This document shows positions 1 through 64,000 of a stretch of DNA of 64,000 nt, piece by piece. Position numbers and translations under genes: made by a program. The stretch is from Alphaproteobacteria bacterium. GTDB lineage: Bacteria > Pseudomonadota > Alphaproteobacteria > DSM-16000 > Inquilinaceae. Positions within the stretch are counted from its first letter, which is position 1. Every line of letters begins with the position of its first letter. The notes below the pieces were generated by a model. The model had not been told where the DNA came from. It saw nothing but the letters and a program-made list of their open reading frames with translations, and ran no database searches. Location of the stretch: contig JANQIX010000104.1 of the NCBI GenBank assembly GCA_028281925.1, forward strand, positions 62,001 to 126,000. Direction: 5' to 3'.

Positions 1-810
1 ACGCGCCTGGCAAACGATCTGGAGAGCGAGATCATCGCGGCAACGCGTGCGCGACAACAGGCGGAGGTCGCCAACAAGGCGAAATCCACCTTCCTCGCGA
101 CGATGAGCCATGAACTGCGCACACCGCTGAACGCCATTCTCGGCTTTTCCGAGATGCTGGTCACCGAGGATCTGGCGCCACGCAGTGTTGAGCAGGTGAC
201 GGAATATGCCGGTTACATCCACGAAAGCGGCCGACTGCTGCTGGATATCATCAACGACATTCTCGACATCGCCAAAATCGAGACCGGCAAGTTCCCGATG
301 GCGCCGGAACAGCTGGATGTCGAAGAAATCGTGCAGAACTGCCTCAGGCTGGTGACGACGGCCTCGGAGGAGAAGCGGCTCTGCGTGAACCTGGAGATGC
401 CGGGCCAGCCCACGGTGCTGTATGCCGACAGACGGGCCTTCAAGCAGATCCTCTTCAACCTTCTGTCCAATGCGGTGAAGTTCACCCAGCCGAAGGGATC
501 CATCACCGTCCGCATCCGTCCTCATCACCCCGATTGGGTCAAGCTGATGATCTTGGATACCGGTGTCGGGATTCCGAAAGACAGGATCGAATCGGTCCAG
601 CGCCCATTCGAACGGATCGACAACTGCTACAGCGCCATGACCAGCGGTGCTGGGCTGGGTCTCGCCCTGGTGAAGGGGCTGGTGAACCTGCATGGCGGTC
701 GAATGCTGATCGACAGCGAGGAAAACAAGGGCACGACGGTCACCGTCTACCTGCCGTCCAAGCCCCAGACCACGGGCGACATGGACATGATCGCCGGCCT
801 GGCGTCCTGA
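1..810 (+). CDS. Sensor histidine kinase, C-terminal part (5' truncated by window edge)
   Basis: The frame is open from base 1, so the N-terminal sensory part lies outside the window. The visible 269 residues form the kinase core. A short helix leads into the H-box [12 protein letters not shown] (phospho-acceptor His near base 110). Then follow the N-box [12 protein letters not shown] (about 451-486), the G1 box DTGVGIP (about 556-576) and the G2 box [12 protein letters not shown] (about 649-684). All boxes needed for autophosphorylation are present. The layout matches PAS-type alphaproteobacterial kinases. No response regulator gene adjoins it on the right, so its partner is unknown. An internal ATG at 103 sits inside the H-box region and is not a start. 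Confidence 0.9.
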
Positions 811-926
811 ACCGCCGCGCTGTCCCCCCAATAGGCGGAAGATGGGTGCGGCCGGTTGCCTTGCCGCACCCGCCGCCGTATGAAACCTGATCATCTTCGT
901 CTGTCCTGGCCCAGGGGACTCGCCGC

Positions 927-1628
927 GTGTCGTCACCAAGCGCCGAACCGCATCGCACGCCTGACCACATCGCCGAGGCCACCGCTAGGATCCTCCTGGA
1001 AACCGAGGCGATTCATTTCAGCGTCGATCCGCCCTTCACTCTGACGTCCGGCCGCAAGAGCCCGGTCTACGTCGATTGCCGCCGGCTGATCTCGTTCCCG
1101 CGCGCCCGCAGCGCGCTGATGGACATGGCAATCAGGCTGTTGCAGGACCGCGCTGGTTTCGAAGGCTTCGATGCCGTGGCAGGGGGCGAGACGGCCGGCA
1201 TCCCCTACGCCGCCTGGATCGCCGAGCGGCTTGGCCTGCCGATGCTCTATGTCCGCAAACAACCCAAGGGTTTCGGCCGAAACGCACAGATCGAAGGCCT
1301 GCTGAAACCGGGCATGCGCGTGCTGCTGGTTGAAGACCTGATGACCGACGGCGGCTCCAAACTTGCCTTCATCCGCGCGCTCCGGGATGCCGAGGCGCAG
1401 GTGTCCCACTGCTTCGTCGTCTTCCGCTACGGCATCGCCACCGGACCCGATGACATCATGGACCGTGAGGGCGTTATGGTCAGCGCGCTGGCAACCTGGG
1501 CCGATGTCCTTTCCGTGGCGGAGACCGGCCATCGACTGCCGCCGGCCGTGCTGGACGCCGTCAGGGCATTCCTCGCGGACCCGGCTGCCTGGTCCGCGCA
1601 ACACGGTGGGGGCGACGCGACCCCCTGA
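927..1628 (+). CDS. pyrE: Orotate phosphoribosyltransferase
   Basis: Transfers phosphoribose from PRPP to orotate to give OMP, the fifth step of UMP synthesis, in the cytosol. The 233-residue protein has the orotate/PRPP loop TSGRKSPVYVD (about 40-50), the GGETAGIPYA segment (about 86-95) and the type I PRTase PRPP-binding motif VLLVEDLMTDGG (about 132-143). The start is GTG at 927, with the purine-rich AGGGGAC a few bases upstream. It stands alone between a kinase gene and a transporter operon. A dihydroorotase-like gene lies about 28 kb away on the other strand, so pyrimidine genes are scattered. Length is typical of alphaproteobacterial PyrE. Confidence 0.93.
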   Translation: MSSPSAEPHRTPDHIAEATARILLETEAIHFSVDPPFTLTSGRKSPVYVDCRRLISFPRARSALMDMAIRLLQDRAGFEGFDAVAGGETAGIPYAAWIAERLGLPMLYVRKQPKGFGRNAQIEGLLKPGMRVLLVEDLMTDGGSKLAFIRALRDAEAQVSHCFVVFRYGIATGPDDIMDREGVMVSALATWADVLSVAETGHRLPPAVLDAVRAFLADPAAWSAQHGGGDATP

Positions 1629-1779
1629 TCGCATATCCAGGACACATGGCCACTAGAGCGTGATCGTTCGGGGTTGATACAATCCCGATTACGGATCGTG
1701 CCTTGTTGCCCGTCAGCCGGGCGCGGGTCGCGACTTCAACCACTGGATCGCCCGCCATCTGCCCAAAGGGTCCGCCTTC

Positions 1780-3447
1780 ATGCACCGTGCCCTCCCCGCC
1801 CTTGCCGTTTCGCTGACCCTGGGAATTGGCGCACCCGCCTTTGCTGCGGGCGGCGACGGAACGCTGACCATCGGCATCTCCCAGTTCCCCGCGACCCTGC
1901 ATCCCAGCATAGAGCCGTCGGTGGCGGCCACCTATGTCAGCAACATGGCGCGCCGTCCGCTCACCACCTACGATGCCGACTGGAACCTGATCTGCATGCT
2001 CTGCACAGAGTTGCCGACACTGGAAAACGGCGGTGCGGTTCGGGAAACGACGCCTGACGGCGACGAGGGCATCGCCGTCACCTATACGATCCAGCCGGAG
2101 GCGACCTGGGGTGACGGCGAGCCGGTGACGACCGACGACGTGGTGTTCTCATGGGAAGTTGGGCGTCACCCGCAATCCGCCTTTGCCAATATCGAGCTTT
2201 ACCGTCAGCTCTACGACATCACCGTGATCGATGACCGGACGTTCACGCTGCACTTCGACCGCGTGACCTACACATACAACGCGGTCAACGATCTGAGAGC
2301 GCTGCCGGAACACCTGGAAAGGCCGATCTTCGAACAGGATCCGGCCGCGTACCGAAACCGAACGCTATACGTCACCGAACCAACCGAGCCGGGCCTCTGG
2401 TTCGGGCCCTATCACCTTGTCGAGGTGGTGAGTGGGGCTCGCGTAGTGCTGGAGCCCAACCCCACCTGGTACGGTGAGCCGCCGACATTCGATCGGATCG
2501 TCGTGCGTACGGTGGAGAACACAGCCGCGCTGGAGGCCAACCTGCTGGCCGGCGACATCGACATGATCGCGGGCGAACTGGGCCTAACGATCGATCAGGC
2601 GCTCGCCTTCGAACAGCGCCATGGCGCTGACTTCCAAGTGATCTACAAGCCCGGGCTGATCTACGAACATATCGACTTGAACCTGGATAACCCGCTGCTG
2701 GCGGACAGGCAGATCCGACAAGGGCTGCTCTATGCGCTCGACCGCCAGACGCTGGTGGATCAGCTCTTCGAGGGGCGGCAGCCGGTCGCCTCAACCAGTG
2801 TCTCTCCGCTGGACTGGGTGCATACCGATGCCGTCATGCAGTATGCGCATGACCCAGCCCAGGCGGCGGCCCTGTTCGATGCCGCCGGCTTTACCGAGCT
2901 GCGGGGCGGTGTTCGGCACAACGCCGAAGGTGTGCCGCTGGCCTTCGAGCTGATCACGACCGCCGGAAACCGCAGCCGCGAACTGGTGCAGCAGGTGTTG
3001 CAGGCGCAGTGGCAAGCCGCCGGCGTCGACATCACCATCCGCAACGAACCGCCACGCGTCCTGTTCGGCGGAACCCTTTCGCGCCGCGAATTCTCGGCGA
3101 TGGCGATGTTCGCCTGGTCGTCTTCGCCGGAAAACCTGCCGCGCACGACCCTGGATTCCGAGCACATACCGACGGCGGAGAACAACTGGTCGGGACAGAA
3201 CTATACGGGCTTCGTGAACGCGGAGATGGACGACCTGATCGAGCGGGCGGAAATCGAACTCGACCGCACCGAACGCGAGCGTCTCTGGCACGCGATCCAG
3301 GCGATCTACGCCGAAGAGCTGCCGGCATTGCCGCTGTTCTTCCGGGCCAACCCCTTCATCTTGCCGCTGTGGCTCGAAGGGCTGGTGCCGACCGGCCACC
3401 AGTACAGCTCGTCCCTGTACGTCGAAACCTGGCGGCGGGCGCAATAG
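1780..3447 (+). CDS. Peptide-type ABC importer, periplasmic substrate-binding protein (family 5)
   Basis: A 555-residue family 5 solute-binding protein (DppA/OppA/NikA-like). The N-terminus has a signal peptide: a short basic start, the hydrophobic stretch LALAVSLTLGIG-like and a likely cut after AFA near residue 22. The mature start GTLTIGISQFPATLHPS is the usual first strand of the family. The region around TYTIQPEATWGDGEPVTTDDVVFSWE is the conserved lobe-I signature. ATG 1780 has AAAGGG about 9 nt upstream. The ligand cannot be told from sequence. It is first in an operon with two permease genes, 22 bp before the next one, and no ATPase gene follows. Confidence 0.93.
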   Translation: MHRALPALAVSLTLGIGAPAFAAGGDGTLTIGISQFPATLHPSIEPSVAATYVSNMARRPLTTYDADWNLICMLCTELPTLENGGAVRETTPDGDEGIAVTYTIQPEATWGDGEPVTTDDVVFSWEVGRHPQSAFANIELYRQLYDITVIDDRTFTLHFDRVTYTYNAVNDLRALPEHLERPIFEQDPAAYRNRTLYVTEPTEPGLWFGPYHLVEVVSGARVVLEPNPTWYGEPPTFDRIVVRTVENTAALEANLLAGDIDMIAGELGLTIDQALAFEQRHGADFQVIYKPGLIYEHIDLNLDNPLLADRQIRQGLLYALDRQTLVDQLFEGRQPVASTSVSPLDWVHTDAVMQYAHDPAQAAALFDAAGFTELRGGVRHNAEGVPLAFELITTAGNRSRELVQQVLQAQWQAAGVDITIRNEPPRVLFGGTLSRREFSAMAMFAWSSSPENLPRTTLDSEHIPTAENNWSGQNYTGFVNAEMDDLIERAEIELDRTERERLWHAIQAIYAEELPALPLFFRANPFILPLWLEGLVPTGHQYSSSLYVETWRRAQ

Positions 3448-3469
3448 CAGTCGGCGCGGCGCCCGGCGC

Positions 3470-4435
3470 ATGGGCCGCTTTGTCACCAGCCGGCTGATCC
3501 AGGCCGCCATCGTTCTGGCGGCGATGAGCTTCGCCGTTTACGGCCTGATCGGCCTGATGCCCGGCGATCCCATCGACATCATGGTCGCCGGCAACCCGCA
3601 GCTGACCAGTGAAGATGCAGCGCGATTGCGGGCCGTCTACGGTCTCGACCAGCCGCTTCTTGACCGGTACGCGGCCTGGCTGGGCGCCGCGCTGTCCGGC
3701 GATCTGGGCTACAGCCGCGTTCACGGCGTGCCGGTGGTCGAGCTGTTGTTCCCACGTCTCGGCAATACGTTGTTGCTGATCGGCGCCAGCCTTGTGCTGT
3801 CGATCGCCATTGCCCTGCCCATCGGGATCCTCGCAGCGGTGCGGCCCTATTCGCGGATCGACAATGCGGTCAACCTGCTCTGCTTCGCCGGCATCTCCGT
3901 TCCGCCGTTCTGGCTGGCGCTGCTCTTGATCATGCTGTTCTCGGTGGCCCTTGGCTGGCTTCCGGCCGGGGGCGTGTCCAGCGCTGGCAGCGAGAGCCTG
4001 ATCGACCGCGCGCGCCACCTGGTCTTGCCGGTTCTCACCCTGACCCTGGCCAGCGTAGCCGGTTACACGCGCTATATCCGCGCGGCCATGCTGGAGCAGC
4101 TGCGCCAGGACTATGTGCGGACGGCGCGGGCCAAGGGTGTTGAGCGGCGCACACTGCTATGGCGCCACGCCCTGCCCAACGCCCTGATACCCCTGATCAC
4201 CGTGGCCGGGCTCGATCTCGGCGCGCTGTTCTCGGGTGCGCTGATCACCGAGACCATGTTCGGCTATCTCGGCATGGGAAAGCTGATCTACGATTCCATT
4301 CTCGGAAACGACTACAACCTTGCCCTCGTCGGCCTGCTGTTCGCCACGATCACCACGCTTGCCGGCAACTTCCTGGCGGACACCGCCTACTCTGCGCTCG
4401 ATCCGCGGATCTCTTACCGAAGGCAGCGGTTGTGA
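3470..4435 (+). CDS. ABC importer permease, DppB type
   Basis: A 321-residue inner-membrane permease with six predicted helices. The N-terminal helix VTSRLIQAAIVLAAMSFAVYGLIGLMPGDP is the standard DppB/OppB opening. The cytoplasmic EAA-type loop that touches the ATPase is DYVRTARAKGVERRTLLWRHALPNA (about 205-232). The gene overlaps the next permease by 4 nt (GTGA), so the two are probably translationally coupled. It presumably forms a heterodimer with the product of 4432-5361 and works with the binding protein at 1780. No ATPase gene is in this operon; it may borrow the DppD/DppF-like ATPases encoded at 9138-11232, which is inference. Confidence 0.93.
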   Translation: MGRFVTSRLIQAAIVLAAMSFAVYGLIGLMPGDPIDIMVAGNPQLTSEDAARLRAVYGLDQPLLDRYAAWLGAALSGDLGYSRVHGVPVVELLFPRLGNTLLLIGASLVLSIAIALPIGILAAVRPYSRIDNAVNLLCFAGISVPPFWLALLLIMLFSVALGWLPAGGVSSAGSESLIDRARHLVLPVLTLTLASVAGYTRYIRAAMLEQLRQDYVRTARAKGVERRTLLWRHALPNALIPLITVAGLDLGALFSGALITETMFGYLGMGKLIYDSILGNDYNLALVGLLFATITTLAGNFLADTAYSALDPRISYRRQRL

Positions 4436-5361
4436 CCGCCGCCGCTATCCTCGCTGCGGGCCAATCGCCGGCCAGGCTGCGTCTCAACCGGTTTCTGAGG
4501 CACCGGGCCGCCGTGGCCAGCGGCTTCCTGCTGGCCGCGCTCGTCATCGCAGCGCTGCTTGCGCCTTGGATTGCAGAATGGCGGGGCACACCGCCGGACG
4601 CCATCGACCTGCTGAACCGCCTGGCGGAGCCGTCATGGCGCCACCCCCTGGGGACGGATGAACTGGGGCGCGACCTCCTGATCCGCATCCTCTACGGTGG
4701 CCGCATTTCCCTCGCCGTCGGACTGACCGCCGCCGTTGCGGCGGCGAGCATCGGCACCATCATCGGCGTCCTGGCCGGCTATCGTGGCGGGGTGATCGAC
4801 GCGATCCTGATGCGCTTGACCGACTTCGTCATCGCGCTGCCGCTGTTGCCGCTCTTGATCGTGCTGACGGCGCTGGACCTGGGCAAGCTGCCGATTCCCG
4901 ACGGCTGGCTGGCTGGCGATCCGTCCGGCCTGTGGCGCATCGTCGTGATCATTGCGCTGGTCGGCTGGACGACGGTGGCGCGGCTGGTGCGCGGTGCGAC
5001 GCTGGCCGTCCGCCAGCACGAGTACATGCGCGCGGCAATGGCGCTCGGCGCTGGCCCCATGCGCACCATCACCCGGCACGTTCTTCCGAACGTCGCGTCA
5101 CCGATCGTCGTCGCTACGACGCTCTCGATCGGTCAGGTGATCCTGCTGGAATCGGTGCTCAGCTTCCTTGGGCTGGGCATCCAGCCGCCGGTCGCGAGTT
5201 GGGGCAACATGCTGACGAACGCGCAGGAACTAGTCTGGTCCGCGCCGCGGCTCGCCGTCGTGCCAGGGCTGGCGATCTTTGCGACCGTGATCGCCTGCAA
5301 CTTCCTGGGCGACGGGCTGCAGGACGCGCTGGATCCGCGCGCCCTGCAGGATCGCCGGTAA
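4432..5361 (+). CDS. ABC importer permease, DppC type
   Basis: A 309-residue partner permease. The GTG at 4432 overlaps the stop of the dppB-like gene (GTGA). I chose it because the following residues give the usual short cytoplasmic tail and first helix of DppC (VASGFLLAALVIAALLAPWIAEW), whereas the frame upstream has no family resemblance. The signature HPLGTDELGRDLLIRILYGGRISLAVGL and the EAA-type loop EYMRAAMALGAGPMRTITRHVLPN are present. The operon ends here: a convergent lipoprotein gene begins only 4 nt beyond the stop. Confidence 0.92.
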   Translation: MTAAAILAAGQSPARLRLNRFLRHRAAVASGFLLAALVIAALLAPWIAEWRGTPPDAIDLLNRLAEPSWRHPLGTDELGRDLLIRILYGGRISLAVGLTAAVAAASIGTIIGVLAGYRGGVIDAILMRLTDFVIALPLLPLLIVLTALDLGKLPIPDGWLAGDPSGLWRIVVIIALVGWTTVARLVRGATLAVRQHEYMRAAMALGAGPMRTITRHVLPNVASPIVVATTLSIGQVILLESVLSFLGLGIQPPVASWGNMLTNAQELVWSAPRLAVVPGLAIFATVIACNFLGDGLQDALDPRALQDRR

Positions 5362-5365
5362 CGGT

Positions 5366-5896
5366 TCAGCGCTGCCCGGCGATGAAGGTGACCGGCTGGT
5401 CCGTCAGCGACAAGAGTCGCACGGCGTAAGGCGCCGTGATCTGCTGTGCGGCGATATCGGGATCTTGCGGGGTAGTCTCGGCATACCGCACCGTGATGCC
5501 CGTTTCACCCGGCTGCACGTCGGTAATGTTGACCGCAAACCCCGCGGTCGGCCGGCTGCCGATGAAAACGCCGACGGCCATCGCAGCGTCCGGCAATGGC
5601 CCCGGCTGCGGCTGGCCGACCAGCTGCCAAAGGATATCCCAGCCCCGCTGGTCGCGGGCCGTGACCGTGAGATCGACCGCCGCGGCCGCCAAGGGGCCGG
5701 ACCAGTCACGACGACCGCCGATGTCGGGCACCGGCGGCGGTGCGGCGGCTGCAACCTCCGCCCCCTCCGCCGCAGCACCGTCCGCTGCAGCTCCGTCGTC
5801 AGACGGTGCCGACTCGCCGTCTTCCGCACATCCCGTGATCAGAAAGAGACCCGTCGCCAGAACCAGGATCCGCCAGAATGCCGTGATGCCGTTCAT
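5366..5896 (-). CDS. Putative lipoprotein of unknown function
   Basis: A 176-residue protein with a lipoprotein signal: MNGITAFWRILVLATGLFLITGC, lipobox LITGC with acylated Cys near 23. A low-complexity Ala/Glu/Asp linker follows (about 25-55), then a small domain rich in beta-strand pattern. I do not recognise the domain. It lies 7 nt downstream of the M20 amidohydrolase gene on the same strand, so the two are likely co-transcribed. The family is unknown and a function cannot be given; periplasmic, membrane-anchored location is the only firm statement. Confidence 0.75.
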   Translation of the reverse strand: MNGITAFWRILVLATGLFLITGCAEDGESAPSDDGAAADGAAAEGAEVAAAAPPPVPDIGGRRDWSGPLAAAAVDLTVTARDQRGWDILWQLVGQPQPGPLPDAAMAVGVFIGSRPTAGFAVNITDVQPGETGITVRYAETTPQDPDIAAQQITAPYAVRLLSLTDQPVTFIAGQR

Positions 5897-5903
5897 TGCC
5901 TTG

Positions 5904-7076
5904 TCATGCCCGCTTCAGTCGCGTCTCCACCATCGTCGCGAAGAAGCTTGCTCCGATGGGAAGGATCGCATCGTTGAAATCGTACCGCGGATTATGAACC
6001 GAGCAGCTGCTCGGGCCACCGCTTTGCCCGACCCAGAGATAGGCCCCGGGCCGCTGGTTGAGCATATAGGAAAAATCCTCTCCGCCCATCACCGGAGAGA
6101 CATCGCGGCGAACGTTTTCTTCGCCGACCACCTGAGCGGCCACACCGGCAGCAATCTCCGTCTCGGCATCGTGGTTGACGGTGGTCGGATACCCATGATT
6201 GAAGGCAAACGCGATGTCGGCACCGAAGGCCTCGGAGAATCCACGGCAGATCCGGGCCATGCCGTCGCGGATCATCTCCTGCGTCTCTTTGCGGAAGGTT
6301 CTGACGGTGCCGGCAAGCGATGCATCCTCCGGGATGACGTTGTAGGCGCTGCCGGCTTTGATCTGGGTGACGGTCAGCACGGCGCTGTCCACCGGATCGG
6401 TCTCACGGCTGACCAGCGGCTGGAAGGCGGACACCAGCTGTGACGCGATCACCACTGGGTCGGTGCAGAGATGCGGCATTGCCGCATGTCCGCCGTTCGC
6501 GCGCACGTGGATGTCGAAGGTGTCCGTTGCCGCCATGATCGGCCCTGTGCGCACGCCAATCTGCCCGGCTGGAATGGAGGGCCAATTGTGCACACCGTAG
6601 ATCTCGTCACACGGGAAGCGTTCGAAGAGCCCCTCTTGCACCATCACATTGCCGCCGCCACCGCCTTCTTCCGCCGGCTGAAAGATGAAGTGAACGGTGC
6701 CGGCGAAGTTCCGAGTCTCCGCCAGATACTTGGCCGCGCCCAGCAGCATGGTCGTGTGGCCGTCATGGCCGCAGCCATGGAACTTGCCGGGCGTGGTCGA
6801 CTTATGGGGAACGTCGTTCTCTTCCGTCATCGGCAGCGCGTCCATATCGGCGCGCAGCCCGATCGCGCCTTCACCGTTCCCCTGCCCTTTCAGCACACCG
6901 ACCACACCGGTCTTCGCGAGCCCGCGATGCACCTCGATGCCCCATGACGCCAGCTTCTCCGCGACGATGTCCGAGGTACGCACCTCTTCAAAGGCCAGCT
7001 CCGGATGGGCGTGAAAATCGCGGCGCCATTCGGTCATTTCCTCGCGCATGGCTGCAATCGAATTCAAGACGGGCAT
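5904..7076 (-). CDS. M20 family metallo-amidohydrolase (hippurate hydrolase / aminoacylase type)
   Basis: A 390-residue M20D peptidase-family enzyme that hydrolyses N-acyl amino acids. Metal-binding and catalytic motifs are visible: GLRADMDALPM, the CGHDGHTTMLLGAA block, FIFQPAEEGGGGG with the general-base Glu pair, and GGEDFSYML near the C-terminus, with the dimerisation domain between. ATG 7076 was chosen over an upstream frame start because GGAAGGA lies just 5' of it and the protein then opens with the family sequence LNSIAAMREEMTEWRRDFHAHPELAFEE. The co-directed lipoprotein gene follows after 7 nt. The peptide/amide transporters on both sides fit a role in amide or dipeptide use, as inference. 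Confidence 0.9.
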   Translation of the reverse strand: MPVLNSIAAMREEMTEWRRDFHAHPELAFEEVRTSDIVAEKLASWGIEVHRGLAKTGVVGVLKGQGNGEGAIGLRADMDALPMTEENDVPHKSTTPGKFHGCGHDGHTTMLLGAAKYLAETRNFAGTVHFIFQPAEEGGGGGNVMVQEGLFERFPCDEIYGVHNWPSIPAGQIGVRTGPIMAATDTFDIHVRANGGHAAMPHLCTDPVVIASQLVSAFQPLVSRETDPVDSAVLTVTQIKAGSAYNVIPEDASLAGTVRTFRKETQEMIRDGMARICRGFSEAFGADIAFAFNHGYPTTVNHDAETEIAAGVAAQVVGEENVRRDVSPVMGGEDFSYMLNQRPGAYLWVGQSGGPSSCSVHNPRYDFNDAILPIGASFFATMVETRLKRA

Positions 7077-7230
7077 GGTCTCGGGTCCTTCCGGCGGATA
7101 TCGGCGTTGTCGGGGGTCAATTGGCGGGATATGGGTCGGAGCGGCAGAGCCGGCAACGGATGTGCTGCCATGTCGTCGCCGCATGGCGCAGAAAGCCGAA
7201 GGGGCCGGTGCGCTTCAACGGGCGACCCTC

Positions 7231-8157
7231 TCAATGTACGGGGCGGGGCGGGGCGACCCGGTTGAGCGACGCCTCGATGGCTGACTTCGTCGGCAGGCTG
7301 TCCTGGGCACCGAGCGCTTCGCACGTCAGCCCCGCCGCCACCGTGGCCCGGCGAAGGGCCGCCGGCAGGTCGTAGTCTTCGTCCAGGGACGCCGCCAGCA
7401 CCCCGGTGAAGGCGTCGCCGGCCCCGGTGGCATCGATGGCACGGATGGGCATCGCGTCGACAGCCCAGGCCTGACTGCCACTGGCCGCAACCGCACCCTG
7501 TTCCCCGAGCGTGACGATGCAGGTGAGGCGCGAGTGTTCGGCAATGGCGCGGGCAAACGCAAGCGGTTCGTCCGCCGGCAGACCGAGCGCCCGCGCCAGC
7601 GGCAAACCCTCATGTTCGTTGACGATCAGGACGTCCAGCAGCTCAAGCACCGCCGGAGGTACGTCGGACGCCGGCGCCACGTTCAGCATTGCCAGCGCAC
7701 CGCTTTCATGGGCGTGGCGGATCAGCGTCCAGTTCTCGTTGGGTTCCACCTCCATCTGCATCAGCACCGTCGTGGCGCCGATATGCAGGCTGGCCTCCGG
7801 CACCTGGTCGGCAATGGTCAGCATGTTGGCGCCGCTGCCCACCGTGATGAAGTTGTGGCCCTGTGGGTCTACGCAGATGCAGGCCACACCGGTGTTCTCC
7901 GACTGCACGCGAACGCCGGCAGCCCCCACCCCGTTGGCCTTGAGATTGTCGAGAAGCCGAGTGCCGAACGGGTCGCTGCCGACGGACCCCACCATGATCA
8001 CCTCGGCCCCCGCGCGCGCCGCGGCTATGGCCTGATTGTTGCCCTTGCCGCCCGGCTGCAGCAGATAGCCCGGCGACAGTGCCGTCTCGCCCGGCGTGGG
8101 CAAGGCCGGCACCTGCATCACCAGATCCATATTGAGAGAGCCGAAGACCAGGATCAC
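7231..8157 (-). CDS. rbsK: PfkB-family carbohydrate kinase, ribokinase type
   Basis: A 308-residue PfkB kinase. The N-terminal signature GGKGNNQAIAAARAG (about 37-51) binds the sugar. The C-terminal signature DATGAGDAFTGVLAA (about 247-261) holds the catalytic Asp and anion hole. The glycine-rich N-terminal strand MILVFGSLNMDLVMQVPALPTPGET is typical of ribokinase. Start is GTG 8157 with an AAGGCGG upstream. No ribose transporter or pentose genes are nearby, so the substrate could be ribose or another sugar or nucleoside; ribokinase is the closest family resemblance. The Usp gene lies upstream on the same strand. Confidence 0.85.
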   Translation of the reverse strand: MILVFGSLNMDLVMQVPALPTPGETALSPGYLLQPGGKGNNQAIAAARAGAEVIMVGSVGSDPFGTRLLDNLKANGVGAAGVRVQSENTGVACICVDPQGHNFITVGSGANMLTIADQVPEASLHIGATTVLMQMEVEPNENWTLIRHAHESGALAMLNVAPASDVPPAVLELLDVLIVNEHEGLPLARALGLPADEPLAFARAIAEHSRLTCIVTLGEQGAVAASGSQAWAVDAMPIRAIDATGAGDAFTGVLAASLDEDYDLPAALRRATVAAGLTCEALGAQDSLPTKSAIEASLNRVAPPRPVH

Positions 8158-8184
8158 CCCAGCCGCCTTCGATCGGAGGTTGCC

Positions 8185-9015
8185 TCAGTGTGCCATGAGA
8201 ACCGGAACGGTCATCTGCTTCATCAGATCCCGTGTGACGCCACCCAGAACCAGCTCGCGCATGCGCGGCCGGCCATAGGCACCCATGACGATCATGTCCG
8301 CCGATAGATCCGACGCCCGCGACAAGAGCGCGTCGCCCGGGTCAATGTCGTGCGCGAAGATGTGCGCCGCTTCGGCGTTGACGCCGTGGCGGGCAAGCTG
8401 CAGCGCGATGTCCGCGCCGGGTTCGTCGCCCAGGTCGGGGCTCGGATTGACGCAGAGCACAGTCACATGCTTCGCCCGCTCCAAGATCGGCATGGCGTCG
8501 GAGACGGCGCGCGCCGCCTCGCGGCTCGCGTTCCAGGCGACCACGATCCGCTCGCCGATGCTGCCGACCGAATACGAGTGGGGCACGAACAGAACGGGCC
8601 GGCCGCTGCTCATCACCAGTTCGTCGGGGTTGACCATCCCCTCCCAGTCATCGTCCTCGGGATCCGTCTGGCCGGCGATCACAAGATCTGTGTAGCGCGA
8701 CATCAACGACGCCGCCGCCGTCGGGTCGCCGCGAATGACCCGCCATTCCGCACGATCGTAACGTCCGGCCGCGGTCACGCGTTCTTCGAACAGCCGGTGT
8801 GCCTGCTCAGCCATCTGCTCCAGGGAGTCGTCATGGATCTTCCGCGCCTCCGGCGGGATCTGGGCCATCACGAAGGCCGGAACGACCGAAGGCGACTTGG
8901 TGTACATGCCCGTGAGATGGGCGTCGAACCTGTCCGCCAGACTGGCCGCGTAGTCGACGCGCGTGCTGGTGTGCTTGGAGTGGTCGACGATGACCAACAG
9001 GTTCTTGAGCGCCAT
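8185..9015 (-). CDS. Universal stress protein, tandem UspA domains
   Basis: A 276-residue protein with two UspA folds in tandem. The N-terminal half (about 1-140) starts KNLLVIVDHSKHTSTRVDYAASLA. The C-terminal half (about 155-276) ends with the ATP-binding motif GAYGRPRMRELVLGGVT, which fits the G-2x-G-9x-G-[ST] rule, so that half likely binds ATP. Usp proteins aid survival in starvation and low oxygen. ATG 9015 follows GGGAGA. It is about half identical by eye to the Usp at 15734-16603, so the two are likely paralogues. Unlike that gene, no clear FNR-type box is seen upstream. Confidence 0.9.
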   Translation of the reverse strand: MALKNLLVIVDHSKHTSTRVDYAASLADRFDAHLTGMYTKSPSVVPAFVMAQIPPEARKIHDDSLEQMAEQAHRLFEERVTAAGRYDRAEWRVIRGDPTAAASLMSRYTDLVIAGQTDPEDDDWEGMVNPDELVMSSGRPVLFVPHSYSVGSIGERIVVAWNASREAARAVSDAMPILERAKHVTVLCVNPSPDLGDEPGADIALQLARHGVNAEAAHIFAHDIDPGDALLSRASDLSADMIVMGAYGRPRMRELVLGGVTRDLMKQMTVPVLMAH

Positions 9016-9137
9016 GGGGGTCTCCCGAAGATTGACTTGCTGCCGGCCGGATTGGGGGGCCGATGGAACGCGCGTCCGACAGGATCTTACGATGCCCGAT
9101 CAGGACCGACTAGACCCGGCGAAGGCCATTTGTGCCG

Positions 9138-10235
9138 CTATGCGCCCGCGCGCAGGGCGTCTTCAATCGGTGGCGGTGTGATGGTCCCGCGATCCTCAAC
9201 CGCAAGGCGGCCTTCCTCGACGGCATGGCAGGCAACCTGCCCACCCCCTTCGACCGGGAGCGCCCGCGGCAGTTCCTCGGTGCAGCGGGCATTGGCGTGC
9301 GGGCAGCGAGGGTGAAAGGCGCAACCCGATGGCGGGTTGATCGGATTGGGCACCTCGCCCGCCACCGGCTGCCGATCCCGCCCCGACATGTCGAGATCGG
9401 GGATCGTATCGAGCAGCATGCGTGTGTAGGGATGGCGGGGATATCGGAAGAGCCGCCGCTTCTCCCCCCATTCCACCAGACGGCCCAGATACATCACGCC
9501 GACCCAGTCGGAGACGTGATAGACGACCGCGAGATTGTGGCTGATGAACAGGTAGGTCAGCCCGAGTTCGCGCTGCAGGTCCTTCATCAGGTTCAGGATC
9601 TGCGCCTGGACGGAGACGTCGAGCGCCGAGGTGGGTTCGTCGCAGACCAGGAATTCCGGATTGGACGCCAGTGCCCGTGCGATCGAGATGCGCTGGCGCT
9701 GGCCGCCGGAGAACTCATGCGGATACTTCTCACCGTCGGCCGGCGTCAGCCGGACATGCGTCAGCAGGTCGTCGATGCGGGATTGCACCTCCTGCTGCGA
9801 GCTTGCAAGCCCATGCGCCCGGATGGGTTCGGAGATGATGTTGGAAACGCGCCATCTCGGGTTCAGGCTCGCATAGGGATCCTGGAAGATCATCTGCAGC
9901 CGCTTGCGAAACGGGCGGATCTGCGCCCTTGTCCGCAATCCCGCGATATCCGTTCCGTCGAACAATACGGCCCCTTGGGTGGGCCGGTAGAGCCCCACGA
10001 CACAGCGTGCGACCGTGGATTTCCCGCAGCCGCTTTCGCCCACCAGACTGAACGTCTTGCCGCGTGGAATGGTGAAACTGACGCCATCGACGGCCCGCAG
10101 CACCTGGCGCTGCTCTGCCTCCAAGAGACGGTTCAGAAACGGCTTTGAGACGTCGAAATGCTTGGCGAGGTCGACAACTTCGACCAGCGGCACTTCGCCG
10201 TTGGCGCTGGGCGCCGGGGCTGCGGCATCAGGCAT
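9138..10235 (-). CDS. dppF: Dipeptide/oligopeptide ABC importer ATPase, DppF type
   Basis: A 365-residue ATPase of the Opp/Dpp class. Walker A is GESGCGKST, the signature is FSGGQRQRISIARAL, and Walker B is FLVCDEPTSALD, followed by the switch His in LFISHNLAVV. The C-terminal oligopeptide-ABC extension holds the CAFHPRCPHANARC cysteine cluster, which in this class can carry an iron-sulphur centre. ATG 10235 is preferred over one 24 nt upstream because GGAGGT precedes it. It overlaps the dppD stop by 8 nt. Last gene of a five-gene operon. Confidence 0.92.
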   Translation of the reverse strand: MPDAAAPAPSANGEVPLVEVVDLAKHFDVSKPFLNRLLEAEQRQVLRAVDGVSFTIPRGKTFSLVGESGCGKSTVARCVVGLYRPTQGAVLFDGTDIAGLRTRAQIRPFRKRLQMIFQDPYASLNPRWRVSNIISEPIRAHGLASSQQEVQSRIDDLLTHVRLTPADGEKYPHEFSGGQRQRISIARALASNPEFLVCDEPTSALDVSVQAQILNLMKDLQRELGLTYLFISHNLAVVYHVSDWVGVMYLGRLVEWGEKRRLFRYPRHPYTRMLLDTIPDLDMSGRDRQPVAGEVPNPINPPSGCAFHPRCPHANARCTEELPRALPVEGGGQVACHAVEEGRLAVEDRGTITPPPIEDALRAGA

Positions 10236-11232
10236 GGCCGGCAACCTCCATCGGCACATCGCTTGCGTCTTCGTCGAACAGCCAGCACGCCACGCCGGAC
10301 TCGTCCGACGCGATCAGGTCCGGCCGTTCACTGCGGCAGCGCTCGAAGGCATGCGGGCACCGCGGGTTGAAGGCACAGCCGGGCGGGATGGCCGTAAGCC
10401 GCGGCATCGATCCTTCAATCTGCGAAAGACGATCGACATCGCTGCCGATGGCCGGAATGGCCCCCATCAGCCCCACGGTATAGGGATGCTTGGGCTGCTT
10501 GATGACACTCCGCACCGCGCCGATTTCCACGAGCCGCCCCGCATACATGACGGCTACGCGGTTCGCCGTCTCGGCGATCACGCCCATGTCGTGGGTGATC
10601 AGCATGACGGCCGTGCCGTGATCGCGGCAGAGCCGGCGCAAGAGCGCGAGGATCTGGGCCTGGATCGACACATCGAGCGCCGTCGTCGGCTCATCGGCAA
10701 TGATCAGGCGCGGATTGGCGCACAGGGCCAGGGCGATGACCACGCGCTGGCGCATGCCGCCGGAGAACTGATGCGGATAGCTGTCGATTCTGCGTTCCGC
10801 GGCCGGAATGCCCACTTCCTGCAACAGCTCGATCGACCGGTCGCGCGCCTGTGTCGGCGTCATGTCGGTGTGGGTCAGGATCGTTTCCACAAGCTGGCGG
10901 CCAACCGTGTAGAGCGGATTGAGGCTGGTCAGTGGGTCCTGGAAGATCGCCCCGATCTCCCTGCCCCTGATCCGGCGCATCCTGTCGTAGGACAGATTGT
11001 CGATGCGCCGGCCTTCCAGCGTGATCGCGCCGCCGGCAACCCGCCCCGGCGGCTCCAACAGGCCGATGATGGCGTTGCCGGTCAACGATTTACCGGCCCC
11101 GCTCTCGCCCACCACGCCCAGCACCTCGCCGGGCGAAATGGAAAACGACACGTCGTCGACGGCCACCAGCGTGCCGCGCCGGGTCGGGAACTCGATCCTG
11201 AGATTCTGTACGGAAAGCAGAGCGTCGGACAT
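10228..11232 (-). CDS. dppD: Dipeptide/oligopeptide ABC importer ATPase, DppD type
   Basis: A 334-residue ATPase paired with DppF. Walker [10 protein letters not shown], signature [15 protein letters not shown], Walker [13 protein letters not shown] and switch His in [11 protein letters not shown] are all intact. The C-terminal [14 protein letters not shown] cluster is present. It lies 3 nt after the dppC stop and overlaps dppF by 8 nt, so translation is coupled. Together with DppF it should form the heterodimeric ATPase under the DppBC permease and is a candidate partner for the ATPase-less importer at 1780-5361. Confidence 0.92.
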
Positions 11233-11235
11233 GGA

Positions 11236-12246
11236 TCAGCGCAGCTTCGGATTGAGGGCGTCACGCAGCCAGTCGCCCAGAAGATTGACCGCCAGCACCA
11301 GGATCACCAGGGCAACCCCGGGGAAGATCGCCATCCACCATTCCCCAGAGAAGAGATAGTTGTTGCCGACGCGGATCAGTGTGCCCAGCGAGGGTTGGGT
11401 CGGCGGCACGCCGACACCCAGAAACGACAGCGTCGCCTCGGTCAGGATGGCGATGGCCAGCGTGATCGTCGCGATCACCAGCACGGGTCCGGTGACGTTC
11501 GGCAACACATGGCGCAGCATGATCATCACCGGATGGATGCCGATGACACGCGCGGCCTGCACGTATTCCTTGTTTTTCTCCACCAGCGTCGATCCGCGCA
11601 CCGTGCGTGCGAAGTTGACCCAGACGGACGCCGCGATCGCAAGGATCAGAACGTAGAGCGCCAGCTCGTCATGCACGCCGGGCGGCAAGACCGTTCGCGC
11701 CAAACCATCGATCAACAGAGCGATCAGAATGGCCGGAAAGGTCAGCTGAATATCGGCGACCCGCATGATCAGACTGTCGACCCGCCCGCCGACATAGCCG
11801 CTGACCAACCCAAGCGACACGCCGACGACCATGGCGACAAGCACCGAGGCAAAGCCCACGGTCAGCGACACGCGCATGCCGAACATGATGCTGGAGAGCA
11901 CGTCGCGGCCCTGGTCGTCGGTGCCCAGCAGAAACTCCGCCCGGCCGGTCGTATAGGCGTTGTCGCCTTCGACCCACGCCGGCGGCAACCGGGCATCCAT
12001 CAGATCCAGCGTGCGGACGTCGAATGTGTTGTGAGGTGCCAGCCAGGGGGCCGCAAAGGCGGCGACGAAGAACAGGACGGTGACGACGAAGGCGATGACG
12101 GTGACCGGCGACCGCCGGAAACTGTACATCACATCGCTGTCGAGGAAGCGGTACAGGCTGTCGGTGAACCGCGAACGGCTGACCGCGGCCGGGACCGCCT
12201 GCGTGTCCGACACGGACTTGCCGGCGCTGCTGTCGATGGTGGCCAT
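11236..12246 (-). CDS. dppC: Dipeptide/oligopeptide ABC importer permease, DppC type
   Basis: A 336-residue inner-membrane permease. ATG 12246 has GGGAG upstream and gives the normal N-terminus with a cytoplasmic tail and first helix (VIAFVVTVLFFVAAFAAPWLAPH). The DppC signature FLLGTDDQGRDVLSSIMFGMRVSLTVGF and the EAA-type loop EYVQAARVIGIHPVMIMLRHVLPN are present. It has an extended periplasmic loop between helices 1 and 2, as is common in oligopeptide systems. It starts 17 nt after the dppB stop. Confidence 0.92.
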   Translation of the reverse strand: MATIDSSAGKSVSDTQAVPAAVSRSRFTDSLYRFLDSDVMYSFRRSPVTVIAFVVTVLFFVAAFAAPWLAPHNTFDVRTLDLMDARLPPAWVEGDNAYTTGRAEFLLGTDDQGRDVLSSIMFGMRVSLTVGFASVLVAMVVGVSLGLVSGYVGGRVDSLIMRVADIQLTFPAILIALLIDGLARTVLPPGVHDELALYVLILAIAASVWVNFARTVRGSTLVEKNKEYVQAARVIGIHPVMIMLRHVLPNVTGPVLVIATITLAIAILTEATLSFLGVGVPPTQPSLGTLIRVGNNYLFSGEWWMAIFPGVALVILVLAVNLLGDWLRDALNPKLR

Positions 12247-12263
12247 GCTTTGTCTCCCGCCCG

Positions 12264-13250
12264 CTAATGCCCGCCGGCCGTCGACCGCTCGATGCGCAGC
12301 CGCGGATCGACGACGTAGTAGAGCAGATCGACGATCAGGTTGATGACGACAAAGAACAGCGCCACCAGCACGAGATAAGACGACATCACCGGAATGTCGA
12401 CGAACTGGATCGCCTGCAGGAACAGCAGGCCCATCCCCGGCCACTGGAAGACCGTCTCCGTGATGATGGCAAAGGCGATCAGCGAGCCGATCTGCAGCCC
12501 CATGATCGTGATCACCGGCACCATCGTGTTCTTCAGGGCATGGCCGAAATGGATCGCCCGATTGCTCAGTCCGCGGGCACGGGCGAACTTGATGTAGTCG
12601 GTGCGCAGCACCTCAAGCATCTCTGCACGCACCAGACGCATGATCAGGGTCATTTGGAACAGCGCCAGCGTGATCGACGGCAGGATCAGCGCCTTCAGCC
12701 CGCCCACCGTCAGAAACCCGGTGGACCACCAGCCCAGATCCACCGTCGCCCCACGACCGAAGGACGGCAGCCAGCCGAGCAGCACCGAAAACACCAGGAT
12801 CAGAAGAATGCCGATCAGGAAGGTCGGCAGCGAGATCCCGACCAGCGAGACGGTGAGCAGCAGCTTGCTCATGAATCCGTGGCGGTGCAGCCCGGTATAA
12901 ACACCGGCCGGCACGCCCAAGAGCAGAGCGAACAGCGCAGCGCAGAAGACCAGTTCCAGCGTCGCCGGCAATCGTTCGACCAGGATCTCGTCCACCGGTT
13001 CGCCGAGCCGATAGGAAAGCCCGAACTCGCCCTGCACGGCATTGGCTACAAAACGACCAAACTGCACAGGAAATGGATCGTTCAGGCCAAGGCGCTCGCG
13101 TGCGGCCTCGCGCTGTTCCGTCGTCGCTTCCTGGCCCACCATGTTGTTGATGGGGTCGCCGACAAAGTTGAACAGACCGAACGAGATGAAGGCGACGACA
13201 AGCATCACCAGGATCGATTGGAACAATCGCCGAATGATGTAGGCGATCAT
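12264..13250 (-). CDS. dppB: Dipeptide/oligopeptide ABC importer permease, DppB type
   Basis: A 328-residue permease with the usual DppB opening MIAYIIRRLFQSILVMLVVAFISFGLFNFVGDP. The EAA-type loop is DYIKFARARGLSNRAIHFGHALKN. ATG 13250 fits the family N-terminus and has GGGGAGAG about 10 nt upstream; an ATG at 13274 is less likely. It is separated from the binding-protein gene by 111 nt that hold a strong hairpin, so its transcript level is probably lower than that of dppA. Confidence 0.92.
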   Translation of the reverse strand: MIAYIIRRLFQSILVMLVVAFISFGLFNFVGDPINNMVGQEATTEQREAARERLGLNDPFPVQFGRFVANAVQGEFGLSYRLGEPVDEILVERLPATLELVFCAALFALLLGVPAGVYTGLHRHGFMSKLLLTVSLVGISLPTFLIGILLILVFSVLLGWLPSFGRGATVDLGWWSTGFLTVGGLKALILPSITLALFQMTLIMRLVRAEMLEVLRTDYIKFARARGLSNRAIHFGHALKNTMVPVITIMGLQIGSLIAFAIITETVFQWPGMGLLFLQAIQFVDIPVMSSYLVLVALFFVVINLIVDLLYYVVDPRLRIERSTAGGH

Positions 13251-13277
13251 CGAGACTGCACTCTCCCCTTCCATCGC

Positions 13278-13318
13278 AACGCACACGGCCCGGATTGCAA
13301 GATCCGGGCCGTGGCGTT
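13278..13318 (-). promoter_or_regulatory. Intercistronic hairpin between dppA and dppB
   Basis: Perfect 11-bp inverted repeat, arms ACGGCCCGGAT (13285-13295) and ATCCGGGCCGT (13302-13312) with a 6-nt loop, extended by a second AACGC/GCGTT pairing after a short bulge. No U-tract follows on the minus strand. In binding-protein operons such a hairpin usually protects the upstream mRNA end or partly terminates, giving excess binding protein over permease. Role inferred from position. Confidence 0.7.
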
Positions 13319-13361
13319 ACGGGGCCGCTCGGGCGCTGAGTCCCTTGGCCTTACCGGTCGC

Positions 13362-14963
13362 CTACTGGGCCATCGTCACGAAGCGCAGGTCGACGTCGTT
13401 GAACGGCCGCTGCGCGATCTCGCCGACGTTGTCCCGCACGCCCCAAGCCAGCGCCTGCTGGTGCAGCGTGATGTGGCCGACATCGTCCTTGTGGATCTGG
13501 AACGCCTCGCGGATCATCTCGTTGCGCGCCTCGGGATCGGTCTCGATCGCGATCATCTGCGTCAGCTCTTCCACCCGCGGGTTGCTGTAGCGGCCGCAGT
13601 TCCACGTGCCGCCGTCGCCGTCCGGTCCGACCGTCATCAGCTCATTCAGCGGGTTCCAGGCATCGTAGCTGCCAGGGGTCCAGCCCAGCATGAAGAAGCT
13701 GGTGTTGTATCCTTCCGAGGCACCGATCTTGTTGAAGTGCAGCGACTTGGTCTGAGCGTTCAGCGTCACGTCGATGCCGATGCGCTCAAGCATGGGCACA
13801 ACCGCCAGGCAGATGGCTTCATCATTGACGTAGCGATCGTTGGGGCAGTCGAAGGTCAGGGGGAAGCCGTCGGGATAGCCAGCGTCGGCCAACAGCGCGC
13901 GGGCGGCATCCGGGTCATAGGGCAGACGGTCGTTCATGTCTTCCTGGAAGCCCTGGATGCCCGGGGCGACCATCAGACCGGTCGGCGTCGCGGCACCGCG
14001 CATCACCACCTGGGCGATCGCCTCGATGTCGATGGCCTGGAAGAAGGCCTGGCGCACCCGCTGGTCCAGGAACGGGTTCTGCCCCGTACCCGGCATGTCC
14101 AGCAGCTCTTCACGGTGCTGGTCAAAGCCGAGGAAGATGGTGCGCAGCTCAGGACCCTGCAGCACTTCCACGCCGTCGCTGGCATTCAGCCGGTCCACAT
14201 CCTGCAGCGGCACCGGATACATCATGTCGATCTCACCGGAGATCAGTGCGGCCACGCGGGTGGCGTCGTTGCTGATCGGCTGCAGGATGGCTTCGGTGAC
14301 ATTGGCCTCAGGGAAATCGCCCCAACCCCACCAGTCGTCATTGCGCACCAGCACGGTCTGCACGTCGGGCACCCGCTCGCCAATGATATAAGGGCCGGTG
14401 CCGTTGGCATTGTTGTTGGCGAAGGTCTGGACGCCGGCGCCGCGCACCACCTCGGTCGCGCCGTTCTCCTCCGTCCATTCCTGGTCCATGATGAAGAACA
14501 GCGGCAGTTCCTGCAGCAGCGTCGGGTTGGGGCCGTTCCCCGTGACGATCTGGATGGTGTAGTCGTCGATCTTCGTCATCTCGGTGATCGACTGCACCGT
14601 ATACACCATCTCCGACTGTTCCTGGCGCACCCGGTCGAACGAGAACAGCACATCATCGGCAGTGAACGGGTTGCCGTTATGGAACGTCACGCCCTCACGC
14701 AGGTGGAAGATCCAGGTGGTGTCGTCGGCAATCTCCCAAGAGGTGGCCAGCGACGGATGCAGCGAGAGATCGGGATGGCGATGGATCAGGGCCTCATAGA
14801 CGTTGCCCTTCATCGCATTGGTCGGCCCCTCGTTGTTGATGTGGGGGTCGAGACCCAGAACGTCGCCGGAGGTGGAGTATCGGAACGTCTCAGCCGCCGC
14901 CGGCCACGCCACCGCGGCAGCAAGAACGGTTGAGAGTCCGAATGATGTAAACTTGCCCATCAT
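13362..14963 (-). CDS. dppA: Dipeptide/oligopeptide ABC importer, periplasmic binding protein
   Basis: A 533-residue family 5 binding protein. The signal peptide MMGKFTSFGLSTVLAAAVAWPAAA is cut near residue 24, and the mature protein starts ETFRYSTSGDVLGLDPH. The lobe-I signature TWIFHLREGVTFHNGNPFTADDVLFSFDRV is present. ATG 14963, followed directly by a second ATG, has AGGGAG upstream; the longer open frame before it lacks any signal. First gene of dppABCDF. The ligand is unknown. It differs clearly from the binding protein at 1780, so the two importers are not a recent duplication. Confidence 0.92.
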   Translation of the reverse strand: MMGKFTSFGLSTVLAAAVAWPAAAETFRYSTSGDVLGLDPHINNEGPTNAMKGNVYEALIHRHPDLSLHPSLATSWEIADDTTWIFHLREGVTFHNGNPFTADDVLFSFDRVRQEQSEMVYTVQSITEMTKIDDYTIQIVTGNGPNPTLLQELPLFFIMDQEWTEENGATEVVRGAGVQTFANNNANGTGPYIIGERVPDVQTVLVRNDDWWGWGDFPEANVTEAILQPISNDATRVAALISGEIDMMYPVPLQDVDRLNASDGVEVLQGPELRTIFLGFDQHREELLDMPGTGQNPFLDQRVRQAFFQAIDIEAIAQVVMRGAATPTGLMVAPGIQGFQEDMNDRLPYDPDAARALLADAGYPDGFPLTFDCPNDRYVNDEAICLAVVPMLERIGIDVTLNAQTKSLHFNKIGASEGYNTSFFMLGWTPGSYDAWNPLNELMTVGPDGDGGTWNCGRYSNPRVEELTQMIAIETDPEARNEMIREAFQIHKDDVGHITLHQQALAWGVRDNVGEIAQRPFNDVDLRFVTMAQ

Positions 14964-15248
14964 GCTTGAAGGCTCCCTGCTGGAGAGCGGTTGCCCGCCC
15001 TTGGCTTGACCCGCCGCGAAGTGCCGGCAGATGCAATGCTTCGCCAGGCGCGGACGGTTAGTTAGCCGTTGTAGCACCGCATTTCCGCCGCGTCCAAGCC
15101 GGCTTTTGAGGGAAAGCGCGAATACGGCGGCATGACGCCGCAGCCTTCTGCGGGCGACAATCGCCGATATGGAGCCGCACAAGCATCGCCCAGGGCCATC
15201 CTGCGCGCCAGCTTGTCCCGTCCTGGAAATGCTGCGGGTTTCCGGCGC

Positions 15249-15608
15249 TCAGTTCACGCGCACGATCCGGAACGTCCGGGTCACACCGTCCCATTCCTTG
15301 ATGGCGACGTATTCGCCCTCAACGAACCGATGGGCCTCGAACTGGACCAGGACCTCGTCATCCTCCGGCTCGGTGCCGTCATAGTGGAAGGCCCAGCCGT
15401 TGCGGCGATGCACCAGATGGCCGTGATCGTCCGCCTCGCGGGGCGCGAAACGGGTCACGGTGCAGTGGTTGCGTTCCCTGCGCCAGTTCGATGGGTCGAC
15501 CCGGCCCTCCGGATCCAGCGGCGCCTTGAAGACATAACCGAATTCGGAGCTGCCGACGGGATGGTCGGGACAACGGGCGAGTTCGAGACGGATGGTCTTG
15601 AGCGACAT
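15249..15608 (-). CDS. Conserved hypothetical protein
   Basis: A 119-residue protein with no signal peptide or membrane segment. It is rich in charged and aromatic residues, with a His-rich middle (ADDHGHLVHRRNGWAFHYDG, about 58-77) and a C-terminal half of predicted beta strands (VLVQFEAHRFVEGEYVAIKEWDGVTRTFRI). I believe similar proteins occur in other Rhodospirillales but know no function. ATG 15608 is the first start. Its neighbour upstream on the same strand is a Usp gene, 125 nt away, so joint expression is possible but not shown. Confidence 0.65.
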   Translation of the reverse strand: MSLKTIRLELARCPDHPVGSSEFGYVFKAPLDPEGRVDPSNWRRERNHCTVTRFAPREADDHGHLVHRRNGWAFHYDGTEPEDDEVLVQFEAHRFVEGEYVAIKEWDGVTRTFRIVRVN

Positions 15609-15733
15609 GGTTCGATCACTCCCTACTTACCTTTCTTGCCGGCCCTTCAATGCCGACCGCCCCGGCGATCTCGCCGCATCCGGTCGCAATTCGGGCTGTT
15701 GGTTCGAAGCGCCGGAGCCGTTGATGCTCCGGC

Positions 15734-16603
15734 TTAATGGGCCATGACTACCGGGATACCGGCATGGCCGATGATGTGGCGCGTCACGCCGCCGAGGATC
15801 ATCTCGCGCACGCGACTGTGGCCATATCCTCCCATCACGATAACGTCGGCGCCATCGTCGCGCGCGGCGTCCAAGAGAGAGGCCCCGACGCCGTCACCGC
15901 CGACCTCGATCGCCTTTGCGGTCGCCGGAATGACGTGCCAGGCAAGGTACGAGACCAGTTCGTTCGCTCGCGCCGCTTGGGTGCGCGCCGTCGCCGCGGT
16001 CAGAACCGTCACGGCCTCGGCCCGCTGGAGGATCGACATGGCCCCGGCAACCGCACGTGCACAGTCGCTGGTGCCGCGCCACGCAACGGCGACCCGGCGG
16101 CCGATGCTTTCCGGCACGCCCACGGGCGCCAGCATGACGGGGCGTCCGCCGGCCAGGAGGGCTGCTTCCAGCGAGAGCGTGAACTGCAAGTCTTCATCCG
16201 TCGAGCCGGGCCGGCCCAACACGACAAGGTCGCTCAGATGGCTCAGGCGGGCGACCATCTCCTCTTCCCTGCCGGCTTCTTCCCGCCAGCTCGCGCTGGC
16301 CGTGCCGGGGCCCGGCGGCGTGTCGTGCACCGGCATCCCGCTGGCGCCCACCGCCGCTTCGAAACCGCGCCGGGCTTGCTCGGCCCGTGCCTCCCACTCG
16401 GTCTCAGCCGAATGCATCAGTTGCTCGACGATCGTGCCGGACATGCCCTCGCCGACAAGCGGGACGGTCTCGCTCGGGCTCAGCCGTGCGAAAGCCACCT
16501 CCACATGCGCGGCGAAGGACTCCGCCAGAAGAAACGCCGTCGCCAGCGTCGATCTGTCCCGTTCAAGACCGCAGACGGGTGCGAGAATCGTCTTGATCGA
16601 CAT
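15734..16603 (-). CDS. Universal stress protein, tandem UspA domains
   Basis: A 289-residue tandem UspA protein. The N-terminal domain starts IKTILAPVCGLERDRSTLATAFLLAESFAAHVEVAFA. The C-terminal domain ends with GGYGHSRVREMILGGVT, which fits the Usp ATP-binding rule G-2x-G-9x-G-[ST]. It resembles the protein at 8185-9015, especially at the C-terminus (both end GIPVVMAH or TVPVLMAH). An FNR/FixK-type half-symmetric box lies 77-90 nt upstream, so it may be induced under low oxygen, which fits the family. Confidence 0.9.
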   Translation of the reverse strand: MSIKTILAPVCGLERDRSTLATAFLLAESFAAHVEVAFARLSPSETVPLVGEGMSGTIVEQLMHSAETEWEARAEQARRGFEAAVGASGMPVHDTPPGPGTASASWREEAGREEEMVARLSHLSDLVVLGRPGSTDEDLQFTLSLEAALLAGGRPVMLAPVGVPESIGRRVAVAWRGTSDCARAVAGAMSILQRAEAVTVLTAATARTQAARANELVSYLAWHVIPATAKAIEVGGDGVGASLLDAARDDGADVIVMGGYGHSRVREMILGGVTRHIIGHAGIPVVMAH

Positions 16604-16679
16604 CGGTCAGCTCCCGGCTTCCGGATCGGCACACTCCACCCGGACCATTCAGGCTAACAACTGCCGATGATAGCCAACA

Positions 16680-16693
16680 TTGACGCAAGTCAT
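16680..16693 (-). promoter_or_regulatory. FNR/FixK-type (Crp-Fnr family) binding site upstream of usp
   Basis: TTGAC-GCAA-GTCAT: nine of ten half-site bases fit the inverted repeat TTGAC/GTCAA used by FnrL/FixK/Dnr-type regulators. Its centre is about 83 nt before the usp ATG at 16603. If it acts as a class II site at -41.5, transcription would begin near 16645. Site seen in sequence; the regulator is inferred. Confidence 0.5.
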
Positions 16694-16821
16694 TGACTAA
16701 TAAGTAGATGTGCAGTCTGACGGTGGAATTCAAGCGCAGTCGCCGTAGCCTGCTGCAGGCATGACGCACTACTGCCGCGGCCGACCCGCCAGTTGGCGTC
16801 TGTGCTCGCGGTTCGTCCGGC

Positions 16822-16875
16822 CACAATCCCTCGACCGGTCACAATCCTTCGAATGGTGCCCTTCGAATGGTGCCG
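16822..16875. repeat. Short tandem repeats
   Basis: Two perfect adjacent copies of CTTCGAATGGTGCC (16847-16860 and 16861-16874). They are preceded by two copies of CACAATCC at 18-bp spacing (16822, 16840), the second of which runs into the first 14-mer. The pattern looks like local slippage or recent duplication. No function is evident. Confidence 0.65.
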
Positions 16876-16939
16876 ATGACCCGGCCGCCACGGGAGCGAC
16901 GGCCCTGCGCCCTCCAGCGGGAGAGCGCCGCGTGATCGT

Positions 16940-17356
16940 CTAGACCAACTCGCCCAGAGAGTCGCGCACCACGGCCACGATCTCGCCCTCGAACTGCGAT
17001 ACCGACTGACCGTCCTGGCCGAGAACGACCCGAAGCTCCAGAGTCGTCGTGGGCACGAATTGGGCGACCTGGGCCAACACCTCGTCCGACAGGACGTCCG
17101 TCGGATCGAGCTGTTCCCTCTTGGCCTTCATCTCACGCCAGCTCTTCAGAGAAGATGCGATCACGCTGGCGATCTGCTCCGCCTCTTCCCGCTCTCGCAT
17201 GTCACGGTACAGCACCAGCAGACGCCAAGCTCCATCGACGAACGCCGTATCGACACGGTCGACGTCGACGGACTTCATGAACGCTGCGATGGACGCCTCG
17301 TCTTCCACCTTCTGCGCGCCCCCGCGCACCTCGAATGTCCGGACACTGAGGCTCAT
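16940..17356 (-). CDS. Small protein with a C-terminal HRDC-like domain
   Basis: A 138-residue cytosolic protein. The first half (about 1-60) looks like a small alpha/beta domain that I do not recognise. The second half (about 66-137) resembles an HRDC domain: SLKSWREMKAKREQLDPTDV, then LSDEVLAQVAQFVPTT, then a terminal helix QSVSQFEGEIVAVVRDSL. This matches the usual L..WR...A......VLSD..L..+A...P pattern and the final Y/F-G-x-x-I/L helix of RecQ and RNase D. HRDC domains bind nucleic acid, but here no helicase or nuclease domain is attached. ATG 17356 is the start. It lies alone between usp and a metal exporter gene. Confidence 0.6.
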   Translation of the reverse strand: MSLSVRTFEVRGGAQKVEDEASIAAFMKSVDVDRVDTAFVDGAWRLLVLYRDMREREEAEQIASVIASSLKSWREMKAKREQLDPTDVLSDEVLAQVAQFVPTTTLELRVVLGQDGQSVSQFEGEIVAVVRDSLGELV

Positions 17357-17440
17357 GCCGTCTCTCCCGCCAAGCCAGGGCAGCCAAAAACACTGTCTTA
17401 GCGGACGAACGTTAACATTGCGTGAGGCGCTGAAGACCGC

Positions 17441-18388
17441 TCAGCTTTCAACGACGTCCGATCGCGGTTCGTGGATGCGGCTGTCCAATCGCTCATCGTC
17501 GAGACCCGCCGGTTCCTGATGCAGGCTCACCTCGGCACCAGGGAAGGCCTGCTTCAGTGCCGTTTCGATGTCGTCCGCTATGGCATGCGCCTGTTCGAGC
17601 GTCAGGCTGCCGTCCAGTTCCAGATGCAGTTCGATGAACCGCGTGATGCCGGCACTGCGGGTGCGCAGGTCATGCACGCCCAGCGCACGCCCGTCGGCCA
17701 TCACAAGCGAGACGATACGCTTGCGATCCTCCGCCGGCAGCTCGCGGTCCATAAGGACGTCCAGAGACTCACGCCCGATGCCGGCGGCATTCCACAGCAT
17801 GTAGCCGGCAATCGCGATAGCAGCGATGGGGTCCACCCGTGCCTCGCCCGACCAAGCATAGATCGCCAAGGCTGCGATCACCGACAGGTTCATCAAGAGG
17901 TCGCCGCGATAGTTCAGGCTGATGGCATCGATCCCGACCGATCCGGTCCGGCGCACGACGTAGCGCTGAAAAATGACAAGCCCGAGGGTCAGCGTGATCG
18001 ACAGGATCATGACCGCGAGGCCGACTTCGGTGGCCGTGATCGGGCGCGGTGTGATCAGCCGTTCAATGGACTGGAAGATGATGATCAGCCCCGACCCTGC
18101 GATGAAGGCCATCTGTGCCAGCGCGCCCAGGGATTCGAACTTGCCATGACCGAAACGGTGCCCCTTGTCCGGCGGCCGCATGGCATGGCGCACCGTCACC
18201 ATGGTCAGCATGGCGGCGGCCACATCCAGCACGCTGTCCATCAGCGATGACAAGAGAGCGACCGAGCCGGTGAGCAGCCATGCCGCGAGTTTGGCCGCGG
18301 CCAAAGTGACGCTCACGGCAACGGCCGCCTGGCTGGCCTGGCGCCGCAGCCGCTCGGCCTCTTCCGTGCTGACGGGATGGTCGGTCAT
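17441..18388 (-). CDS. Cation diffusion facilitator, FieF type
   Basis: A 315-residue CDF metal/proton antiporter with six helices and a cytosolic C-terminal domain. It aligns by eye along its length with E. coli FieF (YiiP), including GHRFGHGKFESLGALAQ, FQRYVVRRTGS, the HDLRTR..G.TRFI..H block and FPGAEVSLHQEP. The transport-site Asp pair in helix 2 is kept (MDSVLD). In helix 5 the usual H-x3-D appears as NYRGD, that is Asn-x3-Asp, so the site reads DD-ND rather than DD-HD. This may change metal choice. It lies 15 nt after pdxH on the same strand, so the two are probably co-transcribed. Confidence 0.9.
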   Translation of the reverse strand: MTDHPVSTEEAERLRRQASQAAVAVSVTLAAAKLAAWLLTGSVALLSSLMDSVLDVAAAMLTMVTVRHAMRPPDKGHRFGHGKFESLGALAQMAFIAGSGLIIIFQSIERLITPRPITATEVGLAVMILSITLTLGLVIFQRYVVRRTGSVGIDAISLNYRGDLLMNLSVIAALAIYAWSGEARVDPIAAIAIAGYMLWNAAGIGRESLDVLMDRELPAEDRKRIVSLVMADGRALGVHDLRTRSAGITRFIELHLELDGSLTLEQAHAIADDIETALKQAFPGAEVSLHQEPAGLDDERLDSRIHEPRSDVVES

Positions 18389-18403
18389 GCCCTGCCGCCC
18401 GGC

Positions 18404-19015
18404 TCAGGGATAGACGCGTTCCGTTACCCAGGCATCGCCGTCTCGTCGGTAGATCAGGCGGTCGTGCAGTCGGAACGTCCGATCCAGCCAGAACTCGATC
18501 ACATCCGGGATCACCCGGTAGCCGGACCAATGCGGCGGCCGCGGCACGTCGCCGCCGGCATAGTCTCGCTCGAAGGCCTCGATTCGCTCCTCCAAAGCGG
18601 TGCGCGACGGCAGTGTGGTCGACTGCAGGGACGCCCAGGCGCCGATCTGCGACCCACGCGGCCGGGTGGCGAAATAGGCGTCCGCTTCCGCCTCGCTGAC
18701 AGGCTCAACCGGGCCGCGGGCGCGCACTTGACGCCTGAGCGACTTCCAATGAAAGCACAGACCGGCCTTGGCATTCTCGGCAAGCTGCCGCCCCTTGGGA
18801 CTTTCCGTGTTGGTGTAGAAGACAAAGCCCCGGTCATCGATTCCCTTCAGAAGGATCATGCGCACCGACGGCATGCCGTCGTGCCCCGCCGTCGCCACCG
18901 CCATGGCATTGGCATCGTTCGGCTCGCTGGCCTCCGCCTCGGCCATCCAGGTCTGGAACAGGGCAAACGGATCCTCGACCTCTCGAATCTCCGTAAGATC
19001 TGCGCTTGCGGTCAT
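18404..19015 (-). CDS. pdxH: Pyridoxamine 5'-phosphate oxidase
   Basis: A 203-residue FMN enzyme that oxidises PNP or PMP to pyridoxal phosphate, the last step of vitamin B6 salvage. It has the FMN-binding segment [42 protein letters not shown] (about 45-86), split by family-typical Arg and Lys contacts, and the C-terminal signature W....[13 protein letters not shown]...R.YP. ATG 19015 has GAGG upstream and fits the usual length; an ATG 15 nt earlier has no ribosome site. It leads a two-gene unit with the CDF exporter. Confidence 0.93.
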
Positions 19016-19202
19016 TGCCTTGCCTCGCATCTGTTGGCAATTCTTTGTTAGGGGCTAGCCAACGATAGTGCGTGGTTGGGATTTCGGGCCAGTCTTCCGT
19101 ACGCCCAGCCGCCGATGATCTGTGAGATGCTGCCGGCACCGCCGACCGCGTGACCCGCCGCGGTGCGGACGGCTGTGCAGCAGGCGACCATGAGAAGTGC
19201 CG

Positions 19203-20075
19203 ATGCGCGATCCATACGATGCTCTGGGTGTCTCGCGGAGTGCCAGCGACGAGGAGATCAAGCAGGCCTACCGCCGGCTGGTCAAGGAATCGCATCCCGA
19301 CCTGAACCCGGGCGACCCGGTGCTTGAGCAGCGCTTCAAAGAAGTCACGTCGGCCTATGACCTGCTGCGCGACCGCGAGAAGCGCGAACGCTTCGATCGC
19401 GGCGAGATCGATGCCGAAGGCCAGCCCCGCGCCGCCTGGAACCACGCCCGACGGGGCCGGCGCCCAAACAGCCGCAAGGGGTTCAGCGCCCACGACATCT
19501 TCGAGGACATTTTCGGCCGCGGCGGGTTCAAGACGCGCGGCGCCGATCTGTCTTACACGCTGGCGGTCGACTTCCTGGAAGCCGTCAACGGCACGCGCAA
19601 GCGGCTGGTGCTGACCGACGGGCGGGAGATCGACGTGACCGTTCCGCCCGGAACCGACGACCGGCAGACGCTGAGGCTGAAGGGCCAAGGGACTGCGGGC
19701 ATGGGTGGCGGCGAGCCCGGCGACGCCTATGTAGAGGTGCGCGTCGAGCCGCACCCCCATTTCCGGCGCGACGGCGCGAATATCCACCTGGACGTCCCGG
19801 TGAGCCTGAAAGAGGCGGTGCTGGGTGCGTCGATCGCGGTGCCGACGGTGGGGGGCCGCGTCAATGTCAAGGTTCCCGCCGGGGCGAACACCGGCACGGT
19901 CTTGCGCCTGCGCGGCAAGGGCGTTCAGGGCAGAGGCGGCATTGCTGCGGGCGACCTTTACGTCACACTCAAGGTCGTGCTGCCCGATCCGCCGGACGCG
20001 GCGCTGACGGACTTCGTGCGCGGCTGGACGCCCAAAGGGCAGACGGACCCCCGCAAGAAAGCCGGCCTCACCTGA
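19203..20075 (+). CDS. DnaJ-class co-chaperone without zinc finger (CbpA-like)
   Basis: A 290-residue class B J-protein. The J domain spans about 1-68, with the DnaK-triggering HPD in KESHPDLNPGD. A basic linker and a G/F-poor hinge follow (about 69-110), then two beta-barrel client domains (about 120-285) with the repeated LTDGREIDVTVPPGTDDRQTLRLKGQG and VGGRVNVKVPAGANTGTVLRLRGKGVQ motifs. No CxxCxGxG zinc repeats occur. ATG 19203 is favoured over GTG 19197 for spacing from AGAAG. It sits alone; no dnaK or grpE is nearby. It ends 11 nt before a convergent gene. Confidence 0.92.
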   Translation: MRDPYDALGVSRSASDEEIKQAYRRLVKESHPDLNPGDPVLEQRFKEVTSAYDLLRDREKRERFDRGEIDAEGQPRAAWNHARRGRRPNSRKGFSAHDIFEDIFGRGGFKTRGADLSYTLAVDFLEAVNGTRKRLVLTDGREIDVTVPPGTDDRQTLRLKGQGTAGMGGGEPGDAYVEVRVEPHPHFRRDGANIHLDVPVSLKEAVLGASIAVPTVGGRVNVKVPAGANTGTVLRLRGKGVQGRGGIAAGDLYVTLKVVLPDPPDAALTDFVRGWTPKGQTDPRKKAGLT

Positions 20076-20086
20076 CAGTCGGCCCC

Positions 20087-21181
20087 TTATGGCTCCTTCG
20101 CCCGTCGCCGCTGCGGCGTCGGATCGATGTCGCCGGTGGCGGAGAGGAGGATCGCCACCGGCCGCGTATAAGGGAACTGTGCGAATACCGTCAGCATGAT
20201 GACGGTGATGGGCACGCAGAGAATGGCACCAACGACGCCCCACAGGCTGCCCCATGTCGCCAGGGCCAGCAGGATGACCAATGGGCTCAGGTTCAGCGAC
20301 CGCCCCATCAGGCGCGGCTCGACCACGCTGCCGACGACGATCTGAACGGCGGACAGGCCGACAAGCGCCATGATGAACGGCCCGAAAGCCCCGAACTGAA
20401 CCAAGGTCAGGGCGACGGGAAACGCCACGCCGAGGAACGACCCGACATAGGGGATGAAGTTCAGGACGAAGATCAGCACCGCCCAGAACCCGGCGAAATC
20501 CACCCCGATCAGGCCCATCACCAGCCAGCTGCCAGCCCCGATCAAGAGGCTCACAAAGGCCTTCAACACCAGGTACTGGCCGACCCTCTCGCTGATCGTA
20601 TGCAGCGTCTGCTGGATCCGCGCTGCCTTCTCCGCCGATCCGGCAAGCTTCGCCAGCTTTCTGGCAGCCGCCCTGCGTTCGGCAAGGATGAAGGCGACGT
20701 AAATGACGACAACGAAGAACCCGATCAGCATGGACGAGAGGATGCCCACCAGATTGGTGACCGCGGCCTGCGGGCTGATCTGTTGGAAAATCTGCTCGCG
20801 GATCCGCGGCAGGGACGGCAGTTCTTCCACGTCCAAGAGACTGGCGACGGAGAGGATCAGGCCCTGAAGATTCTCCTCATACGTTCCAGCTGCCGCCTGG
20901 ACCTGCGCAACGTTGTTGGCGATCAACCGCGCCAGCCCCCAGATGACGATCAGGACCACCAGGAACGACAGAGTGTGCGCCGCCCAGGGCGGTAGGCGGA
21001 TGCCCGATACGGACAGCCGGCCGAACCACTCCGCCATGGTCCACAGCACATACGCGATCAGCAGCGCCGTTACCAATGGCACCAGGATCGGGCGCCCGAC
21101 ATGGATCAGCCATCCGAAAAGCACAGCCAGCGCGACACCGAGGAACAGCCGCAGTAAAGGTGTTGTCATGACCAGTCGCAT
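20087..21181 (-). CDS. AI-2E transporter family (PerM/YdiK) membrane protein
   Basis: A 364-residue membrane protein with about eight helices: two at the N-terminus (LLRLFLGVALAVLFGWLIHVGRPILVPLVTALLIAYVLW), a central amphipathic segment, then a block of helices. The family signature around GFWAVLIFVLNFIPYVGSFLGVAFPVALTLVQFG is present. Members were named for autoinducer-2 export, but most act as ion or solute permeases of unknown substrate. The start is uncertain: ATG 21181 or 21169 both fit and neither has a strong ribosome site, and the frame is open to 21313. It converges on the dnaJ-like gene. Confidence 0.85.
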   Translation of the reverse strand: MRLVMTTPLLRLFLGVALAVLFGWLIHVGRPILVPLVTALLIAYVLWTMAEWFGRLSVSGIRLPPWAAHTLSFLVVLIVIWGLARLIANNVAQVQAAAGTYEENLQGLILSVASLLDVEELPSLPRIREQIFQQISPQAAVTNLVGILSSMLIGFFVVVIYVAFILAERRAAARKLAKLAGSAEKAARIQQTLHTISERVGQYLVLKAFVSLLIGAGSWLVMGLIGVDFAGFWAVLIFVLNFIPYVGSFLGVAFPVALTLVQFGAFGPFIMALVGLSAVQIVVGSVVEPRLMGRSLNLSPLVILLALATWGSLWGVVGAILCVPITVIMLTVFAQFPYTRPVAILLSATGDIDPTPQRRRAKEP

Positions 21182-21547
21182 TAATTCTGGTTGAGGTGTC
21201 GGTGGTGAATGATAGCACGCCCGATGATTGACCGGCATCCGGTTGCAGCCCGCATTCCATTCTTCCAACGGGAAGAGTCTTAAAAGGATATTTGGGAAAC
21301 AAACCGGCAGCACTCGTAATTATATTGCGCTGTACCTATATAGTGCGGTCATTAACTTATTCTTAGGGCGATTTATGGAAACAATGAGCAACATGAACGA
21401 CCGATCGTTGCGTCGATCCTCAGCCAAGACGGGTCGTTGAGCAATCGAGAGGCATCCCGTGGGAGAGAGACTCCACAGCCGCCAACGCGGCCATAGCCAC
21501 ATCGCGCGGCCTCGCAATCCGGCCCCTCAGCGCGACGGAGAAGTGCA

Positions 21548-23236
21548 ATGTTGAGCAATCGCACAATTGGCCAGCGGCTGCTGCTGCTCGTCCTTGTCAG
21601 TGTCATCAGTCTGGTGGCGCTGTCCGTCGCGGGTCTGCTGGCCCACCGCGAAAGCCTGTTCGCCGACCGGAGGGTCAAGACGCAGAATGTGGTCGAAGTC
21701 GCGAGCTCCGTGATCAACCATTATGTGCAGTTGGCCGAAGCCGGCGAGATTTCTCAGGAGGAAGCACAGGCATCCGCCCTCGCCGACGTTGAAGCGCTGC
21801 GCTACGAAGGTGAGAGCAACTACTTCTGGGTGCACGATCACGGCCCCACAATGCTGATGCATGCCCTCAAACCCCAACTCAACGGGCAGGACATCAGCGG
21901 CGCAGAGGACACCAACGGCGTCCCGCTGTTCGTCGAGATGGTCGCGGTCGTTGAGGCCGAGGGCAGCGGCTTCGTCGCCTATGACTGGCAGAATCCCGGG
22001 GAGGAGGCGCCGAGGCCCAAGATCTCATTCGTGCAGGGCATCCCTGAATGGGGTTGGATCGTCGGGTCCGGCATCTATGTCGACGACGTCAATGCCGTGT
22101 TCTGGAACGCCGCCGTGATTGCGATCGGCGCAATTGTCACTGTCCTCGCAGTGATGGGGGGCGTGGCATGGTCGATCGGCCGCGGCATTTCGCTGCCAAT
22201 TCGCACCGTGACCGAGCGCATGGACCAGCTCGCGACTGGCAACCTGGAGATCGAGGTGCCCTTCACCGAACGGAAGGACGAGGTTGGGGGATTGGCGAGA
22301 TCGCTGGCAATCTTCAAGGACAACGCCCTCAAGATGGAAGAGATGCGCCGCGTTCAGGCCGAAACCGAGCAGCGGGCCTCTGCGGATAGGCATCAGGCAC
22401 GGCTGGCAATGGCCGACGATCTGGAGACCAGCGTGAAGGGAATGATCGAAAGCCTCGGTAGCGCGAGCACAGAGTTGAGCGAGACGGCCCGCGCCATGAC
22501 CGGTATCGCCGACACCACCTCGCAGAAGGCGGTGACCGTTGCCACGGGGTCGGAAGAAACGTCCCAAAGCGTCCAGACAGTTGCCGCCGCGACCGAAGAG
22601 CTGAACTCTTCCGTGGGCGAGATCGGCCGCCAGATCACGACCACGGCCGGTGTGTCCGCCGATGCCGTGGAAAAAGCGCGTAGCGCGAACGACAGCGTGA
22701 AGGGACTGTCGGAGGCGTCTGAGAAGATCGGCGAGGTCGTGCAGTTGATCGCCAGTATCGCAGAGCAGACCAACCTTCTGGCCTTGAATGCGACGATTGA
22801 GGCCGCCCGTGCCGGCGATGCCGGCAAAGGATTTGCGGTCGTCGCGTCCGAGGTCAAAGCGCTTGCGGACCAGACGGCCAAGGCGACAGACGAGATCGGC
22901 CAGCAGATCCAATCGATGCAATCGGCGACGGCCAGCACGGTGAACGTCATCGGAGAGATTGGAGAGGTGATCGATCAGATCAGCGCATCGGCTTCCGCGG
23001 TGGCTGCCGCAATCGAACAGCAGACGGCCGCGACACAAGAGATCGCCCGCAACATCGAGCAAGCTGCCTCAGGTGCGGACACGGTCACGCGCAACATCTC
23101 CGACGTCAGCCAAGCGGCCGGCCAGACGGGCGACAGCGCCGGCGTCGTGCTGGAGTCCTCAGAACAGCTCTCACGCATCTCCGCCGATGTGGGGCGCGAA
23201 GTGGACGCCTTCCTTGCCAAGATCCGGGCTGCCTGA
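21548..23236 (+). CDS. Methyl-accepting chemotaxis protein with single Cache sensor
   Basis: A 562-residue chemoreceptor. Helix 1 spans about 8-32. A periplasmic sCache_2-type domain spans about 33-185 ([15 protein letters not shown] and [21 protein letters not shown] are its hallmarks). Helix 2 spans about 186-210. A HAMP domain follows ([40 protein letters not shown], about 213-256), then a long coiled coil. The kinase-contact tip reads [34 protein letters not shown] (about 400-433). ATG 21548 follows GGAGAAG. This fits a motile cell with the flagellar genes at the right end. A perfect inverted repeat terminator follows. Confidence 0.95.
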
Positions 23237-23255
23237 CCGAAACGGTAGGCGACAG

Positions 23256-23287
23256 GTTGTGGCCGGGGGTGGTACTCCGGCCACAAC
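23256..23287 (+). terminator. Hairpin after the chemoreceptor gene
   Basis: Perfect 11-bp inverted repeat, arms GTTGTGGCCGG (23256-23266) and CCGGCCACAAC (23277-23287), 10-nt loop, 19 nt after the stop. No T-run follows, so it may be a Rho-assisted or 3'-end-protecting structure rather than a classic intrinsic terminator. Confidence 0.6.
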
Positions 23288-23455
23288 GTGATCAGCACTT
23301 CCCACGCCGCAGTATCCCGCGCCTGAGCAGTTAGAGACATTTCCGCAGCCTTGCGGCAAGCTGCCGCGCGGCACAAGTCGGCCTCAGCCTTGACTTCACG
23401 TTCGAAGCATTACTAGGTCACGATAATGCAGCGTTAAATATTGAGTAACCTTAGC

Positions 23456-23471
23456 GAACAACTGTTTGTTC
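23456..23471. promoter_or_regulatory. Inverted repeat GAACAA-N4-TTGTTC
   Basis: Perfect 6-bp arms GAACAA and TTGTTC around CTGT, in the AT-rich stretch upstream of the small frame at 23612. It looks like an operator. The cognate regulator is unknown. Confidence 0.45.
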
Positions 23472-23482
23472 CTATTTTGTTC

Positions 23483-23499
23483 TGATATCAATGATATCA
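23483..23499. promoter_or_regulatory. Double palindrome TGATATCA-A-TGATATCA
   Basis: Two copies of the 8-bp palindrome TGATATCA separated by one base, so the 17-mer is itself symmetric. It lies 11 nt beyond the GAACAA repeat and about 110 nt before the small frame at 23612. Probable protein-binding site; nothing in the sequence names the protein. Confidence 0.5.
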
Positions 23500-23611
23500 A
23501 CCAGTTAGCGTGAGCGCCTTGAACAAAAACTCATAAGTAACAAGGGGTTAACTATGTATATCTGTTCACATCATCGATCGTCTTAGGTATAGTCCAGGAA
23601 AGACGACAGAT

Positions 23612-23815
23612 GTGAACGACGTCATGCAGTACCATCGGATTGCAAGAAATGCCATCGATGCAGCGCAGTGCCTAAGGGCATCGTCGGCTGATCACGGCGG
23701 CGCCGACACGCAGAAGCTGCAACTCGCAGAATTCTTAGAAAGCGTAGCAAAAGACTTGATGGCGCCTTGTCATTACACGGCTAACTTTGGAATCGATCTA
23801 TCCTCGGGCAAATAG
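23612..23815 (+). CDS. Small hypothetical protein (67 aa)
   Basis: A GTG-started frame of 67 codons with AGGAAAG upstream, preceded by AT-rich DNA with operator-like palindromes. The product is soluble and mostly helical (YHRIARNAIDAAQCLRASS, then KLQLAEFLESVAKDL), with two Cys. I do not recognise it. The codon choice is less GC-biased than its neighbours, which fits foreign origin. Support is moderate: context and ribosome site, but no family. Confidence 0.4.
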   Translation: MNDVMQYHRIARNAIDAAQCLRASSADHGGADTQKLQLAEFLESVAKDLMAPCHYTANFGIDLSSGK

Positions 23816-23853
23816 GCCACGCTTGGCCGATAAGGGTAGTTGATCCACCTCCA

Positions 23854-24075
23854 TCACCCCCCTGACTTTATCACAGCCACCGCCCCGAGCGCTTGCGCCG
23901 AGGCCTGGAGTTCGGCCGCGACCAGGTCGGAAGCGATGGCGACGGTCGTGCGGAAGGCATGGCTCAGGATAAAGACCATGGTCAGCGCGGCGAGCATTAG
24001 CGCTACGCGGGCGGGGCCGCGAGCGACGGTCACCTCTCCGTCCGTTACCGTGATCCCCCTTGCACAGGCCAACAA
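23854..24075 (-). pseudogene. MFS transporter N-terminal remnant
   Basis: The minus-strand frame reads ARVALMLAALTMVFILSHAFRTTVAIASDLVAAELQASAQALGAVAV and then stops. This matches the first helix and loop of alphaproteobacterial MFS permeases, whose usual form is F(L)S..FRT..A..A..L..EL.L....LG. The remaining ten or so helices are absent; the frame ends after about 73 residues. No ATG and no good ribosome site precede it. I read it as the stump of a deleted transporter gene. Confidence 0.5.
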
Positions 24076-24143
24076 CGGGGTGGCACCGCATCAACGCCTC
24101 CCGGCGGGCACGAGCGGAACGTAGCGGCCCACGCCCTGCCAAC

Positions 24144-24662
24144 TCATGTAACGGCGAAGACGCGATGGATGGGGCCGCCGTCGCCGGTTCTGGACTTGGT
24201 CACGGCGATAATGTTGTTGAGCCAGGCATAGCGCGCATCACCGGTTTCAAATTGGGGTGCCGCGCGGAAGTAGTAGCGCCAAGCGCCTGCCGGATCGTCC
24301 GGCTTTTCAAGATCGAGGGCATACCCCGCGTCTTCCGGCGCCGACCAGAACCGGCCTTGCCAATGAAGATAGAGCAAGGCGTTGTCCTGCGTTTCCAGGC
24401 AGAAGCGTACGTCCAGCGCGCCCGTTCCATCCGAGCGGATGCGTATCCAGTCAGCACCTGCGTCCGGCACTACGCGCCCGCGCAAGTGAGGCCCTTCGAA
24501 CGTGCCGCCCTTCACCAGGAAGATCACGCGGTTGCCGTCGGGTGTTTGCCCAACGTCCATCGCCGGAAGATGAAGTTTCACACGCGCTTCGAACAGGAAT
24601 TTCAGACCCGGCGGACTGTCCGCGTCCCAACCGGCCTCGTTCGCTTTCAGGCTGTCAAGCAT
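24144..24662 (-). CDS. DUF3237 family protein
   Basis: A 172-residue soluble protein of the DUF3237 family (lipocalin-like beta barrel). Family hallmarks are LKFLFEARVKLHLPAMDVGQTPDGNRVIFLVKGGTFEGPHLRGRVVPDAGADW split by short loops, LETQDNALLYLHWQGR, and the C-terminal YYFRAAPQFETGDARYAWLNNIIAV. No enzymatic role is established. It follows the SnoaL-like gene by 15 nt on the same strand, so both are likely under the MarR regulator encoded divergently at 25257. The pairing suggests a small catabolic or detoxifying unit for an aromatic or polyketide-like ligand, as inference. Confidence 0.85.
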   Translation of the reverse strand: MLDSLKANEAGWDADSPPGLKFLFEARVKLHLPAMDVGQTPDGNRVIFLVKGGTFEGPHLRGRVVPDAGADWIRIRSDGTGALDVRFCLETQDNALLYLHWQGRFWSAPEDAGYALDLEKPDDPAGAWRYYFRAAPQFETGDARYAWLNNIIAVTKSRTGDGGPIHRVFAVT

Positions 24663-24677
24663 ATCGCTGTATCCGGC

Positions 24678-25151
24678 TCATGCCGCCGCTGATTGCGGCG
24701 AAGAGCCGAAGACGTTCTTCCACATGCCGTCGATGGAAATGCCAGACTGGGCTGCGATCTGCGCCAGATCGCACATGAAATGCTCGGTTGCGATCAGATT
24801 GTCCTTGAACGTCATACGGATTGTCACCGGGATCTCGATCAGGCGACCGTTGGGCGGCATACCATTCGCATCGCTCGCATCGGCAGCCATCGTCATACGG
24901 ACCGTGCCCCAACCGACGAGGTATTCGCCGTCGGCGACGTGGCCTTCGAAGCTCACTTCGTAATCCGGATAACTGGCGAAGAAATGCGTGAGAAGAGCCG
25001 CATTGTGTTCCTTACCGCGGGCGACTGCGCCCCAGGCCGGAGAGGTCAGTTCGATATCGTCGTGCATGAAAGTGAGAGCGGCGGCGACATCCTGCCGGTT
25101 CTTGGCGGCGCCCAGTCCGGCGGCGAGTTCGTACATGCGTTCGGGAGTCAT
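24678..25151 (-). CDS. SnoaL-like / NTF2-fold protein
   Basis: A 157-residue protein of the cone-shaped NTF2/SnoaL fold. The opening helix ERMYELAAGLGAAKNRQDVAAALTFMHDDIELTSPAWG, with D and E lining the pocket, and the later HFFASYPDYEVSFEGHVADGEYLVGWGTVRM and IPVTIRMTFKDNLIATEHFMCDL strands are typical. Members are small hydrolases, isomerases or ligand carriers. ATG 25151 fits the fold; the frame extends to 25193 without a better start. A TATAAT-type -10 on the minus strand overlaps a MarR operator just upstream. First gene of a two-gene unit with DUF3237. Confidence 0.8.
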   Translation of the reverse strand: MTPERMYELAAGLGAAKNRQDVAAALTFMHDDIELTSPAWGAVARGKEHNAALLTHFFASYPDYEVSFEGHVADGEYLVGWGTVRMTMAADASDANGMPPNGRLIEIPVTIRMTFKDNLIATEHFMCDLAQIAAQSGISIDGMWKNVFGSSPQSAAA

Positions 25152-25182
25152 AGCTACGCCCCATCTAGTCATTCCACAAACC

Positions 25183-25213
25183 ATTATATGCATAACGCAT
25201 ACATACGAAGCAA
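25183..25213 (-). promoter_or_regulatory. Promoter of the SnoaL-like/DUF3237 unit
   Basis: Minus strand: TTGCTT (25213-25208) and a perfect TATAAT (25188-25183) with a 19-nt spacer. The start point would be about 30 nt before the ATG at 25151. The -10 overlaps the left end of operator 25187-25201, so regulator binding should block polymerase. Confidence 0.5.
25187..25201. promoter_or_regulatory. MarR operator 1
   Basis: Perfect inverted repeat TATGC-ATAAC-GCATA. Its half-sites and 5-nt spacing are identical to those of the site at 25232-25246, and the centres are 45 bp apart. It covers the -10 region of the minus-strand promoter. Confidence 0.7.
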
Positions 25214-25231
25214 CCCTGCAATTGTTAAACC

Positions 25232-25246
25232 TATGCGGCGCGCATA
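25232..25246. promoter_or_regulatory. MarR operator 2
   Basis: Perfect inverted repeat TATGC-GGCGC-GCATA, the same half-sites as 25187-25201. It lies just before the marR start at 25257 and between a possible -35 (TTGTTA, 25222-25227) and -10 (TACATT, 25245-25250), so it would serve autorepression. Confidence 0.7.
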
Positions 25247-25256
25247 CATTGCCGAC

Positions 25257-25751
25257 ATGGACCGCACGACAAACCTGCTTGGTGCGCTTGCCCTCGCGAT
25301 CACCGACCGGATCAAGTCCGGCATGAAGAAGACATTCGATCGCTCCGGAGAAACGGCTGCGGCAATCGTCGTTCTTGGATATGCGCCTGGGCTGTCTGTC
25401 GAAATTCTTCGCCAGGTTCTCGATCTCTCACATCCAGGCACCGTGCGTTTGATCGACCGGCTGGAAGAGGACGGCCTTGTCGAACGACGCAAGGCCGCAG
25501 ATGGCCGAGCCGTTGCGCTGCATCTGACACCAAACGGCGGCGAGCTACGTCAGCAGCTAATGGACCGTCGTCTCGATATGTTGGAAGCGGCCCTCAAGGG
25601 GCTCACCGATGACGAGCGGCTGGTTCTCGGCAACTTGCTCGCGAAAGTCCTGACGAACCTGCCGGAAACCGAAATGGCAAAACATCGCATTTGCCGCCTT
25701 TGTGCCGTCCGGACGTGCCGCGACTGCCCTATTCCGGGCCGAGCGATCTGA
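25257..25751 (+). CDS. MarR-family transcriptional regulator
   Basis: A 164-residue winged-helix repressor. Recognition region: ILRQVLDLSHPGTVRLIDRLEEDGLVERRKAADGRAVALHLTPNGGE, with the wing Asp-Gly-Arg of the family (about residues 50-95). A Cys-rich C-terminal tail CRLCAVRTCRDCP (CxxC-x4-CxxC) is not usual for MarR and could bind metal or sense oxidants. The start at 25257 is preferred to an ATG at 25233, which lies inside operator 2. If the proposed -10 at 25245 is right, the message would be almost leaderless. It is divergent from the SnoaL-like gene it probably represses. Confidence 0.88.
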   Translation: MDRTTNLLGALALAITDRIKSGMKKTFDRSGETAAAIVVLGYAPGLSVEILRQVLDLSHPGTVRLIDRLEEDGLVERRKAADGRAVALHLTPNGGELRQQLMDRRLDMLEAALKGLTDDERLVLGNLLAKVLTNLPETEMAKHRICRLCAVRTCRDCPIPGRAI

Positions 25752-25759
25752 CTGGACAT

Positions 25760-25873
25760 CTAGGCGTGCGCCTCCTCCACGATCCAGAGCTTCTCCTCAT
25801 CTGACCAGAACCGCTGCAGACGCCCCACCAGAACCTCGCCCGCCGACAGTGTCCATTTTCCGCCAATGCACAC
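25760..25873 (-). mobile_element. Transposase N-terminal remnant (IS66/IS3 OrfA-like)
   Basis: The minus-strand frame reads GEVLVGRLQRFWSDEEKLWIVEEAHA and then TAG. The stretch R-RFWSDEEKLxIVEEA is the start of the helix-turn-helix of IS66 TnpA and IS3-type OrfA proteins. Only about 37 codons remain. The upstream GGAAAATGGACACTG resembles IS end sequence. No other transposase part is found nearby, so this is a decayed fragment. It supports past insertion in this disturbed patch. Confidence 0.5.
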
Positions 25874-26061
25874 TGTCACTCTATCGGTCGGGACCCTCGG
25901 GCAGGCGAAGCGTCGCCACAAGGCGGATCGGCGCGGACGCTTACGCCGCGCACGCAGCACCGGCCACCCTTTCCATCACCTTGGTCGTCAATGGGAGTCT
26001 CGTACGGTCACGCGGCTTGTCCGGCCCGTAGGATCTCCAGTGCCCTGCAGTTTCTCTCAAA

Positions 26062-26310
26062 CTATTGGATGTAGCCGCTGATGAAGCGGTTGGGCGGCCC
26101 CGGCTGCGGCTCTGCATAGCAGTCGGCGTTGGCCAGCGTGGAATAGCAGAACACCGAAGACGCGCCGGGCGTGTAGTCGATCGATTCCACCGCGACCGTT
26201 TCCGGCGCGAAAGGATCGAGATCGGTTCCACAACCGGCCGTCAGGCCCGCCAACCCGACGAGCGCAGTGCGAATGGCGCGCCCGGCCCCATGATGAAATC
26301 GACCTCTCAT
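26062..26310 (-). CDS. Small lipoprotein
   Basis: An 82-residue protein with signal peptide and lipobox LTAGC (Cys near 27), then a short mature part. It ends VFCYSTLANADCYAEPQPGPPNRFISGYIQ, with two Cys likely to form a disulphide and a Pro-rich turn. I recall similar short lipoproteins with a DCY-x-x-P-x-PGPPNR motif in other alphaproteobacteria, but no function is known. An outer-membrane or periplasmic face is expected. It lies downstream of the reductase gene at 26462 but is separated from it by two strong hairpins, so independent expression is likely. Confidence 0.75.
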   Translation of the reverse strand: MRGRFHHGAGRAIRTALVGLAGLTAGCGTDLDPFAPETVAVESIDYTPGASSVFCYSTLANADCYAEPQPGPPNRFISGYIQ

Positions 26311-26360
26311 GGAACCGAGCTTGTCCCACGGACATGAACAAGTGGCTAACGGCCGAACTT

Positions 26361-26393
26361 GGTCCGATCACGTCTGACCGACGTAATCGGACC
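26361..26393. terminator. Hairpin, 13-bp stem with one mismatch
   Basis: Arms GGTCCGAT-C-ACGTC and GACGT-A-ATCGGACC around the loop TGACC. It lies between the reductase gene (ends 26462) and the small lipoprotein gene (starts 26310), both minus strand. It lacks a U-tract. Acts as terminator or mRNA end protector by position. Confidence 0.55.
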
Positions 26394-26407
26394 AGGCTCT
26401 AACAGCT

Positions 26408-26469
26408 CGATGTAGAGCGAGAGTGAGACATCAGACTGTCAGAGCCTGATGTCATCGCGCTCTACGTCG
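26408..26469. repeat. Long imperfect inverted repeat at the end of the reductase gene
   Basis: Outer arms CGA-T-GTAGAGCG and CGCTCTAC-G-TCG, inner arms GACATCAG (26427-26434) and CTGATGTC (26446-26453), with small internal loops. The right arm includes the reductase stop codon. The TAGAGCG(C/T)GAT edge recurs at about 1655, upstream of the binding-protein gene, so it may belong to a dispersed palindromic repeat family. Confidence 0.5.
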
Positions 26470-27457
26470 CGTTGACATCGACGACAACGCGTCCCTGTAC
26501 CTGGCCCTTCAGGATCTTACCGGCGAGGTCCGGCAGGCCCGACATGGGTTCGACCCGCGTCATCGTCTCCAACAGCCCCACGGGCAAGTCACGGGCCAAA
26601 CGGGCCCATGCGGCCTCACGCTGATCGCGCGGGCACATGACGCTGTCGATGCCGATCAGCCGCACGCCGCGCAAGAGGAACGGGATCACGCTGCCCGGCA
26701 GATCTGCCCCAGCCACCAAGCCGCAGGCAGCGACCGAGCTGCGATAGCGCATCTGGCTCAACATCTTGGCCAGGGTCGTAGAGCCGACATTGTCGACGGC
26801 CCCGATCCAACGTTCCTTGTCGAGGGGACGGACCGGACCCTCGGAGAGTTCGCTGCGGTCGATCGTTGCCGCCGCGCCCAGGTCCAGCAGATATTGCTGC
26901 GCCTTGCCCGTCGACGCGATGACGCGATAGCCCGCTTTGGCCCCGAGCGCTACGGCAACGCTGCCGACGCCGCCGGAGGCCCCGGTGACCAGCAGGTCGC
27001 CTTCCACGTCCGGCGACAGTCCTTCATCCTCCAGCGCATCCAGCGCCAGGGCCGCGGTGACACCGGCCGTGCCGATGGCCATGGCCAGGCGCGTATCGAA
27101 GGGCTCGGGCACATGCAGCAGCCAGTCCCCCTTGACGCGCGCCTTCTGTGAGTACCCGCCCCAATAGGCCTCGCCGACGCGCCAGCCAGTGCTGACGACC
27201 TTGTCGCCCGGCTTGAAACGCGGATCGTCGGACGCCTCGACGGTGCCGGCAAAATCGACACCGGGGATATGCGGGTAGCTACGCACCAGCTTGCCGATCC
27301 CGTTCAGGATCATGCCGTCCTTGTAGTTCAGCGTGGAGTATTCCACGGCAACTGTGACCTCGCCGGCCGGCAGCTGCTCCACCTCCAACTCCTGCAGACC
27401 GCCTGTGACCTTGCCGTCGCTCTCTTCCAGCACCCAAGCCTTGAACGGACCGGACAT
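26462..27457 (-). CDS. Acrylyl-CoA reductase / YhdH-type quinone oxidoreductase (MDR family)
   Basis: A 331-residue medium-chain reductase without catalytic zinc. It opens FKAWVLEESDGKVTGGLQELEVEQLPAGEVTVAVEYSTLNYKDGM, typical of the YhdH/AcuI group. The NADPH-binding Rossmann motif is VTGASGGVGSVAVALGAKAGYRVIASTGK (about 146-174, GxxGGVG type). The C-terminal IPFLLRGVRLIGIDSV is also diagnostic. AcuI reduces acryloyl-CoA to propionyl-CoA in DMSP and 3-hydroxypropionate routes. No dddA, prp or other linked genes are near, so the exact substrate is open. ATG 27457 follows GGGAGGAAAGG. Confidence 0.88.
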   Translation of the reverse strand: MSGPFKAWVLEESDGKVTGGLQELEVEQLPAGEVTVAVEYSTLNYKDGMILNGIGKLVRSYPHIPGVDFAGTVEASDDPRFKPGDKVVSTGWRVGEAYWGGYSQKARVKGDWLLHVPEPFDTRLAMAIGTAGVTAALALDALEDEGLSPDVEGDLLVTGASGGVGSVAVALGAKAGYRVIASTGKAQQYLLDLGAAATIDRSELSEGPVRPLDKERWIGAVDNVGSTTLAKMLSQMRYRSSVAACGLVAGADLPGSVIPFLLRGVRLIGIDSVMCPRDQREAAWARLARDLPVGLLETMTRVEPMSGLPDLAGKILKGQVQGRVVVDVNAT

Positions 27458-27505
27458 GACCTTTCCTCCCATCGACACGGACGTTCGTGCGACAGTAGAT
27501 AAAGG

Positions 27506-27970
27506 TTAACGCTGCGCTCCGCCACCAGCGCCTTGCCCGCGGCCCTCCCCCCGCAGGTGCCGCCCAAGGGCACGCAGGAACTGGCGGCGCTGCCGGGGCG
27601 TCAATTCGGCGGCAGCTTCGGCCATGGTATCCTGCAGGATTTGCTGCACAGCATTGGTTTCCTGGCGCACCCGGCTTAGCGCTTGGGCAACGCGCTCCGG
27701 GTCATACGGGTCGTCGAGAAAGGCGTCCCGCACGGCCAGTCGGGCTTCGACGACGCCTTCCATGCGCAGCCGGATCTCGTCCTGCTCGGCCTCGAAGGCA
27801 GCCCTGAGGTCGGCCTGTACTGCCTCCGGCAGCACTGCCGCGGCCTCCCGCAAGGCGCCGATGCCAAAGCCGCCGACGGGTTGCCGCGCCACCATGCCAC
27901 TGACAAAGAACCCGACGAGAAACAGGTTCACCGCCAGCGACGCGATCAGGATGGCCGTACGGGCGGTCAT
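27506..27970 (-). CDS. Periplasmic heavy-metal-sensor-like protein (CnrR/CpxP/Spy-type helical)
   Basis: A 154-residue protein with one N-terminal membrane anchor (AILIASLAVNLFLVGFFVSGMVA, about 5-27) and a long all-helical periplasmic part. The pattern PEAVQADLRAAFEAEQDEIRLRMEGVVEARLAVRDAFLDDPYDPERVAQAL then LTPRQRRQFLRAL matches the heavy-metal-resistance/Spy group (CnrX-like, Pfam 13801 type). Its start overlaps the stop of the anti-sigma-like gene by 4 nt (ATGA). By operon it is the periplasmic sensing arm of an ECF sigma unit, as CnrX is for CnrH. The signal may be metal or envelope stress. Confidence 0.8.
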   Translation of the reverse strand: MTARTAILIASLAVNLFLVGFFVSGMVARQPVGGFGIGALREAAAVLPEAVQADLRAAFEAEQDEIRLRMEGVVEARLAVRDAFLDDPYDPERVAQALSRVRQETNAVQQILQDTMAEAAAELTPRQRRQFLRALGRHLRGEGRGQGAGGGAQR

Positions 27971-28470
27971 AGCAGCGTCTCGCCGACCTCAAGGTCAAAG
28001 TCGAACAGCACGAATGCGCTCAGATCGGTCTGTTGTCCCAATCCGATTTCCTCGGCCGGGAGAAATGCGCCGGTGACGAGCCCGCAGGCTAGCGCGGCGG
28101 CGAGCGCCGCCGCCGGCCGCCAAGCCGGCAGTTCCGGCCACAACGCACCGATGGACCGACGGATCCAGCTGCTGCGCTGGCGCGCAGACGGCGCCGGCCC
28201 GGCCACCGGCGCTGCTGCCAGAAGACGTTCGGTCAGGTCCGGCGAAGGTTCGGCAACCGGCAGGCTGTCCAGCAGATCGTCGAGTTTCCGCGCGTCGTCC
28301 ATCAAGGTCCGCGCCTCGGCAGATTCGGCGACCAGCGCCAGCGCAGCCGCCCGTTCGACTTCGGGCCACCGTTCCGCCGCAGCGCCATAGGCATCCAGCA
28401 GGGTTCGGAACCGATCGATCGAGATCGGCTGGCGCACGATCCGCTCGCCGTTGCCGTTGGAACCGGTCAT
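27967..28470 (-). CDS. Putative anti-sigma factor, single-pass membrane protein
   Basis: A 167-residue protein directly after the ECF sigma gene (13-nt gap). A cytosolic N-terminal part (about 1-110) is helical and acidic: RFRTLLDAYGAAAERWPEVERAAALALVAESAEARTLMDDARKLDDLLDSLP. This style is common in alphaproteobacterial anti-sigma factors that lack a zinc motif. One membrane helix follows (AAALAAALACGLVTGAFL, about 125-142), then a short periplasmic tail. ATG 28470 follows GGGAGA. It overlaps the sensor-like gene by 4 nt. Function is assigned from position and topology, not from a named domain. Confidence 0.65.
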   Translation of the reverse strand: MTGSNGNGERIVRQPISIDRFRTLLDAYGAAAERWPEVERAAALALVAESAEARTLMDDARKLDDLLDSLPVAEPSPDLTERLLAAAPVAGPAPSARQRSSWIRRSIGALWPELPAWRPAAALAAALACGLVTGAFLPAEEIGLGQQTDLSAFVLFDFDLEVGETLL

Positions 28471-28483
28471 CGAATGTCTCCCG

Positions 28484-29035
28484 CTAGGCATCCGCTTCAT
28501 CCGCCAGACGCCGCCGCAACGTGCGCCGCCCCCTTGCCAACAGCGATTCCACAGCCTCCACCCCCACGCCCAGAACGGCGGCGGCATCGGCATTGCTGAG
28601 CCCCTGATGGTGGCAAAGCACGATGGCGGCCCGCTGCCGCTCCGGCAGATCCGCCAGGGCCGCCGCCACCCGCCGCGCCGTTTCGTCTGCGGCATAGGCT
28701 TGTGCAGGATCGGGCCGCGTATCGACGGGATCGATCCCCCCATCGAGCGGCGTCGTCGGACGCCTGCGGCGGATCCTGTCGATCGCCAGATTGTGGGCCA
28801 CGCGGAACAGCCAGGTGGAAAGCTTGGCCCCGCCCGGTCGCCAGCGCGGAGCTTCCGTCCAGAGCCTGAGAAACGTCTCCTGAGCGACCTCTTCGGCGTC
28901 GTCGCGGTCGCTCAGCAGCCGTCCGGCAAAGGCGGTCACGGGGCGCAGGTGGCGCTGCACAAGCATACCGCAGGCCGCGCGATCCCCGGCGCTCGCCCGC
29001 TGCATCAGCGCGTCGTCTTCGCTCTGCGTCACCAC
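28484..29035 (-). CDS. ECF-family RNA polymerase sigma factor
   Basis: A 183-residue group 4 sigma factor. Region 2 spans about 20-90 (FAGRLLSDRDDAEEVAQETFLRLW, with the core-binding and -10 segments WLFRVAHNLAIDRIRRRRP). Region 4 spans about 120-175 (ALADLPERQRAAIVLCHHQGLSNADAAAVLGVGVEAVESLLARGRRTLRRRL). Start is one of two adjacent GTG codons (29035 or 29032); no strong ribosome site is seen. It is the core of a four-gene minus-strand unit: EF-hand protein, sigma, anti-sigma-like, metal-sensor-like. Confidence 0.92.
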   Translation of the reverse strand: MVTQSEDDALMQRASAGDRAACGMLVQRHLRPVTAFAGRLLSDRDDAEEVAQETFLRLWTEAPRWRPGGAKLSTWLFRVAHNLAIDRIRRRRPTTPLDGGIDPVDTRPDPAQAYAADETARRVAAALADLPERQRAAIVLCHHQGLSNADAAAVLGVGVEAVESLLARGRRTLRRRLADEADA

Positions 29036-29085
29036 GCCGTCCGGCTTGCCGCGTCATCATCTCCGTGTCGCGGGCGCCCGCGAAC

Positions 29086-29550
29086 CTAACCGCCCCGGGG
29101 CCCGTTTCCCCTTTCTGGTATCTCGTCGCGCGTGATGACGCCATCGCCGTTCGCGTCCAGCCGCTCGAACAGACCCCCCGACCGTCCCAGCGCATGCTCC
29201 TCGGCAGAGACGGTCCCGCTGCCGTCGGTGTCCAGTCGCTCCATGCGCTGGTCCACGCGGTCGCCCAGCCGCACCGACCCGAAGGTCAGCGCCTCGTCAC
29301 GCGTCATCTCGCCGTCGCCGTCCGCATCGATCTGAAGGAACATCTCCTCACGGACGGTCTCGACCTCCTTGACCGTGATCTGACCGTCGCCGTCGGTGTC
29401 AAAGCGGTCGAACATCGCTCCAGCCGTTCCCATCTGGCCTGGGCGACCGCCCGGCAGCGGCCCCGACCCAGGAAAGCCATCCTGCGCCACGCCCGTTCCC
29501 GGCAACATCAGAGCCACGGCAATCGCCGCGGCAAGAGACTTCATCGCCAT
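29086..29550 (-). CDS. Secreted EF-hand calcium-binding protein
   Basis: A 154-residue exported protein. The signal peptide MAMKSLAAAIAVALMLPGTGVAQ is cut near residue 23. Four EF-hand loops follow: DTDGDGQITVKE (about 52), DADGDGEMTRDE (about 76), DTDGSGTVSAEE (about 107) and DANGDGVITRDE (about 131). Each keeps the D-x-D/N-x-D/S-G calcium ligands and a terminal Glu. It lies 50 nt before the ECF sigma gene and is likely co-transcribed or controlled by it. A periplasmic calcium sensor or buffer is the natural reading. The promoter is not evident, though a small GC hairpin lies upstream. Confidence 0.88.
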   Translation of the reverse strand: MAMKSLAAAIAVALMLPGTGVAQDGFPGSGPLPGGRPGQMGTAGAMFDRFDTDGDGQITVKEVETVREEMFLQIDADGDGEMTRDEALTFGSVRLGDRVDQRMERLDTDGSGTVSAEEHALGRSGGLFERLDANGDGVITRDEIPERGNGPRGG

Positions 29551-29663
29551 CCGTCTCTGGCTCCCTTCGTGCGCCTGCGAAGTACAGCGGCGGTCTCAGC
29601 TCCGCCGTTTCCTCCTTTACACGCACGAACGGACAGAACCCGTCGCTGCCTACAGTCGCAACC

Positions 29664-31010
29664 CTATCGGCCGCCCTGCGGCACTCCGACGAACCGGACA
29701 GGGCGACCGTCGGGGGAGCCGTGCAACGTGCCGTCGCGCATGACGATGCGCCCGCGGATGACCGTGGCCACTGGCCAGCCGGTCACACGGCGCCCATGGA
29801 AGGGTGTCCAGCCGCAGCGGCTTTCGATCCACGCATCGGTGATCTCACGCTCGGCAGCGAGATCAACGATCGTGAAATCGGCATCGTAGCCGGCGGCAAC
29901 GCGCCCCTTGCCGACGATCCCGTAGATACGCTGGGGCCCGGCGCTGGTCAGGTCGACGAAACGCTCAAGGCTCAGCCGCCCTGCCGCGACATGGTCCAGC
30001 ATGATCGGCACCAGCGTCTGCACGCCGGGCATGCCGCTGGGGCTGGCAGGATAGGCCTTTGCCTTCTCCTCCCGCGTATGCGGGGCGTGGTCCGAGCCGA
30101 CGGCATCGACGGTGCCGTCGGCAACCGCCCGCCACAAAGCCTCGCGCTCGGCGGCATCGCGGATCGGCGGGTTCATCTGTGCCAGGCTTCCCAGCGCCTG
30201 ATAACACTCCGGTGCCGCCAGTGTCAGATGTTGCGGCGTCACCTCCACCGTCGCCACGTCCCGATGGGCCGCCAGCAGCGTCATCTCTTCGCCGGTCGTG
30301 ATGTGCAGCACGTGGACCGGACGGTTGGCGGCCCGTGCCAAGGCCAGAATGCGCCGGGTCGCGCGGATCGCCGTCTCGCGGTCACGCCAGACCGGATGGT
30401 ATTCGTGTGTCACCTCTTCCGGCATCTCGCCGCGCCGTTGCACCAGCCGCTGCTCGTCTTCCGCATGGACGGCGACACGGCGCCTGCCGTTGGCGAGAAC
30501 GCGCGCCAGATCGCTGTCCTCCGGCACCAGAAGGTCCCCCGTTGAGGATCCCATGAAGATCTTCACGCCGGAGGTTCCGGGAAGCTGCTCCAGCTCACCC
30601 AGCCATTCGGCATTGTCCGCAGTGGCCCCGACGAAGAAGGCGTGATCGCACCAGGCACGTTCACGGGCCCGCCGCAGCTTGTCGTCCAGCGCGGCGGCAT
30701 CGACAGTCAGCGGCTTGGTGTTCGGCATCTCGAACACGGCCGTCACCCCGCCCGCGACGGCGGCACGCGTTCCGTGCTCCAGGTCTTCCTTATGCTCCAG
30801 CCCCGGCTCACGGAAATGGACCTGCGTGTCGATGACGCCCGGCAGCACATGCAGCCCGGTGCAGGGCAGCACGTCATCGGCGGCGCCGGGGCTCAAGTCT
30901 CCGATCGCGACGATGCGGCCGTCGCGCACACCGACGTCGGTGGCAACCAAACCGCCGGGTGTGAAGACCTGGCCGCCCTTAAGGATCAGGTCGTACCGCT
31001 CTGTCGTCAT
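29664..31010 (-). CDS. pyrC: Dihydroorotase-like cyclic amidohydrolase, first metal His replaced by Gln
   Basis: A 448-residue class I dihydroorotase/allantoinase-type TIM barrel. Motifs: DTQVHFREPGLEHKEDLEHG (strand 1), GVKIFMGSST (carboxylated Lys), VAVHAEDE, HVLHITT, and SDHAPHTREEKAK with the catalytic Asp. The usual HxH of strand 1 reads Q-V-H, so one alpha-metal ligand is changed; as I recall, this Gln form recurs in related alphaproteobacterial proteins, so it may be a subfamily trait. It could make dihydroorotate or serve a related cyclic amide. ATG 31010 follows AGGAGAGAG. It overlaps the glycosyltransferase gene stop by 4 nt (ATGA). Confidence 0.82.
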   Translation of the reverse strand: MTTERYDLILKGGQVFTPGGLVATDVGVRDGRIVAIGDLSPGAADDVLPCTGLHVLPGVIDTQVHFREPGLEHKEDLEHGTRAAVAGGVTAVFEMPNTKPLTVDAAALDDKLRRARERAWCDHAFFVGATADNAEWLGELEQLPGTSGVKIFMGSSTGDLLVPEDSDLARVLANGRRRVAVHAEDEQRLVQRRGEMPEEVTHEYHPVWRDRETAIRATRRILALARAANRPVHVLHITTGEEMTLLAAHRDVATVEVTPQHLTLAAPECYQALGSLAQMNPPIRDAAEREALWRAVADGTVDAVGSDHAPHTREEKAKAYPASPSGMPGVQTLVPIMLDHVAAGRLSLERFVDLTSAGPQRIYGIVGKGRVAAGYDADFTIVDLAAEREITDAWIESRCGWTPFHGRRVTGWPVATVIRGRIVMRDGTLHGSPDGRPVRFVGVPQGGR

Positions 31011-31987
31011 TCTCTCTCCTCCCCTCCCGCGTCATGCCGCCAATCGTCATGCAGGCGGCGGACAACGGCCTCGACGGCATCGACCGTCAGGCTGTCCATC
31101 AGCGTATCGGTCGTGCGGTGATCGTAGCCGGGGGCCGCCATCATCTCCTCCACCGAAACCGGCGTGGCGGCGACCGCCGTCCACCGCCCCCAGGGTCGAT
31201 AGCGCGCGGGCCACCCCGGGCCGAAGAGTGCCACCGTTGGCAGCCCGCCCGCTGCGGCCATGTGCATCAGTCCGCTGTCGAGGCCGATGAAGAAGGCAGA
31301 TCGCGCAAGACAGGCCGCGGCGATCGCCGGATCGGTGCGGCCCATAAGGTCGGCGATCGTCTCTGCGGGCAAGCCTTCCAGCAGCGGTGCCGCCCGCACC
31401 CGTTCGTCGGCCGTGCCGAACACCGCGACGCGATGACCGGAAAATGGCGCCCCCGGCCCGGTCAACCTGACAATCAGGTCGGCAAACCGCTCCTGACGCC
31501 ATTCCTTGCCGCGCCAGTTGGCTGTCGGCGCCACGGCCAGAATGGGCGGTCCGTCCGGCAGCAGCCGTGCTGCCTCTGCCCGCATGGCGGCGTCGAACCA
31601 GAGGCGCGGCGGCGGCGGCGGATCGATGCCGATCAGCGCCCCGTATTCCTCCACCACATGGACGCAGTCGTCCCTGCGGCCGCTGCGCATCATGCGGCAG
31701 CGGGCGCGGACCAGAAACGACACGGCGGAATTGCGGAGATCCACAACCATGCCCCAGCGCGTTCCCGCCACCGATCGCCACAGCGCCAGCCAGTGTCCGC
31801 CGCGCCGGCGCTTGTCCAGCACGATCAGCCGCTGCAGGCCCGGAACTGCGGCAAAAAGCCCGGCAGCCACCGGCCCGCAAGCCACAGTCACCTCGGCTCC
31901 CGGATGCCGGTCCAACAGCGCACCCAGGATGCCGGTGGACAGGACCGCGTCGCCCAGCCGATTTGCCGTGATGAACAGGATCTTCAA
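31007..31987 (-). CDS. Glycosyltransferase family 9 (heptosyltransferase-like)
   Basis: A family 9 glycosyltransferase of about 326 residues, as used for LPS core heptose transfer at the inner membrane. It opens with the family start KILFITANRLGDAVLSTGILGALLDRHPGAEVTVACG. The C-terminal nucleotide-sugar region FFIGLDSGLMHMAAAGGLPTVALFGPGWPARYRPWG is diagnostic. No ATG fits. TTG 31987 gives the exact family N-terminus; another TTG at 32029 would add 14 unmatched residues. It overlaps the dihydroorotase-like gene by 4 nt, an odd pairing that is probably just packing. Divergent from the YgfZ-like gene. Confidence 0.85.
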   Translation of the reverse strand: MKILFITANRLGDAVLSTGILGALLDRHPGAEVTVACGPVAAGLFAAVPGLQRLIVLDKRRRGGHWLALWRSVAGTRWGMVVDLRNSAVSFLVRARCRMMRSGRRDDCVHVVEEYGALIGIDPPPPPRLWFDAAMRAEAARLLPDGPPILAVAPTANWRGKEWRQERFADLIVRLTGPGAPFSGHRVAVFGTADERVRAAPLLEGLPAETIADLMGRTDPAIAAACLARSAFFIGLDSGLMHMAAAGGLPTVALFGPGWPARYRPWGRWTAVAATPVSVEEMMAAPGYDHRTTDTLMDSLTVDAVEAVVRRLHDDWRHDAGGEERE

Positions 31988-32091
31988 GGGTCGCCACCGC
32001 GATCGGGACGGGGACGGGCGGCTTGCCAAGCGGCATCGATCCGCCCAACTGTGAGGCCATCGGGTTTCGTCATTTCCGGATCGCCAACGTC

Positions 32092-32976
32092 ATGCCTTCC
32101 TATGTCCTGCTGTCAAGCCGCGGTGTCCTGTCGGTCTCGGGCGACGATCAGGTGGCCTTCCTGCAGGGGCTCGTATCCAACGATGTGCGAAGCGCGGCAC
32201 CGGACCGTGTGCTGTTTTCGGCCTTCCTGACACCCCAGGGCAAGTACCTCCACGACTTCTTCATCGTCCACCATGGTGGCAGCCTGCTGTTGGAGTGTGA
32301 GGCGGAACGGTCCGCCGATCTCTTGAAGCGGCTGAAGATCTTCCGCCTTCGCTCGAAGGTCGATCTCGCAGATGCCGGGAATGCCTTCACGGCCGCCGCC
32401 GTGCTGGCCCATGATGCGCCGACGCTGTTCGGCCTGCCGGACCGGCCGGGGTCGGCGGTACCGTGGGGCGGCGGCATCGCCTATGTGGACCCAAGGCTGG
32501 CGGCGATGGGTGTGCGCGTCCTCTTGCCACGCGATCGGGCCGAAAGCGAGCTGCGCGCCCTGGGCCTGGAGCCCGCGGGCATCGACCATTACGAGCGTCT
32601 GCGCCTCGCCCAGGGCGTGCCCGATGGCAGCCGCGATGTTGCGGTGGAAAAGGCGACGCTCTTGGAAAGCAATTTCGATGAGCTGAACGCCATCGCCTGG
32701 GATAAGGGCTGCTATATGGGTCAGGAGTTGACGGCGCGAACCAAGTACCGCGGCCTCGTCAAGCGGCGCCTCGTGCCGGTGGATATCGATGGCCCAATCC
32801 CGCCCTCGGGCACGGCAATCACCGCCGACGGGCGGGAAGTGGGCGAGATGCGCTCGGCGCTGGAAGCCTATGGCCTCGCGGTGCTGCGCCTCGACATCCT
32901 GGAAGACCTACGGGAGCCGTTGACCGCCGGCGAGTGCCGCCTCCGGCCGCGCAAGCCCGAATGGGCGGCATTCTGA
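32092..32976 (+). CDS. ygfZ: YgfZ/GcvT-type folate-binding protein
   Basis: A 294-residue protein of the YgfZ (IbaG/Iba57) family, which uses a folate in the assembly or repair of certain iron-sulphur clusters. The N-terminal segment LSVSGDDQVAFLQGLVSNDV and the fingerprint DKGCYMGQELTAR (K-G-C-Y-x-G-Q-E, about 209-221), with its conserved Cys, are intact. ATG 32092 gives the family start. Upstream in-frame TTG and GTG codons would add unrelated residues. It is divergent from the glycosyltransferase gene and 40 nt before a VOC gene, perhaps co-transcribed. Confidence 0.9.
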   Translation: MPSYVLLSSRGVLSVSGDDQVAFLQGLVSNDVRSAAPDRVLFSAFLTPQGKYLHDFFIVHHGGSLLLECEAERSADLLKRLKIFRLRSKVDLADAGNAFTAAAVLAHDAPTLFGLPDRPGSAVPWGGGIAYVDPRLAAMGVRVLLPRDRAESELRALGLEPAGIDHYERLRLAQGVPDGSRDVAVEKATLLESNFDELNAIAWDKGCYMGQELTARTKYRGLVKRRLVPVDIDGPIPPSGTAITADGREVGEMRSALEAYGLAVLRLDILEDLREPLTAGECRLRPRKPEWAAF

Positions 32977-33016
32977 AGCGAAATGGCCTGACGGCCACGA
33001 GGGACCGAGACGAACC

Positions 33017-33412
33017 ATGCAAACGTTTCATTCCCTGACCATCATAATCAAGGTTCCTGACATCCGTAGAGCCATCGACTTCTATGGGACCATCGGCTTC
33101 GATTTGGTCGGCACTGACGAAGCTCACTATGGAGACGGGAACATCTATTGGGCGATGCTGCGCAACGGCGGGGCATCGATGATGCTGAACGTCCATGGCG
33201 ACGACACGCCGAAGACCAGCCAGGATTTCTACCTGCGCGTTGAGAACGCCGACGCCCTCTATGAGGCGATCAAGGACAAGGTGACGGTCACCGAGGAACT
33301 GTACGACCAGTTCTATGGCATGCGGGACTTCTGGTTCAGCGACCCGTTCGGATATCAGTGGGGTGCAGGTCATCCGCTGGGCGAGGTCTCCGAGCCCGAA
33401 GGCGGGGAATAG
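33017..33412 (+). CDS. VOC (glyoxalase/bleomycin-resistance) family protein
   Basis: A 131-residue single VOC module pair (two beta-alpha-beta-beta-beta units). It begins FHSLTIIIKVPDIRRAIDFYGTIGFDLVG, then YWAMLRNGGASMMLNVHGDD, and in the second half DFYLRVENADALYEAIKDKVTV and RDFWFSDPFGYQWGAGHP. The metal positions are only partly kept: the usual first His falls in FHSL, and the last Glu is not clear. Such proteins may be dioxygenases, resistance proteins or simple binders. It lies downstream of ygfZ by 40 nt. Substrate unknown. Confidence 0.8.
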   Translation: MQTFHSLTIIIKVPDIRRAIDFYGTIGFDLVGTDEAHYGDGNIYWAMLRNGGASMMLNVHGDDTPKTSQDFYLRVENADALYEAIKDKVTVTEELYDQFYGMRDFWFSDPFGYQWGAGHPLGEVSEPEGGE

Positions 33413-33691
33413 GTCAGAGATCCTGCCAGGCATTGGATTTCGAACCTGATTTCATTTGACATTCCGGCACCGAACGCGCCTTAGTGCGGCCAGCGACACT
33501 CCCGTTTTGGTCGAGAGTTCGGCCACGCGCCGACCGGGTCTATGGTCGGCCAGGTTTCTTTCCGGCACTTCTGGGCGTTTCGTGAGACGGGGATCTGCAT
33601 TGATGGTCCACCCGTCGACAGGCCACGTTCGCCCCTCCCGCGGGCGGGATCGCGAACGTCCAGATCCATGACCGAGAAAGACCTAGGATAG
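33413..33691 (+). promoter_or_regulatory. Leader and promoter region of the DEAD-box helicase gene
   Basis: 279 nt without a gene. A TTGACA (33456-33461) could be a -35, but the matching -10 is poor. A very strong hairpin at 33625-33659 stands 32 nt before the helicase ATG. A long structured leader is common for RNA-helicase genes controlled by cold or by their own product. Confidence 0.45.
33625..33659 (+). promoter_or_regulatory. Leader hairpin before DEAD-box helicase gene
   Basis: Two stacked perfect stems: outer arms ACGTTCGC (33625-33632) and GCGAACGT (33652-33659), inner arms TCCCGC (33636-33641) and GCGGGA (33644-33649), joined by CCC and TC bulges. No T-run follows, so it is probably a regulatory structure rather than a terminator of an upstream gene. 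Confidence 0.6.
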
Positions 33692-34942
33692 ATGACCGAT
33701 TTTGCGGGCCTCAGCCTGGCCCACCCCATCCTTCGCGCTATCGCCGACGAAGGTTATACGACCCCGACGCCCATCCAGGGCAACGCCATTCCGCCGCTGC
33801 TGGAGGGTCGCGACCTGCTGGGCGTGGCCCAGACCGGCACGGGCAAGACCGCGGCCTTTGCGCTGCCGCTGCTGCACCGCCTGGCCGGCAGCGCCGGTGC
33901 CCCGCTGCACAAACGGCCACGCGCCCTGATCCTGGCGCCCACGCGCGAGCTGGCAAGCCAGATCGATGAGAGCCTGCGCTGCTACAGCCGCTATCTGGGC
34001 ATCCGATCCACCGTCGTCTTCGGCGGCACGTCGATCCGGCCCCAGATCCGTGCGCTGGCACAAGGCAAGCATGTGCTTGTCGCCACTCCCGGGCGGCTGT
34101 TGGACCTGATGAAGCAGGGTCATGTGCGGCTCGACGCCGTCGAGATGTTCGTGCTGGACGAAGCCGACCGCATGCTGGACATGGGCTTCATCGGCGATGT
34201 CAGGAAGATCGCCGCGGCCCTCTCCCGGCGCCGGCAGACGGTGCTGTTTTCCGCAACCATGCCGAAGTCGGTGCAGAGCCTGGCCGACGGCCTGCTGAAA
34301 GATCCAGTGCGGGTCGAAGTTGCGCCGACCGCGACCACGGCTGAGAAGGTGGATCAACGCGTCCTTTTCGTGCCGAAGGACAAGAAGCGGGCTCTTGTCG
34401 GCGAGCTGTTGGCCGATACCGGCATCGAACGGGTACTGATCTTCACGCGGACCAAGCACGGCGCCGACCGTGTGGCAAAACACCTGCACCAAGGCGGCGT
34501 GCGGGCCGAAGCGATCCACGGCAACAAAGCCCAGAATGCGCGTGAGCGGACCCTTCGCGACTTCCGTGACGGGCGCCTGCGCGCGCTGGTGGCAACGGAC
34601 ATTGCGTCGCGCGGTATCGACGTGGACGGCGTGACCCATGTCATCAATTTCGAACTGCCAAACGATCCGGAGAGCTATGTGCACCGGATCGGGCGCACGG
34701 CACGCGCCGGGGCGGCCGGTGTCGCGCTGTCGTTCTGCGACCATGAAGAGCGCGCCGCCCTGCGCGTCATCGAAAGGACGATACGTCAGCGCCTGACCGT
34801 GGTCGACGACCATCCTTATCACGCAGCAGAGATCGCCAACGACCCGATCCCCGCAAAGCGAAGCCCGCAACAGCGGCGCCATCAAGGCCAGCGTCGCCGT
34901 AACGCGCAGCACAGCCCGCGACCTGCGGGCAGGGCTGCGTAG
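33692..34942 (+). CDS. DEAD-box ATP-dependent RNA helicase (RhlE-like)
   Basis: A 416-residue helicase with all motifs in order: F residue plus Q motif (YTTPTPIQGNAIP), I AQTGTGKTAA, Ia PTRELASQI, Ib TPGRLLDL, II VLDEADRMLDMGF, III SATMPKS, IV LIFTRTKHGADRVAK, V ATDIASRGIDVDGVTHVINFELP, VI YVHRIGRTARAG. The C-terminal tail is short, basic and Arg/Gln-rich (QQRRHQGQRRRNAQ), fit for RNA binding. It resembles RhlE. ATG 33692 is the start. It probably acts in ribosome assembly or RNA decay, more so in the cold. Confidence 0.94.
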   Translation: MTDFAGLSLAHPILRAIADEGYTTPTPIQGNAIPPLLEGRDLLGVAQTGTGKTAAFALPLLHRLAGSAGAPLHKRPRALILAPTRELASQIDESLRCYSRYLGIRSTVVFGGTSIRPQIRALAQGKHVLVATPGRLLDLMKQGHVRLDAVEMFVLDEADRMLDMGFIGDVRKIAAALSRRRQTVLFSATMPKSVQSLADGLLKDPVRVEVAPTATTAEKVDQRVLFVPKDKKRALVGELLADTGIERVLIFTRTKHGADRVAKHLHQGGVRAEAIHGNKAQNARERTLRDFRDGRLRALVATDIASRGIDVDGVTHVINFELPNDPESYVHRIGRTARAGAAGVALSFCDHEERAALRVIERTIRQRLTVVDDHPYHAAEIANDPIPAKRSPQQRRHQGQRRRNAQHSPRPAGRAA

Positions 34943-34979
34943 CCGTAGAGGCCAGGCCCCACATTCGCGGGCCAAGCAC

Positions 34980-37900
34980 TCAGGTCAGACTGTCGAAGAC
35001 GTCCTGGGCCTCTACGATGTCCGCCGTCTCCGGATCGCTCGCCACGCGGGACAGTGCATCTTCAAGCAGTGCCCGCGCGGCGGCTTCGTCCCCGCTGCGC
35101 AGCCTGGACCTAGCCAGCGATACACTGGCACGCAGATACAGCATCAGTGTTCCGTGGCTGAGCGCGGTCTCCCGCGCAATGTTGAAGCAGCGCTCCGCCT
35201 CGCTCCGGAACCGGCCTCCCTTCGCCGTCAGCAGCGATCCCTTCAGGCGCAAGAGTTCCGGATCGAAATAGGCCGGGCGTCCTCCGCGCCCTGGTGAAAG
35301 CGCCTGATTGACTGTCTCCAGTGCCTCCTCAAGACGGCCGGAGGCGGCGTATGACTCCGCGATCCAAGCCTCCGCACACGGGCGCGCCAACCCGGCACCT
35401 GTTGCAAGATAGCCCTCAAGACCCTTCTTCAGCCGGTCAATGCCACGTCGGTCACCCTTACGGTCCGCCGCGCGCCCAAGCTGCATCTCGGCCTGGGCGG
35501 CCCATTGCGCGAAGCTCTGCTGGCGCGCGATCCCGCATGCCGCCGACGCATGGCGTTCGGCAGCTTCGACATCGCGCAGGAACAGGCACATATTGGCGGC
35601 GAAAACCTGGGCAAAGGCCAGGCTGAAACCGTGATCCGCCTTCTTCGCCATGTTCAGGGCGCGCCGGCTCGCCGCCAACGCTGTACCGGCATTCCCTGTC
35701 AGAGCATGAAGCCACGAGAGATAGGATAGAGCCGCCGTGGCGAGGCTGACCCCAAACAGCACCAGATGGTCTTCCTGCTGATCGGGCGTGAACAGATCAA
35801 CGGCCTGCCGGAAATTCTTCTGCGCCTCGCCAAAGTCGCCGCTGTAGAAAAAACACACACCAAGTGTGTATTTGGCAGCCGCATGCGCGACCGGATCACC
35901 CGAATTTCCAGCTAGCGACAAGAACCGCTCAGACAGCTCGACGGCGATATCGAGGTTGGCACGTACCGTGTAGAAGCTCCACAACCCCCACAAGACATGG
36001 ATCGGCTCCCCGATCCGCGTCGTCTGCGAGGACAGCCACCGGGCGCGTGCGTAAATCGCCTCCACCTCGCTCGACGCGAAGCCGTGACTCGCCAAGAGCT
36101 GAGGTCCCAACAACAGCAGAAACCGCAGTTCTCGTTCGCTGCGCCGATCTTCCTCCGGGATCAGTTCAACCAGCGCCAGCGCCCTGCGGAAATGGCTGAT
36201 CGCCTCCTTGTGCGCGGAAACGCCGATCGCCTGCCTGCCTGCCACCTCCAGGAACTCGATCGCCTTCGACAGGTTGCCGCCTTCCGTGAAATGGTAGGCG
36301 ATCACCTCAGGCTGTGCGGCGATCTCGGCGCGAACCTGCTGCTCCAGCACCGACGCGATCCGACGGTGATGGGCAACACGCTGTTGCTTCAGGATCGAGC
36401 GGTAGGTGAATTCCTGCACCAACGCGTGCTTGAACTCGTACTGCACCTCGGGAACGCGCCCGATCCGGAAGATAAGGTCAGCCTCCTGAAGCTGCTTCAG
36501 GGCATCGTGCAGCGCCTGGGGCTCGGCACTGGCGACGGAACTCAGCTCGGTGAAGCTGAACCTCCGTCCGAAGACCGAAGCGATCTCAAGCACGCGGCGC
36601 GCCAAGCCAAGCCGATCGATGCGGGCCATCAAGGACGCTTGCAGGATATGCGGGATCTGCTCCGACGCCGCTGGATGCCGACCGGCCGGCTCGCCCGAGC
36701 CGGCCCCCAACGCCGGTTCCGCAAGCGGTTTGGCCAGCTCTTCCAGATACAGAGGGACGCCGTCGGCGCGCTCGACGATGCGCGCCATCCGGTCTAAGGA
36801 CAGTCCGCTCAGTTGCAGATCGGCAAGCATGCTGTTCGCCTCGGCATCCGTCAGCCGGCGAAGGGCGACAACGGTTCCCGCTCCCTCGTCGAGCCAGCCC
36901 GGCGGATCGCCCGGTCGGCGACTGATGATCATCATCACCCGATGGCGCGGGAGTATCTTCAGCAGCCTGCCCAAGAACTCACCAGTGGTCGGGTCGATCC
37001 AATGCACATCTTCAACAATCAGAAGAAGATGCTCCTTCTCGCACAGATTGATTACATGATCGACCAGTGCGTCGAGGATCTTTTCCTTCTGTTCCTGAGC
37101 GCTCAATCTTGTTCTGGGGTATCGATGACCACAGGACAATGCCAGTATCTTGCATAAGTATCGTGCAACTTCCTCCGTACTCAGCTTGTTTTCGCGAAGC
37201 CAGCGCTCAAGCCTGTCCACCTTTCTGTCGTCGGAGTCGGTCGCGGCGAAGCCCATGACGGACTTCAGGTACTGAACGATTGGGTAGAGTACGCTGCTCT
37301 GATGATGGGGAGAGCAATCGAGCTGCAGCAAGCTTGGGCCATTCGCCGCAATGCGTCCGCAGAATGTGTGGATCAGTCTGGACTTGCCGATACCGGGCTC
37401 GCCGAGGATCGTGACGTATCGCCCCGCCCCGATCGAGAGCGTCTTCCAGTGTTCAAGCATCTGCGCAAGCTCACGGTCGCGTCCAATCAGTCTGGTGAGA
37501 TGCGCTCCGAAGTGGCGCGCATCGAAGCGACTGCGGACCAGCTTCTCTCCGACGACGCTGTAGAGCTGAGCGTAAAGGGCGGACCGCCCCCCGTCGACCA
37601 CTCCGCCGATCGGCCGTGTCTCGAAGGCTGACTGGACGAGCGCATTGGTGGACGCCGCAATAATGACGGCGCCGCGATCAGCCTGCTGCTCGAGTTCTGT
37701 GGCGGCGAACAGGGCGTTGCCAGCGATCTGCGCCTCAAGGGGCCGGTCTGCGGAGGCTGCCGTTACGATCACTTCGCCGCTGGCAATCCCGCAACGCGCA
37801 ACGAGATCGGCGACGGTGTCGAGCCTGCCTACCGCTTGAACGGCCCTGACACCGGCGAGGACAGCCCGCTCCGGATCATGTTCCTGCGCCCTTGGATAGC

Positions 37901-39032
37901 CGAAGCCGATGATCAGACGGTCGGCGACGACATGGAAGCGGTACCCGCCATGCTCCCGGGCGATCGCAGCGCAGCAGGTACGGAACGCCTCCAGTGCGAC
38001 CGTGAGGTCTTCCGGATCGAGTTCGCCGCTCAACTCCGCCGCGTTGGCAAGACCGAGTGAGAGAACCGTCATCTCCCTGCGCTCTGCGACGCCGTCGTAG
38101 GCGGCGGGATCCGAGACCCCGGCAGTTGGCGATGGGCTGGGATTCGGCGTCCACCCGGAGTCGCCGACTGACGGTTCCCCAACGCCTCCCGGATAGCCGG
38201 CCGCCCCACCTGGTTCGAAGGCGCCATGTCCTCCGCCGGGAACCCCATGCGCCGCCATGCCAGCCGCGTCACCGCTGAACATCCGGCCCGGCACCGACTC
38301 CTTGCGAATCTGCTCCGCAAGCATGACGGTCTCCACGGAGGGGGACGCATCGAGCTCGCGTTTCATGATCTCTCGGCAGCGGTTGAATTGCTGCAGCGCT
38401 TCCCCGCGACGTCCGGTGCGCGTGTAGAGGCGCATCATGGCCAGATGCGTACTCTCATGGGTGGGCTCAAGCACTAGCACACGCTTCGCGGTCTCGATTG
38501 CGCGACCCAAATCGTCCTTCGCCTCATAGTGGTTCAAAAGCACAAGCAGTGTCGCGAGCGCGGCATCGTGATGCTTCTGGCGTTCCCACCACACCCATTC
38601 CTCGAAAGGCTCCGACCGGACCAGTAGCCCCTTCAGAAATGGGCCTTGATAACCATCCACTGCCGTTTGCAGGCTTTCGACATCGCTTCGTGAGCTCAGA
38701 TCCCAGAATCTGGCCGTGTCGACATCAATTTCTGTGTCTGAAAACTGTATCTTGTCGCGACTGGCTTGGATCGGATCGAGGCCTGCGTTCGAAAACACTT
38801 TCCGCAACGTAGCCAATTCCTGACGCAAACTTGCACGCGACTGTTCTTCACCACTGCGCGACCAAAGCAAGGTCGCGACATCATCCCGCGCGAGGGAGCG
38901 GCCGGCCGATTGCGCCAGATAGGCCAGCAGACCCCAACACTTACGCGTGGGGAGTGAGAGCACCATACCCGTGGTCGTGACAATTTCGTAACCGCCAAGA
39001 AACCTCAGTTCGGCTCGCGTCACGTGCTTCAC
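34980..39032 (-). CDS. Large SARP-type regulator: wHTH-BTAD, degenerate cyclase-like domain, AAA ATPase, TPR
   Basis: A 1350-residue cytosolic regulator. A winged-helix DNA-binding domain (about 7-97) and a BTAD (about 100-245) give the SARP/AfsR front end. A Gly/Pro-rich linker (about 250-312) follows. Next is a class III cyclase-like domain (about 318-495) in which the first metal Asp is missing (VLSLGLANA where FCDLVGST is usual; Gly 327), while the second Asp is kept (VVADRLIIGFG, Asp 371). An ATPase follows with Walker A GEPGIGKS (544-551) and Walker B LLLIVEDVHWID (669-680). TPR-like helices fill about 950-1340. Start is GTG 39032. It is divergent from the transglutaminase-like/histidine decarboxylase operon and is its likely activator. 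Confidence 0.9.
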   Translation of the reverse strand: MKHVTRAELRFLGGYEIVTTTGMVLSLPTRKCWGLLAYLAQSAGRSLARDDVATLLWSRSGEEQSRASLRQELATLRKVFSNAGLDPIQASRDKIQFSDTEIDVDTARFWDLSSRSDVESLQTAVDGYQGPFLKGLLVRSEPFEEWVWWERQKHHDAALATLLVLLNHYEAKDDLGRAIETAKRVLVLEPTHESTHLAMMRLYTRTGRRGEALQQFNRCREIMKRELDASPSVETVMLAEQIRKESVPGRMFSGDAAGMAAHGVPGGGHGAFEPGGAAGYPGGVGEPSVGDSGWTPNPSPSPTAGVSDPAAYDGVAERREMTVLSLGLANAAELSGELDPEDLTVALEAFRTCCAAIAREHGGYRFHVVADRLIIGFGYPRAQEHDPERAVLAGVRAVQAVGRLDTVADLVARCGIASGEVIVTAASADRPLEAQIAGNALFAATELEQQADRGAVIIAASTNALVQSAFETRPIGGVVDGGRSALYAQLYSVVGEKLVRSRFDARHFGAHLTRLIGRDRELAQMLEHWKTLSIGAGRYVTILGEPGIGKSRLIHTFCGRIAANGPSLLQLDCSPHHQSSVLYPIVQYLKSVMGFAATDSDDRKVDRLERWLRENKLSTEEVARYLCKILALSCGHRYPRTRLSAQEQKEKILDALVDHVINLCEKEHLLLIVEDVHWIDPTTGEFLGRLLKILPRHRVMMIISRRPGDPPGWLDEGAGTVVALRRLTDAEANSMLADLQLSGLSLDRMARIVERADGVPLYLEELAKPLAEPALGAGSGEPAGRHPAASEQIPHILQASLMARIDRLGLARRVLEIASVFGRRFSFTELSSVASAEPQALHDALKQLQEADLIFRIGRVPEVQYEFKHALVQEFTYRSILKQQRVAHHRRIASVLEQQVRAEIAAQPEVIAYHFTEGGNLSKAIEFLEVAGRQAIGVSAHKEAISHFRRALALVELIPEEDRRSERELRFLLLLGPQLLASHGFASSEVEAIYARARWLSSQTTRIGEPIHVLWGLWSFYTVRANLDIAVELSERFLSLAGNSGDPVAHAAAKYTLGVCFFYSGDFGEAQKNFRQAVDLFTPDQQEDHLVLFGVSLATAALSYLSWLHALTGNAGTALAASRRALNMAKKADHGFSLAFAQVFAANMCLFLRDVEAAERHASAACGIARQQSFAQWAAQAEMQLGRAADRKGDRRGIDRLKKGLEGYLATGAGLARPCAEAWIAESYAASGRLEEALETVNQALSPGRGGRPAYFDPELLRLKGSLLTAKGGRFRSEAERCFNIARETALSHGTLMLYLRASVSLARSRLRSGDEAAARALLEDALSRVASDPETADIVEAQDVFDSLT

Positions 39033-39100
39033 TCGCTATATGCAAAGTCCGAGGCTGGGAGCCCGATCAAGGGATGTTCCGCACGGCATGGCAAGTCGAA

Positions 39101-39133
39101 TTTGCACATCATTTGCGGTAATTTTGCACGGCA
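39101..39133 (+). promoter_or_regulatory. Three direct repeats at 11-bp spacing (probable SARP binding sites)
   Basis: TTTGCACATCA (39101), TTTGCGGTAAT (39112) and TTTGCACGGCA (39123) lie head to tail with no gap. The TTTGC cores repeat every 11 bp, one DNA turn, the arrangement bound by SARP/AfsR proteins in actinomycetes. The region separates the regulator gene from the divergent operon. Repeats are seen directly; the binding protein is inferred. Confidence 0.65.
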
Positions 39134-39145
39134 ATGTGATCGCCA

Positions 39146-39178
39146 CTTCAGGATGTGGACAACAGGCCGCACCTGAAG
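39146..39178 (+). promoter_or_regulatory. Hairpin in the leader of the transglutaminase-like gene
   Basis: Outer arms CTTCAGG (39146-39152) and CCTGAAG (39172-39178), inner arms TGTGG and CCGCA, one bulged A, 8-nt loop. It lies 25 nt before the ribosome site of the gene starting at 39214. Could affect mRNA stability or initiation. Confidence 0.5.
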
Positions 39179-39213
39179 CTTGGTTGTCGCCTCGCAAACG
39201 TCGGAGAATGCAT

Positions 39214-40578
39214 ATGCCGGATCGGCAGGAAGACGCCGCCGAAGCAAAGAGCGCCGCCCATGGGACGGGATTGAGCGTCAGCGGTATCACCTTGGACGGC
39301 AGTGACCAGCACTACCACGACATCGTGAAGCATCTGGCAGTGCCTGCGGAACGGCAGGACACGCCGGTCTTCCGTAATGGCTCACGGACCGAAATCGCAG
39401 CGCTCGAGCACCCCACGCTGATCGAGATCGTGGATGCCATGACGCAATCCAGCACGCCGATTCGATTCGACCGGCTGGAGGATGCACAACTCGACTTCCG
39501 GCTCCGGCTCCACGCCATCGACGCCATGACCAATTTCAATACCGGCAAATGGGATGCCGACTATTACAACGAAGATGCCGACATCAGGCCGCAGATCGGC
39601 AACACCGTCAGCCCAGGCAACGCGAAGGGCGAAGGCGCCACTCCGACCCCATCTGCCGGTCGGCACGGCGGCATCTACTGGCAATTCATGGATCCGTCCG
39701 ACCCCTGGGATGCCGAGTGGCAGCAGATTAAGGGCACCCACCCGGCGGAGGGTCTTGAGCCCACCTACGGCCATCTTCTGCCGTTTCGTGGCGAATGTGC
39801 CGGAGCGTTCCAGCTAGCCGTCTATCTCGGGATCCTGAAGGGCCTGGGCAGAGAGTATCTGGAGCGAGTTCAGGACACCTACGGCCTCTTCTATGTCGGC
39901 CCCTGGCGGATCGACGGTCAGCTCAACCCGGCTGCGGAATTCATGCTGCCCGCCAGCCTTGAGGATCCGCCGATTCCCGGCGACTATATGTACTTCAAGA
40001 ACAAGGATGATTACCTGAAATGGGCCCCGAACGGATTCTGGGTCGGTCTCAACGCCATCTATGTCGGCAAAGACGACCTGGGCATGCGGCACTATTCGGG
40101 GCTCGGCGCATCCTGGCTCAGCGAGGTCAATCTGCGCAGTCAGGTGGTGAATGCCTATTACCATGACTGCTACCCGCACACGATCAAGGACCCACAGAAA
40201 GAGTGCCGGTTCACCGAACGCCGCCTGCTGGCACCACCGCCGAAGATGACGACACGACAAACTCAGTCCGCGCCCCAGGCCCGAGCGACACTCACAGAGC
40301 CGACGCGCGATCAGTTGCGGGCCGCCGGCTTTGAGGAGCCGGAAGATGGGGTGTTCGTGCACGCCGGCATCTCCATGGGGCAACTCGGTCAGGCGCTCGG
40401 CATCGATGCTCGCCATCTGGCGCAGGTGCGCAGCACAGGGCTGGCCAAACCCCAGTACCGCGTCCGCCTGGGCAACCTCGCCTGCATCGTGGAAAGGCAC
40501 GAAAGCGCGGAAGCACTGCTGGGCGATGCCAGCACGGTGAGCGTCTCGATCAACTTCGGCCGGCCGATCAGCTCCTGA
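39214..40578 (+). CDS. Transglutaminase-like protein (Bacillus Tgl family) with extra C-terminal domain
   Basis: A 454-residue protein. Residues about 79-300 align by eye with B. subtilis Tgl, protein-glutamine gamma-glutamyltransferase: TPIRFDRLEDAQLDFRLRL, then the active-site FRGECAGAFQLAVYLG (Glu194-Cys195), IPGDYMYFKNKDD, and GLNAIYVGKDDLGMRHYSGLG (His293). The position of Tgl Glu187 holds Leu279, but the Glu before the Cys, said to be a redundant partner in Tgl, is kept. A Ser/Thr/Pro linker (about 340-362) leads to a roughly 90-residue C-terminal domain I do not know. ATG 39214 has GGAGA 6 nt upstream. No signal peptide. 72 nt before the histidine decarboxylase gene. Confidence 0.72.
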   Translation: MPDRQEDAAEAKSAAHGTGLSVSGITLDGSDQHYHDIVKHLAVPAERQDTPVFRNGSRTEIAALEHPTLIEIVDAMTQSSTPIRFDRLEDAQLDFRLRLHAIDAMTNFNTGKWDADYYNEDADIRPQIGNTVSPGNAKGEGATPTPSAGRHGGIYWQFMDPSDPWDAEWQQIKGTHPAEGLEPTYGHLLPFRGECAGAFQLAVYLGILKGLGREYLERVQDTYGLFYVGPWRIDGQLNPAAEFMLPASLEDPPIPGDYMYFKNKDDYLKWAPNGFWVGLNAIYVGKDDLGMRHYSGLGASWLSEVNLRSQVVNAYYHDCYPHTIKDPQKECRFTERRLLAPPPKMTTRQTQSAPQARATLTEPTRDQLRAAGFEEPEDGVFVHAGISMGQLGQALGIDARHLAQVRSTGLAKPQYRVRLGNLACIVERHESAEALLGDASTVSVSINFGRPISS

Positions 40579-40608
40579 TCCACGACCGCCGTCAGCCCTG
40601 TCCCTAGA

Positions 40609-40630
40609 GCCGGCCGATCAGTCGGCCGGC
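40609..40630 (+). promoter_or_regulatory. Hairpin between the transglutaminase-like and histidine decarboxylase genes
   Basis: Perfect 9-bp arms GCCGGCCGA (40609-40617) and TCGGCCGGC (40622-40630) with a 4-nt loop. The AGGAGAAG ribosome site of the decarboxylase gene begins right after it, and no T-run follows. A processing or stability element that sets the ratio of the two products is likely. Confidence 0.6.
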
Positions 40631-40650
40631 ATCAGGAGAAGACGTTCGCC

Positions 40651-41508
40651 ATGGATTTAAAAGATGTCGTGAACGGCGCCATCGGCCCCTTCCCCGACAA
40701 TTGCGCCGGCTATATGAACCCGCCCAGCCAGGGCATCGGCTACATCGCCGCGCTGAAGCTGTCGCTCGGCACGGTCGTCGCCGATATGGACGACGGGCTG
40801 GAGGGCATCGTTTCGTACGACCGTGCCGAGGCCGCCGATGCCTATATCGGCCAGATCAACATGCTGACCGCATCGTCGTTCTGCGGCTTGAACGGCGCAG
40901 TATGGGGCTATGACCTGGCCCGGGCCGACGGACTGCGCAACGGCAATGTGCAGCCCAAGATGATGCTCGACCGGCATGACGGGGCAAAGGTGCCGATCTG
41001 GTCGATGATGCCGCTGCTCGATGCGGGTTATCGGTTATTCGGATCGCGCGAGCAGCGGCGGTTCAACCCGCTTCCCGGGGCCATGGTCGTCTGCGCCAAC
41101 AAGTCGTGGACGATAAACCCGAAGACGGAAACGGTGATCTGGTGCGCGCTGGCGCTCGCCATTCCGGAAGACCGCAACGTTGCGGCCAACCTGTTCATCG
41201 AAGATGGCTCCGACACCGAGAGCACGGGGCTTAAGCCGCTGATCAACCTCGAACGCAACATCGCGAAGTCGATCCTGCGCTGCGGTCAGGACCAGGGCGT
41301 CCGCTATAAGGAGATCTTCGTCGAGAGCAAGATGCTGCCGATCAGCCATGGCACGGTCGGCTGCGCGCTGGCCTGCGTTCCCTATGTCACGCTGCCGAAC
41401 GCGGCCATCCCGCCCGGCAAGCCGCCGTCATCCCTGATCGACATGACCATCGGCGAATGGGAAGAGGCGCTGGGGCTGCCGCCGCTGCCTCCGTATCCAG
41501 CCGGGTAA
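40651..41508 (+). CDS. hdcA: Pyruvoyl-dependent histidine decarboxylase proenzyme
   Basis: A 285-residue proenzyme of the pyruvoyl histidine decarboxylase family, which converts histidine to histamine and CO2. The self-cleavage site is MLTASSFCGLNGAVWGYDLA: cleavage is expected between Ser75 and Ser76, giving a beta chain (1-75) and an alpha chain with N-terminal pyruvoyl group. VSYDRAEAADAYIGQIN keeps Tyr56 and Asp57, matching the substrate-binding Tyr62-Asp63 of Lactobacillus 30a. LFIEDG (Glu184) fits the catalytic Glu197 region. RRF-NPLPGA and ANKSW also match. ATG 40651 follows AGGAGAAG. No pyridoxal-phosphate site. Known mainly in Gram-positive bacteria, so its presence here suggests transfer. 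Confidence 0.88.
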   Translation: MDLKDVVNGAIGPFPDNCAGYMNPPSQGIGYIAALKLSLGTVVADMDDGLEGIVSYDRAEAADAYIGQINMLTASSFCGLNGAVWGYDLARADGLRNGNVQPKMMLDRHDGAKVPIWSMMPLLDAGYRLFGSREQRRFNPLPGAMVVCANKSWTINPKTETVIWCALALAIPEDRNVAANLFIEDGSDTESTGLKPLINLERNIAKSILRCGQDQGVRYKEIFVESKMLPISHGTVGCALACVPYVTLPNAAIPPGKPPSSLIDMTIGEWEEALGLPPLPPYPAG

Positions 41509-41520
41509 TCGCTGGACGGC

Positions 41521-41548
41521 CGCCTTGCCATCTCAATCCGGCAAGGCG
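41521..41548. terminator. Bidirectional hairpin between hdcA and the GNAT gene
   Basis: Perfect 9-bp arms CGCCTTGCC (41521-41529) and GGCAAGGCG (41540-41548), 10-nt loop, starting 12 nt after the hdcA stop. The facing GNAT gene ends inside it (stop at 41533). It closes the decarboxylase operon. No T-run. Confidence 0.6.
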
Positions 41549-42054
41549 CCCCTGGCGCCGCGAACCAGGACCGACAGATCGGACCACTGGACCTTGATGC
41601 CGGGCAGACTATGGCCGAACACGGTCTTGTCCGCCGTCTCCACGCGGATGCCTCCGAGCCGCTCGTAGAGCGCAAGCGCCCGGCGGTTCCCTTCCAGCAC
41701 CCAAAGATAGGCCGTGGATTGGCCCACGCTTATCAGACGGGTCGCCGCCGCCACCATCAAGGCACGGCCCAGGCCCCGGGAACGTCTGGCAGGGTCCACA
41801 TGAAGGTTGTCGATGAAGGGCTCTTGCCGGCACCACACGGCGATGAAGCCGGCGATCCCATTGTCTTCGGCGACCAGAACGACGTCGTCCGGCCGGATCT
41901 CAACAGTTTGCCAGTGGCGTTCAAGGTCGGCTTCCACACCCTGCCGAAGGTAGTCGTCGGGCAGGATTCCCTGATACGCGTCTTTCCAGCTCGCTGCGTG
42001 GATCGCCGCAATGGCTAGAAGGTCATGCAGGCCCGCAGGACGGATCTGGACCAT
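41533..42054 (-). CDS. GNAT-family N-acetyltransferase
   Basis: A 173-residue acetyltransferase. It opens VQIRPAGLHDLLAIAAIHAASWKDAYQGILPDDYL, the usual RimI/PhnO-like start. The acetyl-CoA pyrophosphate loop is RRSRGLGRALMVAA (R/Q-x-x-G-x-G/A motif A, about 92-105), followed by LWVLEGNRRALALYERLGG, the motif B strand and helix. ATG 42054 has GGAGGAGAG just upstream. It converges on hdcA. Acetylation of an amine such as histamine is conceivable given the neighbour, but the two are not co-transcribed and the substrate is unknown. Confidence 0.85.
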   Translation of the reverse strand: MVQIRPAGLHDLLAIAAIHAASWKDAYQGILPDDYLRQGVEADLERHWQTVEIRPDDVVLVAEDNGIAGFIAVWCRQEPFIDNLHVDPARRSRGLGRALMVAAATRLISVGQSTAYLWVLEGNRRALALYERLGGIRVETADKTVFGHSLPGIKVQWSDLSVLVRGARGALPD

Positions 42055-42208
42055 CTCTCTCCTCCCGGCCGGCCGATGTCCCTGACCCGATACGGCGGAC
42101 ATCTTCGGCCCCAGGCTGCAGTCCTATCATCGCCTCCCGCGGTGAAGGGGTGTATTCCGCATGGCGACGAGACGCGATGCAACCCGCTGCCTGCAGTGAG
42201 GAGAGACG

Positions 42209-43111
42209 ATGTCCATACCGCCCGGGACAGCCTACATGGATGGCGACTTCGTGCCGATGGCGGAGGCGAAGATCTCGGTTCTGGATTGGGGGTTTCTCCA
42301 TTCCGATGCCACCTATGACGTCGCCCATGTCTGGAGAGGGCGGTTCTTCCGATTGGATGCGCATGTCGATCGGTTCATGGCCTCGGCAGCGCGCATTCAT
42401 CTGTTGCTGCCGGTGGACCGGGCCGAGCTGATACGGATCCTCGCAGAATGCGTCGTCCGTTCCGGCCATGACGACGCCTATGTCGAGATGATCCTGACCC
42501 GCGGCGTCTCGCCGACCTTCTCCCGCGACCCGCGCGATGCGGTGAATCGCTTGATCTGCTTCGCGATTCCCTTCGGATGGATCTTGCGGCCCGAAGACAG
42601 GGACAAGGGCCTGAGCGTGGCGATTTCCGAGATCCAGCGCATCCCCCCGGAGTCGGTCGACCCGCGTGTGAAGAACTATCACTGGCTGGATTTCGTGATG
42701 GGCCTCTATGACGCCTACGGCCGGGGGGCCGGCAGCGTTATCCTGCAGGACGCATCGGGAAGCCTGACGGAAGGTCCGGGCTTCAACGTCTTCGCCGTCA
42801 AGACGGGAACGATCGCGACACCGGACCACGGCGTGCTGGAGGGCATCACGCGCCGCTCTGCGATCGAGATTGCCGCAGACCTGGGCATCCCGGTGGAAAA
42901 GCGCGCACTGCCAGTTGAGGAGGCACGCACTGCCGATGAGGTGTTCGCCACCTCCACGGCCGGCGGCATCATGCCGATCACGCGGATCGACGGTGTTTCC
43001 GTCGGTAAGGGTAAAACGGGGCCGATCACTCGGCGTCTGATCGACGCGTATTGGGATCGGCACTCCGATCCGGCCTGGTCCGTGGGCGTGCGGGAAATCC
43101 TCGCCCCATGA
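42209..43111 (+). CDS. Class IV PLP aminotransferase (D-amino acid / branched-chain type)
   Basis: A 300-residue fold-type IV PLP enzyme. Motifs: GTAYMDGDFVPMAEAKISVLDWGFLHSDATYDVAHVWRGRFFRLDAHVDRF (N-terminal domain), the PLP Lys in DPRVKNYHWLDFVMG (Lys about 156), EGPGFNVFAVKTGTIATP (Glu withdrawing the ring proton) and the phosphate loop TSTAGGIMPITRIDG. It could be a D-alanine, branched-chain or (R)-amine transaminase; sequence alone does not decide. ATG 42209 follows GAGGAGAGA. Monocistronic by the look of its flanks. Confidence 0.88.
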   Translation: MSIPPGTAYMDGDFVPMAEAKISVLDWGFLHSDATYDVAHVWRGRFFRLDAHVDRFMASAARIHLLLPVDRAELIRILAECVVRSGHDDAYVEMILTRGVSPTFSRDPRDAVNRLICFAIPFGWILRPEDRDKGLSVAISEIQRIPPESVDPRVKNYHWLDFVMGLYDAYGRGAGSVILQDASGSLTEGPGFNVFAVKTGTIATPDHGVLEGITRRSAIEIAADLGIPVEKRALPVEEARTADEVFATSTAGGIMPITRIDGVSVGKGKTGPITRRLIDAYWDRHSDPAWSVGVREILAP

Positions 43112-43121
43112 TGGGGTCGGC

Positions 43122-43619
43122 CTAGTCGACGGCGGCCCCGTCCAACGCCCGGGCCAGATCGGCAATGCCGCTTTCTGGAAACACCTCGATCCCGTGCCGT
43201 TGGAGCAGCGCGGTGACGACTCCGAACCCGCGTACTGTGCGGCCGCGAAACGAACCGTCATAAATGGCACTCGAGCCGCAAGAGGGGCTGCCGTCGGTAA
43301 GCAGCGCAAAGCGGCAGCCATGGGCCTCGGCCACTGTCAAGGCGGCTTCCGCACCCAGCCGGAACAGGTCGGTGACGTCGCGGCCCGAGTCTTCGACCAC
43401 CCGCGCGCGACCGTCCAGCACCGCTTCACCGGACTGCCTGCCCTCGATTTCAGCAGGCGGCCGAGGCGTCTCGAAACCTGCCATCACTTCCGGGCAGACC
43501 GGGACCAGACGGCCTTCCGCTTGCCATTGCGCCAGCAGTGCATTGTCAAGCCGCTTACCGCGACCGTCGTAACGGACCGGACGGCCGAGAAGGCAGGCGC
43601 TGATCAGGATACGGTCCAT
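43122..43619 (-). CDS. DUF523 family protein
   Basis: A 165-residue protein of the DUF523 family. It starts RILISACLLGRPVRYDGRGKRLDN, continues RLVPVCPEVMAGFETPRPPAEIEG, and has DGSPSCGSSAIYDGSFRGR (about 108-126). Three conserved Cys (in SACLLG, PVCPE and SPSCGS) suggest a metal or Fe-S site. I recall no settled function, though some relatives are linked to 2-thiouracil desulphuration. ATG 43619 gives the family N-terminus. It converges on the aminotransferase gene, 10 nt between stops. Confidence 0.85.
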   Translation of the reverse strand: MDRILISACLLGRPVRYDGRGKRLDNALLAQWQAEGRLVPVCPEVMAGFETPRPPAEIEGRQSGEAVLDGRARVVEDSGRDVTDLFRLGAEAALTVAEAHGCRFALLTDGSPSCGSSAIYDGSFRGRTVRGFGVVTALLQRHGIEVFPESGIADLARALDGAAVD

Positions 43620-43851
43620 CAGCCACCATCGGCAGAGAGAGGGCAAGGCACGTGGTCTCGGCGCTCCACTCGTGAGTGCCTCGGAATACCGCCTGGTCGT
43701 CCGGCCTCACGGCGCCGCATTGACCGGCCAAGGCCCCTGTCGATATCGTCGCCGATCATAGCCTCCCCTCGATGCGGAAATGCAGGTCCCAGGGTCCCGC
43801 GAAGCCTCCGGAGCCCGCCGCCACGCGCGTTTCTGAAGGCGTACTCTCCGG

Positions 43852-45057
43852 ATGACACGCAATCAGCCCGGGACATTTGAGTTCATCGCCCTCTTCTCGC
43901 TGATCACCTCGGTGACCGCGATCAGCATCGACGGCATGCTGCCGGCGCTGAGAACCATCGGCGAGGCATTGGGTGTCGCCAACCCCAACGACACCCAGCT
44001 GGTCGTCACCATGTTCTTCCTCGGCATGGTATTCGGCGAGTTGGTGTTCGGGCCACTGTCCGATGCGATCGGGCGCAAGCGCGCACTTCTGATCGGGCTT
44101 GTGATCTACGGCGCCGGCACCGTGATCGCGATGACGGCGCAGTCCATGACGATGATCCTGGCCGGCCGGATCATTCAGGGGATCGGCGCGTCCGGCCCCA
44201 AGATCGCGTCGCGCGCCCTGATCCGGGACCGGTTCGAAGGCGACGCGATGGCCCGCATCATGTCGTTCATCTTCATGGTGTTCATTCTGGTCCCGATGGT
44301 CGCGCCTGCGCTGGGCCAGCTGGTCCTGACGGTCGCAAGCTGGCGGGCGATCTTCTTGATGTACCTGGTCCTGGCGGTGATCGTGGCGCTGTGGCTTGGC
44401 ATCCGCCAGCCGGAGACGCTGGCGCTGGAGCGCCGCATCCCCTTTTCCCTTCGGACGATCTCAAGGAATGCCAGGCTGATCCTCGGGCACCGCAGGGTTA
44501 TGGCCTATACGGTCGCGGTGGGCTTCGTTTTCGGGGCTTTCCTGCTCTACCTCAGCACGGCGCAGGCGATCTTCTTCGACCTCTACGGCATCGGGGATGG
44601 GTTTCCCCTCTACTTCGCCATTCTGGCCGCCGGCATCGGGGCAGCATCGTTTGCGAACGGCCAGCTCGTCATCCGCTGGGGCATGCGCCGGCTGACGATG
44701 GCAGGGCTCGCGGGGCTGATCCTGTTCGACTGCGGGCTGCTGGCCGTGGGCCTTGTCTATGACGGCGTACCGCCGTTTGCCGCCTTCATGGGTCTCTGCT
44801 TCCTGATGTTCTCCTGCGCCGGCATGTTGTTCGGCAATCTGAACGCCCTGGCCATGCAGTCGCTCGGCAATGTGGCGGGCATTGGGGCCTCCATGGTCGC
44901 CGCGGTGTCCAGCCTGATTGCCGTGCTCCTGTCCGTGGCCGTAGGCCGCTTCTATGACGGCACGATCCTGCCCATGGCGTTCGGCTTTGTCTTTTCCGGA
45001 TGCACAGCCTTCGCTCTGGTCCTGGCCGCAAGAACCGGCAGCGCCGATCAGATCTGA
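43852..45057 (+). CDS. MFS multidrug efflux transporter, Bcr/CflA type
   Basis: A 401-residue 12-helix permease of the DHA1 group. The first helix SLITSVTAISIDGMLPALRTIGEALG keeps the acidic motif D1 typical of drug efflux pumps. The loop 2-3 signature is GELVFGPLSDAIGRKRALLIG. Motif C-like GIGASGPKIASRALIRDRFEG follows. It matches Bcr/CflA proteins (bicyclomycin, chloramphenicol). ATG 43852 is the start. It lies 2.3 kb beyond hdcA with unrelated genes between, so a role in histamine export is not supported. Confidence 0.88.
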   Translation: MTRNQPGTFEFIALFSLITSVTAISIDGMLPALRTIGEALGVANPNDTQLVVTMFFLGMVFGELVFGPLSDAIGRKRALLIGLVIYGAGTVIAMTAQSMTMILAGRIIQGIGASGPKIASRALIRDRFEGDAMARIMSFIFMVFILVPMVAPALGQLVLTVASWRAIFLMYLVLAVIVALWLGIRQPETLALERRIPFSLRTISRNARLILGHRRVMAYTVAVGFVFGAFLLYLSTAQAIFFDLYGIGDGFPLYFAILAAGIGAASFANGQLVIRWGMRRLTMAGLAGLILFDCGLLAVGLVYDGVPPFAAFMGLCFLMFSCAGMLFGNLNALAMQSLGNVAGIGASMVAAVSSLIAVLLSVAVGRFYDGTILPMAFGFVFSGCTAFALVLAARTGSADQI

Positions 45058-45067
45058 GCGCAGCCGG

Positions 45068-46006
45068 CTAATCCGCCGCCTCGGCCCGGACTTCGGCGAT
45101 GGCCCTATCCCATTCCGGCGCACTGCCAAAGCGGCCAACCAGAAAGTCGACCAGAGCCCGCACCTTCGGCGTCAGGTGGCGGTTATGGGGATAGATGGCA
45201 TAGATGCCGCCGAAATCGTCGATCACGTCGGGAAAGACGTTGACCAGCCGGCCATCCGCGATCTCCCGGCCGACCAGGAAGGTGGGCAGCAGCGTAATGC
45301 CCAAGCCCTCCACGGCCGCTGCCTTCAACGCATCGCCGCTGTTGACGGAGAACGTGCCCTTGACCTGAACGTGGTATCGCTGCCCGGTGCCGTCGGAAAG
45401 CGACCAGAGATCGGACCGCTCGGCATAGGTGTAGATCAGGCAGGTGTGCTGCGTCAGATCGGCTACCGCTCTCGGGCGTCCGTGGCGTGCGAGATAGCCG
45501 GGTGAGGCACAGACGATGCGCCGGGCCGGCGCCAGCTTGCGGGCGATCAGGCTGGAATCCCTGAGCCGCGTGATCCGGATGGCGACGTCGTAGCCCTCTT
45601 CCACCACATCGACGAAGCGGTCGTTCAGCGCCAGGTCGACCGACAGCTCTGGATACCGATCCAGAAACTCGGGCATCGCCGGCGAGAGATGGAGGTGCCC
45701 GAACGACATCGGCGCATTGACCCTCAGCCGCCCGCGGGGTGCCGCATGCAGACGGGTGACGATCAGTTCTGCCTCTTCCACCTCAGAAGCGATGCGCGCG
45801 CATCGCTCGTATAGCGCAGCGCCCACTTCGGTCGGGCTGATGCGGCGGGTCGTCCGGTTCAAGAGCCGCGCACCCAGCCGGTCTTCCAGCGCGGACACCT
45901 GCTTGCTGACAGCCGATTTCGACAGGCCCATGCGGCGTGCAGCTTCGGAGAAGCTGTTCGCTTCCACTACCCGCGCAAACACCAGCATCGCGTTCAATGT
46001 GTCCAT
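45068..46006 (-). CDS. LysR-family transcriptional regulator
   Basis: A 312-residue LysR regulator. The winged helix is at about 1-60 (MLVFARVVEANSFSEAARRMGLSKSAVSKQVSALEDRLGARLLNRTTRRISPTEVG, the CrgA/YhjC-type subgroup). The effector domain is at about 90-300 (GRLRVNAPMSFG, LSVDLALNDRFVDVVEEGYDVAIRIT). ATG 46006 gives the normal start; the frame runs on to 46132 without homology. It is divergent from wrbA, 179 nt away, and likely controls wrbA and the glutathionyl reductase gene in response to a quinone or aldehyde. Confidence 0.9.
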   Translation of the reverse strand: MDTLNAMLVFARVVEANSFSEAARRMGLSKSAVSKQVSALEDRLGARLLNRTTRRISPTEVGAALYERCARIASEVEEAELIVTRLHAAPRGRLRVNAPMSFGHLHLSPAMPEFLDRYPELSVDLALNDRFVDVVEEGYDVAIRITRLRDSSLIARKLAPARRIVCASPGYLARHGRPRAVADLTQHTCLIYTYAERSDLWSLSDGTGQRYHVQVKGTFSVNSGDALKAAAVEGLGITLLPTFLVGREIADGRLVNVFPDVIDDFGGIYAIYPHNRHLTPKVRALVDFLVGRFGSAPEWDRAIAEVRAEAAD

Positions 46007-46185
46007 GCGCGCTGCCCACCCGTCCCGTTGCGCGGCGGGCGCCCACGCACCGTCCGCAGCCGGCCGATTGTTGCCAGGCGAAAACAATGTTGTTCCGGTA
46101 GACCCGATTAGCAACGGACCCAACCGCCCCATATCACCCCCGAACGCAAAAAAGTTCCGTCGGCAACCATCGGAGGGTTGAGGTC

Positions 46186-46785
46186 ATGGCAAAGGTTCTC
46201 GTGCTCTACTACAGCTCGTACGGTCATGTTGAGACGATGGCCGGGGCAGTCGCATCCGGCGCACGCGAGGCGGGCGCCGAGGTCACGGTCAAGCGCGTGC
46301 CCGAACTGGTGCCGGAAGAGGCCGCCCGCAACGCCGGCCTCAAGCTGGAACAGGGCGCGCCGGTCGCAGCGCCGGGCGAACTCGCCGACTACGACGCGAT
46401 CATCTTCGGAACGCCCACCCGCTTCGGCAACATGGCGGCGCAGATGCGCAACTTCCTCGACCAGACCGGCGGCCTGTGGTTCAGCGGCGCCCTGATCGGC
46501 AAGGTCGGCAGCGTGTTCGTCTCCACTGCGACCCAGCATGGGGGGCAGGAAACCACGCTCACCTCATTCCACACCACGCTGCTGCACCACGGTATGGTCG
46601 TCGTGGGTCTCCCCTATTCCGCGAAGGGGCAGATGAGCCTGGACGAGATCACCGGCGGCTCGCCCTACGGCGCCACGACCATCGCCGGCGGCGACGGATC
46701 ACGCCAGCCAAGCGAGAACGAGCTGGACCTGGCGCGCTTCCAGGGCCGGCACGTGGCCCAGATCGCCACCAAACTTGCTGGTTGA
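46186..46785 (+). CDS. wrbA: NAD(P)H:quinone oxidoreductase, flavodoxin type
   Basis: A 199-residue FMN protein that reduces quinones by two electrons. The FMN phosphate loop is [14 protein letters not shown] (about 5-18), and the isoalloxazine loops are [24 protein letters not shown] (about 77-100) and [37 protein letters not shown]. It ends in the WrbA C-terminal block [34 protein letters not shown] 46186 follows GGAGGGTTGAGG. It is 23 nt before a glutathionyl-hydroquinone reductase gene, so the pair forms a quinone-detoxifying unit. Confidence 0.95.
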
Positions 46786-46808
46786 CCTGGATTTGAGGAG
46801 GGCATGAG

Positions 46809-47768
46809 ATGGGGCTTCTGATCGACGGCGTGTGGCACGATCAGTGGTACGACACTGCCAAGTCCGGCGGTCGCTTCGTGCGCCAGCAGAGCCGGTTCCG
46901 CAACACGGTCACGGCCGACGGAAGCTCCGGCTTTCCGGCCGCGGCCGGCCGCTATCACCTGTACGTATCGCTGGCATGCCCGTGGGCGCACCGAACGCTG
47001 ATCTTCCGCGCACTCAAGGGCCTGGAGGCGATGATCGGTGTGTCGGTCGTCGATCCTTTCATGGGTAATCAGGGGTGGAGCTTCGGCGGCGCCCCCGACA
47101 CCGTGAACGGCGCTCAGTACCTGCATCAGGTCTATACCAAGGCCGACCCACAATATTCCGGACGCGTAACGGTGCCGGTCCTGTGGGATATGCATCAGGG
47201 CACGATCGTGAACAACGAAAGTGCCGAGATCATCCGCATGTTCAACAGCGCGTTCGACGGTGTCGGTGCGCGTGTCGGCCTGGACTTCTATCCGGAAGTC
47301 CTGCGGCCGGAGATCGACCGGATCAACGCGTTCGTCTACGACAACGTCAACAACGGCGTCTATCGTTGCGGGTTCGCAACGACACAGGAAGCCTATGAAG
47401 AGGCCTTCGCCGCCCTGTTCTCGGCGCTGGACGAGCTCGAGGCGCGGCTGTCACGGCAGCGCTATCTGGTCGGCGACCGGTTGACGGAGGCGGACTGGCG
47501 GCTGTTCACGACGCTGGTGCGGTTCGACCCTGTCTATGTCGGGCACTTCAAATGCAACTTGCGGCGCCTGATGGACTATCCGCACCTGTGGAACTACCTG
47601 CTGGAACTCTACCAGGTGTCCGGGGTGGCGGAGACGGTGAACCTCACGCACATCAAACGGCACTATTACGAAAGCCACACCAGCATCAACCCAACGCGTG
47701 TCGTGCCGAAGGGCCCGGCCATCGACTACACCGCGCCCCACAACCGGGAGCGGTTGGTGGCGGCATGA
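46809..47768 (+). CDS. Glutathionyl-hydroquinone reductase (Xi-class GST, YqjG/EcmB type)
   Basis: A 319-residue GST-fold enzyme that removes glutathione from glutathionyl-hydroquinones. The catalytic Cys is in YVSLACPWAHRTLIFR (Cys about 58). VPVLWDMHQGTIVNNESAEIIRMFN is the glutathione-binding segment with cis-Pro. The C-terminal helical domain holds YLVGDRLTEADWRLFTTLVRFDPVYVGHFKCN and the Tyr residues typical of the class. ATG 46809 has GAGGAGG 8 nt upstream. It acts downstream of WrbA-type quinone reduction. It converges on the type I secretion operon, 8 nt between stops. Confidence 0.92.
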   Translation: MGLLIDGVWHDQWYDTAKSGGRFVRQQSRFRNTVTADGSSGFPAAAGRYHLYVSLACPWAHRTLIFRALKGLEAMIGVSVVDPFMGNQGWSFGGAPDTVNGAQYLHQVYTKADPQYSGRVTVPVLWDMHQGTIVNNESAEIIRMFNSAFDGVGARVGLDFYPEVLRPEIDRINAFVYDNVNNGVYRCGFATTQEAYEEAFAALFSALDELEARLSRQRYLVGDRLTEADWRLFTTLVRFDPVYVGHFKCNLRRLMDYPHLWNYLLELYQVSGVAETVNLTHIKRHYYESHTSINPTRVVPKGPAIDYTAPHNRERLVAA

Positions 47769-47776
47769 ACGAGGGT

Positions 47777-49123
47777 TTATGGGGCGCTTGCGGGCGCATC
47801 GGGGCCGAGCAGCGTCGCCAGTAGGCTCCGCCGGTCCACAGTGATGATCACCGTTGCTGTGGTCCCGGGAAGAGGGTCAGTAGACGCCTCGTCTGTCGGA
47901 TCCTCCAGCCGGATGATGGCGTGGTGGACGGGCTGCCCTGTCTCCACATCGATTTCCGGGTCACCGGCGACGGTCTCGACCGCACCGGCGATCACAGTCT
48001 GGGAGGCAGATGCCTGCCCGATCGGCTGGATCTCGACCGGCTGATCGGGTGCAACGCGCGATGCCTGCTCCGGCGTCAGCGATGCCTCGATCGCGACACC
48101 GCCGTCGCTCGGCAGAATCTCTGCCAGCACTTGGCCCGGCTGCACCGCCTGGTTGACGCCGCCGATCGCCAGGCGGCCGACCACGCCGTCGACCGGCGAG
48201 GTCAGGACCACGCCGTCCCGGCGCCGCTCCGCCCGCGCCAGCCGGGCCTCGACCGCGGTCAGCTCGGCCGCCGCAGCGGCCGCCTGCTGCAGCGCCTGGC
48301 GCGCGAGATCTGCGTCCAGCGCCTGCAGTTCGCCGATCGTCCGGTCGATCGCCGACTCCGCGACGACAATCTCGTTCTCCAGCAGAGAGATGGCGTCGGC
48401 GACCTGCTGGACCTCACGGCGCCGCAACAGCACGTCCAGCGGCGACCGGGCTGCGGCCTCCGCCTCGGCCGCAGCCTGGGTGGCTTCCTGCTGCAAGAGC
48501 GGCAGTTCGCGGGTCAATGCGGTCAGGCGGTCGCGGGACAGCTCCATCTCCGCCCCCAGTTCGTCTGCGCGGGCTTGCAGTACCAATGCCTGGCTGTCCC
48601 GGCTCTCGATCTCCGCCAGATAGAGCTGCCGCTGGATGGCACTCAGGGGCTCGTCCTCCACACCATCAATGGCGAAATCCGGCTCCCGCCCTTCTGCGAG
48701 TGCCCGCATCCGTTCCACCGTGTACGCCAGTTCGGTGCGCCTGCCCTCCAAGGCGTCGATCTCCGCCGGGTCTTCGTTGGCAACCAGGCGCATCAGTGGA
48801 TCGCCGGCTTCGACCATTCGACCTTCGGCCGTCATCACCTCCGCCACCATCCCGCCGTCGGGGTCCTGCACAATGTGCGCCGCATCGATTGCAACCACGC
48901 GCGCCGCGGCGCGCACGACCTGATCGACCGGCGCCAAGGCCGCCCAGGCAACGATCAGGATGATCAATCCGCCAAGCACGGCGAGCCCGATCGGCAAGGC
49001 GGACGGTGCCGGCCGTTCCTCCAGATGGATCGACTGCACCATCTGTCGGGTCTGCGGCCGCAGCGGTGCATCCAGCTCGCCGGCACGATGGGGGACAAGG
49101 TCAGTCGTCACGGGCTCCCTCAC
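47777..49123 (-). CDS. HlyD-family membrane fusion protein (type I secretion adaptor)
   Basis: A 448-residue adaptor. A cytosolic tail and one inner-membrane helix (LAVLGGLIILIVAWAALAP, about 46-64) come first. The first half-lipoyl motif VVAIDAAHIVQDPDGGMVAEVMTAEGRMVEAGDPLMRL follows, then a long coiled coil (about 140-310, ELEALEGRRTELAYTV to AVEARLARAERRRDG). The second half-lipoyl VLTSPVDGVVGRLAIGGVNQAVQPGQVLAEI and the barrel region come last. Start is GTG 49123, overlapping the ABC gene stop (GTGA). It would link the ABC exporters to an outer-membrane TolC, whose gene is not here. Confidence 0.92.
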   Translation of the reverse strand: MREPVTTDLVPHRAGELDAPLRPQTRQMVQSIHLEERPAPSALPIGLAVLGGLIILIVAWAALAPVDQVVRAAARVVAIDAAHIVQDPDGGMVAEVMTAEGRMVEAGDPLMRLVANEDPAEIDALEGRRTELAYTVERMRALAEGREPDFAIDGVEDEPLSAIQRQLYLAEIESRDSQALVLQARADELGAEMELSRDRLTALTRELPLLQQEATQAAAEAEAAARSPLDVLLRRREVQQVADAISLLENEIVVAESAIDRTIGELQALDADLARQALQQAAAAAAELTAVEARLARAERRRDGVVLTSPVDGVVGRLAIGGVNQAVQPGQVLAEILPSDGGVAIEASLTPEQASRVAPDQPVEIQPIGQASASQTVIAGAVETVAGDPEIDVETGQPVHHAIIRLEDPTDEASTDPLPGTTATVIITVDRRSLLATLLGPDAPASAP

Positions 49124-51282
49124 TCCTGCAACACCGCAAGGGCTTCGTCGGGCGCGCCGACGAACCGCAGCCGGCCGCGATCCAGCACCACGGCGCGGCT
49201 GGCCAGGCGCGCATGGCTCGGCCGCTGGGTGACCATGACCACGGTCGTCCGGCCGGCCAATGCCGTCAGCCGCTCCGCCAGGGCATCGTCCGCCACCGGG
49301 TCGAGATCGGTCACCGGCTCATCCAGCAGTACCACCGGGGCTTCTCGTACCAAGGTGCGCGCCAGTGCTAGCTTGCGCGCCAGCCCGCCGGGCAGGCGCA
49401 CCCGGCCGCCATCCCCAACGACCGTATCGAACCCCAGCGGTAAAGCCAGAACGTCGTGCAGCACGCCGGCTTCGGCACAGGCGAAGACAAGACGGTCATC
49501 GCTGGCGATCGGATCGGCGAGGCGCAGGTTCTCCGCGATCGTTCCGTTGAACAGGTGCACGACCTGCGGAAGGTAGGACACGGTCTGGCGCAGCGTGACG
49601 GGGTCAAGCTGGCGCAGGTCGATGCCGTCGATGGAGACCGCGCCTGCCTGCGGGGCATGCAGACCCGCAATCAGCTTCAACAGCGTCGACTTACCGGCCC
49701 CGGTCGACCCCAGCACCGCCAACATCTCGCCGGGCTCTATGGCGAGCGTCACGCCGGCCAGTGCCGTGGGCGTGTCGGCGGAATAGCGGAACTGCAGCCG
49801 GTCGCATTGCACAGCACCGCGCCAGGTGCGCTGCGGCCAGGATGTCGGCGCGCGCCGACGCTCCTCCGGCAGGGCCATCAGCTGGTCGAGACCGGCCAGC
49901 GCCGCCCGCGCCTCTTGCAGATCCGGCCACGCGGCATTGATGGACCTAAGCGGCGCCAAACCGCGCACCGCCAGCCAGACGGCCGCCAGCCCCTCGCCGG
50001 GCGTCAGGCCGCCCTCGCGCCACGCCGCGGTCGCCAGGGCGAGACATCCGGTCACGCCCAACAGCAGGATGGCGGTGCCCAGCGCCGAAATGAGCGCGCC
50101 CTGCCTCATCGCCGACAGCGCCGACATCCCGCCCGCGACCGCCGTCTCGCGGTAACGCTCACGCCAAGTCTCATCAGCACCGCCGGCCTTGACCGATCCA
50201 ATGGACGCCAGGGCCTCAAGGACGAACGCATAGATCGAGCGCCGGGTCCGGCGGGTTTCGTCCAGACGGCGCCGATCGGCGACGGAACGGAGCCGGATCA
50301 TCACCAGCAGCAGCACCGCCGCCGCAAGCACGGCCGCAAGGCCCGGCGCGAAGAGCACGCCTAGGGCCGCAAGGCAGATCACAGCCGCCGGCAGGTCCCC
50401 GGCTGCCGGCAGCAGCGGACCACTCAAGACGCAGCGCAACGCGTCGAAATCCTTCAGACGGCGAAGCTGCGCGCCCACCGGGGAGGGTTCGACAAAGGCG
50501 GGCGACAGCGAAAGGACCCGGTCCATCGCCGCCGTCGACACCAGATAATCGACGCGCCCGGCCGCCCGCGCCAACAGGCTCACGCGCGCCAGACGGATTG
50601 CGAACTCGATCAACAAGGCAGCCGCGACGCCGATCACCAGCGCCATGGCATCAATGCCGCCGGGCCCTGCATAGCCATCTACCAGCGCCATCGCCAACAG
50701 CCCAGCGGCGGGCATCGCGATCCCCAGTGCCACGCCGTAGACCAGCATCGCTACCGCAACGCTGCGGAACCGGCGCAGAAAGGCCCGCGACCACGGCGCC
50801 TCGCCCATCGCGTCTCTGCGGTCCTGCCCCGTGTCGGCATCTGCGTGGGACATGAGATAGGCTGTGCCCGGGATGCGGGCGGCCGTGACCCATTCCATGC
50901 GGCTGTCGGCGCCGTCGAACACCAGCAGTTCGTCACCGCGCCGACGCACGATGACCTGCGGCGCACCGTCTCCCGTCACGAACAGGCAGGGCAGCAGACG
51001 CGGATCGATCGCGTCCGTCCGCGTCGTCTGCGGAATCGTGTCATAGCCGAGCGTGGCCAGTGTGTTCCGCAGGTCGATCAGATCGAAACCGTCGGCCGAG
51101 TGCGGCAGTGCATCGGCCACCTGGCGCAGGGTTCCGCGCCAACCCGCCGCCGTCAGCAGCGGCATCAGGCAGGCGGCAAACGGCGAGACCTCCGCAAAGG
51201 TGTCCATGCGCTGCCCGCGGAGTGCAGCGACGATCGGCTCCCGCGGTGCCGGCTGTTCTGCTGGGGCAAGGTCGACGGTCAT
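49120..51282 (-). CDS. Type I secretion ABC half-transporter with inactive C39-like domain
   Basis: A 720-residue exporter subunit. The N-terminal 130 residues look like a C39-like domain without the catalytic Cys or His (FAACLMPLLTAAGWRGTLRQVADALP), as in HlyB, where it holds substrate rather than cutting it. Membrane helices lie at about 165-440. The ATPase has Walker A GSTGAGKST, a divergent signature LPGGLARKLALARTL (LSGGQ usual) and Walker B VVLLDEPV with the catalytic Glu. The switch position reads VMVTQRPS, Gln instead of His. ATG 51282 overlaps the preceding gene (ATGA). It likely pairs with the product of 51279-52982. Confidence 0.88.
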   Translation of the reverse strand: MTVDLAPAEQPAPREPIVAALRGQRMDTFAEVSPFAACLMPLLTAAGWRGTLRQVADALPHSADGFDLIDLRNTLATLGYDTIPQTTRTDAIDPRLLPCLFVTGDGAPQVIVRRRGDELLVFDGADSRMEWVTAARIPGTAYLMSHADADTGQDRRDAMGEAPWSRAFLRRFRSVAVAMLVYGVALGIAMPAAGLLAMALVDGYAGPGGIDAMALVIGVAAALLIEFAIRLARVSLLARAAGRVDYLVSTAAMDRVLSLSPAFVEPSPVGAQLRRLKDFDALRCVLSGPLLPAAGDLPAAVICLAALGVLFAPGLAAVLAAAVLLLVMIRLRSVADRRRLDETRRTRRSIYAFVLEALASIGSVKAGGADETWRERYRETAVAGGMSALSAMRQGALISALGTAILLLGVTGCLALATAAWREGGLTPGEGLAAVWLAVRGLAPLRSINAAWPDLQEARAALAGLDQLMALPEERRRAPTSWPQRTWRGAVQCDRLQFRYSADTPTALAGVTLAIEPGEMLAVLGSTGAGKSTLLKLIAGLHAPQAGAVSIDGIDLRQLDPVTLRQTVSYLPQVVHLFNGTIAENLRLADPIASDDRLVFACAEAGVLHDVLALPLGFDTVVGDGGRVRLPGGLARKLALARTLVREAPVVLLDEPVTDLDPVADDALAERLTALAGRTTVVMVTQRPSHARLASRAVVLDRGRLRFVGAPDEALAVLQE

Positions 51283-52982
51283 GCGTCTACCTCGATGGTG
51301 GTGGACGCTTCGTCGACGGCATCCGGCCCAGCCGGATGCGGATCGACGATATGCAGGCGGCCGGCCGTCAACCGGTACCGGCGGTCGCAGAGCGTCAGCA
51401 GCGACGGCCGGTGGCTGACAACGACCATCGTACGATCACCCTTGCGGCGGGCGAACAGCGTCCGCAGCTTCGCATCCCCCAGATGGTCAAGGGCAGCACC
51501 GGGGTCGTCCAAGAGAATGATGGGCGGATCGTCCGCCAGCGCCCGCACCATGGCGATCCGCTGGCGCACGCCTTCCGGCAGCGTGTCCACGACCGCACCG
51601 CCGACCGGCGTGTCGTAGCCCTGCGGCAGCCGCGCCAGGATCTCAGCCAGTCCGACCTCTTCGGAAAGCCGCAGGGCCCGGTCCGCGATCTCTCCCTGGC
51701 GGAACATCGTCAGGTTCTCGCGCACTGTTCCCCGGAACAGCACCGGCTGCTGGGGGATCAGGCCGACCTGGCTGCGGAAGTTGATGGGATCAAGTGTCGA
51801 CAGATCGCGGTCATCGATCATCACGCGGCCGGCGGTTGGATGGACAAACCCCAGGATCGCCGCCAGGACCGTGGACTTGCCGCTGGCCGTATCGCCCATT
51901 ATCGCAACGGCCTCACCCGGCTCGACCGTCAGCGAAAGGTCCGAAAGCACGTCCGGCCCGCCATCGCCGAAACGCACCGACACGCCGTCGAGTGTGATGC
52001 GGCCGGCCAGCGTCGGGCGGAGCGGACGCGCCTCCCCGCCGGCCTCCGCCGGCAGGTCGCCAAGCGCGGCCAGTGCCCGGCGTTCGCAGTGCCACACGCG
52101 CAACAGCGGCCAGCGGCAGACCAGCGCGCCGACAGGCCAGACGGCCAGTCCGGCAAGCAGGGCGGAGCCGATCAGGCGCCCCGCTGGCAGCCCGCCCCAC
52201 TGCGGCACCATCATCGCGGCGACAAGCGTCAGCGCCACGGCCATGACGGGAAGGACCGTACCGATCGCCAGGGCGGTCTGCGACAGCCTGGCCCAGGCCG
52301 CGCTGACATCGATCGCGTATGCACCCAGGCGCTCGCCACGCCGCAGCACCTGCGCCTCGAGACCGAGACCCTTCACCGTGTGGGCATTGCCCAGGGCCTC
52401 GGCAGCCAACGAAGATCGCCCGTCATCCTCGCTGACGCTCGCCCGCCAGAGCCGATCCGCCGACCGCGACAGAACCGGCATCGCCACCGCTCCCGCCAGC
52501 GCGAGTATCGCAGGCACCGAGGCGAGAGGTCCGGCGATCCAGGCCATTGCCGCAAGAGCCAGCGGCAAGAGCGGCAGTTCCATCGTCTCGCCGGCGACCG
52601 CAGCAATGCCGGCAGGATGGGCCCCATCCCGGCCCACCAGTCGGTTGGTCAGCGCAACGGGATGCATGCGCCCGATCACGTCGGGAGGCGCCGCCGTCAG
52701 ACGGTCGAAGGCCCGCACCGCGCCTGTGTGCCATTGCCGGGCGGTGACATCCGCAATCAAGAGGTCGCGGCCAATGCGCAAACCGATCGCTGCTGCCACG
52801 GCGCCGCCAAGGACCGCAACCCATCCGCCGAGGTCGCCAAACCCCATCGCACCCAAACGGTCGAGCGGATGGATCGCAATGATCGGGATGGCGGTCAGCG
52901 CCATCGCCATGGCGACGGAGGCCACGACGATGTCGGGCCTGGACCAGAGCTTGGCAAATGACGGTCCCGGAGTGTTCGTCAT
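51279..52982 (-). CDS. Type I secretion ABC half-transporter, second subunit
   Basis: A 567-residue ABC exporter subunit with membrane helices at about 15-310 and no C39-like domain. Walker A is GDTASGKST, the signature is degenerate, LPEGVRQRIAMVRAL, and Walker B is IILLDDPGAALDH with Asp at the catalytic Glu position. The switch His is kept (VVVSHRPS). ATG 52982 is chosen because the first residues MTNTPGPSFAKLWSRPDIVVASVAMAMAL give a normal tail and helix; GAGGAGA lies about 15 nt upstream. First gene of the operon; it overlaps the next by 4 nt. The substrate is probably a protein with giant-adhesin repeats. Confidence 0.85.
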   Translation of the reverse strand: MTNTPGPSFAKLWSRPDIVVASVAMAMALTAIPIIAIHPLDRLGAMGFGDLGGWVAVLGGAVAAAIGLRIGRDLLIADVTARQWHTGAVRAFDRLTAAPPDVIGRMHPVALTNRLVGRDGAHPAGIAAVAGETMELPLLPLALAAMAWIAGPLASVPAILALAGAVAMPVLSRSADRLWRASVSEDDGRSSLAAEALGNAHTVKGLGLEAQVLRRGERLGAYAIDVSAAWARLSQTALAIGTVLPVMAVALTLVAAMMVPQWGGLPAGRLIGSALLAGLAVWPVGALVCRWPLLRVWHCERRALAALGDLPAEAGGEARPLRPTLAGRITLDGVSVRFGDGGPDVLSDLSLTVEPGEAVAIMGDTASGKSTVLAAILGFVHPTAGRVMIDDRDLSTLDPINFRSQVGLIPQQPVLFRGTVRENLTMFRQGEIADRALRLSEEVGLAEILARLPQGYDTPVGGAVVDTLPEGVRQRIAMVRALADDPPIILLDDPGAALDHLGDAKLRTLFARRKGDRTMVVVSHRPSLLTLCDRRYRLTAGRLHIVDPHPAGPDAVDEASTTIEVDA

Positions 52983-53331
52983 CCTGGCCTGACGTCTCCT
53001 CAACGTGCATTCACCGGCGCACAGCGCCATTCCACCGTGAGACCATACTGGATATCTTCTTGGGAAACTCAACCGGTTATTCGACGGGGTTGGCACCGCA
53101 TATCAAAAATTGGGCTGCACAATGGTAACCGAGTGTTGAATCTTCACTGTAAGGTGCTTATGGTCCGGCAATCTCGCATCGTTAACCGGTGCCTGTCGCG
53201 AAGAACGAACGGGCGACTACGGGCGATGCGATCGAGGGAAGTGGCATCACCGGATCGGGGCAGGGTCCCGGCCGGTTTAGGCGCGAGTGGGGGCCGCGAC
53301 AGACCCCAACTCGGGCGGCACATAAGGCGCG
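52983..53331. other. 349-nt intergenic region between divergent T1SS operon and small repeat protein
   Basis: No gene seen. It must hold the promoter of the minus-strand secretion operon and that of the plus-strand gene at 53332, and perhaps the upstream signals for the flagellar operon. The middle (about 53045-53180) is richer in A and T. I found no convincing sigma-54 or CtrA site; a TTGGCAC near 53088 lacks a matching -12 element. Confidence 0.5.
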
Positions 53332-53823
53332 ATGCCCCTCGGCTGGATTGAGGCTTGCTCAATGTCATCACTGCCGGTTCCCGACCGTAGACGACTCGTT
53401 GAAGCCCCCATCGACGTTTCCCACGTGGAAGCACTGATCGACCGTTTCGGCCCTGTGAGGCTGACGGTGCTGGGCTTGCCGTCGCAGGCCCGCCTGACCG
53501 CCGGTCGGCTGAACTACGACGGCAGTTGGACCGTCCGATCGAACGAATTGGCGGGCCTCGCGGTCAGGGCACCGAAGGATCTACCGGAATTCGACATCGA
53601 GCTGGTCCCTGAGCTGGAACCGGAACTCGGCACATCGACGTCGGCCGGCGGCAGCCCCATCATCCGGCACGATACCGCGGATGCCGGGATCGACGATTGG
53701 GAGCCGACGCAGCCGGCCGATCCCCAGTCCTGGATCGAGTCCCGGAGCGGATCGGGAGCTCCGCCCGCACCGGCCGGGACGGCGGCCTCCAGCGGCAGCT
53801 GGGTCGCGGCTCTCGACGGCTGA
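53332..53823 (+). CDS. Small protein with one adhesin/RTX-type repeat
   Basis: A 163-residue protein. Residues about 36-77 read RFGPVRLTVLGLPSQARLTAGRLNYDGSWTVRSNELAGLAVRAP. This copies the repeat GLP..A.LSAG....DGSW.L....LAGL...PP found many times in giant type I secreted adhesins of Rhodospirillales. The C-terminal half is low-complexity, rich in Pro, Ser, Gly and Ala. No signal peptide. It faces away from the type I secretion operon and runs toward fliF. Start is ATG 53332, or perhaps ATG 53362. It may be a solitary remnant of such an adhesin or an accessory factor for secretion. Confidence 0.6.
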   Translation: MPLGWIEACSMSSLPVPDRRRLVEAPIDVSHVEALIDRFGPVRLTVLGLPSQARLTAGRLNYDGSWTVRSNELAGLAVRAPKDLPEFDIELVPELEPELGTSTSAGGSPIIRHDTADAGIDDWEPTQPADPQSWIESRSGSGAPPAPAGTAASSGSWVAALDG

Positions 53824-53870
53824 GACCGGAGTCAAAAGCCCTCTCAGACCCACTAGGCAAGAGTTGCCGG

Positions 53871-53888
53871 CCCCGTTAAGGGGTTTTT
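53871..53888 (+). terminator. Short hairpin with T-run directly before fliF
   Basis: CCCC (53871-53874), loop GTTAA, GGGG (53880-53883), then five T. It looks like a weak intrinsic terminator for the gene ending at 53823, but the same AAGGGG is also a well-placed ribosome site for the fliF ATG at 53890, so folding could hide that site. Confidence 0.4.
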
Positions 53889-53889
53889 C

Positions 53890-55617
53890 ATGGCGGTGTT
53901 CCAACGTCGGCCCTGGATTTCAGAGGTCGGAGCCGAGGAACGACCGGCAGTGGGCACGTTCGTACAGACGTTGAAAGGTCTCGGGCCGATTCGCCTTGCC
54001 ATGATGGGCGGCGTCGGCGTCGCGCTGATCGCGTTCTTCGTTTTCTTGACGTCGCGCGTCTCGACATCGGAGATGGCGCTGCTCTACAGCGACCTGGACG
54101 TGACGGACAGTGGTCAGATCGTGGCCAACCTCGAGGCCGCGGACATTCCCTATCAGATCCGTGACGGTGGCTCGACCCTCATGGTGCCGGCCGACCAGGT
54201 CGACCGCATGCGCCTGGTGATGGCGCAAGAGGGGCTGCCAACCGGCGGCTCGCTCGGTTACGAGATCTTCGACAGGTCCGACGGCTTCGGCGTCAGTAAC
54301 TTCGTCCAGAGCATCAACCGCCTGCGCGCGTTGGAAGGCGAGTTGGCCCGCACGATCGCCACCATGGCCAACATTCGCCAGGCGCGCGTCCATCTGGTTC
54401 TGCCCGAACGCGAGCTGTTCAGCCGCGAAGCCCAGGAGCCGACGGCATCGGTGTTCCTCAGGCTCGCCGGCAGCGGACTGACGGGAGAGCAGATCGCCGC
54501 CATCCGCTATCTGACGGCGGCAGCCGTGCCGCGCTTGGAACCCGGCAACATCTCCATCGTCGACGACCGAGGCAACCTGCTGGCACGGGGCGACGAAGGC
54601 GAGCCGGAAGATCTGCGGATGGAATCGGGCGAAGAGATGCGCCTGAGCTATGAACGGCGCCTCACCGAGACGATCCAGGCGCTGCTTTCGCAATCGCTCG
54701 GCTTTGGCAACGTCCGCGCCCATGCTTCGGTCGAAATGGACTTCGACCGCGTGACCACGACGGACGAGACCTTCGACCCCGATGGCCAAGTCGCCCGGTC
54801 CACGCAGCTTGTCGAAGACTCCACCGAGAGTACCGACGGCGACGGGCTGGATCCCGTCACCGTCGCGTCCAACCTGCCGGAGCCGGAGAGCGAAGGCACC
54901 ACGGCCGTGTCCCGCGACGCCACCAGCCACACCGAAGAGACGATCAATTACGAGATCAGCCGCACCGTGCGCAACATGGTGCGGGAAACCGGTGTGGTCC
55001 GCCGCATGACGGTCGCCGTGCTGGTCGACGGCACCTACACGGTCGCTGACGACGGCACCCGCACCTACGTCCCGCGCACCGAGGAAGAGCTGCAGCAGAT
55101 CGAGATGCTGGTGCGCTCGGCCGTCGGCATCGACGACAGCCGCGGCGACAACATCGAAGTCGTCAACATGCCGTTCACGGCGGACGAGGAAGAGCTCGAG
55201 ATAGAGGGGCCGCCGACTGTGCTCGGCATGCCCCGCGACGAGCTGTTCAAGATCGCCGAGATGATGGTGCTGGGCGTGGTCGCCGTGCTGGTCATCCTGC
55301 TGGTGATCCGCCCGCTCTTGACGCGCGTCCTGGAAGGCAGCCGCGCCGGACCGGAGGCCGAGGAATACGGCGGGCTCTTGTCGGATGCCGGCGCCCTGCA
55401 GCGGGCCCTGGCCGCACCGGCGCCCAGCGACCTCGCCGCGCCGGAGATCGCGGGTCCGAGCGACCGGGACGACGAGGAACTCGATGCCCTGATCGACATC
55501 AACCAGGTCGAGGGGCGTGTCCGCGCCTCGTCGCTGCGCAAGATCGGCGAGATCGTCGACAAGCATCCGGAAGAGGCGGTCTCGATCATCCGTGCCTGGA
55601 TGTACCAGGAAACCTAA
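53890..55617 (+). CDS. fliF: Flagellar MS-ring protein FliF
   Basis: A 575-residue protein that forms the inner-membrane MS ring, the base of the flagellar rotor and export gate. The N-terminal helix is VQTLKGLGPIRLAMMGGVGVALIAFFVFLTSRV (about 23-55). The ring-building motif domain runs about 60-240 (ALLYSDLDVTDSGQIVANLEAADIPYQI, QEGLPTGGSLGYEIFD). A second helix lies at about 455-478, and the cytosolic tail that binds FliG ends VEGRVRASSLRKIGEIVDKHPEEAVSIIRAWMYQE. ATG 53890 has AAGGGG upstream; GTG 53950 would also give a family-like start. Head of the flagellar operon. Confidence 0.96.
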   Translation: MAVFQRRPWISEVGAEERPAVGTFVQTLKGLGPIRLAMMGGVGVALIAFFVFLTSRVSTSEMALLYSDLDVTDSGQIVANLEAADIPYQIRDGGSTLMVPADQVDRMRLVMAQEGLPTGGSLGYEIFDRSDGFGVSNFVQSINRLRALEGELARTIATMANIRQARVHLVLPERELFSREAQEPTASVFLRLAGSGLTGEQIAAIRYLTAAAVPRLEPGNISIVDDRGNLLARGDEGEPEDLRMESGEEMRLSYERRLTETIQALLSQSLGFGNVRAHASVEMDFDRVTTTDETFDPDGQVARSTQLVEDSTESTDGDGLDPVTVASNLPEPESEGTTAVSRDATSHTEETINYEISRTVRNMVRETGVVRRMTVAVLVDGTYTVADDGTRTYVPRTEEELQQIEMLVRSAVGIDDSRGDNIEVVNMPFTADEEELEIEGPPTVLGMPRDELFKIAEMMVLGVVAVLVILLVIRPLLTRVLEGSRAGPEAEEYGGLLSDAGALQRALAAPAPSDLAAPEIAGPSDRDDEELDALIDINQVEGRVRASSLRKIGEIVDKHPEEAVSIIRAWMYQET

Positions 55618-55650
55618 CCGGCATCGCGTGAGAGCAGGCAGGGGCACCCG

Positions 55651-56676
55651 ATGGCATCGATCCGTATCCGCGAAGATTATCGCAGCCTGACCGGCCCGGA
55701 GAAGGCGGGCGTACTGATGCTGTCGCTCGGCGAAGAGCATGCCGCGCGGCTGTTCAGCTTCATGGATGAGGAAGAGATCAAGGAACTGTCCCAGACCATG
55801 GCCAATCTGGGAACCATCAGCGCCACGCTGGTGGAGCGGCTGTGCGTGGAGTTCGCCGAGCAGATCTCCTCCACCGGCTCGCTGGTGGGCAGTTACGAAA
55901 GCACCGAGCGGCTGCTGTTGAAGGTGATGGACCGCAACAAGGTCGAGTCCATCATGGAAGACATCCGCGGCCCCGCCGGCCGGACCATGTGGGAGAAGCT
56001 CGCCAACGTCAACGAGCAGGTCCTGGCCAACTATCTGAAGAACGAATATCCGCAGACCGTCGCCGTGGTGCTGTCCAAGATCAAAGCCGACAACGCCGCG
56101 CGGGTGCTCGCCCTTCTGCCCGAGAGCTTCGCCATGGAAGTGGTCATGCGCATGCTGCGCATGGAAGCCGTGCAGAAAGAGGTGCTGGACGACGTCGAAC
56201 GGACGCTGAGGAACGAATTCATGTCCAACCTGGCGCGCACCAACCGCCGCGATGCGCACGAGATGATGGCGGAGATCTTCAACAACCTGGACCGCCAGAC
56301 GGAGAACAAGTTCCTGGCCTCGCTGGAAGAGCGCAACCGCGACAGCGCCGAGCGCATCAAGGCGCTGATGTTCACCTTCGAGGACCTGGCCCAGCTGGAC
56401 CCGTCCGGCATCCAGACGCTGCTGAGGACGGTGGAGAAGGACAAGCTGTCGATCGCCCTGAAGGGTGCGTCGGAGAGCCTGCGCCAACTCTTCTTCTCAA
56501 ACATGGCCGAGCGCGCCGGCAAGTTCCTGAAGGAAGAGATGGCCGCCATGGGCCCGGTGCGCCTGAAAGAGGTCGACGAGGCGCAGATGCACATGGTGCA
56601 GGTCGCCAAGGATCTCGCCGCCAAGGGCGAGCTCGTCATCTCCGAGGGCAAGGGCGAAGACGAGCTGGTCTACTGA
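55651..56676 (+). CDS. fliG: Flagellar motor switch protein FliG
   Basis: A 341-residue switch-complex protein that joins FliF to the stator. All three domains are present: FliG-N (about 10-110, [42 protein letters not shown]), middle (about 115-200, [27 protein letters not shown]) with the EHPQR-like NEYPQ, and C-terminal (about 210-335). The torque helix carries charged residues ([29 protein letters not shown]). It starts 33 nt after fliF. ATG 55651 has a GGGGC upstream. Confidence 0.96.
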
Positions 56677-56682
56677 TCGCAG

Positions 56683-57435
56683 ATGCAAACGCAGGACGCC
56701 ATGCAAGCCGTACGCCGGTACACCTTCGACCGAAGCTTCGACCCGGTGAATCCGCCGCCGGAGGCGGAGTGTGGCGACGAAGATGCCCTGTTCGAGCCCG
56801 TCGAGCCGCCGGAGCCACCGCCCCCGACCTTCAGCGAGGAAGAGCTGATGGAGGCCCGCGCCCGCGGCTATGCCGAGGGCGAAGAGGCCGGCCGCAGCGC
56901 CGCGATGGCCAGTGCGGAAAACCGCGCCTGCGACCTGCTGAGCGACGTCAGCGGCCAGCTTGCCGGCTTGATTGACGCGCAACGCCGGTCCGACGCGGAT
57001 CTCCAGTCCCAAGCCGCTGATCTTTCGATCGCCGTGGTCAGGCGCCTGTTCCCGCAGCTCAGCCGGCGGCACGGCCTCGACGAGATCGAAGCCGTGATGC
57101 GTGACTGCCTCGCCGGGCTGCTGAGCGAGCCGAAGATCACCGTGCGCGTGGCGCCGGAGAACGAATCCGTGCTTGCCCCCCGACTAGCCGAAATGGCGGA
57201 GGAGCTGGGCTTCGATGGACATGTCGTGGTCCGGCCCCAGGACGGTCTGGGTCCGACCGACTGCCGCATCATTTGGGCCGAAGGTGGCGCGGAGAGGCTA
57301 TGCGACGGCCTCTGGCAGCGTATCGATACCGCCGTCGCCGGGCTCTTCAGCGAGCCGGCGGGCGAAGGACCGGCCACCGAGCCGGAACAAACGGTCGAGC
57401 CGGCGCCGCTGGCCGATGCCATAGCAGGAGCCTGA
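56683..57435 (+). CDS. fliH: Flagellar assembly protein FliH (FlbE-like)
   Basis: A 250-residue protein that regulates the export ATPase FliI. An acidic, Pro-rich N-terminus (about 20-50) is followed by EEELMEARARGYAEGEEAGRSAAMASAENRACDLLSDVSGQLAGL, the coiled-coil arm with its small-residue spacing. A C-terminal domain (about 105-210) resembles V-ATPase subunit E (AADLSIAVVRRLFPQLSRRHG). The gene starts 6 nt after fliG; ATG 56683 or 56701. Sequence identity in this family is low, so the call leans on position between fliG and fliN. Confidence 0.85.
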   Translation: MQTQDAMQAVRRYTFDRSFDPVNPPPEAECGDEDALFEPVEPPEPPPPTFSEEELMEARARGYAEGEEAGRSAAMASAENRACDLLSDVSGQLAGLIDAQRRSDADLQSQAADLSIAVVRRLFPQLSRRHGLDEIEAVMRDCLAGLLSEPKITVRVAPENESVLAPRLAEMAEELGFDGHVVVRPQDGLGPTDCRIIWAEGGAERLCDGLWQRIDTAVAGLFSEPAGEGPATEPEQTVEPAPLADAIAGA

Positions 57436-57438
57436 TCG

Positions 57439-57771
57439 ATGGCCGAGGACAATCAGCTCGATCTCGACAATCTGGATGCCGGACTGCCCCCTGCCCCGCT
57501 GGACGAGTTGGCGCCCGCACAGATCACCAAAGAATTGGAGGCGATCTACGACATCCCCGTCCAGATCTCGGCCGTGCTGGGAAAGACCACGATGCAGGTC
57601 AACCAGCTGCTGAAGCTGGGCCGTGGCGCAGTGGTGGAGCTGGACCGCCGGGTGGGCGAGGCGATCGACATCTACGTCAACAACCGCCTCGTCGCGCGTG
57701 GCGAAGTCGTCGTGGTGGAGGATCGGCTCGGCGTGACGATGACGGAGATCATCAAGTCCGAGCGCGTGTGA
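57439..57771 (+). CDS. fliN: Flagellar motor switch protein FliN
   Basis: A 110-residue C-ring protein. The SpoA-type core IYDIPVQISAVLGKTTMQVNQLLKLGRGAVVELDRRVGEAIDIYVNNRLVARGEVVVVEDRLGVTMTEII is complete and typical (about 35-107). The short acidic N-terminus is normal for the alphaproteobacterial type. It starts 3 nt after fliH. No fliM is in the window. Confidence 0.95.
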   Translation: MAEDNQLDLDNLDAGLPPAPLDELAPAQITKELEAIYDIPVQISAVLGKTTMQVNQLLKLGRGAVVELDRRVGEAIDIYVNNRLVARGEVVVVEDRLGVTMTEIIKSERV

Positions 57772-57813
57772 CGACTGGCGGTCGGGCGGATTGACGAAAG
57801 GGCGGGTAGACCC

Positions 57814-59190
57814 ATGCGGCTGATGATCGTCGGAACCCTGTCGGGGCACATAACCGCGGCCGGCAAGATCGCCATGGATCGCGGGGCCAAGGTGTTTCAC
57901 GCCGAAACGCTGGACATGGCGCTGACCGCGCTCCGCGGCGGGCGGGGCGCCGACCTGTTGATGGTCGACGTCGCCCTGGATATCGCCCAACTCTGCGAAA
58001 GCCTCACCGCCGAGCGCATCCACCTTCCGGTCGTCGCCTGCGGTGTGGGCACGGATGCACGGGCCGCGGTGCGCGCCATCCGCGGCGGCGCCCGGGAATA
58101 TCTGCCGCTGCCCCCGGATGCGGAGCTGATCGCCGCGGTGCTGGAAGCCGTGACCGAAGAAAGCCACGCGATCCTGACGCAAGATCCTCGCATGCAGCGC
58201 GTGATGCGGCTGGCAGACCAGGTGGCCGCATCCGACGCCTCGGTCTTGATCACTGGGGACAGCGGCACCGGCAAAGAGCTGATGGCCCGGCATCTGCACC
58301 GCAAGAGCCGGCGGTCCGACAAGCCGTTCGTATCCGTGAACTGCGCCGCCATCCCCGAGACGCTGCTGGAAAGCGAGCTGTTCGGCCACGAAAAAGGCGC
58401 GTTTACCGGCGCGGTCGCGCGCCGCCTCGGCAAATTCGAAGAGGCCAATGGCGGCACGCTGTTGCTGGACGAGATCAGCGAGATGGACCCGCGCCTGCAG
58501 GCCAAGCTGCTGCGTGCCGTGCAGGAACGCGAGATCGACCGCCTGGGCGGCCGCAAGCCGGTGAAGATCGACATTCGCCTGATCACCACGGCCAACCGCG
58601 ACATGGAAGAGCAGGTTCGCAAAGGGCTGTTCCGCGAAGACCTCTATTTCCGACTAAACGTCGTGAACATCCATCTGCCGTCGCTGCGCCAGCGCCCCCA
58701 GGACATCCCCCTTCTGGCCGAGCATTTCGTGCGCAAGTTCTGCGAACAGAACGGGATGCCGCAAAAGGCGCTGGCCCCGGACGCGCTGGCGGCCCTGGCC
58801 CGCCACCATTGGCGGGGCAATGTCCGCGAGATGGAGAACACCATGCATCGCGCCGTGCTGTTCAGCGGCGAGACGGTGGTGACGGCGGACGACATCATGC
58901 TGTCCGGAGCCAAGCTGGAACCGCAGCGGCCATCGGCGGACATTCCTCAGACTGAAGAGCAACCCGAAGCCGAGGCCGCGAAATCCGCCACCGGCTTGGT
59001 CGGCCGCACGGTCGCGGAGGTCGAGCGGGATCTGATCCTGGAGACGCTTGACCATACGCTTGGCAACCGAACTCACGCGGCCAACATCCTTGGTATCTCG
59101 ATCCGGACGCTGCGCAACAAGCTGAAGCAGTACAGCGACGAGGGCATTGCCGTGCCGATGCCGCGCGAACCCGTGCGCGCGTATCTCTAG
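57814..59190 (+). CDS. flbD: Sigma-54-dependent flagellar regulator FlbD
   Basis: A 458-residue activator. The N-terminal receiver-like domain (about 1-115) lacks the acidic pair at the end of strand 1 (MRLMIVGTLSG), as in Caulobacter FlbD, so it is probably not controlled by ordinary phosphorylation. The AAA domain (about 125-350) has Walker A GDSGTGKE, the sigma-54 loop ELFGHEKGAFTGA, Walker B GGTLLLDEISEMDPRLQ and RNVREMEN-like WRGNVREMENTMHRAV. A Fis-type HTH closes the protein (DHTLGNRTHAANILGISIRTLRNKLKQY). Position within fliFGHN-flbD matches Caulobacter. It should switch on late flagellar genes. Confidence 0.93.
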   Translation: MRLMIVGTLSGHITAAGKIAMDRGAKVFHAETLDMALTALRGGRGADLLMVDVALDIAQLCESLTAERIHLPVVACGVGTDARAAVRAIRGGAREYLPLPPDAELIAAVLEAVTEESHAILTQDPRMQRVMRLADQVAASDASVLITGDSGTGKELMARHLHRKSRRSDKPFVSVNCAAIPETLLESELFGHEKGAFTGAVARRLGKFEEANGGTLLLDEISEMDPRLQAKLLRAVQEREIDRLGGRKPVKIDIRLITTANRDMEEQVRKGLFREDLYFRLNVVNIHLPSLRQRPQDIPLLAEHFVRKFCEQNGMPQKALAPDALAALARHHWRGNVREMENTMHRAVLFSGETVVTADDIMLSGAKLEPQRPSADIPQTEEQPEAEAAKSATGLVGRTVAEVERDLILETLDHTLGNRTHAANILGISIRTLRNKLKQYSDEGIAVPMPREPVRAYL

Positions 59191-59226
59191 GCCGGACCTC
59201 GACATGCCCGCCGCAGCCGCAAGACC

Positions 59227-61359
59227 ATGACCGATCAGGCAAACGCCCCGGCCGTCGCGACGCCGAACCGGACCGCGGCATCGGCCGGCTCGGCGCTGCG
59301 TGGCCTCGGCAAGATGCTCAGGCGCGGCGACATCGCCATGGCGCTGGGCGTGGTGGCGATCCTGGTCGTGCTGATCCTGCCGATGCCGAAATGGCTGTTG
59401 GACATCAGCCTGGCCTTCTCCATCACGATCTCGGTCCTGATCCTGATGACCGTGATGTTCATCAGCAAGCCGCTGGAGCTGAATTCCTTCCCGACGATCC
59501 TCTTGATCGCAGCCCTCTTGCGGCTGTCGCTCAACCTGGCCTCAACGCGGCTGATCCTGTCGAACGGGCATGAAGGGCCCGATGCGGCCGGCCAGGTCAT
59601 CCAGGCGTTCGGCAGCTTCGTCATGGGCGGCAACTTCATCATCGGGATCATCGTGTTCGGCATCCTGGTGATCGTGAACTTCGTGGTGATCACCAAGGGT
59701 TCGGGGCGCATCGCCGAAGTGTCCGCCAGGTTCAGCCTGGACAGCATGCCCGGCAAGCAGATGGCGATCGATGCCGACCTGTCCGCCGGCCTGATCGACG
59801 AGTCCGAAGCCCGCCGCCGCCGCACGGAACTGGAAGAGGAAAGCAGCTTCTTCGGCGCCATGGACGGCGCGGCGAAATTCGTGCGTGGCGACGCCATCGC
59901 CGGCCTCATGATCACCTTCATCAACGTCGTCGGCGGCATCATCATCGGCACGGCCCAGAAGGGCCTGACGATGGGCGAGGCCGCGGAGACCTATACCCTG
60001 CTGACCGTCGGCGACGGCCTGGTCAGCCAGATCCCGGCGCTGATCGTTTCGGTCTCGGCCGGCATGCTGGTCACCAAGGCCGGTGTCAGTGTGACGGCCG
60101 ACAAGGCCGTTTTCGGTCAGCTGAGCCGTCAGCCAAAGTCGCTTGGCCTGGTATCGGTGCTGCTGGTCAGCCTGTCGCTTCTGCCCGGCATTCCGATGCT
60201 GCCGTTCCTCGGTCTGGCCGGTGCCACCGGCTATCTTGCCTGGTCGCTGACACGGCGCCAGGCTCGTGACAAAGCTGTCAAGGTCGCAGCCCAGCGCAAG
60301 GAAAGCCAGGCAACGCCCGCGGCGGAAGAGCCGATCTCCGCCGCGCTCGCGATCGACCAGGTGAGGCTGGAGTTGGGCTACGGCCTGTTGCCGCTGATCA
60401 ACAGCGAAAGCGGCAGCCGCCTGACCGACCAGATCAAGGCCCTGCGCCGTCAGCTTGCCGGCGACATGGGCTTCGTCATGCCGTCGATCCGCATTCAGGA
60501 CAATCTGCAGCTTCCCTCCAACACCTACGTCCTGCGCGTGAAGGAAATCGAGGCCGGACGCGGCGAGGTCCGCCCCAACATGCTGCTGGTCATGGACCCG
60601 CGCGGCGAGGCCTTGGCGCTGTCGGGCGAAGCGACGACGGAACCGACCTTCGGTCTGCCGGCCATGTGGGTCGACGCCAACAACCGCGAAGAGGCGATGT
60701 TCAAGGGCTACACGGTCGTCGACCCGCAGACCGTGATCACCACCCATCTGACCGAGATCATCAAAGAGAACATGCCGGAGCTTCTGTCCTATGCGGAAAC
60801 GCAGAAACTGCTGGACGAGCTGGGCCGCGAACACCAGAAGCTGGTTGCCGACGTGATTCCGCAGCAGATCACCATCGGCGGCATCGAGCGCATTCTGCAG
60901 AACCTGCTGGGCGAGCGGATCTCGATCCGCGACCTGCCGACGATCTTGGAAGGCGTTGCGGAAGCCTGCGGCTATACCCGGAACATCGGCGCCATCACCG
61001 AGCATGTACGCGCGCGCCTTGCCCGCCAGATCTCCGACGCCAATACCGGCGAAGAAGGCTACATCCCGCTGCTGACGCTGTCGCCGCAATGGGAACAGGC
61101 GTTTGCCGAGGCGCTGGTCGGCGATGGTGAAGAACGCCACCTGGCGATGGCGCCGAGCCGGCTTCAGGAATTCATCACCTCGGTCCGGCAGAGCTTCGAA
61201 CGCTTCGCCATGATGGGCACGAACCCGGTCCTGCTGACCAGCCCGGGCCTGCGCGCCTATGTGCGATCGATCATCGAGCGGTTCCGCCCCGCGACCACCG
61301 TGATGTCCCAGAACGAGATCCACCCCAAGGCCAAGATCAAGACGCTGGGGCAGATCTAG
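59227..61359 (+). CDS. flhA: Flagellar export gate protein FlhA
   Basis: A 710-residue core part of the flagellar type III export apparatus. Eight membrane helices lie in the first 340 residues, including ISLAFSITISVLILMTVMFISKPLELNSFPTILLIAALLRLSLNLASTRLIL and the FHIPEP-type loop with MPGKQMAIDADLSAGLIDE and FFGAMDGAAKFVRGDAIAG. The cytosolic half (about 345-700) gathers substrates and chaperones (ERISIRDLPTILEGVAEACGYTRNIGAITEHVRARLARQI). ATG 59227 starts 36 nt after flbD. Length is normal. Confidence 0.97.
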   Translation: MTDQANAPAVATPNRTAASAGSALRGLGKMLRRGDIAMALGVVAILVVLILPMPKWLLDISLAFSITISVLILMTVMFISKPLELNSFPTILLIAALLRLSLNLASTRLILSNGHEGPDAAGQVIQAFGSFVMGGNFIIGIIVFGILVIVNFVVITKGSGRIAEVSARFSLDSMPGKQMAIDADLSAGLIDESEARRRRTELEEESSFFGAMDGAAKFVRGDAIAGLMITFINVVGGIIIGTAQKGLTMGEAAETYTLLTVGDGLVSQIPALIVSVSAGMLVTKAGVSVTADKAVFGQLSRQPKSLGLVSVLLVSLSLLPGIPMLPFLGLAGATGYLAWSLTRRQARDKAVKVAAQRKESQATPAAEEPISAALAIDQVRLELGYGLLPLINSESGSRLTDQIKALRRQLAGDMGFVMPSIRIQDNLQLPSNTYVLRVKEIEAGRGEVRPNMLLVMDPRGEALALSGEATTEPTFGLPAMWVDANNREEAMFKGYTVVDPQTVITTHLTEIIKENMPELLSYAETQKLLDELGREHQKLVADVIPQQITIGGIERILQNLLGERISIRDLPTILEGVAEACGYTRNIGAITEHVRARLARQISDANTGEEGYIPLLTLSPQWEQAFAEALVGDGEERHLAMAPSRLQEFITSVRQSFERFAMMGTNPVLLTSPGLRAYVRSIIERFRPATTVMSQNEIHPKAKIKTLGQI

Positions 61360-61389
61360 CCCCCACCCGGAACAAGGATCACGCCTCCC

Positions 61390-62400
61390 GTGCGCCTGAA
61401 ATCCTTCACCGCAAAGACCTCCAGCGAAGCCATGGCGCTGGCGCGCGCCACGCTCGGCGGTGAAGCCATCATCGTTGCAACGCAGGAAACGGCGGGCGGC
61501 GGTGTGCGCGTCACGGTCGCGGTCGAAGACGAAGGCGACGGCGAAGACACGACCCTGCCCGCAGCCGCCGAACCGGAAGAGACAGAGCAAAGTGGCAAGG
61601 CCGGCGAAGCCACCGTCGACCGGGTCTACCGGGCCCTGCGCTCCAACGCCGTTCCGGCCTCCGTCGGCGAGGTGCTGCTGGAACGTGCCGGCCTTGCCGA
61701 GACGACGGATCCGCTGCTCGCGCTCTCCTGGGCCTTGCGCCAGGAATTCCGCTTCGCGCCGCTGGCGTCGGATCGCGGTGCACCCCGTCCGGTGATGCTG
61801 GTCGGCCCGCCTGGCGCCGGCAAGACCCAGACAGCGGCAAAGATGGCTGCCCGCGCCCTGATCGGCGGCCTGACGGTGGGATTGATCAGCATCGACACAC
61901 AGCGCACCGGGGGACTGGCACGCCTGGAATCCTTCGCCACCGCTCTGGCGCTGGACGTGCTGGCCGCCGGATCTCCGGAGGCGCTTGCAGACCGGCTGCT
62001 GGACACGGCGGACCGGGATCTGGTGCTGGTCGACAGCGACGGACGCAGCCATCTGGACGGCATGGACCTGGCCGATCTTGGCCATTTCCTGAACGGAAAT
62101 GCCATCGAGCCCGTACTGGTGATCCCCGATGGCGTCGACCCTGCCGAGGCGGCCGACATCGCCATCGCGTTTGCCGGTGTCGGGGCCACACGCATGATCC
62201 TGACGCGGGCGGATCTTGCCCGCCGACATGGCGGTGCCCTGGCCGCCGCCCACGCCGCCGGCGTCGCCTTCGGCAACCACAGTACCAGCCCGCGCATCAA
62301 GGACGGGCTGGCCCCTTTCGACCCAAGGTCGCTGGCCTCGCTGCTTCTCAGCGGCCGCGTTCCGACCGCCAATGCCAGCGGAGCTGAGCCCCTGCAATGA
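61390..62400 (+). CDS. flhF: Flagellar SRP-type GTPase FlhF (short form)
   Basis: A 336-residue SRP-family GTPase that sets flagellar site or number. N-terminal B region LKSFTAKTSSEAMALARATLGGEAIIVATQETAGGGVRVTVAVE. G domain: G1 VGPPGAGKTQTAAKMA (about 138-153), G2/insertion ISIDTQRTGGLARLESFA, and G3 reading DLVLVDSDGRS where DTAGRS is usual. The GTPase core is smaller and the linker shorter than in Vibrio FlhF. Start is GTG 61390. It overlaps flhG by 4 nt (ATGA), so the pair is coupled. Confidence 0.88.
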   Translation: MRLKSFTAKTSSEAMALARATLGGEAIIVATQETAGGGVRVTVAVEDEGDGEDTTLPAAAEPEETEQSGKAGEATVDRVYRALRSNAVPASVGEVLLERAGLAETTDPLLALSWALRQEFRFAPLASDRGAPRPVMLVGPPGAGKTQTAAKMAARALIGGLTVGLISIDTQRTGGLARLESFATALALDVLAAGSPEALADRLLDTADRDLVLVDSDGRSHLDGMDLADLGHFLNGNAIEPVLVIPDGVDPAEAADIAIAFAGVGATRMILTRADLARRHGGALAAAHAAGVAFGNHSTSPRIKDGLAPFDPRSLASLLLSGRVPTANASGAEPLQ

Positions 62401-63203
62401 TGCCATTTCCCGCAAACATCAATGTGAAATCCCCGATTTCACCGCCAATGGCCGCCAAATTCCTGGCGATCGCCAGCGGGAAGGGCGGCGTCGGCAAGAC
62501 CTGGCTGGCCATCACGCTGTCCCATGCGATGGCGAAGCTGGGTGCCCGCCCGTTGCTCTTTGACGGCGATCTCGGCCTCGCCAATGTCGACATTCAACTG
62601 GGCCTGATGCCCAAACGGGATCTGGCGGCGGTCTTCGACGGCAACCTTGCGCTCGCCAGCGCCAAGCTGCATTTCGCCGCGGGAGGCTTCGACATTATCG
62701 CCGGCCGCTCGGGGACCGGGGCGCTGTCCATCCTGGCCCCGCAACGGATCGCAGATCTGCGCAGCGATCTGGCCGAGCTTGCGGACGCCTATGACCGGAT
62801 CATCCTCGATCTTGGCGCCGGCATCGACCGCACCGTCCGTCAGCTTGCGAGCCTCGCCGGAACGGCGCTGGTGGTGACCAGCGAAGAGCCGACCGCCCTG
62901 ACCGACGCGTACGCCCTGATCAAGGTGCTGCGCGGCGCCGATCCGACCGCCGACATCCGTGTGGTGGTCAACATGGCGCAGACCCTGCGCGATGGGCGCC
63001 GGACCTATCTGACCTTGGCCAAGGCGTGCGAATCCTTTCTCCGGTTCCGGCCGGCGTTGGCCGGCATCGTGCGCTCCGACCGTCATGTCAGAGAGACGAT
63101 CCGGGCTCAGACATCCCTCCTCTCCCGGTCGCCGTCCAGCGACGCCGCACGCGATGTGGAGAAGATCGCCGCGGCGCTGCTGGTCGAACCGCATGAACCT
63201 TGA
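62397..63203 (+). CDS. flhG: MinD-like ATPase FlhG (FleN/YlxH)
   Basis: A 268-residue ParA/MinD-class ATPase that counters FlhF to limit flagellar number. The deviant Walker A is SGKGGVGKTWLAITLSHAMAKLG (about 26-48), switch I includes DGDLGLANVDIQLGL, and switch II is RIILDLGAGIDRTVRQLA (about 138-155). VVTSEEPTALTDAYALIKVL is the usual MinD region. It overlaps flhF at the start (ATGA) and the next gene at its end (11 nt). No long membrane-targeting C-terminal helix is obvious. Confidence 0.92.
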   Translation: MMPFPANINVKSPISPPMAAKFLAIASGKGGVGKTWLAITLSHAMAKLGARPLLFDGDLGLANVDIQLGLMPKRDLAAVFDGNLALASAKLHFAAGGFDIIAGRSGTGALSILAPQRIADLRSDLAELADAYDRIILDLGAGIDRTVRQLASLAGTALVVTSEEPTALTDAYALIKVLRGADPTADIRVVVNMAQTLRDGRRTYLTLAKACESFLRFRPALAGIVRSDRHVRETIRAQTSLLSRSPSSDAARDVEKIAAALLVEPHEP

Positions 63204-64000
63204 CCCCTCCGTCGCCACGCTGCTGCTGGCCGCCAATTCCGGATCCGGCGGGGCGAAGGCGGAAGTGCAACTGCCCGGCACGGCGAGCCGGCTGCCGGAT
63301 GCTCTGATCGACCGCCTGGCTGCCGCGGTCCGCACCCTGGTCGTGTCCGGAACGGTGACGCAGTCGCAGGCTGTGGGCACCGTCATGCTGCGCACCCAGT
63401 TCGGTCCCCTGCAGTTCCAAAGCAGCAGCCCGATCCCGGTCGGCGGGCAGGCGGTGCTGACGATCCCGCCACCCGGACCAGGGATGTCGGCGGCCGCCTT
63501 ATCCGCACGGTCGATCCCGGCCACGCTGCTGCTGCCCGGCACGCCGACTGCAGCTGCCACGACACCGGCGGCGCCGGGAGCCGCCCCGATCGCCGGTAGC
63601 GCCCTGCCGTCCGCGCCGGTTCTGCCGGGCGGCCAGCTGGTGGCCGGCCTCGGCGGGATCGCGCAATCGGGCACCACCGCCTCGGCGCCTGCCGTATCGG
63701 CGGCCGGCCCGGCAACCGCGGCGCAACCGGGCTCCCCGCTGCTTTCAGCCTCAGCCTCTTCAGCCAGTGCGCCCTCGGCTCTTCCCGGCGGCACCCCGAC
63801 AACCTCCGGCCAGGCGAGCGCGGCCGGCGCCCAGACTGCACCGCCGGCGGCTGGAGCCCAGCAGCCGTCGAACGCCCACAGCGGCCAATCTCCCTCTCAG
63901 GCGACACAGCTCTACGGTCGCACAGCCGCGTCCGCGGGTCCGATTTCCTCTCCTGGGCCAACTACCGCACCCACACCGGTGGCTGCCCACGGCCCATTCG
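63193..64000 (+). CDS. Probable FliK-like flagellar hook-length control protein (3' truncated by window edge)
   Basis: An open frame from ATG 63193 to the end of the window, 269 residues so far, without a stop. The first 100 residues form a compact part (MNLDPSVATLLLAANSGSG, then VQLPGTASRLPDALIDRLAAAVRTLVVSG..TVMLRTQFGPLQFQSSSPIPVGGQAVLTI). The rest is low-complexity, rich in Ala, Pro, Ser and Gly, as in FliK-type rulers. Position right after flhG in related bacteria also points to a FliK-like protein. The conserved C-terminal FliK domain, if any, lies beyond the window. It overlaps the flhG stop by 11 nt. Confidence 0.6.
   Translation, partial: MNLDPSVATLLLAANSGSGGAKAEVQLPGTASRLPDALIDRLAAAVRTLVVSGTVTQSQAVGTVMLRTQFGPLQFQSSSPIPVGGQAVLTIPPPGPGMSAAALSARSIPATLLLPGTPTAAATTPAAPGAAPIAGSALPSAPVLPGGQLVAGLGGIAQSGTTASAPAVSAAGPATAAQPGSPLLSASASSASAPSALPGGTPTTSGQASAAGAQTAPPAAGAQQPSNAHSGQSPSQATQLYGRTAASAGPISSPGPTTAPTPVAAHGPF

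Follow-up and report, generated by a model that had tools for sequence, protein, structure and literature searches.

A transglutaminase-like gene linked to a pyruvoyl histidine decarboxylase gene in Alphaproteobacteria: a candidate protein-histaminylation system

Protein histaminylation and related monoaminylations have been discussed in animals, where transglutaminase 2 (histaminylation, serotonylation) joins a primary amine, made elsewhere, to a protein glutamine. The same chemistry is proposed here for a bacterial locus, though its enzyme belongs to another transglutaminase family, and the locus pairs amine supply and transfer genetically. The closest described relative of that enzyme is Tgl of Bacillus subtilis, which is active as made, incorporates primary amines without cofactors and produces Gln-Lys cross-links (PMC6490927). 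The Tgl mutants E115A, C116A and H200A are inactive, E187A retains about 60% of transamidation because Glu115 substitutes, and Trp149, Tyr171 and Asn188 form the glutamine-side lining of the tunnel (PMC6490927).

Pyruvoyl histidine decarboxylases of the HdcA type (Lactobacillus 30a and relatives; PF02329) are found in Gram-positive loci linked to a histidine-histamine antiporter or an amino acid/polyamine antiporter. In lactobacillar loci hdcA is followed by hdcB, with hisS also in the cluster, and Staphylococcus capitis has hdcA without an adjacent hdcB. For the regulator considered below, the nearest model is PimR of Streptomyces natalensis, whose operator comprises three heptamer repeats separated by 4-bp spacers; PimR and other SARP-LAL regulators govern secondary-metabolite clusters (PMC5930380). 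Each component of our locus belongs to a known family, and the literature searched yielded no description of their combination: queries for a pyruvoyl decarboxylase with a transglutaminase, and for histamine or histidine decarboxylase with Roseibium or Labrenzia, returned nothing relevant, nor was any bacterial system pairing amine synthesis with transfer found there.

The gene trio and its regulator

Within the window (the whole 64,000-nucleotide stretch that was analysed), a large regulator gene is divergent from two co-oriented genes, one for a transglutaminase-like protein (TGL) and one for a histidine decarboxylase (HDC):

34980..39032, minus strand: SARP-LAL (PimR-like) regulator, 1350 aa (Pfam; alignment of ten TGL-linked homologues)
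39033..39213, no strand: divergent intergenic/promoter region, 181 nt
39099..39131, plus strand: putative SARP operator, three direct repeats of 11-bp period (core TTTGCRS at 39101-39107, 39112-39118 and 39123-39129)
39214..40578, plus strand: TGL, 454 aa, Tgl-family (PF20085) core with an extra C-terminal domain (Pfam, homologues, PDB profile match to Tgl)
39793..39798, plus strand: predicted Glu-Cys catalytic pair of TGL (B. subtilis Glu115-Cys116), invariant in ten homologues
40090..40092, plus strand: TGL His (B. subtilis His200), invariant
40297..40578, plus strand: C-terminal domain of TGL, about 90 aa, the sole well-modelled part (pLDDT about 80)
40651..41508, plus strand: HDC proenzyme, 285 aa (PF02329 match, alignment, homologues)
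40873..40878, plus strand: predicted Ser75-Ser76 self-cleavage site of HDC (Ser81-Ser82 of the Lactobacillus 30a enzyme), by alignment

The first-pass annotation had placed the same three genes at these positions, and Pfam agrees, matching HDC (PF02329), TGL (PF20085) and the BTAD, AAA_16 and TPR domains of the regulator. It had also given an intergenic region of 181 nt. Although the open frame of TGL begins at 39040, the homologues have nothing corresponding to its first 58 codons, and the ATG at 39214 is preceded, 7 nt upstream, by GGAG (39203-39206); with 39214 as the likely start, the intergenic region is indeed 181 nt. A scan of the region for sigma-70 promoters and terminators found none. 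Values of dN/dS between 0.04 and 0.12 against the same-genus copy indicate that all three genes are under purifying selection. A GNAT acetyltransferase gene (41533-42102) lies convergent with HDC and is not one of those that the window has in common with the Roseibium marinum or Salipiger flanks described below.

The regulator had been described as a wHTH-BTAD-AAA-TPR protein, and all of those domains were matched, to which we add a degenerate class III cyclase domain that the description did not name. The order is wHTH (residues 29-90), BTAD (118-243; Pfam 5.9e-17), degenerate cyclase homology (319-475), AAA_16 (514-702; 8.5e-21) and then TPRs to the C-terminus. By sequence, this is the SARP-LAL architecture, a SARP wHTH and BTAD followed by a large ATP-binding region with cyclase-like and AAA parts, as in PimR. 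Unlike PimR, the protein is alphaproteobacterial, its proposed target is tgl-hdc, and some of its relatives (type B, below) lack the DNA-binding part.

The repeats near the proposed target promoter score 17/21 over three copies at period 11, a value equalled by none of 1000 dinucleotide shuffles. They fit the pattern of a SARP operator (heptamers, 11-bp period, promoter-proximal), resembling the PimR site with its 4-bp spacers, and are a putative site. The Salipiger intergenic region holds a TTTTGCG pair at 11 bp, equalled in 16 of 1000 shuffles, and that of R. marinum an 11-bp pair which alone is no better than chance, shuffles often equalling it. The natural reading is that the regulator would directly activate tgl-hdc and possibly regulate itself.

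The likeness to PimR, a controller of secondary-metabolite genes (PMC5930380), brings in another explanation, namely that TGL couples histamine to a peptide or other small compound (a histamine-capped metabolite, for instance, or gamma-glutamyl-histamine), the genes being a tiny biosynthetic cluster with the SARP-LAL protein as pathway-specific activator, as in antibiotic clusters of Streptomyces. The cassette is compact, mobile and, in Salipiger, plasmid-borne, and the regulator resembles TIGR03903 of TOMM clusters in the domains they have in common. We nevertheless consider this unlikely, as the flanks have in common neither a precursor peptide nor a further biosynthetic gene nor an exporter, and TGL keeps Trp149, Tyr171 and Asn188, the protein-donor tunnel residues of Tgl. 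A TOMM cluster proper was rejected: against TIGR03903 (TOMM kinase/cyclase fusion) the regulator scores 496 bits, short of the 706-bit cut-off, with the match beginning at profile position 279, and it has no kinase domain. An anti-phage system was likewise rejected, PADLOC giving only weak generic ATPase, TPR and cyclase matches and none for TGL or HDC.

Linkage and co-occurrence across genomes

A search for TGL in one genome per species gave eight loci. The window's layout (regulator divergent, TGL, then HDC; type A) is identical in a MAG of the same genus (L005) and in two Roseibium genomes (L006, L007, R. marinum), where identity to the window is 35% for the regulator, 46% for TGL and 70% for HDC. 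Among 72,556 plasmids there was a single TGL match, on a plasmid of Salipiger sp. CCB-MM3, where the gene, annotated as 'hypothetical protein', adjoins an HDC 73% identical to ours, with a gene for an AAA family ATPase running divergently from it; the window HDC thus shares 70-73% identity with its TGL-linked counterparts in R. marinum and Salipiger. When the flanks of the window, R. marinum and Salipiger are compared, only the regulator, TGL and HDC are common to them and the other neighbours differ. The gap between TGL and HDC is short (about 72 nt in the window, 3 nt in R. marinum, 19 nt in Salipiger), as it would be in an operon. The first-pass annotation had named conserved linkage in other genomes beforehand as the point on which its proposal could fail; the cassette is kept in three distant alphaproteobacterial lineages, those of the window genus, Roseibium and Salipiger.

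The flanks of the window, R. marinum and Salipiger contain no antiporter gene, in keeping with the absence already remarked on for the window, and neither HdcB nor hisS adjoins the TGL-linked HDC loci. This sets them apart from the Gram-positive hdc acid-resistance clusters, and bears on a second explanation, that HDC functions in acid resistance or in the use of histidine, its transporter being encoded elsewhere, and that TGL is a co-regulated lysine cross-linker independent of histamine. Though Gram-positive HDCs adjoin an antiporter and B. subtilis Tgl does form Gln-Lys cross-links (PMC6490927), the lack of an adjacent antiporter, the dependence of TGL on HDC described below and the absence of an evident TGL export signal make this unlikely.

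In a second arrangement (type B; Roseibium/Labrenzia/Stappia, L008-L012), TGL follows a gene of the same orientation for an AAA-TPR protein (about 1010-1020 aa) that lacks the wHTH and BTAD, and no HDC is adjacent. Whole-genome searches found HDC in every type B genome, about 1.5 Mb distant in one of them (G758). In a tree, the TGL-linked regulators and AAA-TPR proteins group in a single clade, separate from paralogues of the same genomes (support 100/99), and hence the regulator belongs to the gene set.

HDC is present in all 12 TGL-positive genomes or records found, and TGL without HDC was seen in none of them, unlinked loci included. Of the 87 genomes covered in the family of the type B genomes, 9 have TGL and 10 a full-length HDC, which occurs in 9/9 of the TGL-positive against 1/78 of the TGL-negative genomes (G811); Fisher's test gives p = 2e-11 with relatedness ignored, and as the genomes are related members of one family the independent events are few. 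Across the class both genes are rare (HDC in 2/385 genomes, TGL in 1/385). HDC also occurs without TGL (G811, G302 and others), and so has TGL-independent uses. In the HDC tree, several branches of which are long or open so that we rely only on the split between linked and unlinked sequences, the linked HDCs (window, R. marinum, Salipiger) separate from the unlinked Roseibium and Firmicutes HDCs with support of 100/99. Since the unlinked Roseibium HDCs group with Firmicutes HDC, one TGL family partners two HDC lineages, which are only about 44% alike, and this makes hitch-hiking of neighbours hard to invoke. A functional link between TGL and HDC is well supported.

The two enzymes

TGL matches PF20085 with E=1.2e-10 (41.5 bits against a gathering cut-off of 23.7), as do 10/10 of its homologues. 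Against the NCBIfam equivalog for spore-coat Tgl (PRK03187) it scores 26.6 bits, far under the cut-off of 307, and it is therefore not filed as a spore-coat Tgl. The relationship to Tgl is distant (PDB profile E 7e-4; about 15% identity in structural alignment), yet the equivalents of Glu115, Cys116, Trp149, Tyr171, Asn188 and His200 are all kept in the ten homologues. Unlike Tgl, TGL has an extra C-terminal domain, and all ten sequences carry Leu where the catalytic dyad of Tgl has Glu187, an active-site change seen throughout; TGL also occurs in Alphaproteobacteria, which form no spores, and has HDC and an AAA-TPR protein as its partners. As every residue essential in B. subtilis Tgl is kept, TGL is predicted to function as a transamidase, though its active site is unusual. 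Glu187 is dispensable in B. subtilis Tgl, though its loss here is still notable.

The same change could alter the choice of nucleophile, which would make TGL a glutamine deamidase or amidase using water, with histamine its regulator or product partner. We consider this very unlikely, given that E187A of B. subtilis Tgl keeps about 60% of transamidation through Glu115 (PMC6490927), whose equivalent is invariant in TGL.

Structural modelling added little for the core. Two AF2 runs of TGL with 9 homologues gave mean pLDDT of 45 and 46 with a poor catalytic core; the best structural match of the poor model (mean pLDDT 46) was B. subtilis Tgl, 4p8i (Z 6.7 over 175 residues, the next match 4.4), and Foldseek found no match below E 0.001. 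The well-modelled C-terminal domain has no Pfam match at E<=10 and no convincing known fold by structural comparison; a LysM reading made by eye finds no support in either. Inspection reveals no evident signal peptide or export signal in TGL.

HDC matches PF02329 strongly (E=5.9e-70; 236 bits against a cut-off of 25) and is alignable to the solved Lactobacillus 30a enzyme. Tyr62, Asp63, Glu66, Ser81-Ser82, Phe195 and Glu197 (Lactobacillus numbering) have self-cleavage and histidine-binding/catalytic roles in HDC, and all are kept by the HDCs of TGL-positive genomes, in the motifs YDR-E, Ser-Ser and F-x-E, a single A-to-S change near these residues being seen in one of them. Cleavage at the Ser-Ser pair would turn Ser76 into the pyruvoyl group. 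Histidine is the likely substrate, though this is not assured by the score against the TIGR00541 equivalog (222.5 bits, cut-off 346.65), and HDC differs from HdcA in falling below that cut-off as well as in its linkage to TGL.

With both enzymes in view, a further possibility is that TGL acts on HDC as a maturation factor, inhibitor or scaffold, in the role of HdcB. The genes are adjacent and co-oriented in type A loci, and the hdcB that follows hdcA in lactobacilli is not seen at TGL loci. The TGL and HdcB profiles, however, are unmatched (hhalign probability 0.1%), which leaves the idea that TGL replaces this Gram-positive maturation factor without sequence support. Furthermore, hdcA of S. 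capitis has no adjacent hdcB, TGL partners two distant HDC lineages, many HDCs occur without TGL, and TGL keeps the transglutaminase catalytic residues; such a role thus appears quite unlikely.

Proposed histamine transfer and HDC relatives

The reading we prefer is a self-contained TGL-HDC system, activated by its regulator, in which histamine would be attached to protein glutamines; we put its probability at roughly 45%. The SARP-LAL regulator would sense a signal and switch on the divergent tgl-hdc operon via the 11-bp-spaced repeats, and the HDC proenzyme would self-cleave at Ser75-Ser76, acquire its pyruvoyl group and make histamine in the cytosol. The TGL Cys would form a thioester with a protein glutamine, which histamine would resolve to leave gamma-glutamyl-histamine on the target (protein histaminylation). 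The first candidate for a partner or target of TGL is the AAA-TPR protein, because it stays with TGL even where it lacks the DNA-binding part. That the two enzymes are active, that histamine is the amine and that a protein provides the acyl group are inferred, as is the target. That cytosolic histamine is used by TGL is suggested by the dependence of TGL on HDC and by the kept specificity residues of HDC; the kept glutamine-side residues of TGL, its lack of an evident export signal and the lack of a linked antiporter also favour histaminylation, while the change of Glu187 to Leu, the occurrence of HDC without TGL, the distant relation to Tgl and the poorly modelled core speak against it. More tentative is a dedicated bacterial protein-histaminylation system, in which a regulated operon would put intracellular histamine onto glutamines of a specific protein, possibly the AAA-TPR partner, where it would act as an endogenous post-translational signal.

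The pairing of a predicted histamine maker with a predicted amine-attaching enzyme in marine and environmental Alphaproteobacteria suggests that bacteria may label proteins of their own with histamine. If true, bacterial histamine would have a role inside the cell and Tgl-family enzymes a function outside spore formers, and a compact enzyme for amine labelling would become available. It would amount to modification by a transglutaminase that has its own amine supply, and would be categorically new if bacterial histaminylation were demonstrated. As the pair is conserved in culturable Roseibium and Salipiger, the proposal is directly testable with two genes.

Several observations concern HDC relatives and individual records. 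The MAG contig JANQQD010000043.1 (L005) is titled Anaerolineae, and its HDC matches that of G001, the window's same-genus relative; apparently the label is wrong or the bin mixed. An HDC remnant with two stops (G798:C1:115120-115329; L043, L066) occurs in one of the 87 genomes above, which lacks TGL. No TGL was found in viral contigs, nor among 397 genomes from the family that includes G559, a set without a positive control. HDC-like proteins without TGL (Rhizobium, Methylocystis, G559) deviate at some active-site residues. Those on Rhizobium plasmids (L050:5956-6948, L051:5956-6948) have GDRCR for YDRAE and Thr for Ser81 and may represent a pyruvoyl enzyme that acts on another substrate. Those of Methylocystis (L049:5722-6879) and G559 (L015:9078-10142), with FDRAE, a changed Phe of F-x-E and no nearby TGL, may form another specificity group. 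Finally, two Firmicutes-like HDC loci are present on IMG/VR contigs (L046, L047).

Follow-up and report, generated by a model that had tools for sequence, protein, structure and literature searches.

Three direct repeats at 11-bp spacing form the very probable operator of a divergently encoded SARP-LAL-type regulator in an alphaproteobacterium

In the window, by which we mean the whole 64-kb stretch of DNA analysed here, an intergenic region of 175 bp separates a long regulator gene from a divergent operon encoding two enzymes, and three short direct repeats locate within it. The features are as follows.

34980..39032, minus strand: regulator of 1350 aa, the proposed binder of the repeats (domain matches and AfsR alignment)
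39088..39138, no strand: 51-bp block, a putative extended operator, identical in the sister species
39101..39107, plus strand: repeat 1 (TTTGCAC), kept in the sister species only
39112..39118, plus strand: repeat 2 (TTTGCGG), kept in the sister species, Salipiger and Roseibium
39123..39129, plus strand: repeat 3 (TTTGCAC), which reads TTTGCGC in Salipiger and TTTACGC in Roseibium at the same 11-bp step
39208..40578, plus strand: transglutaminase-family gene (PF20085, domain match), the candidate target
40651..41508, plus strand: pyruvoyl-type histidine decarboxylase (PF02329, domain match), the second gene of the divergent operon

The genome carries the alphaproteobacterial tmRNA RF01849 (276 bits), which among 14 control genomes occurs in Caulobacter alone, and thus belongs to an alphaproteobacterium.

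The regulator consists of an OmpR-type winged helix, a BTAD domain, a weak cyclase-like region, AAA_16 and TPR, in this order. The BTAD match is strong (PF03704, 62.8 bits against a cut-off of 22.1) and the AAA_16 and TPR matches lie well above their cut-offs, while the winged helix (PF00486, Trans_reg_C) scores 21.8 bits, under the cut-off of 26.2. Guanylate_cyc reaches 21.0 bits, slightly under its cut-off of 21.9, so the cyclase-like region may have degenerated into a purely sensory domain, which has been reported for PimR. The C-terminal three quarters of the protein resemble the TOMM kinase/cyclase model at a score under the cut-off of that model.

The N-terminal winged helix followed by BTAD is the arrangement of a SARP-type regulator. 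A profile of this domain matches AfsR (8hvr, 8k60, 8jke) over about 225 residues with E values of 2e-11 to 4e-10, and also matches EmbR. The first ~250 residues align with the AfsR SARP domain along its length, which bears out an earlier reading of the sequence alone that had assigned a SARP-type front end to the divergent gene. Mapping the residues described for AfsR (PMC10936776) onto the alignment by eye, we find that the backbone contacts W74, Q81, R87, R94 and K95 correspond to W57, Q64, R70, R77 and K78. The base readers T88 and R92 of AfsR correspond to Q71 and T75, and this difference fits a different heptamer.

On the other side of the intergenic region, Cys197 and His295 of the transglutaminase show no variation across eight homologues, and the histidine decarboxylase retains a TASSFCG stretch. 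The pairing of the two enzymes (39208-41508) is conserved in Roseibium and Salipiger, and several Roseibium/Stappia genomes retain the transglutaminase and lack the adjacent decarboxylase. Together the two enzymes could conceivably yield a product such as glutamine-linked histamine. We found no literature on this enzyme pair among open-access papers.

The repeat site at 39101-39133 reads TTTGCACATCA TTTGCGGTAAT TTTGCACGGCA directly from the window, with TTTGC occurring three times at exact 11-bp steps over 39101-39127. When up to two mismatches are allowed, the pattern TTTGC-N6-TTTGC-N6-TTTGC matches the window at this site only (expected 0.08), and the site is its sole exact match in the 6.3-Mb genome. 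Dinucleotide shuffling of the 175-bp intergenic region gave the triple in 0 of 5000 cases. As a guard against picking a pattern after the fact, we counted any 5-mer present three times at any equal spacing from 6 to 33 bp, which appeared in 0.2% of 2000 shuffles of the same region. The exact phasing proposed by the sequence-only reading is thereby confirmed. Based on the alignment with relatives, the unit is better written as ATTTGCA/ATTTGCG/TTTTGCA followed by 4 bp; on the regulator strand the repeats read YGCAAAT, a polarity common to most relatives. A scan of viral contigs with TTTGCGGTANTTTTGC gave 72 matches, which were counted without context and from which we draw no inference.

The site thus displays the heptameric direct repeats at 11 or 22 bp that characterize SARP operators. 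This agrees with the proposed match between regulator class and site geometry, but the spacing is not specific to SARPs: PHO boxes are also 11-bp repeats, so that spacing alone marks an OmpR-type winged helix. In SARP operators, the 3′ repeat further lies some 8 bp away from a −10 element, a rule to which PimR is an exception (PMC3367932, PMC5930380). Across 38950-39300 we see no sigma-70-like promoter on either side of the site, only weak hexamers.

A sister species, two Roseibium genomes and a Salipiger plasmid have the same layout of three genes. In the sister species, 51 consecutive bases over the repeats (39088-39138) are unchanged and the flanks vary; since the proteins are 94% identical, this block by itself is weak evidence. 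The sister record (L003) is titled as an Anaerolineae bacterium MAG, yet its locus has that protein identity to an alphaproteobacterial genome, and it looks as if the title is wrong or the contig mis-binned. The Salipiger intergenic region carries TTTGCGGTAGTTTTGC where the window carries TTTGCGGTAATTTTGC, and only 1 of 1000 shuffled pairs aligned equally well (the common stretch is TTTGCGGTARTTTTGC). In Roseibium, the pair TTTGCGTATTTTTTAC is spaced exactly 11 bp apart, and its distance to the regulator start is the same as in the window; as a bare local alignment, the match is within chance (393 of 1000 shuffles). Beyond the genus, repeats 2 and 3 are therefore conserved at the 11-bp step and repeat 1 is not. 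The repeats thus withstand the check proposed with the sequence-only reading, which was to look for 11-bp repeats in orthologous intergenic regions.

Five Roseibium/Stappia loci (L006-L010) encode a shorter regulator homologue of about 1020 aa, which has AAA_16; its gene is located upstream of the transglutaminase gene and shares its strand. In the two of these loci that were examined, the homologue has no BTAD or winged-helix match. In all five, TTTGC pairs at 11 bp are lacking and motif scores are low. Truly independent orthologous loci are few. The 385 sampled genomes of the class contain no additional transglutaminase orthologue, and a wider search of the Roseibium family gave no new full-layout locus among those followed up. 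The pyruvoyl decarboxylase loci of Methylocystis and Rhizobium have neither the transglutaminase nor the regulator in the stretch shown. Searches of viral contigs gave no transglutaminase and only distant homologues of the decarboxylase.

We also notice a second conserved block with 11-bp phasing, TATGCGATTTCTTTGCGAAGAKTTTGC, in both sister species (L230:1500-1540, at G000:C61:113736, and L231). It is apparently intergenic and upstream of a 162-aa ORF, and is possibly a second target or the site of another regulator.

At the level of the class, we collected the regions upstream of winged-helix/BTAD genes from the 385 sampled genomes and the loci described here, delimited by mechanically chosen start codons; clustering at 55% protein identity reduced them to 45. 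An exact hexamer repeat at spacing 11 occurs in 17 of the 45. The other spacings from 7 to 33 give a mean of 3.2 and a maximum of 7, and dinucleotide shuffles give 2.6 (SD 1.65) of 45 at spacing 11. Removing the clade of the window leaves 15 of 42 against 3.0. The first 250 coding bases of the same genes and the segment from −600 to −350 show no excess at spacing 11, and such a repeat is found in only 2 of 94 ordinary genes drawn from these genomes (Fisher p = 4e-8). These data show that winged-helix/BTAD genes of Alphaproteobacteria are commonly preceded by direct repeats at 11 bp. We found no description of BTAD operators from this class in open-access papers, an absence that is weak evidence.

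A two-copy motif trained without the window clade has a log-likelihood of 123 at spacing 11, against 31-64 at five other spacings. Its unit is TTTTCACG, or CGTGAAAA on the regulator strand (CGTGAAA-like), in which conservation of the C (0.96) and the A (0.90) equals that of the T-run. This clade-free motif has its best site at the repeat pair, in the expected orientation, in each of the three held-out loci. In the leave-one-out version, 21 of the 45 regions reach p < 0.01 against 285 control stretches; Salipiger has p = 0.007, no control equals Roseibium (0/285), and the window has p = 0.067, its site ranking 12th by motif score within the 64 kb. The site of the window, a divergent form of the class motif, scores modestly because its TTTGCR differs from TTTCACG. 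The case for it therefore rests on its own repeats and orthologues, with the class pattern as support, and not on the motif score. The sequence-only reading had called this a strong operator prediction outside actinomycetes; conservation and the class-wide test sustain the prediction, while the p value of 0.067 counts against it.

Taken together, the evidence makes it very probable that the divergently encoded SARP-LAL-type regulator has its cognate operator in these repeats, through which the intergenic promoters would be controlled. One winged helix would bind each 11-bp unit, made up of 7 read bases and 4 more, and two or three protomers would thereby line up head to tail along one face of the DNA. 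Binding is expected to be cooperative on adjacent 11-bp units and to need at least two of them, as for PimR; three are present here. The AAA/TPR part would presumably gate DNA binding on a signal. The regulator may control its own promoter, the divergent transglutaminase/histidine-decarboxylase operon or both, and control of both promoters from one operator is quite possible. Binding itself is a prediction, as are activation rather than repression, the choice of promoter and the existence of a signal.

The most serious alternative, which comes a little short of being probable, is that the operator mainly serves the regulator's own promoter, with the divergent operon under its indirect control or under none. 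The AfsR units (CGTTYATCG) and the PimR units (CGGCAAG) read toward the activated gene, and of the 22 significant sites, 20 have the CGTGAAA-like unit pointing toward the regulator gene, although the equivalence of reading direction across these motifs is itself inferred. An excess of −10-like hexamers in the class upstream set is confined to the regulator side (p = 0.006 vs 0.46 on the other), with no such signal toward the divergent gene. Roseibium has a TATAAT 24 bp past the site, and the equal distance from site to regulator start in Roseibium and the window points the same way. The −10 signal is modest, however, and missing in the window, and PimR, whose site is similarly placed, acts on the divergent gene. 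Judged against AfsR and PimR, the repeats read toward the regulator, so autoregulation and control of the operon are about equally likely. The assignment of the site to a target operon, as first proposed, is not established, and repeat polarity and the only −10-like signal point to the promoter of the regulator. Autoregulation refines the cognate-operator explanation and does not exclude it.

Binding of the repeats by another member of the OmpR family, for instance a response regulator of the PhoB type, is very unlikely. PHO boxes do consist of two 11-nt direct repeat units, but the pattern here tracks BTAD genes over many genera; loci with the shorter regulator homologues lack it, and it is very rare in front of control genes. 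Runs of T in helical phase can bend DNA, and the repeats might be phased T-tracts that curve it, or a promoter upstream element, with no specific binder. We regard this as highly improbable, since the C and A of the class motif are conserved to the same degree as its T-run and control promoters do not have the pattern. That the repeats arose by chance and persist merely through the closeness of the sister species, whose conserved block does allow such a reading, is scarcely credible in view of the class-wide test and of the match in Salipiger, which is independent.

Returning to the cognate operator, a broader scenario can be drawn that is plausible while falling somewhat below an even chance. 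Alphaproteobacterial SARPs would be widespread, with an ancestral 11-bp-spaced CGTNAAA operator facing their own gene, many of them autoregulated and their operators readable from sequence, and the window regulator would be a diverged member coupled to histamine/transglutaminase production. To our knowledge, SARPs have been studied almost only in actinomycetes, as switches of antibiotic genes. If the class-wide pattern holds, the sites of dozens of uncharacterised alphaproteobacterial BTAD regulators would become directly predictable. The locus also offers a candidate control point for an unstudied pair of enzymes.

The HilA box is an 11-bp direct repeat read by a proteobacterial relative. The PHO box of PhoB/PhoP (PMC4415409) likewise has two 11-nt head-to-tail units, with 7 conserved bases plus 4, read by an OmpR-type winged helix. 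PhoB/PhoP differ from the window system in being two-component response regulators without BTAD, in the sequence of the site and in having a global regulon.

AfsR and its afs box (PMC10936776) are closer: the SARP domain is homologous, each of two 11-bp direct repeats takes one protomer, and ATPase and TPR modules follow the SARP domain. In contrast to the window, AfsR reads bases with T88 and R92 rather than Q71 and T75, its afs box overlaps the −35 region while no promoter could be placed at the window site, and no cyclase-like region is described for it.

The closest known system is PimR, a SARP-LAL regulator of Streptomyces natalensis, with its pimM-pimR operator (PMC3367932, PMC5930380). 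In PimR, the SARP domain is followed by a guanylate-cyclase-like/LAL half that has an AAA domain and lacks the cyclase signature, and three heptameric direct repeats with 4-bp spacers (TGGCAAGaaagCGGCAGGtgttCGGCAAG) lie between divergent genes, of which two are the minimum for binding. Compared with PimR by description, the window regulator has the SARP-LAL build, with SARP, cyclase-like, AAA and TPR parts and a gene divergent from its target. The target of PimR is a second regulator, whereas here it would be an enzyme operon in an alphaproteobacterial host, and the PimR units are reported on the coding strand of pimM, whereas the similar-looking strand here runs toward the regulator. The window units are ATTTGCR (YGCAAAT the other way) and do not have the CGGCAAG heptamer of PimR. 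Because SARP heptamers are reported to vary between regulators (PMC3367932, PMC5930380), this limits membership in the PimR operator group and not among SARP operators. The system is best described, by this comparison, as apparently SARP-LAL-like in build and working, outside actinomycetes and with an operator heptamer of its own.
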